Source of the DNA: Oceanicaulis sp.
Lineage (GTDB): Bacteria; Pseudomonadota; Alphaproteobacteria; Caulobacterales; Maricaulaceae
Direction: 5' to 3'
DNA length: 37,553 bases
NCBI GenBank assembly: GCA_020832735.1
Contig: JAFIEB010000103.1
Span: 1-37,553, forward strand
Position 1 is the stretch's first letter. Each line of letters opens with the position of its first letter. Of the stretch, positions 1-37,553 are shown one piece after another. The notes under the pieces are model-generated. The model made no database searches, was not told where the DNA came from, and saw only the letters and a program-made list of their open reading frames with translations. Made by a program: the position numbers and the translations under genes.

Positions 1-437
1 CCCCGGATAAACGCCGGGGCGGCCGTGACCCGCCGGAGCGCTTGCGACAATTGGCTTTCATGGGGTTAGGGGGAGGACTGGCCCGCAGCCTCTTTCCTTC
101 CCACGTGTGGGGGCGCCGACGCCGCCCCCTCACCACTATCCTTCGCGCCCTCGATGGCCCCCCCGGATCAATCGAAGGCGCGCTCAGCCCCCATGGCGCA
201 TGGGGGAGAGGGGCCTCTCACGCGGCGCGCCGGCCGGATACGTCCGGCGCCGGCTTGCCCTGACAGACACGCCGCGCTCCGGCTGCCTCTCCCCAGGATC
301 ATGGGGGCTGAGCGCTCAGGAGAGGGATAGGGGGGATCGTTTGGCGGCCCGAACGGGGCGTTGTTGGGTTAAAGAAAGGGTGGGGGGTCTTGGGTAGAGA
401 GCTGTGAGTGCTCTGGACTCCCAATACTCCGCGCGCC
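1..437. other. GC-rich non-coding palindromic region left of the retron
   Basis: I see no credible gene here: the reading frames have no recognisable product or ribosome site. The stretch is dominated by inverted repeats. CCCCGG/CCGGGG pairs at 1-19; GGGGGC/GCCCCC at about 110-129; a perfect 16-bp inverted repeat has arms 180-195 and 300-315; a 9-bp pair GGGGAGAGG/CCTCTCCCC nests inside it (203-211 and 286-294); CCGGA/TCCGG sits in the middle (234-247); AGAGC/GCTCT pairs at 398-414. The 180-315 element therefore forms one long branched hairpin on either strand. Runs of G at 366-394 also fit a G-quadruplex pattern. It lies downstream of the retron RT and could end its transcript, but there is no T-tract. 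Alternatively it is a genome-specific palindromic repeat. Confidence 0.6.
180..315. repeat. Long inverted-repeat element (16-bp perfect outer arms)
   Basis: Outer arms GCGCTCAGCCCCCATG (180-195) and its exact reverse complement (300-315) enclose a second 9-bp complementary pair (203-211 with 286-294) and a central hairpin (234-247). A C-run at about 162-168 can also pair with the G-run at 332-337, lengthening the structure to roughly 180 nt. The nesting is directly visible in the sequence. Function is unknown: an intergenic palindromic repeat, a bidirectional terminator or a structured RNA would all fit. Confidence 0.7.
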
Positions 438-470
438 CTAGAATTATATATAAATATCAGGCGTAATGAA

Positions 471-1382
471 TTAGGCGCCAAATTTATCTTTAAGACTTCT
501 AAAGAAATCAGGCTCTATCGATGAGCCGTAAGAAAACCATCCATCTAGATAATTCTGCAATTCATCGGATAAAGTTCCAACACTTCGCTTATGCGCCAAT
601 GCTCTAAGCTCGCGTTTTTTACTGCGGCCTAAAGAGACCCGACCATCGCTTGTAATAGTTAAACCCGTCACTATTTTTGTGTTCGCCTTTCCTATAATAG
701 AAAACTTTTTCTCATTAATAGTAAGCTGCGGAGAATCGATATCAAAAAGAAGCGATTTGGCATATTCGTGAAATGCCAAAAGGATATCTCGATTATTGCA
801 AGATGCAGTTATGTCATCTGCATAACGCGTTATCGTGATAGAGCGGCTTTTACAATAAAAAAGTAGGTTCATATCAATATCAAACATTATAATATTTGAT
901 ATAACCGGAGAGGATGGTGCCCCAATAGAAAGACGATCATTCAAGAAACATATGCGTCTAATTAAAGATTTATCATTATCATCGATTGGAAAATTTTTCT
1001 CTATCATATTAAACAAATCATCGGACTTTATTGATGGGAAAAAATTATTGAAATCTGTTTTTAAAATATAATATTGCTCACAATGGGGCAATGTATTGCA
1101 ATATATTCCTTTATTTTTTATATACGCAGTCGCTATAGGTGAAACGCTCATGTGTCTGAATATATTGCGATTAAGCCAACGCTGAATGACTTTAAGGCGG
1201 GGCGCTGGGTGATGTATAACACGTTTCCCCCCGTTCCGTTTGGGGACAGTGTAGACTTTATATAACTTATTTGCAGAGTTAACTATCCCCTGAATATAAG
1301 ATTCAGTAACACCAAGGTCATTAGCAATCGCAGACAATAAATTTTTATGTCGCATTTTGAAAACTTTCATAGACTGTGTCAT
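471..1382 (-). CDS. Retron reverse transcriptase
   Basis: RNA-directed DNA polymerase that would copy the adjacent msd RNA into msDNA, priming from the 2'-OH of a guanosine in msr. Visible motifs (numbered from the ATG at 1382): fingers motif VPKRNGGKRVIHHPAPRLK (about 46-64); NTLPH (96-100), a variant of the retron NAxxH motif; ILKTDFNNFFPSI with a catalytic Asp (D110); GAPSSPVISN (154-163); the active-site YADD (187-190); and VTG (238-240), the retron-specific triplet linked to msr recognition. The C-terminal thumb ends with a YLDGWFSYGSSIEPDFFRSLK stretch typical of retron RTs. About 303 aa, a normal length. It overlaps the effector gene by 38 bp, implying translational coupling. An upstream TTG (1388) and downstream ATGs at 1370 and 1355 are alternative starts. 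Codon use is AT-rich, unlike the rest of the window. Confidence 0.96.
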   Translation of the reverse strand: MTQSMKVFKMRHKNLLSAIANDLGVTESYIQGIVNSANKLYKVYTVPKRNGGKRVIHHPAPRLKVIQRWLNRNIFRHMSVSPIATAYIKNKGIYCNTLPHCEQYYILKTDFNNFFPSIKSDDLFNMIEKNFPIDDNDKSLIRRICFLNDRLSIGAPSSPVISNIIMFDIDMNLLFYCKSRSITITRYADDITASCNNRDILLAFHEYAKSLLFDIDSPQLTINEKKFSIIGKANTKIVTGLTITSDGRVSLGRSKKRELRALAHKRSVGTLSDELQNYLDGWFSYGSSIEPDFFRSLKDKFGA

Positions 1383-2256
1383 TCTCAATATTTACCAGAG
1401 CTTCGTCAATTATAGAGATATATTCTTCTTTGTGTTCATCTCTTATGCCGAAGTATTGACTTGGATTAATTAACAAATGAAAGTAGTATTGATCGTCGAT
1501 CTGAAGTTCCCATATTATCTTACACCCAAGTGCAACGCTTAATATCAATTCAAGATCGCTTTTTTTTGGCCCCTCGCCTGTAAGGGACTTAATCATCTTT
1601 GATATATGATCAATTCGCCCAAACTTTAAGAAGTTCATTGCATACAAAAATATGATAAACCGGTCTCTATTATTTCCTTCTCTCCAGCCATTAACTTTAA
1701 AGGCTGTGCGTCGTTTATTTTTTCTAGATAAAATTTTCCTGACAATTAAGTCAAAATCGTTGTCTGGATTATTATAATCAACCTGAAAGCGTGGCGATAA
1801 TAAACTTTTATTATCAAGCAGTAGCGCTGGTCCATTTGACAAAAAACTATCTTCATGTTGGTAGTTTTTGTTAAGAGCAATGAGAGTTTTTTCTGAAATT
1901 CCGCTCAGAACAGAAAACATTCCAGCTTCAGCATATGATCCAGGGCCTTCTGGAAATAACACAATGCACTGACAAATGCTTGCGATGTAGGTTTCTAATT
2001 CATAAAGATTCACGTTAATAAACGCGTCGTCTGTAATTGACATTGATACTGCATGCTCAGGAAATAACGGGATTAGCTCCGGATATTTTTCCTTTATAAA
2101 AATGCTGAAATGAGGCCGAAGGTGAATATCACCGTTTCCGCCGCATATAAAAACAATATTGCTGTCAGAAAAATACAGCAACTGGTTTTCGAGTATTTGC
2201 TTAGCCCCCCTCCTCAGGTGAATTGTGCTTTCACTGAGGAGGGGGTGGTTATGCAT
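1345..2256 (-). CDS. Retron effector, nucleoside deoxyribosyltransferase-like with putative DNA-binding C-terminus
   Basis: Probable toxic effector held in check by the RT-msDNA complex. The N-terminal half resembles the nucleoside 2-deoxyribosyltransferase/N-glycosidase fold found in Ec86 (Eco1) and St85 (Sen2) type retrons: a beta-strand plus Gly-rich turn IVFICGGNG (34-42), then VLFPEGPGSYAEAGMFS (99-115), where E110 sits where the family's catalytic Glu lies. Residues about 190-303 are a separate segment (SKMIKSLTGEGPKKSDLELIL around 219-239) that could be a winged helix; that is inference. Length 303 aa fits. The ATG at 2256 directly follows the ncRNA a2 repeat, whose AAGAAG is the only Shine-Dalgarno candidate. 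Gene order ncRNA-effector-RT matches Ec86. A 12-bp hairpin lies within the first 18 codons, which is odd. Assignment to the exact retron subtype is tentative. Confidence 0.85.
   Translation of the reverse strand: MHNHPLLSESTIHLRRGAKQILENQLLYFSDSNIVFICGGNGDIHLRPHFSIFIKEKYPELIPLFPEHAVSMSITDDAFINVNLYELETYIASICQCIVLFPEGPGSYAEAGMFSVLSGISEKTLIALNKNYQHEDSFLSNGPALLLDNKSLLSPRFQVDYNNPDNDFDLIVRKILSRKNKRRTAFKVNGWREGNNRDRFIIFLYAMNFLKFGRIDHISKMIKSLTGEGPKKSDLELILSVALGCKIIWELQIDDQYYFHLLINPSQYFGIRDEHKEEYISIIDEALVNIENDTVYESFQNAT
2206..2245 (-). promoter_or_regulatory. GC-rich hairpin inside the 5' end of the effector ORF
   Basis: On the coding strand CCCCCTCCTCAG (2245-2234) pairs perfectly with CTGAGGAGGGGG (2217-2206), and the enclosed GTGAA/TTCAC extends the stem with one bulged base. 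No U-tract follows, so it is not a classical terminator. The 3' arm contains AGGAGG, a strong Shine-Dalgarno-like sequence with no good start codon after it. In an otherwise AT-rich gene this is conspicuous. It may slow initiation or early elongation of the toxic effector or insulate the ncRNA 3' end; this is inference. Confidence 0.55.
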
Positions 2257-2257
2257 T

Positions 2258-2419
2258 TGCTTCTTACTTTAAGCGGCCGTTTTATCTAAAAACGGACGGC
2301 TTGAGCGTAGCCAAGTTGTCCGTTTTTAGATAAAACGGCGCTGCATGCCACGCAATCGAGTGCACCTGGCGCAACGCCCGGCGATGCGATCCTTGGGAGC
2401 GCATAGAGACTAAGAAGCA
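2258..2419 (-). ncRNA. Retron msr-msd non-coding RNA
   Basis: Template and primer RNA of the retron. a1 is TGCTTCTTA (2419-2411) and a2 is its exact complement TAAGAAGCA (2266-2258). The base after a1 is G (2410), the expected 2'-5' branch nucleotide, in the context TTAG as in Ec86. msr carries two hairpins: CGCA-T-CGC/GCG-T-TGCG (2388-2370) and TGCAC/GTGGCA (2364-2346). msd is a perfect 21-bp inverted repeat with arms 2338-2318 and 2297-2277, enclosing a smaller CTTG/CAAG hairpin. Reverse transcription should start next to a2 near 2270, giving a hairpin-shaped msDNA of perhaps 65-80 nt. The whole element, about 160 nt, lies between uvrB and the effector. Identified from structure and layout, not from homology. 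Confidence 0.88.
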
Positions 2420-2424
2420 GATAT

Positions 2425-2453
2425 CTTTTATCTAGAATTGGCGAAAACCGCAA
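2425..2453 (-). promoter_or_regulatory. Possible retron promoter
   Basis: On the minus strand TTGCGG (2453-2448) and TAAAAG (2430-2425) are 17 bp apart, a sigma-70-like arrangement, with the expected transcription start falling at or just before the a1 repeat at 2419. The -35 lies within 12 bp of the uvrB stop and outside the CTAGAATT repeat, so it would come from host DNA. Transcription by read-through from uvrB is the alternative, since no terminator separates them. Confidence 0.35.
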
Positions 2454-2459
2454 CTCTTT

Positions 2460-4655
2460 CTACTCCCCCAACCGCTTAATCTCATCCCTCAGCCGCGCCG
2501 CCTCCTCAAACTCCAGATTCGCCGCCGCTTCACGCATGCGCTTTTCCAGATCCGCGATCACGGCCCGCAGGTTATTCGGTTCAAATTGAGCGTGTTCTTC
2601 TGCAACCGTCAAGCGCTTCCCATCCCGCCCTCGCCCGCGCGCCTTGGCGCTGCGGCCCTTGGCGGTTTCTTCCATCACGCCCTTGAGCACGTCGGAGACG
2701 CCGCGCACCACGGTGGTGGGGGTGATGCCGTGGGCGGTGTTGTGTTCCACCTGTTTGGTGCGCCGGCGTTCGGTTTCGCCCATGGCGCGCTCCATGGAGC
2801 CGGTGATGCGGTCGGCGTAGAGGATGACGCGGCTTTCGGCGTTGCGGGCGGCGCGGCCAATGGTCTGGATCAGGCTGGTTTCAGAGCGCAGGAAGCCTTC
2901 CTTGTCGGCGTCCAGAATGGCGACCAGGCCGCATTCGGGGATGTCGAGGCCCTCGCGCAACAGGTTGATGCCGACCAGCACGTCATAGACGCCCAGGCGC
3001 AGATCGCGGATCAGCTCGATGCGCTCCACCGTGTCGACGTCGGAATGCATGTAGCGCACTTTCAGGCCCTGCTCGTGCATGTATTCGGTCAGGTCTTCGG
3101 CCATGCGTTTTGTCAGTGTGGTGATCAGGGTGCGAAAGCCTTTCTCGGCGGTGGCGCGGGCTTCGTCGATGACGTCATCGACCTGGCTGAAGCCCTTGGC
3201 GGCCACGGGGCGGACCTCCACGGGCGGGTCGATCAGGCCGGTGGGGCGGATCACCTGTTCGGTGAACACGCCGCCGGTCTGATTGAGCTCCCATTTGCCC
3301 GGCGTGGCGGAGATGTGCAGGGTGGGCGGGCGCATGGCCTCCCACTCCTCGAATTTGAGGGGGCGGTTATCCAGGCATGAGGGCAGGCGGAAGCCGTGCT
3401 CGGCCAGGGTGCGCTTGCGGCTGAAATCGCCTTTGAACATGGCGCCCAGCTGCGGGATGGTGACGTGGCTTTCGTCCACGAAGACCAGCGCATTGTCGGG
3501 CAGGTATTCAAACAGGGTGGGCGGCGGCTCGCCGGGTTTGCGGCCCGTGAGATAGCGCGAATAATTCTCGATGCCGTTGCAGCTGCCGGTGGCTTCCAGC
3601 ATTTCGATGTCGAAGGCCGTGCGCTGGGCCAGGCGCTGGGCTTCCAGCAGCTTGCCATTGGCCTCCATCCAGTCGAGGCGGTCTTTCAGCTCGGTCTTGA
3701 TGGCGGCGATGGCCTGGTTGAGGGTGGGGCGCGGGGTGACATAGTGGGAATTGGCGTAGACGCGCACCTTCTCCAGGCTCGCTTCGGCGCGGCCGGTGAG
3801 GGGGTCGAACTCGTCGATGGACTCGATCTCGTCGCCAAAGAAGCTGACGCGCCAGGCGCGGGTGTCGGCGTGGGCGGGGAAGATCTCGATGACGTCGCCG
3901 CGCACGCGGAAGGTGCCTCGGGTGAAGGCGGCGTCGTTGCGGCTGTATTGCAGGGCGGTGAGCTGGCGCATGACCTCGCGGGGATTTCTCTCCTCCCCCC
4001 GCTTCAGGTCGAATACCATGGCGGTATAGGTCTCAACTGAGCCGATGCCGTAAATGCAGCTGACCGAGGCGACGATGATGACGTCATCGCGCTCCAGCAC
4101 CGACCGCGTCGCCGCATGGCGCATCCGGTCAATGGCCTCGTTGATGGAGGATTCCTTCTCGATGAAGGTGTCCGTGCGCGCCACATAGGCCTCAGGCTGG
4201 TAATAATCATAATAAGAAACAAAATACTCCACCGCATTCTCAGGAAAAAATGAGCGGAATTCCCCGTAAAGCTGCGCCGCCAGCGTCTTGTTGGGCGCCA
4301 GGATCAGGGCGGGTCTCTGAAGGGTTTCAATGACTTTCGCCATCGTGAAGGTCTTGCCTGACCCCGTCACCCCCAGCAGGACCTGGTCGCGCTCCCCGCC
4401 CCGCACGCCCTCGCACAGCGCCGCAATGGCCTCGGGCTGATCCCCGGCCGGGACGTATTCGGCGTCCAGCACAAAGGCCTTGCCGCCCTCCGACTTCTCG
4501 CGCGGCGCGGGGCGGTGCGGCGTCCAGTTCGCAGGCAGGCTCAGCGGGTCGGATATGCCGGCGGGCAGGGCGCCCGGTTCGGCCTCGAAGGGCGTCTGGC
4601 TCATATCCCCGACGCCGTCGGGCAAAAGCGTGTCGTCAGCAGTGATCCGGGCCAT
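2460..4655 (-). CDS. uvrB: Excinuclease ABC subunit B
   Basis: Damage-verification helicase of nucleotide excision repair: loaded by UvrA, it opens the duplex and recruits UvrC. From the chosen ATG at 4655: Walker A GVTGSGKT (95-102), the beta-hairpin region [11 protein letters not shown] (148-158) that inserts between strands, DESH box (394-397), helicase motif with QTIGRAARN, and a C-terminal UVR domain in the last about 36 residues ([13 protein letters not shown]) for UvrC contact. 731 aa, slightly long because of an N-terminal extension of about 50 residues common in alphaproteobacteria; ATG 4604 is an alternative start, and the frame stays open to 4742. Divergent from the response regulator over about 104 bp. 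I saw no clear GTTC-N7-GTTC LexA box there. The retron lies immediately downstream on the same strand. Confidence 0.98.
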
Positions 4656-4759
4656 GGCCGCCAATATGGCCCTGCCAGCCCGGCTTGAACAGGCGCGCAA
4701 GTGTTGGTTAACCGGGGCGGGGCAGTGTGAGCGTCTGTCCACGCCGGTGCGGGAAGACC

Positions 4760-5275
4760 ATGTCAGGCAGTTTTGAACGGGTGCGGGTCCTGATCCTTGA
4801 GGACAACACGCACATGTCCACGATCCTGCGCAAGATTCTGCAGGGGTTCGGCGTGCGCGCGATCGCGGAAACCCGCGACGCGGCGGACGCGTTCGAAACC
4901 ATGCGCAGCACCAATCCCGACCTGGCGCTTGTGGACTACATGCTGGGCGATGTGGACGGGCTGGAATTCACCCGGCTGATCCGCACCGCCTCGGACAGCC
5001 CGAACAAGTATCTGCCCATCATCATGGTGTCCGGCCATACCGACCGCACACGGGTGATGGAGGCGATCAATGCGGGCGTGAACGAATACCTGGCCAAACC
5101 CGTGCGCCCGGTGGATCTGTACAACCGGCTGGTGTCGCTGATCGAGCGCCCGCGCCGCTTCGTCAAGGCGCCGGGCTATTTCGGCCCCGACCGGCGCCGG
5201 CGCCAGGACCCGCGCTATACCGGCCCCTGGCGGCGATCCACCGACGAGACCAATCGCGAGCCGGACGAGGATTAG
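4760..5275 (+). CDS. Orphan response regulator, REC domain with basic tail
   Basis: Single-domain receiver, probably a phosphorelay component. Start ATG 4760 is preceded by GGGAAG at ideal spacing. Receiver residues: acidic pair E14/D15 (LILEDN), phospho-acceptor D59 (LALVDYM), S91 in VSGH and K113 in YLAKPV. The receiver ends near residue 132 and is followed by a 40-residue basic tail, [13 protein letters not shown] then TGPWRRS, in which a GP-x-RR pattern occurs twice. This FGPDRRR-type tail recurs in alphaproteobacterial single-receiver proteins; its role is not known to me. There is no histidine kinase next to it. Converges on the serine hydrolase gene with a 4-bp overlap of stop codons. 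Confidence 0.9.
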
Positions 5276-6324
5276 GGGGTTTCCAGCGCGGCGCGCACCG
5301 GGCCGGACACCCGGTCCAGCCGTCCGTCATTGACCCCGGCGGCGCCCGCCCAGCCTTCGACCGGCTTCACCACCATGCTGACCAGCCACATCGTGTTGGA
5401 CCCGGCATGGGTGAGTGCCCCATCCGCCTGCACGCCCCAGCCCAGCGCATAGTCGCCCTCGGGGGCATGGAGCCGGGTGAAACTGCCGGCCGTCAGATAA
5501 CCGGTCTCCTCGCCCGCCGCCCCGCGCCGGTGCAGGTCCAGAAAAATCAGCAGATCGGCGGCGCTCATATGCGCCCGGGCTGCCGGGTTCATCGCGGGGG
5601 GATTATCGGCGCGCGCGCCCGGCTCCGCCGCTGTGAGGCCGAACAGGCCCGGGCGATGGCCGCGCGGCTGATCTGCGGCGCCGGCAAGCCCCGGCGGCCC
5701 CCAGCCTGCGCTCTCCATGCCCAGAGGCCCGAACACCTCGCGCGCCATCAGCGCTTCGTATGGCGCATTCGCCGCCGTCTCGAGCATCAGCGCCGCCACA
5801 ACATATCCGGCGTTGGAGTAGAGGAACGCCCCCGGTTCGCCGCCCAGGGCGCCCAGCGCCGCGCGTGCGTAGGCCAGCCGGTCACGGGCCGGGTCGCGGT
5901 CTGCGTCGGCGCCGATCAGCATCAGGGTCGCGATCGGGCCGATATTGGCCCGCACTCCGGCGCGATGTGACAGCAGGCTGACCAGGTTCGCCGCGCCGAG
6001 CTCAGGGTGAACATCCAGTTCCAGCCCGCCCAGCACATCCGCCACCGTGCTGTCCCAGCCGATCACGCCCTGCTCCACCAGACGCGCGGCCAGGGTCGCG
6101 GTCATCGCCTTGGTGTTGGAGCCCATATGCCACAGATCGTCCGGCGTCACCGGCGTGTCCCCGCCCCGGACGCGCATGCCTGCAGCGCCCACACGTGCGC
6201 CATCGGAATCGATCACGGTGACCATGGCGGCGGGTGAACCGGAGGCTTCAAGCAGGGCCTGCGCGCGGGCCTCGACGTCCTGAAGCGCCTGGATGAGGGC
6301 GGCGGCGATGATCATGGCGAGCAT
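5272..6324 (-). CDS. Serine hydrolase, beta-lactamase/class C penicillin-binding family
   Basis: Secreted or membrane-anchored serine hydrolase of the beta-lactamase-related superfamily. From the ATG at 6324 (GGAGAG seven bases upstream): hydrophobic start MLAMIIAAALIQAL suggests a signal peptide or anchor; SxxK is S69-N-T-K72; YSN (169-171) supplies the second catalytic motif; HAG in a THAGSN context near the C-terminus matches the third. 350 aa, normal for the family. The substrate cannot be told from sequence; many relatives are peptidases or esterases and not antibiotic-degrading enzymes. Divergent from the adenosyltransferase gene, the two starts being about 90 bp apart. Confidence 0.9.
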   Translation of the reverse strand: MLAMIIAAALIQALQDVEARAQALLEASGSPAAMVTVIDSDGARVGAAGMRVRGGDTPVTPDDLWHMGSNTKAMTATLAARLVEQGVIGWDSTVADVLGGLELDVHPELGAANLVSLLSHRAGVRANIGPIATLMLIGADADRDPARDRLAYARAALGALGGEPGAFLYSNAGYVVAALMLETAANAPYEALMAREVFGPLGMESAGWGPPGLAGAADQPRGHRPGLFGLTAAEPGARADNPPAMNPAARAHMSAADLLIFLDLHRRGAAGEETGYLTAGSFTRLHAPEGDYALGWGVQADGALTHAGSNTMWLVSMVVKPVEGWAGAAGVNDGRLDRVSGPVRAALETP

Positions 6325-6412
6325 GGTCTCTCCATCGGCTAAAGCGTTTGCTCTTATTGAATCCGCCTCACGATGGCGCAAGTGTGTCGGTAGCGATCCC
6401 GAGGAGGCCGTC

Positions 6413-6994
6413 ATGGTCCGTCTGACGAAAATCTACACCCGCACCGGCGATCAGGGCCGCACCCGGCTCGGCGACATGAGCGAAACGGTCAAGCACGACC
6501 CGCGCGTGGAGGCCTATGGCGCGGTGGACGAGGCCAACGCCGCCATCGGGCTGGCGGTGGCTGCGCTGGCGGCGGACGACCCGCTGAGGGCGCTCCTGAC
6601 CGGGGTTCAGAATGATCTGTTCGATCTGGGCGCCGATCTGTGCGTGCCCGAGAGCGATGCGCCGCGCGAATGGACCCCGCTGCGCATGACGCCGGCGCAA
6701 ACTGTGCGGCTGGAAACGGCCATCGACGCGCTCAACGCCCGGCTCGATCCGCTGGACAGCTTCATCCTGCCGGGGGGAAGCGAGGCGGCCGCGCGCCTGC
6801 ACCTGGCGCGCACCATCACCCGCCGGGCCGAGCGCCGCACGACCGCCCTGAAAGAGGGCGGCGGCGTGGTGAGCGCACCTGTAATCACCTATCTCAACCG
6901 GCTGTCGGACCTGCTGTTCGTGGCCGCGCGCATCGCCAATGACGATGGCCGGGCGGATGTGAAATGGGTGCCCGGCGCGGCCCGGGAGGGCTGA
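6413..6994 (+). CDS. Cob(I)alamin adenosyltransferase, PduO type
   Basis: Transfers the 5'-deoxyadenosyl group from ATP to cob(I)alamin to make adenosylcobalamin. The start ATG follows GAGGAG by six bases. Signature ATP-binding N-terminus KIYTRTGDQGRTRLGD (residues 6-21), then VEAYGAVDEANAAIG, FILPGGSEAAARLH and the conserved basic stretch RRAERR. 193 aa, typical of the MMAB/PduO family. In this setting it most likely serves B12-dependent enzymes elsewhere in the genome. A short hairpin GTTTCC/GGAAAC at 7005-7021, followed by TTTT at 7027-7030, may act as a weak terminator. Confidence 0.95.
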   Translation: MVRLTKIYTRTGDQGRTRLGDMSETVKHDPRVEAYGAVDEANAAIGLAVAALAADDPLRALLTGVQNDLFDLGADLCVPESDAPREWTPLRMTPAQTVRLETAIDALNARLDPLDSFILPGGSEAAARLHLARTITRRAERRTTALKEGGGVVSAPVITYLNRLSDLLFVAARIANDDGRADVKWVPGAAREG

Positions 6995-7004
6995 GGCGCG
7001 CGCC

Positions 7005-7030
7005 GTTTCCCGAACGGAAACACTGGATTT
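7005..7030 (+). terminator. Possible weak terminator after the adenosyltransferase gene
   Basis: GTTTCC (7005-7010) and GGAAAC (7016-7021) form a six-pair stem with a five-base loop, and a short TTTT run follows after a few bases. The stem is short and the T-run displaced, so support is limited. Confidence 0.3.
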
Positions 7031-7134
7031 TCGCCTCGCGCACTGGCGCCGGGCCCATCGCGCCCATATGTCCCAGGGCATGCGGCCTGTCGCCGCACGC
7101 GAATTTCAACCGATCCAGCCCAAGGGGACATCCC

Positions 7135-7743
7135 ATGAAGACCGCCTATGCCGCCGCCTCGCTGGCGGCCTTCCTCCTCGCCCCGGTCCTGCCCGCCGAG
7201 GCTTTCGCCGAACCGCAGGAATACGGGTTCGACAAGAGCCACACCACCATTCGCGCGAGCTGGGACCATCTGGGCCTGTCGCGCCAGGCCCTGCACTTCA
7301 CCGATTTCGACGGCGTGCTGCTGCTGGATTTCGAGGCGCCGGAAAACTCCACTGTGGATGTGACCTTCAATCTTGAAAACGGCTTCTGGGTGGGCGCCAG
7401 TCAGGACCGTTTCGTCAACCACCTTCACACCGAAGACCTGTTCCACGTCGAGGCGCACCCCACCGCGCGCTTCGTCGGCACGCGCTTCGAGACCGAGGAC
7501 GGCGAAACCGGCGTGATGACGGGCGATCTGACCCTGCTGGGCCAGACCCGTCCGGTTAGCCTTGACGTGACGCTGAACCAGCGCGGGCCGCACCCGATGG
7601 GCGGTCATGAAGTGGCCGGGTTTTCCGCCACCGGTGTGATCCAGCGCTCCGAGTGGGGCATGGGCTTCGCCGTGCCCAATGTGTCGGACGCCATCACGAT
7701 CGAGATCGAGACCGAGCTGACCCTGGTCACCGGCGAAGAGTGA
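7135..7743 (+). CDS. YceI family periplasmic protein
   Basis: YceI/polyisoprenoid-binding family lipocalin-like beta-barrel exported to the periplasm. Start ATG 7135 follows AAGGGGA. Residues 1 to about 26 form a signal peptide ending near AEAFAEP. The mature domain begins with the family hallmark YGFDKSHTTIRASWDHLGLS and continues through RFVGTRFE and GDLTLLGQTRPVSLDVTLN. 202 aa, normal. Members bind isoprenoid lipids or quinones; the ligand here is unknown. It stands alone, with 260 bp before etfB. Confidence 0.93.
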   Translation: MKTAYAAASLAAFLLAPVLPAEAFAEPQEYGFDKSHTTIRASWDHLGLSRQALHFTDFDGVLLLDFEAPENSTVDVTFNLENGFWVGASQDRFVNHLHTEDLFHVEAHPTARFVGTRFETEDGETGVMTGDLTLLGQTRPVSLDVTLNQRGPHPMGGHEVAGFSATGVIQRSEWGMGFAVPNVSDAITIEIETELTLVTGEE

Positions 7744-7796
7744 GCTAGCTTGCCCTCATGCGCTGCGAGCCCCGAATCAGCGCGCTTCCCTGCCGG

Positions 7797-7819
7797 CCGG
7801 CGCTTTTCTGAAGCGCCGG
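7797..7819 (+). terminator. Strong hairpin downstream of the YceI gene
   Basis: CCGGCGCTT (7797-7805) pairs perfectly with AAGCGCCGG (7811-7819) around a five-base loop, about 55 bp after the stop. There is no T-tract, so it may be a Rho-assisted or mRNA-stabilising hairpin rather than an intrinsic terminator. Confidence 0.4.
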
Positions 7820-7865
7820 TCGTGCGCGTTGCGGGGCAAGGCGGGCGCTGTTCGCAGAGCAATGT

Positions 7866-7892
7866 CCGGACAATTGGTCCGGTGCGTTGACA
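7866..7892 (+). promoter_or_regulatory. Candidate etfB promoter region with palindrome
   Basis: CCGGAC-N5-GTCCGG (7866-7882) is a perfect six-base inverted repeat directly upstream of a consensus -35 TTGACA (7887-7892). A clear -10 element is not visible at 17-18 bp (CAGTTT is the closest). The palindrome could be an activator or repressor site. Confidence 0.35.
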
Positions 7893-8007
7893 TCGCGGGG
7901 AGGCGAGGGCAGTTTCCGCGCCGACTGTCTGTCCTGCGGCCGGCGTCCGCCGCCCGCATCCGTCTTCTGGATAATGCCGTCCAGCCAACAGAGCACCGGA
8001 GCCGTTG

Positions 8008-8754
8008 ATGAAGATCCTCGTCCCCGTCAAACGGGTGGTCGATTACAACGTGAAGGTCCGCGTCAAGCCGGACCAGAGCGGGGTTGATCTGGCCAATGTG
8101 AAGATGAGCATGAACCCCTTCTGCGAAATCGCCGTGGAAGAGGCGATCCGCCTGAAGGAAAAGGGCCTGGCCGAAGAGATTGTGGCCGTGTCCATCGGTC
8201 CGGCCCAGGCCCAGGAGACCATCCGCACGGCGCTGGCCATGGGCGCTGACCGGGGCATCCATGTCACCGCCGACGCCGGCGTGGAGCCGCTGGGCGTGGC
8301 CAAGATCCTCAAGGCGATCGCTGAAGAGGAAAAGCCCGAACTGATCATTCTGGGCAAGCAGGCGATTGACGACGACACCAACGCCACCGGCCAGATGCTC
8401 GCCGCCCTCTTGGGCTGGCCCCAGGCCACCTTCGCCTCGAAAGTGGAGAAGGAAGGCGACGGCCTCAACGTCACCCGCGAGATCGACGGCGGCCTGCAGA
8501 CCATCCATGTCTCCCTGCCCGCCATCGTCACCACCGATTTGCGCCTGAACGAGCCGCGCTACGCCTCCCTGCCCAACATCATGAAGGCCAAGCGCAAGCC
8601 CATCGACGCCAAGACGCCCGAGGATTACGGCGTGGATGTCGCGCCGCGCCTTGAAGTGCTGAAAGTCGCCGAGCCGCCCAAGCGCCAGGCCGGCGTGAAG
8701 GTGGAGAGCGTGGCCGATCTGGTCTCCAAGCTGAAAAACGCAGGGGTGCTGTAA
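8008..8754 (+). CDS. etfB: Electron transfer flavoprotein, beta subunit
   Basis: AMP-binding beta subunit of ETF, which collects electrons from acyl-CoA dehydrogenases and passes them to ETF:quinone oxidoreductase. [20 protein letters not shown] is the family start; ATG 8008 (after a TTG in frame) follows GGAG. Other marks: [38 protein letters not shown] and the [20 protein letters not shown] segment, which includes the dehydrogenase recognition loop. 248 aa. Stop and the next start overlap as TAATG, so etfB and etfA are coupled. An acyl-CoA dehydrogenase that could use it lies 10 kb away at 18.3-19.5 kb. Confidence 0.98.
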
Positions 8755-9695
8755 TGTCCGTCCTGGTCATCGCTGAACACGACAACGCGTCGCTGAATGA
8801 CGCCACCCGCGCCGCGGTCACGGCGGCCGGACAAATCGGCGGGGACATCCATGTCCTGGTCGCGGGCAAAGACGCCAAAGCCGTCGCCGAGGCCGCGGCC
8901 AAGCTCGACGGCGTGAAAACCGTCCTGCACGCCGACTCCGACGCATTGGACAAGCGCCTGGCCGAGGCCATGGAGACGCTGGTGCTCAAGATCGCTGACA
9001 AATACGACGCGATCCTCGCCCCGGCCACCACGGGCGGCAAGAACTTCATGCCCCGCATCGCGGCCAAGCTCGATGTGGCCATGATTTCCGACATCACCTC
9101 GGTTGAAGCGCCCGACACCTTCGTGCGGCCGATCTATGCCGGCAACGCCATGATGACGGTGAAGTCGAAAGACGCCAAGAAGGTCATCACCGTGCGCCCG
9201 ACCACGTTCGAGAAGGCCGGCGATGGCGGCTCGGCTGCAATCGAGACGCTGGACGCGCCCGCCCCGGCGGCCTCGTCGAAATTCGTGCGCGAAGAGCTGT
9301 CGAAATCCGACCGCCCGGAACTGGCCCAGGCCAAGATCGTCATCTCCGGCGGGCGCGGCATGGGCTCGGGCGAGAATTTCGCCATTATCGAGAAGGTCGC
9401 CGACAAGCTGGGCGCCGCCGTGGGCGCCTCGCGCGCCGCGGTGGATGCGGGCTTCGTGCCCAACGATTACCAGGTCGGCCAGACCGGCAAGGTGGTGGCG
9501 CCCGAGCTCTACATCGCGGTGGGCATTTCCGGCGCCATCCAGCACCTGGCGGGGATGAAGGATTCCAAGGTCATCGTCGCCATCAACAAGGATGAGGAAG
9601 CCCCGATCTTCCAGGTCGCCGATTACGGCCTGGTCGCCGATCTGTTCAAGGCGGTTCCCGAGCTTGAAGAAGAGCTGGGCAAGGCGGGTTACTGA
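8754..9695 (+). CDS. etfA: Electron transfer flavoprotein, alpha subunit
   Basis: FAD-binding partner of EtfB. The N-terminal domain begins [19 protein letters not shown]; the C-terminal FAD domain carries [18 protein letters not shown], the [20 protein letters not shown] stretch, and [20 protein letters not shown] followed by [17 protein letters not shown], all characteristic of the flavin pocket. 313 aa, normal. Translated by a one-base stop-start overlap with etfB and closed by a strong intrinsic terminator. Confidence 0.98.
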
Positions 9696-9726
9696 GACGA
9701 TCAGGCCTTGCCTGACAGCGCATTGC

Positions 9727-9758
9727 AAAACCCCGGAGCCTCAGGCTCCGGGGTTTTT
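9727..9758 (+). terminator. Rho-independent terminator after etfBA
   Basis: AAAACCCCGGAGCC (9727-9740), loop TCA, and GGCTCCGGGGTTTT (9744-9757) form a perfect 14-pair stem ending in five Ts. The A-run on the left makes it bidirectional in form. This is the clearest intrinsic terminator in the window. Confidence 0.95.
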
Positions 9759-9809
9759 CGTTTTGCGGATGTGCGCAGGACTGCAGCGGCGGGACAGGAG
9801 CCGCGCTCC

Positions 9810-9839
9810 TTGACACAAAGGTAGCATAACGCCACCTTT
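9810..9839 (+). promoter_or_regulatory. Toxin-antitoxin promoter/operator palindrome
   Basis: TTGACA (9810-9815) is followed directly by AAAGGTAGC-ATAAC-GCCACCTTT (9817-9839), an inverted repeat with a single mismatch. Such repeats within the promoter are where ribbon-helix-helix antitoxins usually bind their own operon. The -10 is not obvious; the palindrome covers its expected place. The antitoxin SD follows seven bases later. Confidence 0.5.
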
Positions 9840-9857
9840 TGCGTCAGGAGGCACCCT

Positions 9858-10217
9858 ATGGCCAAGTCCGTAAAATTTGCTGATGACGCGCTCATCGACG
9901 ATGCGCGCAGCGAGGCGGAGGTTCAAAGCCGGTCGCTAGCCGGCCAGATCACCCACTGGGCGCGTCTGGGCCGCGCCATCGAGCGCTCGGGCCGGCTGGA
10001 CCACGCAAAAATCTCGCAAGCGCTCGCTGGCGAGCTGGAGACGACCCGCCTCACCGCCGAGGAAAAAGCGGTTTGGTCAGAGCGTTTCCTTGTGAAGATG
10101 TCCGAGCCCGGCCCGGACGAGGACGCGTTCTTTGCACAGCTGCGAAAGAGCGGCCAGGCGCCCGGCCTTGATGCGTCGGGCGGGATCGTCCAAGCAGACG
10201 CTCCGCCTGAGGAATGA
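9858..10217 (+). CDS. ParD-like antitoxin
   Basis: Probable antitoxin of the downstream zeta-like kinase. ATG 9858 follows AGGAGG. Residues 1 to about 45 (AKSVKFADDALIDDARSEA then SRSLAGQITHWARLGRAIE) match the ParD-like/TA-system antitoxin family with a ribbon-helix-helix fold: a beta-strand, then helices, with QITHWARLGRAIE as its signature. The C-terminal 70 residues are acidic and Pro/Gly-rich at the end and would wrap the toxin. 119 aa. Its stop overlaps the toxin start as ATGA. An operator-like palindrome precedes it, suggesting autoregulation. Confidence 0.82.
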   Translation: MAKSVKFADDALIDDARSEAEVQSRSLAGQITHWARLGRAIERSGRLDHAKISQALAGELETTRLTAEEKAVWSERFLVKMSEPGPDEDAFFAQLRKSGQAPGLDASGGIVQADAPPEE

Positions 10218-10825
10218 ATCCGACCATGATCCTGCTGGCCGGCCCCAATGGCGCCGGCAAATCGACCCTGTATCACACGCGCGTGGCGCCCGCCTTTTCA
10301 GGCCTCTTCATCAATGCCGACATAATCCAGCGCGACGAGCTGGCCGATCAGAGCCCGCAGGCCGCCTACAAGGCGGCCGAGATCGCAGCGCAGCGGCGCA
10401 GCGCGATGCTCTCCCGGGGCGCAGACTTCGTCACCGAGACCGTTTTCTCGCATCCCTCGAAGCTTGAACTCGTGAAAGCGGCGCGGGAGCGGGGCTACAC
10501 GGTCTGGGTAATGCATGTGGGGGTCGATAGCCCCGATCTCTCCGTGGCGCGTGTCGCCTACCGGACCGGGACGGGCGGGCACGCTGTGCCCGAGAGCAAA
10601 ATCCGCGAACGGTATGACCGCTCGGCGCGCCTCGTCCCGATGGCTGTGGGGTTCGCCGACATGGGCCTCGTCTACGACAACTCGGCGGCGGCGCAGAATC
10701 CCAAGCTTGTCCTCACCTTTGATCAGGGCCGCCTGGTTGATGTCCGGCCCGGCCCTCCGGCCTGGATCAGGATGGCCTACGCGCCTGATCTTCAGGAATT
10801 CGAAGAAGCGGGCCGCGCGCGCTGA
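10214..10825 (+). CDS. Zeta toxin-family P-loop kinase
   Basis: Zeta-family toxins phosphorylate UDP-N-acetylglucosamine or related sugar nucleotides and block wall synthesis; other relatives act on nucleotides, so the substrate here is unproven. Walker A GPNGAGKS (10-17) directly after a hydrophobic strand; FINADIIQRDEL (about 33-44) holds the Asp of the phosphate-acceptor site; TETVFSHPSKLELVKAARERGY resembles the zeta segment after the substrate pocket; RVAYRTGTGGHAVPESKIRERYDRS contains the basic lid with its GGH-VP motif, common in chromosomal zeta-like proteins. 203 aa. Overlaps the antitoxin by 4 bp. The pairing of zeta with a ParD-like partner differs from the classic epsilon/zeta. 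Confidence 0.85.
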   Translation: MNPTMILLAGPNGAGKSTLYHTRVAPAFSGLFINADIIQRDELADQSPQAAYKAAEIAAQRRSAMLSRGADFVTETVFSHPSKLELVKAARERGYTVWVMHVGVDSPDLSVARVAYRTGTGGHAVPESKIRERYDRSARLVPMAVGFADMGLVYDNSAAAQNPKLVLTFDQGRLVDVRPGPPAWIRMAYAPDLQEFEEAGRAR

Positions 10826-10937
10826 GGCCTGCCTGGCGCGTGACTTCGCATGCCGGGGCGGACTGGAGGCGGGGCAGGGCGGGAGATAGCCGCCCAGATG
10901 CGCACCGCACCTTGGCAAGGCGCGCCCTTTCAACCGA

Positions 10938-10960
10938 TTATCCATCCGATAAACGGATAA
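10938..10960 (+). promoter_or_regulatory. TTATCC/GGATAA inverted repeat upstream of the basic protein
   Basis: TTATCC (10938-10943) and GGATAA (10955-10960) form an inverted repeat, with a further CCGATAA in the spacer, so three related GATAA-like hexamers lie within 25 bp immediately before the SD AAGGAG. It may be an operator; no regulator can be named. Confidence 0.3.
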
Positions 10961-10973
10961 AGGAGACCCACCC

Positions 10974-11489
10974 ATGGCCGTCAGCCGCAAGGACGAAGCC
11001 CGCCTGTTCACCAAGGACGAGCTGGAGCTGGTCGACCGCTCGCACCATCCCGCCCTGTCCTCGCTGGACGACAAGACGCTGGCCGACACCCGCAAGCTGG
11101 TGCGCGAGCGCCGCCAGCGCGCGCTGGACATCTCCAAGCGCCAGCGCCGCGAGATGCGCGGCAAGGCCAAGGCCCAAGGCGCCAAGCCGGCGGCGGATAA
11201 TCTGGGTTCGAAGGAAAAGGCCGCGGCGCTGTCCAACGCCCTCAAGCGCCTCAACACCGAGCATGCAAGGCGTGCCGCCGCCTCGGCGCGCGAGGAAACC
11301 CAGTCGGGCATGAAAAAGGCGCTGGAGATGAAGCGCGCCGCCCCGAAGACCACGCGCCCGGGATCGCGCACCGCCAGCAAGGGCATGCAAAAAAACACCA
11401 GCGCCAAGCGCGAGCAGATCTCCGATCCGCGCGAGGTCGGCCGGGTGTCCCAGCAGATCAAGAAGGCCCAGGCCAAGCGCGACGGCTAG
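10974..11489 (+). CDS. Conserved hypothetical basic protein
   Basis: I do not assign a function. 171 aa, rich in Lys, Arg and Ala, predicted mostly helical, without signal peptide or membrane segment. N-terminus RKDEARLFTKDELELVDRSH is followed by ARKLVRERR-like and KRQRREMRGKAKAQ basic helices; the C-terminal third (TTRPGSRTASKGMQKNTSAK) looks disordered. Such a profile suits a nucleic-acid-associated protein, but no fold is recognisable. ATG 10974 has AAGGAG upstream. It sits between the toxin-antitoxin pair and rsmI, 24 bp before the latter. Confidence 0.75.
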   Translation: MAVSRKDEARLFTKDELELVDRSHHPALSSLDDKTLADTRKLVRERRQRALDISKRQRREMRGKAKAQGAKPAADNLGSKEKAAALSNALKRLNTEHARRAAASAREETQSGMKKALEMKRAAPKTTRPGSRTASKGMQKNTSAKREQISDPREVGRVSQQIKKAQAKRDG

Positions 11490-11513
11490 GGCGGGCCGTC
11501 AGGGACGCTGGAC

Positions 11514-12284
11514 ATGGAGGCGCAAGAACAGCCCGGAACCCTCTATCTGGTGGCCACGCCCATCGGCAATCTGGAGGACATGACCTACCGGGCTGTGCGC
11601 ATCCTGACCGAGGCCGACGTGATCGCGGCCGAGGATACGCGCCATACCCGCAAGCTTCTGGATCATTACGGCGTCGCGCCCCGGCGCCTGATCGCCTGCC
11701 ATGACCATAACGAGCGCCACAGCGCGTCCGGCATCGCCGATCTGGTGGCGCGCGGGCAGACCGTCGCCCTGTGCAGCGATGCGGGCATGCCCGGCATCAA
11801 TGATCCGGGCTACCGGGTGGTGGCGGCGGCCTATGAGCGCGGGCTGGATGTGCGCGTCATCCCCGGCGCCTCGGCGGTGCTCAGCGCACTGGTCCTGTCC
11901 AACCTGCCCGCCCACGAATTTGTGTTTCTGGGCTTCCCGCCGCGCAAGAGCGGCCAGCGGCGCAACTGGCTGGAGCGGGCCCGGCGCCATCAGGCCACTC
12001 TGGTGATGATGGAGGCGCCCCACCGCCTGCCGGGCCTCCTGGAGGACGCGCTGGCGGTGTACGGCGATATCGAGGCGGCGGTGTGCCTGGAGATCACCAA
12101 GATGTTCGAACAAACCGCGCGCGGGCCGCTGAGCGCGATGATCGCCCGCTTCCCCGAACCGCCGCGCGGCGAGGTGATGGTGGTGTTTGACGGCGCCAGC
12201 GCCGCGCCGCCCGAGCCGGGCGCCGCGCCCGGCAAGCGCCAGCGCGGACGGCGCAAGCGCAATGACGAACGGCCTGAGGGCTGA
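11514..12284 (+). CDS. rsmI: 16S rRNA (cytidine(1402)-2'-O)-methyltransferase
   Basis: SAM-dependent tetrapyrrole-methylase-fold enzyme that 2'-O-methylates C1402 in the 16S decoding centre. Hallmarks: GTLYLVATPIGNLEDMTYRA (about 8-27), AAEDTRHTRKLLDHYG, LCSDAGMPGINDPGYRVV, VIPGASAVLSAL and EAPHRLPGLLED. 256 aa, with a basic C-terminal tail KRQRGRRKRNDER. The SD is weak. Often lies near yraN and lpoA homologues; those are not here. Confidence 0.96.
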   Translation: MEAQEQPGTLYLVATPIGNLEDMTYRAVRILTEADVIAAEDTRHTRKLLDHYGVAPRRLIACHDHNERHSASGIADLVARGQTVALCSDAGMPGINDPGYRVVAAAYERGLDVRVIPGASAVLSALVLSNLPAHEFVFLGFPPRKSGQRRNWLERARRHQATLVMMEAPHRLPGLLEDALAVYGDIEAAVCLEITKMFEQTARGPLSAMIARFPEPPRGEVMVVFDGASAAPPEPGAAPGKRQRGRRKRNDERPEG

Positions 12285-12293
12285 TCCCGGCCC

Positions 12294-13289
12294 TCACCCC
12301 GCCTTGCGGAAACGGGCGACGAAGAAGGCTTCCAGGAACCGGCTTGGCATGACGCGGCGCGCGTGAGCGAGGCGCGGATCGAACGCCTCGTTCTCCCAGC
12401 GCGTGCGCGCCGGGACCAGGCCGGGCGCGGCGATGTCGACAGGCTCCAGCGTCATGTCCGGCGCCCGGCTGAGCAGGGTGTGGACCGGCAGCTCGTTCTC
12501 CTCCGGGGCCAGCGTGCAGGTGGAATAGACCAGCACCCCGCCGGGTTTGAGCAGCTTGCTGGCGGCGGTGAGCATTTTGCGCTGCAGGCGGCTGTATTCG
12601 GTGATGCGCTCCAGCGACCAGTATCGCCAGCTGGCCGGGCGGCGCAGATCGATCATGCCCTCTCCGGTGCATTGCGCGTCGATCAGGATGCGGTCGAACG
12701 GCCCCTCCAGGAAGCGGTCGATGAACTGGCCGGGATGACCGGTCACGGCCTGCGTGCGCACATGGAGCAGGTCCAGCACCTCGCGCAGCTTGGGCAGGCG
12801 CGCGGGCAGGGCGTCATTGGCCCAGATCTCGGCCGCGTTGCCGGTCAGCGCCGCGATATGGGAGGTCTTGCCGCCCGGCGCCGCGCACAGATCGAGAATG
12901 CGTTCGCCCGGCTGGGGATCGAGCGCCAGGGCGGGGATGAAGCTCGACGCGTTCTGGATGAAGGCCTGGCCGCTGGAGAATAGATGATCCGGCAAAGTCT
13001 CGCCCTGCGCCAGATCGAGATGCCAGGCGCCGTCACACCACTCAATGGGCGTCAGCCCGGCCTTCCAGGGCGCCAGGCCGGCCTCGAAACCGGCGCGGCT
13101 CACGCCGGCCAGCGGATTGAAGCGCAGGCTCTGGCGCCGGCCCTGGCTCATCAGCGCCTCGGCGGCGGCCTCGGGCGCATCGAACACGCGCGCCGTGCGG
13201 GTCAGGAATTGCTGGCGGCGCGCCGATGCGCTCCCGCCTTGCCCGCGCGGTCCGGGCTTGCCGCCCTTGCGTTTTGCGCCCCGCGCCAT
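12294..13289 (-). CDS. RsmB/RsmF-type RNA (cytosine-5-)-methyltransferase
   Basis: Methylates a cytosine at C5, probably in 16S rRNA. N-terminal 25 residues are basic and flexible; the Rossmann domain shows SAM motif I ILDLCAAPGGKTSHIAAL, motif IV LIDAQCTGEGM and motif VI YSTCTLAPEENE with the catalytic Cys. The conserved Pro of the motif IV PC dipeptide is replaced by Gln (AQC), while the Cys itself is kept. 331 aa, shorter than full RsmB and lacking the NusB-like domain, so nearer RsmF/Nop2 single-domain forms. Convergent with rsmI, 9 bp between stops. Confidence 0.9.
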   Translation of the reverse strand: MARGAKRKGGKPGPRGQGGSASARRQQFLTRTARVFDAPEAAAEALMSQGRRQSLRFNPLAGVSRAGFEAGLAPWKAGLTPIEWCDGAWHLDLAQGETLPDHLFSSGQAFIQNASSFIPALALDPQPGERILDLCAAPGGKTSHIAALTGNAAEIWANDALPARLPKLREVLDLLHVRTQAVTGHPGQFIDRFLEGPFDRILIDAQCTGEGMIDLRRPASWRYWSLERITEYSRLQRKMLTAASKLLKPGGVLVYSTCTLAPEENELPVHTLLSRAPDMTLEPVDIAAPGLVPARTRWENEAFDPRLAHARRVMPSRFLEAFFVARFRKAG

Positions 13290-13329
13290 GGCCGAAGCCT
13301 TTCCCTGCTGCTTATGCGGCCGCGCGCTC

Positions 13330-13602
13330 TCAGCTGAGCTCGCCGAAGCCTGATTCCACGAGCCCGGCGAGCGCGTCGACGGCTTCCTTGGCGGCTTCGC
13401 CCTCGGCGCGGATGGTGATCTGCGCGCCCGGCCCGGCGGCCAGCATCAGCAATTCCATGATGGAATCGGCGGCCACCTCCTCGCCCTCGCGCGCCACCGT
13501 CACGCGCGCTTCGAACGGGGCGGCCTCGGCTACGAAACGCGCCGAGGCGCGCGCGTGCAGTCCGCGCGGATTGCAGATGGTCACCGTGCGTTCGGCCTTC
13601 AT
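13330..13602 (-). CDS. ptsH: HPr-family phosphocarrier protein
   Basis: Phosphocarrier of the regulatory PTS common in alphaproteobacteria that lack sugar-transport PTS. Phospho-His is H16 in NPRGLHARAS; the regulatory Ser is S47 in ADSIMELLMLAAGPG. 90 aa, full length. Overlaps manX by 4 bp (13599-13602) and is last of the chvI-chvG-manX-ptsH cluster. EI (ptsP) is not in the window. With H16 and S47 both present, the protein looks able to take both His and Ser phosphorylation. Confidence 0.95.
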   Translation of the reverse strand: MKAERTVTICNPRGLHARASARFVAEAAPFEARVTVAREGEEVAADSIMELLMLAAGPGAQITIRAEGEAAKEAVDALAGLVESGFGELS

Positions 13603-14003
13603 GCGGGCCCGTCCAGCAGCCGCGAGGCCACGGCGATATAGCGCCGTCCCGCATCGCTCACGCTGTCGGCCAGCGCGGTCAGCGGCAGGCGCGCGCGCGC
13701 CTCGGCCAGCTTGATCATCATGGGCAGATTGGCGCCGGCGATCACCTCCACCCGGCCGCGCTCCAGGAGCGAGATGGACAGGTTGGAGGGCGTGCCGCCG
13801 AACATGTCGGTAATGACGATCACGCCGTCGCCCTGGTCGGCGGCTGCGATGGCGGCGCGGATATCGTCGCGGCGCAGATCCATGTCGTCTTCAGCGCCCA
13901 CGGACACGGCGCGGCACGCCTTGAGCGGCCCCACCACGTGCTCAGCGGCCAGGATCAGCTCGTCGGCCAGACGGCCATGGGTGACGACGACGATGCCGAT
14001 CAT
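13599..14003 (-). CDS. manX: PTS EIIA-Man family protein
   Basis: Terminal phosphate acceptor of the regulatory PTS, likely signalling carbon or nitrogen state, not transporting sugar, since no EIIB/C/D genes accompany it. Phospho-His H9 in VVVTHGRLADEL; VITDMFGGTPSNLS is the family signature around residues 63-76. 134 aa. Minus-strand TTGCGC (14077-14072) and TACATG (14054-14049), 17 bp apart, could give it its own promoter in the 120-bp gap after chvG. In many alphaproteobacteria hprK occupies this gap; here it is absent. Confidence 0.93.
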   Translation of the reverse strand: MIGIVVVTHGRLADELILAAEHVVGPLKACRAVSVGAEDDMDLRRDDIRAAIAAADQGDGVIVITDMFGGTPSNLSISLLERGRVEVIAGANLPMMIKLAEARARLPLTALADSVSDAGRRYIAVASRLLDGPA

Positions 14004-14123
14004 GACGGCGCGATCTGATCCTTTGCCGGAGCGAGTGTGTGCAGATTACATGTAAGACCGGTTTTGTGTCCGCGCAAAGACCTGACCGGCACAAGGGCCA
14101 CACACTGTGGCGCCGGCGCCGCG

Positions 14124-15737
14124 TTAGCGGGCCGCCGGCAGGTCCACGGTGAACACCGCGCCGCCGCCCGGCCGGTTGCCGGCGCGGATTGAACCCCCGT
14201 GAGCGTTGACGATCTGGCGCGCGATCGCCAGGCCCAGCCCGGAATGGGCGCCGAACGCCGCTCCGTCCGGGCGCCGTGTGTAGAAGCGGTCGAAAATCGA
14301 TTCCAGCGTTTCCTCAGGGATGCCAGGCCCGTCATCCTCTACGGTCACGATCAGGCGCGAATGGGCGCCGCTGCTGCGCTGCGCCGTCACGCGCACCTCG
14401 CCATCGGGCGGCGAGAAGGTGCGCGCATTGTCCACCAGATTGATGAAGACCCGGCTCAGCGGCCCCTCGTGACCGCGCAGGAGCAGCGGGCCCGGCCCGG
14501 CGTCGAGCGTCACGCCGGCCTGCGGCTCCGGCGCCTCGGGATCGGGCCGGTACAGCCCGGCGATATCGGTCAAGAGGCGTGTCAGGTCGATCAAGGCCAG
14601 GTCCTCGCGCGCCAGCTCCGCGTCCAGGCGCGAGGCGTTGGAGATGTCCGTGATCAGCCGGTCGAGCCGCCTCACATCGTGCTGGATCACCGCGATCAGG
14701 CGCGCGCGCTGGGCGTCGTCGCGGGCCTGGGGCAGGATTTCGGCGGCCGAGCGGATGGAGGTGAGCGGGTTCTTGATCTCGTGAGCCACGTCGGCGGCGA
14801 AGCTTTCGATGGCGTCCAGCCGGTCATAGAGCGCGTTGGTCATCTGGATGAAGGCCGTGGACAGGGTGCCGATCTCGTACATGTTGCGGCCCAGCTCGGG
14901 CATGGGCACGCGCGCCCCGCCCGCCAGGCGCACCTGGCGGGCCGCATCGGCCAGGCGGCTCAGCGGCCGGGCGATGGAGACGGTCAGCAGCACCGTGCCC
15001 ACCCCGATGATGATGGCGGCGGTCAGCAGGAAATAGCCCAGGAACACGCGCTCTTCCTCGATCAGGGCGTCCAGATCGTAGGATTCGTAGGTCACCGTGC
15101 CGACCACCGCCTGGATCAGCTGGATGGGCAGGGTGACCGACACCACGCGCGATCCGTCGGCGCCGCGCCGCACCCCGCGCTGGGGCTCGCCGGTCTCGAA
15201 GGCGCGCGCCACCTCCTCGGCCAGGGTGAGATCGAGATAGGCGCGCGTTTCAGGCGTGGTCCACAGCATCGAGATCCAGTCGCCGAGCGGCGCGAGCATG
15301 TCCCCTGGCGGCTGGCGCGGCGCGCGCGGCGTTTCGCCCGGGGGCGGGAGCAGGGTGGTCTCCACCTGGCCGGCGATCAGGTCGCTGTCGGCGATGCGCG
15401 CCGGACCGGGCGCATGCAGGATGGCGCGCGATTCGTCGGGCACGTAGAGCGAGGACAGGCGGCGCAGCACCTCGCGCGCCGAATCGTTATCCATGCGCGG
15501 GCCGGGCGCATCGCCATACACCGCCGTTTCGGTGATCACGCTGGCGATGATCTCGGCCTGGGCGGTGAGCGAATCAAGCTTGGCGGCCACCAGGCCGCGG
15601 CGCGCCTCGGTGATCGCGTACATGCCAAGGCCGAGAATGATCAGGACCAGGGCGTTGACCGCCGAAATCCATATCCACAGCGGCAATGGCGGCAAGGCGG
15701 GCAGGCGCCGCGCGAGCCCGCGCGCCAGGGCGCGCAA
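14124..15737 (-). CDS. chvG: Sensor histidine kinase ChvG
   Basis: Inner-membrane kinase partner of ChvI, governing envelope, acid and stress responses. I choose TTG 15737: AAGGAGG (15753-15747) lies nine bases upstream and the start falls four bases after the chvI stop; ATG 15773 inside chvI has no such site. Order: TM1 (LWIWISAVNALVLIILGLGMYAI), periplasmic sensor domain of about 190 residues including a Pro-rich loop, TM2 (FLLTAAIIIGVGTVLLTV), HAMP, H-box ADVAHEIKNPLTSIRSAAEIL, N-box VFINLVDNART, and G boxes DDGPGIPE and HSGLGLAIARQIV. About 537 aa, usual for ChvG. Confidence 0.93.
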   Translation of the reverse strand: MRALARGLARRLPALPPLPLWIWISAVNALVLIILGLGMYAITEARRGLVAAKLDSLTAQAEIIASVITETAVYGDAPGPRMDNDSAREVLRRLSSLYVPDESRAILHAPGPARIADSDLIAGQVETTLLPPPGETPRAPRQPPGDMLAPLGDWISMLWTTPETRAYLDLTLAEEVARAFETGEPQRGVRRGADGSRVVSVTLPIQLIQAVVGTVTYESYDLDALIEEERVFLGYFLLTAAIIIGVGTVLLTVSIARPLSRLADAARQVRLAGGARVPMPELGRNMYEIGTLSTAFIQMTNALYDRLDAIESFAADVAHEIKNPLTSIRSAAEILPQARDDAQRARLIAVIQHDVRRLDRLITDISNASRLDAELAREDLALIDLTRLLTDIAGLYRPDPEAPEPQAGVTLDAGPGPLLLRGHEGPLSRVFINLVDNARTFSPPDGEVRVTAQRSSGAHSRLIVTVEDDGPGIPEETLESIFDRFYTRRPDGAAFGAHSGLGLAIARQIVNAHGGSIRAGNRPGGGAVFTVDLPAAR

Positions 15738-15741
15738 GGGC

Positions 15742-16446
15742 TCAAGCCTCCTTGTAACGGTAGCCCACGCCATACAGGGTCTCGATCCCGTCAAACTCGG
15801 TGTCGACCTCGCGGAACTTCTTGCGGATGCGCTTGATATGGCTGTCGATGGTGCGGTCGTCGACATAGACCTGATCGTCATAGGCCGCGTCCATCAGATT
15901 GTCGCGGCTCTTCACGAAGCCCGGCCGGTTGGCCAGCGCCTGCAGGATCAGGAACTCGGTGACGGTCAGGCGCACCGGCCGTCCGTCCCATGTGCAGGTG
16001 TGGCGGTTGGGATCCATGGTCAGCCGGCCGCGCTGTATGGCTTTCTGGTCGCTCTCGCCCGGCGCGCCCGGCCCGTCCGGATCAGACTGGGCCCGGCGCC
16101 GCACGGCCTTGACCCGCCGCGCCAGCAGCTGATGGGAGAACGGCTTGGCGATATAGTCGTCCGCGCCCAGATCCAGCCCCAGCGCCTCGTCGAACTCGCC
16201 GTCCTTGGAGGTCAGGAAGATCACCGGCAGGTTGGAGGTCTGGCGCACCCGGCGCAACAGCTCCAGCCCATCCATGCGCGGCATCTTGATGTCGAAGATC
16301 GCCAGATCGGGCGGCTGCGCCGACAGCTCGCTCAGGGCCGCCGCACCGTCGGTATAGGTGCGCACGGCGTAGCCCTCATTCTCCAGAAAGATTGAGACCG
16401 AGGTAAGGATGTTCTCGTCATCGTCCACCAGCGCGATTGTGGCCAT
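15742..16446 (-). CDS. chvI: Response regulator ChvI
   Basis: OmpR-family regulator acting with ChvG. Receiver domain: acidic cluster DDD at 8-10, phospho-acceptor D52 ([15 protein letters not shown]), Thr-Ser in [20 protein letters not shown], Lys in YIAKPFS. The [20 protein letters not shown] segment is typical of ChvI. The winged helix follows a linker and ends [17 protein letters not shown] then [10 protein letters not shown]. 234 aa. Divergent from the 16603 gene; the 156-bp gap carries AACGCG- and GGTTAA-type repeats but I name no site. Confidence 0.94.
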
Positions 16447-16602
16447 GGCCGCTTGTCCCTGACTGCGTTTTGCGATTCACGGGCGAACCGTCTTGCCGGG
16501 GCAGCTTATCGGCGTGCGCCGCGCGTGCAAAGCATGGTTACGCGCGGTTAAGCCTGTGGCGCCATTCTAGCGCGAGCTGTTAACGCGGGACAGGCAGGCG
16601 TC

Positions 16603-18312
16603 ATGGCCGGAAACGACATCCATTTCGAGGTGTTCGTCAAGAAGCACCGCAAGGCGTCCTGGACGCTGGCCGAGGCGCTGCATGACCGCGACGCCGCGCT
16701 CAAGTTGGCGCGTGACCTCAAGGAGGCCCTTCCCCAGGGCTCGGTGCGCGTGGTGCGCGAGGTCTGGAACGCCGGGGAAGGCGCATTCCGCGGCGGCGCG
16801 ATTTTCGAGGCCGGGCCGGAGCGTTTCAGCGCCGAGGAGGACAAGACCGGCGAGGCGAGTCTGCCGTGTGTGACCCCGTCCGATTTCTTCGGCGCCTCGG
16901 CGCGCGACACCATACGCCGCGTCCTGTCCGGCTGGCTGGAGCGCCGCCAGGTGTGTCCGCTGGAGCTGCTCAGCCGGCCCGATCTGATCGAGGATCTGGA
17001 CGGGTCGGAGACCGATCTCCAGCACGCGGTCCAGAAGGTGGCGATCGCGCGCGCCCAGTCCAGCCAGGCGCCGGTGCAATCCTATGTCAAAATGCTCAAC
17101 GCCCTGGTGGAGCGCGCCACCGCCGAGGCCCGGCGCGAGGCGAAAGCCGGCAAGGCGCCGCCCAAGGCGCGCAATTTCGCCGAGCTGACCGAGAAGATTC
17201 TGGCCGATGGCGGTCCGGAGAAGCGCATGCGCCGGGCCATCGCCGAGCGTCTGGGCGAGGCGCGCGATATCAGCGCCAAGACCGTGCTGGTGCTCGACAT
17301 GCTTGAAGAGCTGCCCGAAGCGCCCGAGGCGCGCGCCTTTGCGCTGGCCCAGGCCGATGCGTTCCTGGCTGAAATGCTGACCTTTGACAGCGCGGTCACG
17401 GCGCTGACCGGGCCGGGACCGGATGCGGGCGTCCATGTGGAGCGCCTGACCGGGATGTATGAAGGCAAGCCCGAGCACCCGGATCTGGCTGATACGCCCG
17501 AGCCTGCGCGCCGGCTCGCCGCCCGCTTCGCCTCGCGCGATTTGCCCGACGCCAGAGGCGAGATCGCCAGCCGCATCCTGAGCTATCTGCGCTCGCCCAA
17601 GCGCCTGCGCCCGGACAGCGTGATGCGCGAGATCGAGCTGTCGCGCAAACTCGCCCAGCGCCTGATCATGGTGTCGGGTCCCGATCTGCATCCCGATGCG
17701 CTGGTGGAGGCCTTCACCTGCCGTTCGGGCCGCCTGCTGGCGCCTGAAGCGGTGGACGAGGCGCTGGAGGGCTGCGCCAGCCCGCCCGAGGTGATCGACC
17801 GGCTGTTCGCGATGGAAGACAACATCGTGGGGGAAGCCAACAAGAAGAAGCTGGCCGGCTATATCCGCGCCCGCCTCAAGGCGCCGGCGACCGAGACCTG
17901 GTTCCTGCGCGGGCCGGGCCAGCCGTTCGAGCGGCTCTCGCGCCTGACCCAGCTGCAGGCGCGCGCACTCAAAGGGTCCTTCCCGGAGGAAGACAAGGCC
18001 GAGCTGGCCGAAGCGTTTGACGCGCTGGGCCTGCAGGCGCTGGACGAGACCAAGATCCTTGCGCGCGTGGCGCAGTCAGAGCGCCCTGCGCTCGACCGCG
18101 CCGCCGCGCTGCTCAAGCTCGCGGCGTCGGGCGTGTTGCCCGCCGGGCGCTGCCGTCAGGACGCCCAGGCGCGCGCCATGCGCGCCCTGTCGTCGGAAAT
18201 GGGCCGCAGCGAGGCTGCGCAGGCGGACGCCAGGCCGAAACTGGCCGAGATCCAGACCCTGCTGGCCGCCACGGAGGCTCAACCCGGGTCCGGCGCCGCC
18301 ACGGCGGCCTAA
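16603..18312 (+). CDS. Conserved hypothetical protein, 569 aa
   Basis: Not recognised. No signal peptide or membrane segment, so probably cytoplasmic. Start MAGNDIHFEVFVKKHRKASWTL is followed by a helical body rich in Ala, Glu and Arg; segments such as DLEDLDGSETDLQHAVQKVAI and KLAGYIRARLKAPATETWFL suggest an alpha-helical repeat-like fold. The first 70 residues (FEVFVKKHR, ALKLARDLKEALPQGSVRVVREVW) look like a small alpha/beta domain. Related proteins appear to occur widely in Caulobacterales-like bacteria; this is recollection, not a search. Stop overlaps the convergent acyl-CoA dehydrogenase gene by 4 bp. Confidence 0.85.
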   Translation: MAGNDIHFEVFVKKHRKASWTLAEALHDRDAALKLARDLKEALPQGSVRVVREVWNAGEGAFRGGAIFEAGPERFSAEEDKTGEASLPCVTPSDFFGASARDTIRRVLSGWLERRQVCPLELLSRPDLIEDLDGSETDLQHAVQKVAIARAQSSQAPVQSYVKMLNALVERATAEARREAKAGKAPPKARNFAELTEKILADGGPEKRMRRAIAERLGEARDISAKTVLVLDMLEELPEAPEARAFALAQADAFLAEMLTFDSAVTALTGPGPDAGVHVERLTGMYEGKPEHPDLADTPEPARRLAARFASRDLPDARGEIASRILSYLRSPKRLRPDSVMREIELSRKLAQRLIMVSGPDLHPDALVEAFTCRSGRLLAPEAVDEALEGCASPPEVIDRLFAMEDNIVGEANKKKLAGYIRARLKAPATETWFLRGPGQPFERLSRLTQLQARALKGSFPEEDKAELAEAFDALGLQALDETKILARVAQSERPALDRAAALLKLAASGVLPAGRCRQDAQARAMRALSSEMGRSEAAQADARPKLAEIQTLLAATEAQPGSGAATAA

Positions 18313-19484
18313 AGCCCCATCTGGCGCGCGGCCAGATCGCGCATGATCTCCTCCGACCCGCCGCCAATGGCCATCACCTTGACCTCGCGATAGATGCGCT
18401 CCACCGCGCAGCCGCGCAGATAGCCCGCCCCGCCCAGCACCTGCATCGCCTCGCTGGCGCAATACTCCGCTACGCCGGAGGCCAGGAATTTCGCCTTGGC
18501 CAGACCCGCCGCCGGCAGGGGCTCGCCGGTCTCCAGGCTTGTATTGATCGCCGCGGCGAGGATTTGCAGATAGCCGTCCAGCGCATCGATGCGCGCGCTC
18601 ATCTCGGCCAGCTTGTGGCGGATCACCTGATGGCGGATCAGCGGCTTGCCGAAAGTTTCGCGCGCCCGCGCCCAGTCCACCGCGTCATCCAGGCAACGCC
18701 GCGCCATGCCCAGGCACCCGGCCGCCAGCGCCAGGCGCTCATAGTTGAAATTGTCCATGATCGCGAGAAGGCAGCTGCCCTCCTCGCCCAGCTGGGCATC
18801 GCCGGGAATCCGGCAGGAATCGAAGTGAAGCGTGGCGGTGTCGGACGACCACCAGCCCATCTTGCGCGTGATGGCGGCGCGGGTGAAACCCGGCGCGTCG
18901 CCAGGCACGAGAAACAGCGATATCCCGCCAAAGCCCTCGCCGCCCGTGCGCGCGCCGACCACGAACCAGGACGCCTTCATCCCACCGGTGATGAAGGTCT
19001 TCTCGCCATCAATCACCCAGTCATCGCCGTCGCGCCGGGCGCGGGTCTTCATCCGGGCGAGATCCGACCCGCCCGACGGTTCGGTCATCGCCAGCGCGCC
19101 GCCCGCACGGCCCGACACAATGTCAGGCAGCACGGCGCGTTTGATCTCCTCGCGGGCGAGCCGCGCGATGGGGCCGGTCATGATATTGCGCGAGCCCAGC
19201 GAGGCATTCACCCCGCCCACGCCCGCATAGCCCAGCGCCACTCCGGCATTGAGACGCATGAAGGCGTCGTCAAACCCGGCGCCGCCATGATCGGCGTCAA
19301 TGCCGAACCCGAACAGGCCGAGCGCGCCCGCCTTTTCATGCAGGCCCCATGGAAAATCGCCCGCCTCGTCCCAGGCGTCGCCATGCGGCGCGATCTCGCG
19401 CGCGACAAACCGCTCCACGCTTTCGCGGAACGCCTTGCGCTCGGGCGTGTCGAACGGGCGGGCGACCGGATCGGATACGGGCAT
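18309..19484 (-). CDS. Acyl-CoA dehydrogenase
   Basis: FAD enzyme oxidising an acyl-CoA to its 2-enoyl-CoA, passing electrons to ETF. Visible: ALAMTEPSGGSDLARMKTRA and the WVIDGEKTFITGG flavin-binding motifs, NYERLALAAGCLGMARRCLD, ARARETFGKPLIRHQVIRHKLAEM, QVLGGAGYLRGCAVERIYR and the C-terminal GGGSEEIMRDLAARQMGL, where a Glu of the GSEEI segment occupies the usual catalytic-base region. 391 aa. Chain-length preference cannot be read. No partner beta-oxidation gene is adjacent; the ETF subunits at 8-9.7 kb are the likely acceptors. Confidence 0.95.
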   Translation of the reverse strand: MPVSDPVARPFDTPERKAFRESVERFVAREIAPHGDAWDEAGDFPWGLHEKAGALGLFGFGIDADHGGAGFDDAFMRLNAGVALGYAGVGGVNASLGSRNIMTGPIARLAREEIKRAVLPDIVSGRAGGALAMTEPSGGSDLARMKTRARRDGDDWVIDGEKTFITGGMKASWFVVGARTGGEGFGGISLFLVPGDAPGFTRAAITRKMGWWSSDTATLHFDSCRIPGDAQLGEEGSCLLAIMDNFNYERLALAAGCLGMARRCLDDAVDWARARETFGKPLIRHQVIRHKLAEMSARIDALDGYLQILAAAINTSLETGEPLPAAGLAKAKFLASGVAEYCASEAMQVLGGAGYLRGCAVERIYREVKVMAIGGGSEEIMRDLAARQMGL

Positions 19485-19691
19485 GGGGCTTCCTTAGCAC
19501 AAGAAGCGCCGCACTTTAGCGGCGGCAGGCGCCGGTTCAATCGCGAGCAGCGTGCCGCATCGGATTCAGCACAATTCAATTTCATGGCGATCAAGGACGC
19601 GACCTGACAAGGAATATGACGAATTTGGCCGCTTGATCCGGATGGGCAGACAGGGTCATCTGTGCACTCTGACCGAAGAGGGCGCAGCGCG

Positions 19692-20213
19692 ATGAACCCC
19701 GGGAATGACAGCTATGTGAGCGGCCGGCAGGTGATGCTTGGCCTGTTCGCCCTGTTCGCTGTGCCGCTTTCCTGGCCGTTGGCCTTAATTGCCACCTGGC
19801 ATTTCTTTCCTGGCGCCATTGACGCGCTGATTGCCGGACTTCAGCCCCTATTCATCCTCTACATACTGGCGATCTTCTGGCTGCTTATGGCGAATGCGGG
19901 CACGATCCTCATCGCGAAGGTGTTTCGTCTCCGGCGCACAAATCTGTTGTGGTTCAGCGTCGCGGTGGGTGGGACGATCCTGCTCAATCTTGCACTCACC
20001 GTTGCAGGTATCGCAGAGCATTTGAGCATGATTGGAGAACCGGGCGTCATCCGACCGGCCAGCGTGTCGGACGTGATAAACCTGAATGCGCTTCAGTCGT
20101 GGGTCGAAAGTCTGCTTTTCTTCGGCGTTGTGACATCACTCACAGCCGGCTTGTTCGTTTTGTTTGGCGGTGTGGCGCTGATACGGGCGCCCACAGTGCA
20201 CCACTCTCAATAG
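19692..20213 (+). CDS. Small membrane protein, unknown
   Basis: No family recognised. From ATG 19692 (GAGG about a dozen bases upstream; a GTG at 19662 is possible): 173 aa with four strong hydrophobic segments, LGLFALFAVPLSWPLALIATW, FILYILAIFWLLMANAGTILI, LWFSVAVGGTILLNLALTVAG and SLLFFGVVTSLTAGLFVLFGG. A 30-residue extracytoplasmic or cytoplasmic loop (SMIGEPGVIRPASVSDVIN) separates the last two. Base composition is somewhat less GC-rich than its neighbours, hinting at later arrival. It has no operon partner. Confidence 0.65.
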   Translation: MNPGNDSYVSGRQVMLGLFALFAVPLSWPLALIATWHFFPGAIDALIAGLQPLFILYILAIFWLLMANAGTILIAKVFRLRRTNLLWFSVAVGGTILLNLALTVAGIAEHLSMIGEPGVIRPASVSDVINLNALQSWVESLLFFGVVTSLTAGLFVLFGGVALIRAPTVHHSQ

Positions 20214-20342
20214 GCGGCACGCCGTCCCCGGCGAGACGATCACTGACCACGGCCAGAGCTGGCCGAGTCGACGCCGGCGGCCACGCCATGGCGCCGCTCA
20301 CATGCATTGACGCCGCCGCGTGGGCGCGCTCGATTGCGGGCC

Positions 20343-21365
20343 ATGAATTTCCTGTCCGACACCACCGCCCCCGCCCATCCCGCCCTGATCGAGGCCATCG
20401 CCCGCGCCAATGTGGGCTTTGCGCCCAGCTATGGCGCGGACGCCGTCAGCGCGCGCGTGGAGGCGCGCCTCAAGGAATTGTTCGAGACCGATCTGAAAGT
20501 GGTCTTCGCGGTGTCGGGCACGGCGGCCAATGCGCTGGCGCTGTCGGTGCTGTGCCCGTCCGACGCCATGGTGCTGTGCCATGACGAAGCCCATATCCAC
20601 CGCGACGAGCGGGGCGCGCCGGAGTTTTTCACCGGCGGCGCCAAGCTCCTGCCCCTGCCCGGCGCCCACGGCAAGATCGACCGCTCAGCCCTCGGCGACG
20701 CCCTGAACCAGTGGCCCGCAGATTTTGTCCACGCCCCGCCTCCGGCCGTGCTCAGCCTGTCCCAGCTCAACGAGGCGGGCTGCGCCTATACGCTGGAGGA
20801 AGTCGGGCGGCTGACCGGTCCGGCGCGCGCGGCTGGCCTGCGCGTCCACATGGACGGCGCCCGGTTCGCCAGCGCGCTGGCGGGCCTTGGCTGCAGCCCG
20901 GCGGAGCTGACCTGGAAATCCGGTGTCGACGTGTTGTGCCTGGGCGCCACCAAGACCGGCGCGCTGGCGGCGGAAGCCGTGATCCTGTTTCCGTCCGTGA
21001 TGGACCGCTTCGCCCGGCTGCAGGCGCGCCAGAAGCGCGCCGGCCACATGGCCCCCAAGGCGCGCTTTATCGCCGCCCAGCTGGACGCCTGGCTGGCCGA
21101 TGATCTGTGGCTGACGCTGGCGCGCCGGGCCAATACCGCCGCGCGCCGCCTGGCCGACGGGCTGGTTCAGGCGGACGGGGCGCAGCTGGCCCATCCGGTG
21201 GACGGCAATGAGGTGTTCGTGCGTCTGAGCGCGCCCCTGACGCAGCGCCTGCGCGACGCCGGGGCGGGCTTCTACGCCTGGCCCGACGGCTCGGCGCGCT
21301 TCGTGACCAGCTGGTGCACCGCCGACGCCGAGATCGACGCGTTGATCGCGGCGGCGCGGGGCTGA
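20343..21365 (+). CDS. Threonine aldolase-family PLP enzyme
   Basis: Beta-eliminating lyase family fold-type I PLP enzyme, most likely low-specificity threonine aldolase cleaving threonine to glycine and acetaldehyde. From ATG 20343: NFLSDTTAPAHPALIEAI start, FAVSGTAANALALSVL for phosphate binding (55-70), CHDEAHIHRDERGAPEF (79-95), HMDGARFASAL with D171 under the cofactor, and LGATKTGALAAEAVI with Lys204 as the Schiff-base residue. 340 aa. The related beta-phenylserine or L-allo-specific activities are possible. Flanked by non-operonic genes. Confidence 0.93.
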   Translation: MNFLSDTTAPAHPALIEAIARANVGFAPSYGADAVSARVEARLKELFETDLKVVFAVSGTAANALALSVLCPSDAMVLCHDEAHIHRDERGAPEFFTGGAKLLPLPGAHGKIDRSALGDALNQWPADFVHAPPPAVLSLSQLNEAGCAYTLEEVGRLTGPARAAGLRVHMDGARFASALAGLGCSPAELTWKSGVDVLCLGATKTGALAAEAVILFPSVMDRFARLQARQKRAGHMAPKARFIAAQLDAWLADDLWLTLARRANTAARRLADGLVQADGAQLAHPVDGNEVFVRLSAPLTQRLRDAGAGFYAWPDGSARFVTSWCTADAEIDALIAAARG

Positions 21366-21412
21366 CATCCAGACGGTACGCAGAGAGCACCCTGCCAGAA
21401 TGGGCGCGGCGT

Positions 21413-21420
21413 GCTATATT
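21413..21420 (+). promoter_or_regulatory. Extended -10 promoter for the lipocalin
   Basis: TGCTATATT carries an extended TGn motif and a near-consensus TATATT (21415-21420), 38 bp before the lipocalin ATG. No good -35 is seen, which an extended -10 may not need. Confidence 0.45.
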
Positions 21421-21457
21421 GCCGCTGCCTCTCATTAATCCCCGCTGGAGCCAGCCC

Positions 21458-22024
21458 ATGCGCCTCGCCCTTGCGCCGATCCTGGCCCTGCTCGCCGGCG
21501 CCCTCTCCGCCTGTGCGCCACAGCCTGAACGGCGCACGTCTGACGCGCCGCTCACCACTGTCGCCGAGGTGGATCTGGAGCGCTATCTCGGCCGCTGGTT
21601 CGAGATCGCGCGCTATGACAACCGGTTCGAGCGCGGCTGCGAGGGTGTGACGGCGGATTATGCGCGCCGGCCCGGCGGGCTGATCGAGGTGGTCAACACC
21701 TGCTTTCGCGACGGGCTGGATGGCCCGGCCGACACCGCGCGCGGCCGCGCGCGCGTGGTTCCGGATACCGGCGGGGCGCAGCTGGAAGTCTCGTTCTTCG
21801 GGCCTTTCTGGGGCGATTACTGGATCATCGAGCTGGACGAGGCCGAGTACCAGTGGGCCGTGGTGAGCGAGCCGCGCGGGCGCTATCTGTGGATCCTCGC
21901 CCGCGAGCCGCGCCTTGATCCGGACGTGCTGGACGTGCGCCTGGCTGAGCTCGACGCGCTGGGCTTCGACACCGGCGCGCTGGTGTTTGTCGAGCAATGG
22001 GAGCATGCGGACGCAGCGCCCTGA
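21458..22024 (+). CDS. blc: Bacterial lipocalin (Blc-like) lipoprotein
   Basis: Outer-membrane lipocalin that likely binds fatty acids or lysophospholipids. Signal peptide with lipobox LSAC, the acylated Cys being C19 (ALSACAP). Lipocalin motif 1 is YLGRWFEIARYDNRFERGCEG; further strands include GYWIIELD-like DYWIIELDEAEYQWAVVSEP and RYLWILAREP. 188 aa, normal for Blc. A preceding extended -10 suggests its own transcript. Confidence 0.95.
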   Translation: MRLALAPILALLAGALSACAPQPERRTSDAPLTTVAEVDLERYLGRWFEIARYDNRFERGCEGVTADYARRPGGLIEVVNTCFRDGLDGPADTARGRARVVPDTGGAQLEVSFFGPFWGDYWIIELDEAEYQWAVVSEPRGRYLWILAREPRLDPDVLDVRLAELDALGFDTGALVFVEQWEHADAAP

Positions 22025-22064
22025 CCGGCGCCGGGCGTCCGGCCGGCCGGTTCATGATTGCGCC

Positions 22065-22271
22065 CTAGAATCCGAAGGTCTGTTTGGCCCAGACCGCGCC
22101 GACCACCGCGACGATGGCGATGAACTGGAACAGCACGCGCGCGCGCATCAGCCGGTTCGACCAGGTGCGGCCGAAATCACCCCCCCGGAACAGGGCGTAG
22201 ATGCCTGCGACCAGAATCGCGAAAACGATGGCGATCGAGCCGTAGACAACGAGATCAAGCAGCGTGTTCAT
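22065..22271 (-). CDS. HIG1-domain twin transmembrane protein
   Basis: Small inner-membrane protein of the HIG1/hypoxia-induced family, related to factors associated with cytochrome oxidase in mitochondria. 68 aa with two membrane helices: LLDLVVYGSIAIVFAILVAGIYAL and FIAIVAVVGAVWAKQTF. The loop RGGDFGRTWSNRLMRARVLFQ is the family hallmark. Its bacterial function is not settled. Convergent with the lipocalin gene, 40 bp apart, and divergent from the TetR gene. Confidence 0.88.
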   Translation of the reverse strand: MNTLLDLVVYGSIAIVFAILVAGIYALFRGGDFGRTWSNRLMRARVLFQFIAIVAVVGAVWAKQTFGF

Positions 22272-22394
22272 GCCCGCTCACATAGACCGGCGCCGCCATC
22301 AGGGCAATGCGCGGGGGGTGCGGCGCGCGCGCGCAGACCGGGCCTGCGAGGGGGCCCGTCAAGACCGCGTGGGTTGAACGGCGTTCGATTTTTA

Positions 22395-22434
22395 TTGTTA
22401 CAAATTGCATGCATGTGTATGTGGAGCGCGCTCC
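22395..22434 (+). promoter_or_regulatory. Promoter and palindromic operator of the TetR gene
   Basis: TTGTTA (22395-22400) and TATGTG (22418-22423) are 17 bp apart. The perfect palindrome GGAGCGCGCTCC (22423-22434) lies on the predicted start of transcription and TTGCATGCA sits in the spacer. Placement fits an autorepressor site for the downstream TetR protein. Confidence 0.45.
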
Positions 22435-22483
22435 AGGCCGGCCTATATCCCGGCCCGGAGTAAGCGGGACAGGCGGGACATCA

Positions 22484-23104
22484 ATGCGGGACGCAGCAGT
22501 AAAACGGGTGACGCGGCGCGACGAGCGCCGCGAGACGACGCGCATGGCGGTGCTGGACGCAGCGCGCGAAGTGTTTCTTTCAGAGGGCTATCAGGGCGCG
22601 ACCATCAAGATGATCGCTGACCGCGCCGGCGTGTCGGCGGGCACGGTGCTCAACGCCGAGCCGTCCAAGGCGGCGCTGCTGATGGCGATCATGCGCGGCC
22701 ATTACGAATCGATCGCCGAAAGCGCGGGCCATATGGAATCGGCCCTGTCGGGGCGCGCGGCGGACCGGCTGGCGGCCCTGCTGCAGCTGATGATGGACGC
22801 TCATATGCGCCAGATCGAGCTGGTCTCGGCTTCCGTCGGGCACAGCTGGCTGGATGATGGCGAGGCGTATCAGCGGGCGTTCGACGCCATGGATTTCGCC
22901 TGGGCGCCGGTGCGCCGGGCGCTGGAGGAGGGCGTGCGCTCCGGCGAGCTGCGCCCCGATCTCGACCCGTCGGCGGCGTTCGCCTGCACTTTCGACATCT
23001 TCATGGGCTCCTTGCGCGAGTGCCGCCGCTGCGAGGGGGAGGACCCGCACGCCGCGCTGGGCCGGCGCCTGACCCTGCTGATCGAGGGCATGGCCGCGCG
23101 CTGA
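22484..23104 (+). CDS. TetR/AcrR family transcriptional regulator
   Basis: DNA-binding repressor with unknown ligand. HTH: AREVFLSEGYQGATIKMIADRAGVSAGTVLNAEPSKAALLMAI (about 25-68). The usual aromatic YYHF-like element after GT is replaced by VLNAEPSK, so the recognition-helix end is atypical. The C-terminal domain (residues about 75-206) would bind ligand and dimerise; it holds a C-R-R-C pair (RECRRCEGED) near 190. Start ATG 22484; the frame runs upstream, but the palindromic operator supports this start. A transporter gene (EamA) lies convergent next door and is a possible target only. Confidence 0.92.
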   Translation: MRDAAVKRVTRRDERRETTRMAVLDAAREVFLSEGYQGATIKMIADRAGVSAGTVLNAEPSKAALLMAIMRGHYESIAESAGHMESALSGRAADRLAALLQLMMDAHMRQIELVSASVGHSWLDDGEAYQRAFDAMDFAWAPVRRALEEGVRSGELRPDLDPSAAFACTFDIFMGSLRECRRCEGEDPHAALGRRLTLLIEGMAAR

Positions 23105-23108
23105 AGCG

Positions 23109-24035
23109 TCAGCGGCGCAGGCGCGTGGTGAGCCGCGGCCCGGTGCGCTGGGCGAGATAGACCCCGGTCAGCACCAGCGCCGCGCCGAACCATTGCAGCA
23201 TCACCAGCGCCTCGCCGAACAGGATCCAGCCGGCCGCCGCGGCGACCACCGGCTGGACCAGGATAATCAGCGAGGCCAGCGCCGCGGGCGTGCGGCCCAG
23301 CCCGAACGCGATGCCGCCCTGGCCCAGCACATGCACCACCACGCCCAGCGCGATCAGCGGCGCCCACCCCGCCAGAGTGGCGGGAAACAGCGCCTCTCCG
23401 GCGATCAGCGCGATTGAGAGCGAGAGCGGGGCGGCGATCACGGTGGACCAGAACATCACCCGCGCAGTTCCCGCCCCGGCCAGGCGCGCCGCGCGCACCG
23501 TCAGAAGATAGGCCGCATACCAAAGCGCGGTGAGGGCGGAGAGCACGTCTCCGGTCAGGCGCTCGGGCGCAAAGCGTACATTGGCGGCGGACAGCAGCAC
23601 CGCGCCGCCCAGCGCCAGCGCCGCGGCGATCAGGAAGCGCGCCGTTATGGCCTCGCGAAACAGCGCCCAGGCGGCGACCGCGACCACGACAGGGGTGAGA
23701 TTGGCCAGCAGGGTGGCGTTGGCGGCGGTGGTGATCTTGATACCCGCATGCCAGAAGGCGAGATCGCCGGCGAAGAATACGCCCGCCAGCGCCAGTATGC
23801 GCCACTGGCGCGCCGGCCTTACGGGCTGAACCGGCGGCCTGGCGCGGTTGCGCCGCTCCTCGATGATCAGCCACACGCCCAGCGCGGGCGCGGCGAGCGC
23901 CAGGCGCCAGAAGGCGATGGCCTGGGGGCCGAGCTCGGACAGTTTCACCAGAATCGCCGCGAACCCGATGACGCAGGCCGCCGCCAACAGCACCAGAACG
24001 CCGGTCACGGACGCCTGATCCTGCCTGTGGTTCAT
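23109..24035 (-). CDS. EamA/DMT family transporter
   Basis: Inner-membrane exporter of the drug/metabolite transporter superfamily. 308 aa with about ten hydrophobic helices in two EamA repeats: first repeat from VLVLLAAACVIGFAAILVKL to AALALGGAVLLSAA, second from LTALWYAAYLLTVRAARLAG to WFGAALVLTGVYLAQRTGP. Family features FWRLALAAPAL and LANLTPVVVAVAAWALFRE. Substrate cannot be told. Convergent with the TetR gene, four bases apart. Confidence 0.93.
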   Translation of the reverse strand: MNHRQDQASVTGVLVLLAAACVIGFAAILVKLSELGPQAIAFWRLALAAPALGVWLIIEERRNRARPPVQPVRPARQWRILALAGVFFAGDLAFWHAGIKITTAANATLLANLTPVVVAVAAWALFREAITARFLIAAALALGGAVLLSAANVRFAPERLTGDVLSALTALWYAAYLLTVRAARLAGAGTARVMFWSTVIAAPLSLSIALIAGEALFPATLAGWAPLIALGVVVHVLGQGGIAFGLGRTPAALASLIILVQPVVAAAAGWILFGEALVMLQWFGAALVLTGVYLAQRTGPRLTTRLRR

Positions 24036-24193
24036 GCCGCCCCTCCCGCGTGCGCGCCCTGATCGCGTCTGGCGCCGGTTGTGGATCAGCCCGGATCGCC
24101 CTGCAAGCCGGGTTTTGCAAGCAGGTCGTCAGGCTTGCCAGCGCGGCGCGAATGCCATGAGGTGGCGTCACCGCCTCGGGGAGGGCTACATCC

Positions 24194-25606
24194 ATGTCCA
24201 ACGCCGCCATCATCCTGACGACGCTGATCGTCTACAAGGGTTTGCTGATCGGCATCGGGGTGTGGGCCAGCCGGCGCACGGGCACCGAGGCTGATTATCT
24301 GATCGGCGGGCGCACGCTGGGACCGTGGGTGGCGGGTCTGTCCTATGCCGCGACCTCGTCCTCGGCCTGGGTGCTGCTGGGATTTTCAGGTTTCGTGTTC
24401 CTGGTCGGTGTGAGCGCGCTGTGGATGCTGCCGGGCATCTGGGCGGGGTATGCGCTGCTCTGGATCGTGATGGGCCGGTCCATGCAGCGCGAGGCGGCCG
24501 AACGCGGGCACATCACGCTCGCCGACTACCTCTCCGGCGATGCGGGCGCAGGCGGCAAGCGCCTGATCGGGCTGATTTCCGCGGCGCTGGTGGTGTTCTG
24601 CTTCATCTTCTACGTTGCGGCGCAATTACAGGCCGCGGGCACGGCGATGCAGAGCTATTTCGGCCTGGGCGTCGCCGAATCGGTGCTGCTGGGAACCGGC
24701 GTGGTGCTGATCTATTCGCTGCTGGGCGGCTTCTGGGCGATTTCGGTGACCGACATGCTCCAGGGCCTGGTCATGGCCTTCATCGCCATCATCGCGCCCG
24801 TCGCCGCCGTGATCGCCGCGGGCGGGCCGGACGCGGTGTTCGCCGCGCTGGCGGCGGACTATCCCGCCCATCTCGAGGCGTTTGGCGGGCGATCGGGATT
24901 CATCGCCACAGGCTTCATTCTGGGCCTCGCCAGTATCGGGCTTGGCACGGCGGGCCAGCCGCAGCTGGCCGCGCGGGTGATGGGCGTAAAGGACGACATG
25001 GCGCGCCGGCGCGCCTTCGCCATCTCGATCAGCTGGGCGATCATGGTGTTCGTGGGCATGGCGATATTGGGCCTGGCCGGACGCACGCTGGCGCTGGGCC
25101 TTGAGGATGGTCAGCACGAGCAGGTGCTGTTTGCGTCCATCGCCACGCTGTTTCCGCCGGTGATGGCCGGCGTGGTGCTGGCAGCCCTTCTGTCAGCCGT
25201 GATGAGCACGGTGGATTCGGTGCTGCTGAGTTCGGCCGCCGCGATCTCTCATGACGCGCGGGTGGCGCGCATTTTCCCGGGCCGCGAAGTGCTGATCGCC
25301 CGCGCCGTCATGGCCGCCCTGTGCGCAGCGGCGGTGGTGCTGACCCTGGCGGCGCCATCGGATATTTTCAGCCGGGTGCTGTTCGCCTGGAACGCGCTGG
25401 GCGCGGCCTTCGGGCCGATCATTCTGGCGCGAGTCTTTGTCTGGCGCCCCGGCGCAGGCGCCGTGATCGCGGCCATGCTGGCGGGCTTCGCCCTCACTGT
25501 GTTCTTCAACCAGACCGGCCAGGGGCCGGGCGGGCTGTATGAGCGGCTGATCCCCTGGATCCCGCCGCTCATCATCCTGTTCGCGGCGCGCCGCCGCGCG
25601 GTCTAG
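24194..25606 (+). CDS. Sodium:solute symporter, PutP-like
   Basis: Sodium-coupled uptake system of the SSS family, nearest in look to proline symporters. 470 aa with about 13 helices. Landmarks: ADYLIGGRTLGPWVAGLSYAATSSSAWVLLG with the Ser/Thr-rich TM2 that helps bind sodium, GRSMQREAAERGHITLADYL, GLASIGLGTAGQPQLAARVMG, and ALLSAVMSTVDSVLLSSAAAI in TM8 with further sodium ligands. The substrate may be proline, another amino acid or pantothenate. Stop overlaps the convergent ABC gene by 4 bp. Confidence 0.93.
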   Translation: MSNAAIILTTLIVYKGLLIGIGVWASRRTGTEADYLIGGRTLGPWVAGLSYAATSSSAWVLLGFSGFVFLVGVSALWMLPGIWAGYALLWIVMGRSMQREAAERGHITLADYLSGDAGAGGKRLIGLISAALVVFCFIFYVAAQLQAAGTAMQSYFGLGVAESVLLGTGVVLIYSLLGGFWAISVTDMLQGLVMAFIAIIAPVAAVIAAGGPDAVFAALAADYPAHLEAFGGRSGFIATGFILGLASIGLGTAGQPQLAARVMGVKDDMARRRAFAISISWAIMVFVGMAILGLAGRTLALGLEDGQHEQVLFASIATLFPPVMAGVVLAALLSAVMSTVDSVLLSSAAAISHDARVARIFPGREVLIARAVMAALCAAAVVLTLAAPSDIFSRVLFAWNALGAAFGPIILARVFVWRPGAGAVIAAMLAGFALTVFFNQTGQGPGGLYERLIPWIPPLIILFAARRRAV

Positions 25607-27417
25607 GCCTGGGCCAGCGCCGCAAGCCGGCTGTATGCGCCGCCGGGCCGGGCGCTGAGCTCGGCGTGCGTGCCCTGCTCCACGATGGCGCCGCCCTGGA
25701 ACACGAGGATCCGGTCGGCGTCGCGGATCGTCGACAGGCGGTGGGCGATGACGATAGCGGTCTTGCCTTGCGTGACCTCGGCCAGCGCCGCCTGGATGTC
25801 GCGCTCGGTCTCGTTGTCGAGCGAGCTGGTCGCCTCGTCGAACACCAGAATCGGCGCATCGGCCAGAATCGCCCGGGCGATGGCCACGCGCTGGCGCTCG
25901 CCGCCTGACAGCTTGATCCCGCGCTCGCCCACCAGCGTGTCATAGCCTTGTGGCAGAGCCTCGATGAAGCCGTGGGCGCGCGCCCGCCGGGCCGCCGCGA
26001 TCACGTCGTCACGGCTGGCGCCGGGGCGGGCGTAGGCGATGTTCTCCGCAATCGTGCGGTGGAACAGAGCCGGGTCCTGGGGCACCACGGCGATCGCCCG
26101 GCGCAGGCTCGCCTGGGAGACATCGCGCACATCCTGCCCGTCAATGCGGATCGCCCCGCTGTCCACGTCATACAGGCGTTGGATCAGCTTCACGAAGGTC
26201 GATTTGCCAGACCCCGTCGGTCCCACCAGCGCGATCTTCTCGCCCGCCCTTATGGTCAGGGTGAAGTCCTCATAGAGCGGCGCGTCCTGCCCGGCATAGG
26301 TGAAGCGCACCTGATCGAATGCGATCTCGCCCGTACCGGGGCGGAAGTCCGGCGCGCCGGGCGCATCGGCGATCTGAAGCGGCTCGGCCATGAAGCCGGC
26401 CACGTCCTGGATGTCGTCCATGCCCTTTTGCAGGCTTTGCACCTCCTCTCCGAAGCGGCGCATGTAACCGGCCATCACCAGAAAGGCGGTCAGCGCAAAG
26501 GCCACGTCGCCCGCGCTCGCCTGACCCGATTGCCACTGGCCCAGCAACAGCCCGGCCAGCCCCGCCTGCAGGGCCAGCACGGCGACCGTCTGGGCCAGCC
26601 AGGTGTTGACGAAGCGGAACCAGGTCTTGCGGATCTCGCGCTTCCAGCCGGCCGCCACGGCGGCAAAGCGGCCGGTCTCGCGCGCCTCGGCGCCGAAGCC
26701 CTTCACCGTGTTGATCGAGCTCAGCGTATCGGCCACCGCCCCGCCCAGATCGGCGTCGCGGGCGTTGGAGATGAGGTTTTGCGGGCGCACATAGCGCTCC
26801 ATCATCACAACGGTCATGACGATGAACGCGGTGTTGACCGCCAGCACATAGGCGCCCGCCACCGGCCAGTTGAGCAGCATGTAGACGCCCAGCCCGTAGG
26901 TCACGCCGAGGCCTGGCAATATGCCGGCCCACAGATACATCGTGATTTCCTCGAACGCGCGCATGCCGCGGGTGATCTTGCGCACCAGGGCCCCGGCGAA
27001 CGCGTTGGCGTGCCAGTCGGCTGAGAATGCCTGCACGCGCGCGAACGCGTCCGTGGTCATCTCGGCCATCACCGCGCTGGTGGCGATGATCTCGATGCGC
27101 ACGCCGATTTGGCGGGCGATGTTCACGCCCGCGGCCAGCGCCAGGAACAGGGCCAGCGCCATCCAGTGCGCGCCGCCCGCCGGGTCTGCGCCGGACCCGC
27201 TGATGGCGTCGATCAGGCGCCCGGCGGCGACCGGCACGAACACATCGGCCAGGGTGGCCAGCGCCATGAAGCCGACATAGGCGCCATAGAGGCGCGGCTT
27301 GCGCATCCACTGGCGCCAGATGAAGCCGGCGACGGCGAGGTTGGACAGGGCGCGGTCTGTGCGCTCAGAAGCATTAGCGGGCGCGCTGACGGGCGCGTTG
27401 GCGGCTGTATCGGTCAT
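25603..27417 (-). CDS. ABC exporter, fused membrane and ATPase domains
   Basis: Half-transporter of the MsbA/ATM1-like exporter class. I take ATG 27417, which has GGAAG upstream; ATG 27462 is possible. About 604 aa. Six-helix membrane domain from about residue 30 (YGAYVGFMALATLADVFVPV) to 320, with intracellular loops carrying RAFEEITMYLWAGI; nucleotide domain follows with Walker A GPTGSGKSTF, Q-loop VPQDPALFHRTIAENI, signature LSGGERQR, Walker B ILVFDEATSSLD and switch His in VIAHRLSTI. Substrate unknown. No partner half-transporter adjacent, so a homodimer is likely. Confidence 0.95.
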   Translation of the reverse strand: MTDTAANAPVSAPANASERTDRALSNLAVAGFIWRQWMRKPRLYGAYVGFMALATLADVFVPVAAGRLIDAISGSGADPAGGAHWMALALFLALAAGVNIARQIGVRIEIIATSAVMAEMTTDAFARVQAFSADWHANAFAGALVRKITRGMRAFEEITMYLWAGILPGLGVTYGLGVYMLLNWPVAGAYVLAVNTAFIVMTVVMMERYVRPQNLISNARDADLGGAVADTLSSINTVKGFGAEARETGRFAAVAAGWKREIRKTWFRFVNTWLAQTVAVLALQAGLAGLLLGQWQSGQASAGDVAFALTAFLVMAGYMRRFGEEVQSLQKGMDDIQDVAGFMAEPLQIADAPGAPDFRPGTGEIAFDQVRFTYAGQDAPLYEDFTLTIRAGEKIALVGPTGSGKSTFVKLIQRLYDVDSGAIRIDGQDVRDVSQASLRRAIAVVPQDPALFHRTIAENIAYARPGASRDDVIAAARRARAHGFIEALPQGYDTLVGERGIKLSGGERQRVAIARAILADAPILVFDEATSSLDNETERDIQAALAEVTQGKTAIVIAHRLSTIRDADRILVFQGGAIVEQGTHAELSARPGGAYSRLAALAQA

Positions 27418-27824
27418 GAGAGGCTTCCAGGCTGGGCGGCCCGTACGGGCGTTCTTGAACATGGTCTGAGCATGGCGGGCGCAGCGGCTTGCACTGGCCG
27501 GCCCGCCCGCAGGACGCGGGCGCCGGTCAGGCGCGGGTATCGCCTCCGGCCGTCAGGCCGGCGCGCCGGTATGGATCAGACCGTTCGCAGCATGGATCCT
27601 CTGAGCCTCCAGATTCCGGGCTTGCCGGCGGGGCGCGCGTGTTGCGCCCCGGTCACGCGTCACAATGACCGCTCGCGCGCGTCAGGGCCAGAGCCTGCGG
27701 CCACAGGGCGCTTACGGACGCCGGGATGTGTGGCCGGAAGGCCACGCTGGCTGCGCGCCGCCGGGATGCTGGCCGCGCGGGCGCGGCGTGCTACATCATG
27801 GCGTCGAGCCGATTGCGGACCGCC
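27418..27824. other. Intergenic stretch with several hairpins
   Basis: Between the divergent ABC exporter and LON-domain genes. No convincing gene: an open frame from 27571 gives MDQTVRSMDPLSLQI then low-complexity Arg/Ala and is judged fortuitous. Hairpins seen: CCGGCC/GGCCGG (27546-27561), GGGGCGC/GCGCCCC (27630-27650) and GTGGCC/GGCCAC (27730-27745). A TGCTACAT at about 27789-27796 resembles an extended -10 for the LON gene. Confidence 0.5.
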
Positions 27825-28460
27825 ATGAGCCAGACTGACGCCCTGCCCCGGGAGATCGCGCTGTTTCCGATCCGCGGCTGCATCCTGCCGCCGGGCGAGA
27901 ACCTGCCGCTCAACGTGTTCGAACCGCGCTATCTCAACATGGTCGACGACGCCATGGCCGGCAGCGGCCATATCGCCATGGTCCAGCCGCTCAAGGGCGG
28001 CGCGCCCGAGGCGCCCGCGCTGGAGCGCATCGCCACCGCCGGACGCATCGTCAGCCATACCGAGACCAGCGACGGGCGCTATCTGATCGTGCTGACCGGG
28101 GTGTGCCGGTTCTCCATCGCCGCCGAGCTGGCGTGCAAGACGCCCTACCGCATGGCGCGGGCCGACTATGCCGGGTTCGAGGCCGATCTGGCGCAGGCCG
28201 CCCCGGCCGAGAACCACCGCGCGCGGCTGTTGGCCCTGATGACGGGCTATTTCGCCCTGACCGGCCTGGCCGCCGACTGGGACTCGCTGCGCGCCGCCCC
28301 GGTGAATGCGCTGGTGGACCGGGTGGCGATGGCCGCGCCGTTCGCGCCGGACGCCAAGCAGGCCCTGCTGACCGCCGGGGCGGGCGCGCCGCGCGCCAGC
28401 TTGCTGTGCGCGCTGATGGAAGAGGCCCTGGCCCGGCCGCGTCCCGCCGATCAGGGCTGA
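27825..28460 (+). CDS. LON substrate-binding domain protein
   Basis: Stand-alone Lon N-terminal (LAN/PUA-like) domain without the AAA and protease domains of Lon. Start ATG 27825. Family signature IALFPIRGCILPPGENLPLNVFEPRYLNMV (residues 10-39) and VLTGVCRFSI. 211 aa. Such proteins are widespread next to Trm112 genes and thioredoxin-like genes in alphaproteobacteria; the molecular role is unclear. Followed by the Trm112-like gene after about 50 bp, likely cotranscribed. Confidence 0.9.
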   Translation: MSQTDALPREIALFPIRGCILPPGENLPLNVFEPRYLNMVDDAMAGSGHIAMVQPLKGGAPEAPALERIATAGRIVSHTETSDGRYLIVLTGVCRFSIAAELACKTPYRMARADYAGFEADLAQAAPAENHRARLLALMTGYFALTGLAADWDSLRAAPVNALVDRVAMAAPFAPDAKQALLTAGAGAPRASLLCALMEEALARPRPADQG

Positions 28461-28512
28461 AAGCGCGGGCCGGGCTGGACGATGAGGGCCGGGAAGATTA
28501 TGTGCTGAAGCC

Positions 28513-28740
28513 ATGAGCCAGACCTCCGACACTGCCCGCACCGATCCGGACGCCGCGCGCGAGAGCGCGGGGCTGGACCCCAAACTGCTTGAAATCCTGG
28601 TCTGCCCGCAGACCCGCGGGCCGCTGGAATACGACCGCGCCGCCGGAGAGCTGATCTCGCGCCAAGCCGGGCTGGCCTATCCCATCCGCGAAGGCGTGCC
28701 GATCATGCTGGCTGAGGAAGCCCGCGTCCTGGAGGACTGA
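28513..28740 (+). CDS. Trm112 family (YcaR-like) protein
   Basis: Small zinc-ribbon-like protein of the Trm112/UPF0434 family. The N-terminal 20 residues are variable; the domain starts at [21 protein letters not shown] and ends [17 protein letters not shown], the family's two hallmarks. Only one Cys (in VCPQT) is visible, so no classical zinc site. 75 aa. In eukaryotes Trm112 activates methyltransferases; the bacterial role is less certain. Next gene (DUF971) begins 4 bases after the stop. Confidence 0.93.
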
Positions 28741-28744
28741 AGCC

Positions 28745-29110
28745 ATGACCGGCGCCGGACCCTGGCCGGAGCGGCTGACCTTCAAGGCGCAAGCGCGCAC
28801 GCTGGACATACGCTTTGATGACGGGACAGATATCTCCATCCCGTTCGAGCTGTTGCGCGTGGAAAGTCCGTCCGCCGAAGTGCAGGGCCATGCGGCCCAT
28901 CAAAAGAAGCTGATTGCGGGCAAGGCCCGCGTGCAGGTGACCGCCGCCGAGCCGGTGGGGCGCTATGCGGTGCGCCTTGTGTTCGATGACGGGCACGCCT
29001 CGGGCATCTATTCCTGGCGCTATCTGCGCGAGCTGGGCGAGGGCGCGCAGACGCTGATGGACGCCTATGACGCGCGGATCAGACAGGCCGGACTGTCGCG
29101 CCAGCCCTAA
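28745..29110 (+). CDS. DUF971 protein (GBBH-like N-terminal domain)
   Basis: Small protein similar to the N-terminal domain of gamma-butyrobetaine hydroxylase. Marks: TLDIRFDDGTDISIPFELLRVESPSAEVQGH (about 19-49) and VGRYAVRLVFDDGHASGIYSWRYLREL (76-102). 121 aa. Often found near Fe-S or Trm112 genes; exact function is not established. Stop overlaps the convergent TadG-like gene by 4 bp. Confidence 0.9.
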   Translation: MTGAGPWPERLTFKAQARTLDIRFDDGTDISIPFELLRVESPSAEVQGHAAHQKKLIAGKARVQVTAAEPVGRYAVRLVFDDGHASGIYSWRYLRELGEGAQTLMDAYDARIRQAGLSRQP

Positions 29111-30159
29111 CGCAGCAGGCGCACGAAGCGTTCGCCCACCTCGTCATATTGCGGGCATTCCATAATCACCCGGATGTCGTCGTAATCGCGGTCGGTCCAG
29201 GCGATATGGGTCCAGTTTCCGCTCGGACCCGGCAGGCCGGGCGGGCGGTCCTCCCAGCCGTAATACATGAACTTGCCCGGCTCGCAGGGCCGCGTCTCGC
29301 GGTGGGGCGTGCGGTTATTGCCCTCGGGAATCACCCCGCCCTGGCTGACCGGCTTGCACTCCTCATAGGTGTCGCACAGCTTGGTCTCGAGAATGTCGAG
29401 CCCCAGCCCGGTATGCTGCTCGACATTGTTCACCAGGCGGGTGTCGGTGAAATAGTTGAACCGGCACGGATCGGGCCGGTGGTGGCACCAGGAGCCGTGA
29501 TCGTTCGAGGGGTCGTCCCAGCGGTGCGGCGCGGTGCGCGAGAAGCGCACATTGTACAGCTCGAAACTGATTGTCTCGCCATCCTCGCAGCGCGGCCAAG
29601 TGTAGGAATAGCTGGTCCCGGCATTGTCCTGGATGGCGGTGCGCTGGGTGCGGCGCTCCTCGATTGTCTTGTCTGCATCGGGGTCCGGATCAAAGCAGTA
29701 GACATAGATGCGGTTATAGTCGCCCGCCTCCGGGTCGAGCTCGCTGATCAGCGGCGGCTCGTATTGCAGCAACGGCTGATGCAGGCGGGCCACCGCCTCG
29801 GCGCGCACATTCACGCTGTCGGCAAGGCCCGGCATGACATGGACCAGGGCGGTGTTGACCGTGCCGCGGATCTCCACCGCGTAGTCATTGCCGCTCCAGC
29901 TGCCGGTCACGTCGAGATTCTGCAATGCGCGGCGCGCCTGGATGCGGTCGTGTGCGATGGCGCGGTAGCGGGCGTAATCGCCGTGTGGACCTTCAACCGC
30001 GCCATTGAGCGCGGCCTGATCGGCCTCGTTCTGCAAAAAGGCGCGCACGCCCATGAGCTGGGCGGTGTCGACGGCCAGTCCGCCCATTCCGCACAGCGGC
30101 ACCAGAGCAAGGGCGAACGTCACCGCCACATTGCCAGCCTTGTCCTTCAGGAATTTCAT
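29107..30159 (-). CDS. TadG-like Flp pilus assembly protein
   Basis: Membrane-anchored pseudopilin-related component of Tad secretion systems. ATG 30159 follows AGGAGG; the longer open frame to 30201 lacks support. N-terminus MKFLKDKAGNVAVTFALALV is the TadE/TadG-like anchor (about residues 8-30), then DTAQLMGVRAFLQNEADQAAL. The 300-residue periplasmic part has eight or more Cys, clustered after residue 150, suggesting disulfides. 350 aa. No other tad genes nearby, so it is an isolated copy. Confidence 0.85.
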   Translation of the reverse strand: MKFLKDKAGNVAVTFALALVPLCGMGGLAVDTAQLMGVRAFLQNEADQAALNGAVEGPHGDYARYRAIAHDRIQARRALQNLDVTGSWSGNDYAVEIRGTVNTALVHVMPGLADSVNVRAEAVARLHQPLLQYEPPLISELDPEAGDYNRIYVYCFDPDPDADKTIEERRTQRTAIQDNAGTSYSYTWPRCEDGETISFELYNVRFSRTAPHRWDDPSNDHGSWCHHRPDPCRFNYFTDTRLVNNVEQHTGLGLDILETKLCDTYEECKPVSQGGVIPEGNNRTPHRETRPCEPGKFMYYGWEDRPPGLPGPSGNWTHIAWTDRDYDDIRVIMECPQYDEVGERFVRLLR

Positions 30160-30391
30160 CGGACCACCTCCTGCGCCGAACCGGCGCACACGACGCGTCA
30201 CGTTCAGACTTCATGCCAGTCTAGGGCGCCGGCGTTAATGCGCGCTTTGGAGAGATGGTTAGCATCGGGTGAATGCGCGCCCGGCCGAAAACAGCCCGCA
30301 AGCGCGGCGCCGGGCGCCCTCGCCTCGCCGCAATCACCGGGTTAGGCTTGGCGTTCAGACCCCTCAAGCGTCACCGGGAGCCGTCCGCCTC

Positions 30392-31651
30392 ATGCGCCAC
30401 GCCCAGCTGTCTCTCATCGTGCCCGGCCTGTTTTCCGGCGCCGGCCTCCTGGCCCTGATCGCCGCGGCTTCGGCCGCGCTGGCGGCGCCGGCGCGCGCGG
30501 ACACGCCTGACCCGGCGACTTTCCCGGCCTGGCGCGACGCTTTCGCCGCCCGGCTCGTCTCTGAAGGGGTGAGGCCGGACGTGCGCGCGGCCATGATGGA
30601 CGGGCTGGAGCCCGATCTGCGCATTGTGGAGCGTGACCGCACCCAGCCTGAGTTCGTGCGCCCCATCTGGCAGTACCTGGCCGGCGCGGCCTCGGCCGAG
30701 CGCGCGGCGGGCGGGCGGCGCGCGGCCGAACGCCACAGCGCCGCGCTGGATCAGGTCGAGGCGCGCTTTGAAGTCGAGCGGCACATCCTGACCGCCATCT
30801 GGGGCCTTGAGAGCGCTTATGGCGCCATTCAGGGCGATTTCGACGTGGTGCGCTCGCTCGCCACGCTCGCCTGGGAAGGGCGCCGGCGCGACTTCGCCGA
30901 AGCCCAGCTGATCGCGGCGGCGCGCATGATCGAGCGCGGCTATGCGACCCGCGCCGAGCTCAAGGGCAGCTGGGCGGGCGCCATGGGCCAGACCCAGTTC
31001 ATCCCCACCACCTATCTGGAACGCGCCGTGGACGTGGATGGTGATGGGAGGCGCAATATCTGGACCAGCGAGGCCGATGCGCTGGGCTCGGCGGCCAATC
31101 TTCTGGTCCGGGCCGGCTGGGAGGCGGGCGCGCCGGTGGCGATCCGCACGATTCTGCCCGACGGGTTTGATTATGCCGGCTGGAATGAAAACACCCGCCG
31201 TCCGCTGCGGGCCTGGGCGCTGGACGGCTTGCGTCCGGCCGGCGGGGAATGGGCCGCAGACGATCTGCACCGCACCGCGCGGCTGATCCTGCCGGCGGGC
31301 GCGCGCGGGCCGGCCTTTCTGGTGTTCGGCAATTTCGAGGCGCTGATGCGCTACAATAACTCCACCGCCTATGGCCTGGGCGTGGCGTTTCTCGCCCGGC
31401 GCCTGGCCGACGGGACCGAGCCGCCGGGCGGCTGGCCGGAGGACGATCCGCCCATCACCCGCAGCCAGGCGCGCGAGCTGCAGGAAGCGCTGACCGCGCT
31501 GGGCTATGACACGCAAGGCGTGGACGGGATTGTCGGCGCCAATACGCGCGCCGCGCTCAAGCGCTTCCAGGCCGCGTCCGGGCTGACGCCCGACGGCTAC
31601 GCCGGACGGCGCGCCTATGAGGCGGTGATGGCGGCGCGCGCCGCGCGCTAG
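30392..31651 (+). CDS. mltB: Lytic murein transglycosylase, MltB family
   Basis: Cleaves the MurNAc-GlcNAc bond of peptidoglycan to form 1,6-anhydro ends. From ATG 30392 (GGGAG upstream): signal peptide through ALAAPARA (to about 36); catalytic Glu140 in TAIWGLESAYGAIQGDF; GSWAGAMGQTQFIPTTYL and DVDGDGRRNIW; MRYNNSTAYGLGVAFLARRL; C-terminal PG-binding domain about 353-419 (ALGYDTQGVDGIVGANTRAAL). No lipobox, so soluble, as for MltB-like proteins with PG-binding tails. 419 aa. Convergent with the MFS gene, eight bases apart. Confidence 0.95.
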   Translation: MRHAQLSLIVPGLFSGAGLLALIAAASAALAAPARADTPDPATFPAWRDAFAARLVSEGVRPDVRAAMMDGLEPDLRIVERDRTQPEFVRPIWQYLAGAASAERAAGGRRAAERHSAALDQVEARFEVERHILTAIWGLESAYGAIQGDFDVVRSLATLAWEGRRRDFAEAQLIAAARMIERGYATRAELKGSWAGAMGQTQFIPTTYLERAVDVDGDGRRNIWTSEADALGSAANLLVRAGWEAGAPVAIRTILPDGFDYAGWNENTRRPLRAWALDGLRPAGGEWAADDLHRTARLILPAGARGPAFLVFGNFEALMRYNNSTAYGLGVAFLARRLADGTEPPGGWPEDDPPITRSQARELQEALTALGYDTQGVDGIVGANTRAALKRFQAASGLTPDGYAGRRAYEAVMAARAAR

Positions 31652-31659
31652 CCCGGGCT

Positions 31660-32952
31660 TCAGACCGGGCCGGGGCCGCTGTCCTCGCGCCCGTCAAGCG
31701 CATGGGCGGCGGCGGCGCGTATACGTGGATGCATGAAGGCCAGCACCACCGCGCCCAGCGCCAGGCCCGTGTTCAGCACGAACGGCGCGGCCGGCGCCAC
31801 CACCTGATAGAGCCACAGCCCCGTCAGGGGCGCGATCAGGAAGCCGACGCCTGCGGTGGCCGTGGTCAGGCCCGCCACCCGGCCCTGCTCCTCGGGCGAG
31901 ACCGCCAGCGAGGCGCCGCCGGTGAATCCGGAGCGGGCGAGGCCGAATCCGAAGCTGTTGAGCATGAAACCGACCACGATGGCCGCGTAATTGGGCGCAA
32001 ACACCATCTCTGCATTGCCCGCCGCCACCAGCACCGCGCCCATGATCATCAGCACGCGCGGGCTGGTTTTCAGCGCCGGGATCACCGCCAGCTGGGCGAA
32101 AATCAGCGCCGCCGCGCCCGCCGTCAGCGCCACCCCGGCCAGCTGCAGCCCCTCTTCAGGACCGATCTCCAGCCGGTCCATCACATAGAAGGACAGGGCC
32201 TGCAGACTCGCCGCCTGGGATAACCAGAGCGCGCAGCCATAGATCATGAAGCCGGTCAGGCGTGGGTCCAGCGCAAAGCGGAACTGCACCAGCGGATTGA
32301 TCGGCCGGCCCTGGCGTTTGGGCGGGGTTTTCTCCGGCAGGGTCAGGCGCACCACCAGCGCGCCCGCGCCCACCAGCGCCGCAATCAGGATCATGAAAGG
32401 GGCGATGCCGATACGCTCCACAAACCCCGCCGCCAGCGCCGGTCCGATCATCCCGCCCAGCCCGAACGCCGCCGTAAGCCCGGCCAGCGCGCTGGTGCGC
32501 TCGAAGGGAGTGGTGCGGTCAGCCACATAAGCCTGGGCGGCCGGATTGGTGGCCGAGCCCAGCCCGCCGAACAGGCAGCGCGCCAGCGCCATCGCCACGA
32601 TCGCGGCCATTGGCGGCAGAAGGCCGACCTGTCCCGCCCAGGCGCCCGCCGCGAACACCAGTGTGGACAAAGCGAAGCTCGCCAGCCCGAACACGATCAG
32701 AGGCCGCCGGCCCAGCCGGTCCGACAGCGCGCCCCAGACCGGGCTCATGGTCAGGAACAAGAGCGCCGACAGGGTGTAAATGGCGCCCACATACACCTCG
32801 GCCACCTCCAGCTCGCGCGCCAGCGGCGGCAGAATGGCGAACAGCATGGAATTGCCGATGCCCGTAGCCATCAGGCACACGAACAAAAGCCGGAACGCGC
32901 GCCGGCGCGCCTGCGGACCGGAAGGATTGGCGGGATCAAACGGCGGGCTCAT
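31660..32952 (-). CDS. MFS transporter
   Basis: Inner-membrane efflux-type transporter. 430 aa, twelve hydrophobic helices. MFS motif A is GALSDRLGRRPLIVFGLA (about 75-92) and motif C-like GGMIGPALAAGF lies in helix 5. N-terminus MSPPFDPANPSGPQARRRAF is cytoplasmic. Similar to TetA/multidrug (DHA1-type) exporters. Substrate unknown. Divergent from the ATP-grasp gene across about 90 bp. Confidence 0.92.
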   Translation of the reverse strand: MSPPFDPANPSGPQARRRAFRLLFVCLMATGIGNSMLFAILPPLARELEVAEVYVGAIYTLSALLFLTMSPVWGALSDRLGRRPLIVFGLASFALSTLVFAAGAWAGQVGLLPPMAAIVAMALARCLFGGLGSATNPAAQAYVADRTTPFERTSALAGLTAAFGLGGMIGPALAAGFVERIGIAPFMILIAALVGAGALVVRLTLPEKTPPKRQGRPINPLVQFRFALDPRLTGFMIYGCALWLSQAASLQALSFYVMDRLEIGPEEGLQLAGVALTAGAAALIFAQLAVIPALKTSPRVLMIMGAVLVAAGNAEMVFAPNYAAIVVGFMLNSFGFGLARSGFTGGASLAVSPEEQGRVAGLTTATAGVGFLIAPLTGLWLYQVVAPAAPFVLNTGLALGAVVLAFMHPRIRAAAAHALDGREDSGPGPV

Positions 32953-33043
32953 GACGGCGCCAGACTTACGCCCGCGCCGTGGCGGCGTCTACGGCGCGCC
33001 CGCACCCCTCGCGCCGCGCGGCGGGTGTGCTAGGTAAGGCGTC

Positions 33044-33073
33044 ATGAAGACCCAGGCGAACCAAACCTCATGA
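33044..33073 (+). CDS. Possible 9-residue leader ORF before the ATP-grasp gene
   Basis: ATG 33044 opens MKTQANQTS and ends TGA at 33071-33073, its stop overlapping the ATP-grasp ATG (33070) as ATGA. TAAGG lies four bases upstream of the leader ATG, while the main gene has no SD of its own. Termination and re-initiation would therefore couple the two. May equally be chance. Confidence 0.35.
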   Translation: MKTQANQTS

Positions 33074-34383
33074 CCCGGCAGCCCCGGCCGCGCGTGCTGC
33101 TCACTTATTCGCGCTCGCTGATGGCGCTGACGGCGGCCCAGTCCCTGTCCGATCACGGCATTGACGTGGTGGGCTGCGACAGCGTGGACATGACCGTGCT
33201 GCAGTTCTCCAAGCACTGCAGGGGCCACAAGCTGGTCGCCGATCACCGCGAGAAGCCTGAGACATTCATCAATGATCTCATCAAGGCGGCTCATGCGCTG
33301 CGTCCGCGCGGCGACGCCCCCTATGTCCTGATGCCGATCTTTGAAGAGACCTCGGTCATTGCCCGGTTTGCCGGCCAGCTGCGGGAGGCCGGATTGATCG
33401 TGGCCGCGCCCGATCATGGCTCTATCGTGCAGGTGGAGCCCAAGGACCGGCTGCCGGCTGCGGCTGAAGCCGCCGGGGTGGCTTTCCCGCGCACGATCTA
33501 TCCCGATTCCAGGGAGGCGCTGGACGCGGCGCTGGAAAGCCTCGCCTTCCCCCTCATCACCAAGCCGGCGCGCGGCGTGGGCGGACGGGGCGTGGCGCGC
33601 CATGACAGCGCCGAGAAGCTGAAAGCCTGGCTGGAGGCCAAGCCGCCGGCCAGCAAGGTGGAGTGGCCGCTCCTGCAGGAGGTGGCGCCAGGGGATGATT
33701 ACTGCTTCTGCGCCCTGTGCGAGGACGGCGAGCTGCGCGCCTGGATGACCTATCGCAGCCTGCACGGCTTTCCGCCCAGGCGCGGCGCGGGCGTTCTGCG
33801 CGAGACCGTGGACAGCGCCCCCTTCAAGGACGCGGCGGCGACGCTGCTGCGCCATCTCAAATGGTCGGGCGTGTGCGAGATCGACTACCGCTGGACCGGA
33901 CAGGCGAGCGATGCGCCCGCCCTGATCGAGGTCAACCCGCGTTTCTGGGCGGGCCTGTTCCAGTCGGTGGCCAGCGGGGTGGATTTCCCCTGGCTGCTCT
34001 ACCGTCAGGTCACCGGCGATCCGGTGCTGGAGCCGCCCAAGGTGACCATCGGCCGACGCTCCAAAGTCCCCTTGCTGGCTTTCATCAGCGCGGCCCAGAC
34101 AATCGCCAAGGAAGATTCCTATTTCAAGACTCTCTCGGAACGATGGAACAAGCTGGCTGACCGCGAACAGAAGGGCTTTGGCGCCTTCGTCAACGGCCTG
34201 TTTGATGTGAAGTCTCTGGGCGCCTATCTCAAGGCGCTGAGGGCGACCCGCGAACAGACCGCCGATGCGGCGACCGACTTCATCCCTCTGGACGATCCGG
34301 GCACCACGCTGGGCGTCCTGTTTGTTTTGTCCTCCATGATCCGGCGCGGCGAGTTGCCGCCAGAGCTGAGATTCGATGAGTGA
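33070..34383 (+). CDS. ATP-grasp ligase
   Basis: ATP-grasp enzyme likely joining a carboxylate to an amine through an acyl phosphate, with carbamoyl-phosphate synthetase-like/PylC-type layout. Pre-ATP-grasp domain VLLTYSRSLMALTAAQSLSD (9-28) and GIDVVGCDSVDMTVLQFSKHC; ATP-binding loops PLITKPARGVGGRGVARHD (about 160-178), EWPLLQEVAPGDDYCF; metal-binding ALIEVNPRFW (about 281-290). A C-terminal extension of about 130 residues (DSYFKTLSERWNKL, then DFIPLDDPGTTLGVL) is not part of the core. 437 aa. Overlaps the next gene by 8 bp, so the two are coexpressed. Substrates unknown. Confidence 0.9.
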   Translation: MTRQPRPRVLLTYSRSLMALTAAQSLSDHGIDVVGCDSVDMTVLQFSKHCRGHKLVADHREKPETFINDLIKAAHALRPRGDAPYVLMPIFEETSVIARFAGQLREAGLIVAAPDHGSIVQVEPKDRLPAAAEAAGVAFPRTIYPDSREALDAALESLAFPLITKPARGVGGRGVARHDSAEKLKAWLEAKPPASKVEWPLLQEVAPGDDYCFCALCEDGELRAWMTYRSLHGFPPRRGAGVLRETVDSAPFKDAAATLLRHLKWSGVCEIDYRWTGQASDAPALIEVNPRFWAGLFQSVASGVDFPWLLYRQVTGDPVLEPPKVTIGRRSKVPLLAFISAAQTIAKEDSYFKTLSERWNKLADREQKGFGAFVNGLFDVKSLGAYLKALRATREQTADAATDFIPLDDPGTTLGVLFVLSSMIRRGELPPELRFDE

Positions 34384-35116
34384 ACTGACCTCCGCTGTGC
34401 GCCGTCCGGTCATCGCCGTCACCACATCGGCCGGAACCGACTATGGCGTGTTCGCCCTGATCTGGGCGGGCGTGCGCCTGGCCGGCGGGCGCGCCGTGCG
34501 GGTCACCTCGCGCACGCCGGATGCCCGGCCGGAGGCGTTTGACGGCCTGATCCTGGCCGGCGGGCTGAATGTTCATCCCGATGTCTACGGGCGGGACGTC
34601 AATCCCCACGCCCGCTATGACCGCGGCCGCGACGGGCTGGAGCTGGAATGGGCGCAGGCCTTCTGGGCGCTCAAGCGCCCGGTGCTGGCGATCTGCCGCG
34701 GCATGCAGCTCCTCAACGTCGCGCGCGGCGGCGCGGTGAGCGATATCCTGGATGAGGAGGTGCTCAATACGCTGCCCTCGACACCGCTGGGATACATGCT
34801 CTACCGCAAGAATGTCGACATCACGCCCGGCACAAGGCTGGCGCAGCTGTGGGGGCGGACCCGCGCGCGGGTCAATTCCCTGCACCGCCAAGCGGTGGCC
34901 AATCTGGGCGAGGATCTGCGCGTCAGCGCGCGCGGCGAGCATGGCGAGGCGCAGGCCCTGGAAGGTCCGCCGGAGGTGCTGCGCATGGCCGTGCAGTTTC
35001 ATCCCGAGATGATGCTCCACCGGCGCGACATGCGTGCCCTGTTCCGCGCGCTGGTCGATGCTGCGCGCCGCCGGGATGGTGAATCGCCCGCTAACGCCGC
35101 GCAAACCGGGCTTTAA
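34376..35116 (+). CDS. Class I glutamine amidotransferase-like, PuuD/gamma-glutamyl hydrolase family
   Basis: Peptidase C26-type hydrolase that cleaves gamma-glutamyl bonds. Catalytic Cys107 in AICRGMQLLNVARGG; His209 and Glu211 in VQFHPEM; NSLHRQAVANLG is the family's substrate-loop motif; LILAGGLNVHPDVYG (58-72) matches the oxyanion segment. 246 aa. Start overlaps the ATP-grasp stop by 8 bp. Pairing with a ligase hints at make-and-trim chemistry on a gamma-glutamyl compound, or at nitrogen donation; this is inference. Confidence 0.9.
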   Translation: MSELTSAVRRPVIAVTTSAGTDYGVFALIWAGVRLAGGRAVRVTSRTPDARPEAFDGLILAGGLNVHPDVYGRDVNPHARYDRGRDGLELEWAQAFWALKRPVLAICRGMQLLNVARGGAVSDILDEEVLNTLPSTPLGYMLYRKNVDITPGTRLAQLWGRTRARVNSLHRQAVANLGEDLRVSARGEHGEAQALEGPPEVLRMAVQFHPEMMLHRRDMRALFRALVDAARRRDGESPANAAQTGL

Positions 35117-35225
35117 GCCTCTTCTGCGATAACCGTCCCGAAATCGGACGTGTCTCCATCAGGCCTCACAGAGCGGGAACACCCGCCAGAGCGGAGACGG
35201 GTCGCGCAAGAACGGGTGGTGGGAC

Positions 35226-36092
35226 ATGTTTCAGATCGTCGGCGTCATAGCCGTGTTCTCGCTGGTGTTTGGCGGCTTCATGCTGTCGGGCGGCAATTTC
35301 GAGATCATCCTGAAGGCGCTGCCCTTCGAGATGATGATGATTGGCGGGGCGGCCGTGGGCGCCTTCCTGATCGGCAGCGCGCCCAAGACCGTCACCAAGA
35401 CGCTGGGCGATTTCGGCAAGATCGTTGCCGGCGCGAAATGGAAGCAGCAGGATTATGTCGACCTGCTCACCCTTCTGTTCCAGCTGACCAAGACGATGAA
35501 GACCAAGGGCGTGATCGCGCTCGAGGCGCATATCGAGAAGCCGCATGAGAGCGCCATCTTCACCGCCTATCCGCGCATCCTGCAGGATCATTTCGCGACC
35601 GATTTCATCTGCGACACGCTGCGCATGATGACCATGAACCTGGAGGATCCCCACCAGGTCGAGGACGCGATGGAAAAACAGCTGGAAAAGCACCATCACG
35701 AGGCGGCCGCGCCGGCCCATGCGGTGCAGCTGATGGCTGACGCCCTGCCGGCGCTGGGCATCGTGGCGGCGGTGCTGGGCATCATCAAGACCATGGGCGG
35801 CATCGACGCGCCCCCGCAAATTCTCGGCAAAATGATCGGCGGGGCGCTGACCGGCACCTTCCTGGGCGTGTTCCTGGCCTATGGCTTCGTGGGCCCCTTC
35901 GCCACCCGCCTGCAGGCGGTCTATGACGAGGAGGCGATCTTCTACCAGATCATCCAGAACGTGCTGGTCGCCCACCTTCACGGCAACGCCGCCCAGATCT
36001 CGGTGGAGATCGGCCGCGGCGCCGTGCCCAGCGCGTTCCAGCCGAGCTTCATCGAGCTGGAAGAAGCCATCTCCACGGTGCAGGCGGCTTAA
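35226..36092 (+). CDS. motA: Flagellar motor stator protein MotA
   Basis: Proton-channel stator subunit. 288 aa, four membrane helices: FQIVGVIAVFSLVFGGFML, FEMMMIGGAAVGAFLIGSA, and the later pair LPALGIVAAVLGIIKTMGG and GALTGTFLGVFLAYGFVGP; the Pro in ALPALGIV is the conserved one lying near the channel. The cytoplasmic loop (residues 60-180) has the acidic/basic residues that contact FliG. GGTGGG-type SD precedes the ATG. Normally followed by motB; the next gene here is mnmC, so motB is elsewhere. Confidence 0.96.
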   Translation: MFQIVGVIAVFSLVFGGFMLSGGNFEIILKALPFEMMMIGGAAVGAFLIGSAPKTVTKTLGDFGKIVAGAKWKQQDYVDLLTLLFQLTKTMKTKGVIALEAHIEKPHESAIFTAYPRILQDHFATDFICDTLRMMTMNLEDPHQVEDAMEKQLEKHHHEAAAPAHAVQLMADALPALGIVAAVLGIIKTMGGIDAPPQILGKMIGGALTGTFLGVFLAYGFVGPFATRLQAVYDEEAIFYQIIQNVLVAHLHGNAAQISVEIGRGAVPSAFQPSFIELEEAISTVQAA

Positions 36093-36113
36093 GGCCGCCC
36101 GGCGCCCGCCTCT

Positions 36114-36148
36114 TGCGTCCGCCGCGGCCTTCGGCCATGGCGGACGCA
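36114..36148 (+). other. Strong hairpin between motA and mnmC
   Basis: TGCGTCCGCC (36114-36123) pairs perfectly with GGCGGACGCA (36139-36148), enclosing an inner GGCC/GGCC stem. No T-run follows, and the structure ends two bases before the mnmC ATG, where the ribosome site should be. It may terminate motA with Rho or hold down mnmC translation. Confidence 0.55.
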
Positions 36149-36150
36149 TC

Positions 36151-37553
36151 ATGTCCGATCCTGTGATCCTGAAACGCCCCCATGCGCGCCTGGACTGGTC
36201 CGCCGGACCGGCCGCGGCCGATCATGGCGATGTGTATTTCCAGATCGAGGACGGGCTGGCCGAGGCGCGCGCGGTGTACCTGTCCGGCGCAGGATACCCT
36301 GAGCGGTTTCATGGCGGCGTGAATGTGGTGGGCGAGCTGGGCTTCGGGACCGGGCTCAATTTTCTGGCGTTGTGGGACAGCTTCCGCCGCCACGCCCCCG
36401 CCGCCGCGCGCCTGCACATGGTCTCGGTGGAGGGTTTCCCGCTTACGCGCGCCGATGCAGGCCGGGCGCTCGTGATGTTTCCAGAGTTCGCCCCGCTGGC
36501 CGGGGCGCTGATTGCGGCCTGGCCCTCGCCCCATTGCGGGGCGCACCGGCGCATGTTTGACGGTGGCCGGGTCTGCCTGACCGTGTTCCATGACGAGGCC
36601 GCTCCGGCGCTGGACGGGATGGATCTGGCCGCTGACGCCTGGTTCCTGGACGGCTTCGCCCCGTCAAAAAACCCGGATATGTGGACGCCGGCCTTGTTCC
36701 GGCGCATGGCGCAGCTGTCTCGCCCGGGCGCGCGCGCGGCGAGCTTCACTGTGGCCGGCGCGGTGCGCCGCGCTCTGGCCGAAGCCGGGTTTTCCGTCGC
36801 CAAGGCGCCTGGCCACGGGCGCAAGCGCGAGCGCCTTGAAGCGGTCTATGATGGCCCGCCGCCGGTTTCTGCGCCGGGGCCGCTGGCGCCGGCGGGAGTC
36901 CTCGACGGGCCGCTTGCGGTGGTGGGCGGCGGGATTGCGGCGGCCAGCCTGGCCGATGCGTTCGCCCGGCGCGGGCGCAGCGTCACGGTGTTCGCACACG
37001 GCGGCTGGGGCGCGGGCGCGTCCGGCGCGCCGCTGGGCTTGCTGACCCCGCGCCTCGAAGCAGCTGACCGACCCCATAACCGCGCCTTGCTGGCGGCGTT
37101 TGATTTTGCGGTTCAGCGCTATCGCCTGACCGGCGCGTTCGAGGGCGAGGGCGTGTTGCGGAGGGGCGAGGCGGCGCGCCTGAAGCGCCTGGCCGTGGCG
37201 CTGGACGATGAATTCATCTGGATGGAGGCAGGCGATGCGGCGGCGCGCACCGGCTGGGATGCGCCGGGCCTGTTCATGGCGCGCGCGGGGTCCTTCGCAC
37301 CCGCCGGACTCATCCATGCGCTGGCCGGGGACGCGCCGGTGCGCGATGAGGCCGTCGCGCGGATTGACGCCGCCGGGGACGGCGTGCGGCTGCTGGGCGC
37401 GGGCGGGGCGCAGCTGGGGGTATTCGCCGGAGTGATCCTGGCCGGGGGCGCCGCCGGGCGCGGCCTGACCGGGCCGGCGCTGCCGCTTGAGCCGGGCGCG
37501 GGCCGGCTGGCGGTGTTTGACAGCGATCTGGCGCCGCGCGCGCCCGCCGCCTG
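36151..37553 (+). CDS. mnmC: tRNA mnm5s2U34 biosynthesis bifunctional protein MnmC (truncated by window edge)
   Basis: Bifunctional enzyme finishing 5-methylaminomethyl-2-thiouridine at the tRNA wobble position: the C-terminal FAD domain removes carboxymethyl and the N-terminal domain methylates. ATG 36151 opens an uninterrupted frame to the window end (467 codons, no stop, the last two bases belonging to a partial codon). SAM site GELGFGTGLNFLALW (61-75), catalytic region WFLDGFAPSKNPDMWTPALF (164-183); FAD start PLAVVGGGIAAASLADAFARRG (254-275). The 3' part is missing because of the edge. It has no visible SD, owing to the hairpin upstream. Confidence 0.94.
   Translation, partial: MSDPVILKRPHARLDWSAGPAAADHGDVYFQIEDGLAEARAVYLSGAGYPERFHGGVNVVGELGFGTGLNFLALWDSFRRHAPAAARLHMVSVEGFPLTRADAGRALVMFPEFAPLAGALIAAWPSPHCGAHRRMFDGGRVCLTVFHDEAAPALDGMDLAADAWFLDGFAPSKNPDMWTPALFRRMAQLSRPGARAASFTVAGAVRRALAEAGFSVAKAPGHGRKRERLEAVYDGPPPVSAPGPLAPAGVLDGPLAVVGGGIAAASLADAFARRGRSVTVFAHGGWGAGASGAPLGLLTPRLEAADRPHNRALLAAFDFAVQRYRLTGAFEGEGVLRRGEAARLKRLAVALDDEFIWMEAGDAAARTGWDAPGLFMARAGSFAPAGLIHALAGDAPVRDEAVARIDAAGDGVRLLGAGGAQLGVFAGVILAGGAAGRGLTGPALPLEPGAGRLAVFDSDLAPRAPAA

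Follow-up and report, generated by a model that had tools for sequence, protein, structure and literature searches.

The ATP-grasp ligase gene and the Peptidase_C26 gene that overlap in the window (the whole 37,553-nucleotide stretch of DNA analysed here) form a conserved unit, the C26 gene being adjacent or fused to the ligase gene in 34 of 36 loci. Judged by sequence comparison, this pairing is real and old, and the unit is probably a previously undescribed enzyme pair that makes or controls a protective small molecule. Our preferred reading, to which we give a probability of roughly 0.4, is that the two proteins make up a single amide-forming enzyme of two parts, in which the C26 unit would feed ammonia or an amine to the ATP-grasp unit.

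Gene layout of the ligase-C26 pair

The window is part of contig 16 of a genome totalling 2.78 Mb, whose closest named relatives are Alkalicaulis, Oceanicaulis and Glycocaulis. The ligase (P0001, 437 aa) is encoded on the forward strand at positions 33070-34383, from an ATG at 33070 to a TGA stop at 34381-34383. An earlier placement of its start at 33044 was incorrect, as the ATG found there is in another frame and no start codon precedes 33070 in the frame of the ligase. The partner, a Peptidase_C26/class-I GATase-like protein (P0002, 246 aa), is encoded at 34376-35116 of the same strand, and the ORF coordinates confirm the predicted 8-bp overlap of the two genes (ATGAGTGA, 34376-34383, forward strand). 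This overlap is ordinary by itself; the linkage across relatives is what goes beyond chance. Compared with three relatives, both genes are under purifying selection (dN 0.06-0.11, dS 0.44-0.57).

The ligase belongs to the ATP-grasp superfamily

Pfam matches of P0001 above the cut-offs were ATPgrasp_Ter (36.6 bits), ATP-grasp_3 (25.6 bits) and CPSase_L_D2, and Amidoligase_2 (PF12224) was not among its matches up to an E value of 0.1. The ATP-grasp core (residues ~111-320; 33400-34029, forward strand) was delimited from the Pfam matches and the predicted model. In a 21-row alignment, K125, K165, G171, G172, G174, D210, D272 and E287-x-N289-x-R291 are invariant, residues which we take, from general knowledge of ATP-grasp enzymes, to bind ATP and magnesium. 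Profile, fold and the expected ATP/Mg residues thus all place P0001 in this superfamily. The solved structure that best matched the 21-row ligase profile was the large chain of carbamoyl phosphate synthetase (CPSase; 1.9e-16). The AlphaFold model of the ligase, built on 7 sequences (mean pLDDT 72.8, weak past residue ~323), gave ties at Z 20-23 among solved folds, including PurK, 2pn1, CPSase, PylC, PurT and biotin carboxylase. The original prediction had called the ligase PylC-like. The family part of this label is right, while the label itself is too narrow, PylC being one of many tied folds: like PylC, the window ligase is predicted to be an ATP-grasp protein with an N-terminal domain (in the modelled fold, Z 22.2 with an rmsd of 3.4 over 291 residues), but PylC is absent among the best 60 of its 73 profile matches.

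The predicted C-terminal extension is present, residues ~321-437 lying past the ATP-grasp core. Between the window and 16 distant rows, residues 321-400 are variable (24% identity) and residues 405-433 are conserved (55% identity). This conserved tail (DP..LG.LFVLSS..R.G.LPPE; 34282-34368, forward strand, from the alignment) runs into the C26 part in fused relatives, and it may therefore be a docking or linker element before the C26 part. A phage origin of the ligase was also considered and rejected, since no match was found in phage records and none of the 9 pattern stretches in viral contigs was a relative.

The partner is a Peptidase_C26 protein with a complete triad

The family label of P0002 was borne out as well. 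The protein scored 132.1 bits against PF07722, compared with a cut-off of 20.5 bits, and 48.6 bits against the typical GATase profile. Its nearest solved relatives, both by sequence and by modelled fold, are Lin1909, SpuA and PuuD, with 3fij matching at 1.3e-22; the AlphaFold model used for the fold comparison was built on 7 sequences and is modest (pLDDT 65.5). The nucleophile C107 (AICRGMQ; 34694-34696, forward strand) and H209-P-E211 (35000-35008, forward strand), which supplies the remainder of the triad, were located by alignment; C107, H209 and E211 are invariant in 7 rows, and the C-x-G-x-Q and HPE motifs are present in all 34 C26 sequences compared. Among the solved C26 matches, those named for a function, PuuD and SpuA, either are gamma-glutamyl hydrolases or bear an amidotransferase label, and neither has a synthetase as partner.

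The two genes stay linked, and are fused in one lineage

Ligase matches at an E value of 1e-15 or better were found in 48 of the 299 genomes of the same order. Of these, 40 reach 1e-44 or better and count as strong; the remaining 8 are weak and partial, matching the ATP-grasp core. Class-wide, only 2 of 385 genomes matched at 1e-40, one of them the window's own, and the ligase also occurs on plasmids of Phenylobacterium zucineum and Xanthobacter. The ligase is thus nearly confined to the window's order. A lack of linkage in relatives had been named beforehand as the finding that would count against the pair; the genes stayed linked in the 34 of 36 loci, a set in which three genomes appear twice and in which adjacency was read from tblastn, because simple gene finding left some genes of short loci undetected. 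Of the two exceptions, L033 ends at a contig end and L022 is a second copy in genome G194, whose other ligase copy (L049) is complete with C26. Gene order is constant in the linked loci, with the ligase first and the catalytic residues kept, and the spacing ranges from overlaps of 8 or 11 bp, through a few to 33 bp downstream, to fusion. Unlike the two genes of the window, 9 of the 36 loci encode single fused proteins of ~665-715 aa, and a tenth fused frame (L084) was found outside the 36 loci.

Several plasmid loci were recorded alongside. On the P. zucineum plasmid NC_011143, typed as conjugative, the pair occurs twice (L059 and L064), each time in a stress island containing lon, Hsp20, a ZIP transporter, a phosphoglycerate-mutase-like gene, the ligase and C26. 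On pXAUT01 of Xanthobacter autotrophicus Py2 (L060, 10001-12104), the ligase part and the C26 part do not share a reading frame, which may reflect a split gene or a frameshift, and the ligase has no gene entry in the PLSDB table. A Nitratidesulfovibrio vulgaris plasmid (L061) encodes a distant ATP-grasp relative (30.6%) with no C26 match, in a row with acyltransferases, diaminopimelate decarboxylase and the PEP-CTERM kinase PrsK. The Streptomyces plasmid NZ_CP109590 (L110) has a non-ribosomal peptide synthetase preceded by a C26 gene (38.5% to P0002), which also overlaps an SHMT-like gene.

A related C26 partner accompanies an unrelated ligase

Relatives of P0002 with ~40% identity sit behind Amidoligase_2 (PF12224) genes in other Alphaproteobacteria. 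The Amidoligase_2 query matched 18 of 289 class-wide genomes, which served as the positive control, and none of the 299 genomes of the window's order. C26 lies directly behind the amidoligase in 16 of the 17 genomes examined of these 18, the miss being G392 (L076/L125) and the genome outside the check being G393. The same order was seen in 15 of 16 18-kb loci, plus L070 and three plasmid loci, and no pathway neighbours of these pairs were conserved beyond local synteny in the 16 loci. Links between amidoligases and peptidases were reportedly described by Iyer et al. in 2009.

In a tree of 63 C26 proteins, three groups were resolved: 43 ATP-grasp-linked proteins (98/94), 12 amidoligase-linked proteins (91/88) and 8 others, which include E. 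coli PuuD. The tree was built without second copies of genomes already present, the row of G213 (L086) and the loci lacking a C26 match (L022, L033, L061, L002 and L076). The ATP-grasp-linked and amidoligase-linked groups adjoin and stand jointly apart from the 8 others (99/93), the deepest splits being only moderately certain because several branches are long and the outgroup is small, further known C26 genes lying outside the tree. All 10 fused C26 rows fall in one 11-row set (97/92), whose eleventh member is L060. Thus, as far as the tree indicates, the same C26 partner is kept while the ligase is swapped between ATP-grasp and Amidoligase_2 systems. The two kinds of pair share the ligase-then-C26 order with adjacent or overlapping genes, neighbouring C26 groups, and the form of isolated two-gene modules. 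They differ in that the amidoligase family is unrelated to the ATP-grasp ligase of the window, and in that the Amidoligase_2 pairs show no enrichment of stress-type promoters (box in 2 of 19).

No pathway gene or exporter travels with the pair

In 20 loci of ~18 kb each, no pathway genes recurred with the ATP-grasp pair beyond local synteny, and no oxidase or dehydrogenase was conserved beside it. The pair could be assigned to no known pathway. Among open-licence papers, the subscription literature lying mostly outside this set, none combined an ATP-grasp protein with a C26/PuuD-type hydrolase or an amidoligase with a gamma-glutamyl hydrolase.

In the window, the pair is flanked by an MFS transporter gene (31660-32952) and motA (35226-36092). 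The suggestion that the divergent MFS exporter moves the product did not hold. This MFS gene was present in only 2 of the 20 18-kb loci (L039 and L040, close relatives) and was not found in L008 or L009; it is common only to close relatives whose genes around the site are arranged alike. Moreover, in the genus-mates G257 and G272 (L113, L117), the MFS gene adjoins motA and the pair is absent between them, leaving an empty site. The exporter was therefore rejected as a part of the system. G272 carries a pair elsewhere in its genome, 38% identical, so the unit was moved or exchanged within the genus. Only weak, chance-like direct or inverted repeats were found at the locus.

Many family members are probably linked to the general stress response

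The regulator PhyR recurs near the pair in 5 of the 20 18-kb loci. An EcfG-type sigma factor was found in 4 of these 5 by clustering and in all 5 by tblastn, and a HisKA_2/HWE kinase lies near the pair in 4 of the 5. In 12 of the 45 genomes that carry the ligase, PhyR lies no more than ~4.2 kb away from it; these 12 belong to four genera and include one case with a C26-less ligase copy (G194). This second copy (L022/L048) lies beside a divergent PhyR/EcfG pair.

EcfG promoters are given, in passages of three papers, as GGAAC-N16-CGTT or GGAAC-N17-20-GTT, often less than 100 bp from the start (PMC7083833, PMC3892343, PMC6599016). An EcfG-type box, GGAAC-N15-17-nGTT, was found upstream of the ligase in 16 of 42 regions, compared with a mean of 0.31 and a maximum of 2 in 500 dinucleotide-preserving shuffles, a test that overstates independence because the rows share ancestry, some of the 42 regions coming from near-identical genomes. 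These regions are at least 120 nt long, which excludes L091 (85 nt, box present); another upstream set also included L013 and L084. In control genes of the same loci, the box was found in 12 of 277, four of them before phyR or ecfG. The boxes upstream of the ligase come from eight genera and lie at varying distances; in the fused genes of genus g28, GGAAC is at a nearly fixed place and the GTT is not kept. Among 39 loci with a known genome, the box was not associated with the presence of PhyR (15 of 32 with PhyR and 2 of 7 without; Fisher p = 0.44).

No EcfG box was found upstream of the window copy, and no full PhyR was found in the window genome. At an E value of 1e-10, a PhyR match is absent from the window genome (G000) and its genus-mates G168, G223, G232, G682, G034, G128 and G203 (near-complete), and present in the genus-mates G272, G213, G681, G257 and G683, and PhyR thus seems, from these genomes, to have been lost in part of the window's genus. 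Among the open-licence papers matched on these subjects, none of those on EcfG mentioned ATP-grasp or glutamine amidotransferase. On the evidence of neighbours and promoters, many members of the family are likely to be part of the general stress response of Alphaproteobacteria, the window copy not included. The stress link is probably a property of the family that was lost in the window's lineage.

Proposed mechanism and alternative readings

We propose that the two proteins form one catalytic unit, because their order is constant, their coupling is close and fusions occur. The ATP-grasp unit would activate a carboxylate with ATP to give an acyl phosphate, while the Cys-His-Glu triad of the C26 unit would attack glutamine or a gamma-glutamyl amine to form a glutamyl thioester, which would then be hydrolysed. 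The ammonia or amine set free would pass to the ligase and yield an amide. That the product is a stress-protective amide is a guess. The overall logic would be that of CPSase (CarA/CarB), with the usual glutaminase replaced by a PuuD-type glutamyl hydrolase. CPSase also combines an ATP-grasp synthetase with a class-I triad glutamine hydrolase, its large chain being the partner of a class-I glutaminase, and it gave the best PDB profile match. It differs from the pair in that its large subunit has two ATP-grasp halves, whereas the 437-aa window ligase has one, and in that the window partner is a C26 protein rather than a typical GATase; in the relatives' fusions, moreover, the ligase comes first. 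Several points weigh against this reading: the hydrolase or amidotransferase naming of PuuD and SpuA, the C26-less ligase copy of G194, and the window's own lack of an EcfG box and a full PhyR. We also know of no C26 protein that has been proved to be an ammonia donor.

The original prediction had the hydrolase trimming what the ligase builds, and C26 trimming the ligase product and C26 feeding the ligase are both live readings. The fusions without a conserved pathway gene, together with the kinship of the ligase to CPSase, favour the transfer of ammonia or an amine; the family background of C26 favours an opposed ligase/hydrolase switch. In such a switch, by analogy with the glutathionylspermidine synthetase/amidase (GspSA) of E. 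coli, the ATP-grasp unit would make a conjugate, possibly of the gamma-glutamyl type, and C26 would cut it until stress, for example oxidation of the cysteine, stopped the cutting and let the conjugate build up. Passages of one paper describe GspSA as a single protein joining an amide ligase and a Cys amidase of opposing activity in a stress context, where H2O2 oxidises the amidase cysteine to sulfenic acid and the product accumulates (PMC6272389). The partner in the window does belong to the C26 family with a full triad, the two activities are fused in relatives, and stress-type promoters lie upstream of relatives' ligases, all in line with a switch. On the other hand, it is to CPSase that the ligase comes closest by sequence, and opposed activities within one unit are rare; the GspSA amidase is of the CHAP family, and both its amidase and its ligase families differ from those of the window pair. 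We hold this switch to be a close rival, below even odds but only slightly less probable than the transfer reading.

A sequential pathway of the Puu/Spu type appears unlikely. In it, by analogy with PuuA and PuuD, the ligase would gamma-glutamylate an amine, other enzymes would modify it and C26 would remove the group, serving amine use or detoxification. The named solved relatives nearest to the C26 protein are indeed PuuD and SpuA, which share its triad, and one Amidoligase_2 locus (L065) adjoins an aldehyde dehydrogenase. However, the 20 ATP-grasp neighbourhoods hold neither a conserved oxidase or dehydrogenase nor Puu-type neighbours, PuuD of E. coli and other unlinked C26 proteins fall outside the ligase-linked tree group, and the window ligase is an ATP-grasp protein, whereas the gamma-glutamyl ligase of Puu/Spu systems is glutamine-synthetase-like. 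Moreover, fusion would make little sense where an intermediate must leave and come back. As short gene overlaps are frequent in bacteria, the two genes might also be unrelated neighbours that happen to overlap; this is refuted by the 34 linked loci out of 36, the nine fusions and the single tree group of the linked C26 genes, and we regard it as extremely improbable.

Biological meaning

A ligase together with a glutamyl hydrolase is a kind of system already known, and the window pair is a new variant of it. Tentatively, and below even odds, the findings may be drawn together as follows: Caulobacterales would have a previously undescribed stress enzyme, an amide ligase of ATP-grasp and C26 parts that exists as a fusion in one lineage and makes or gates a small-molecule protectant under PhyR-EcfG control. 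Sister systems would have Amidoligase_2 in place of its ligase half, which would make "ligase plus C26" a general module with exchangeable ligases. If this is true, a widespread, so far unassigned pair would gain a testable role, as an amide-forming or amide-gating step in the alphaproteobacterial general stress response, a regulon many of whose members await assignment. It would also be a natural case of one cutting partner paired with two unrelated ligases, and the natural ligase-C26 fusions would be ready for structure determination and assay.
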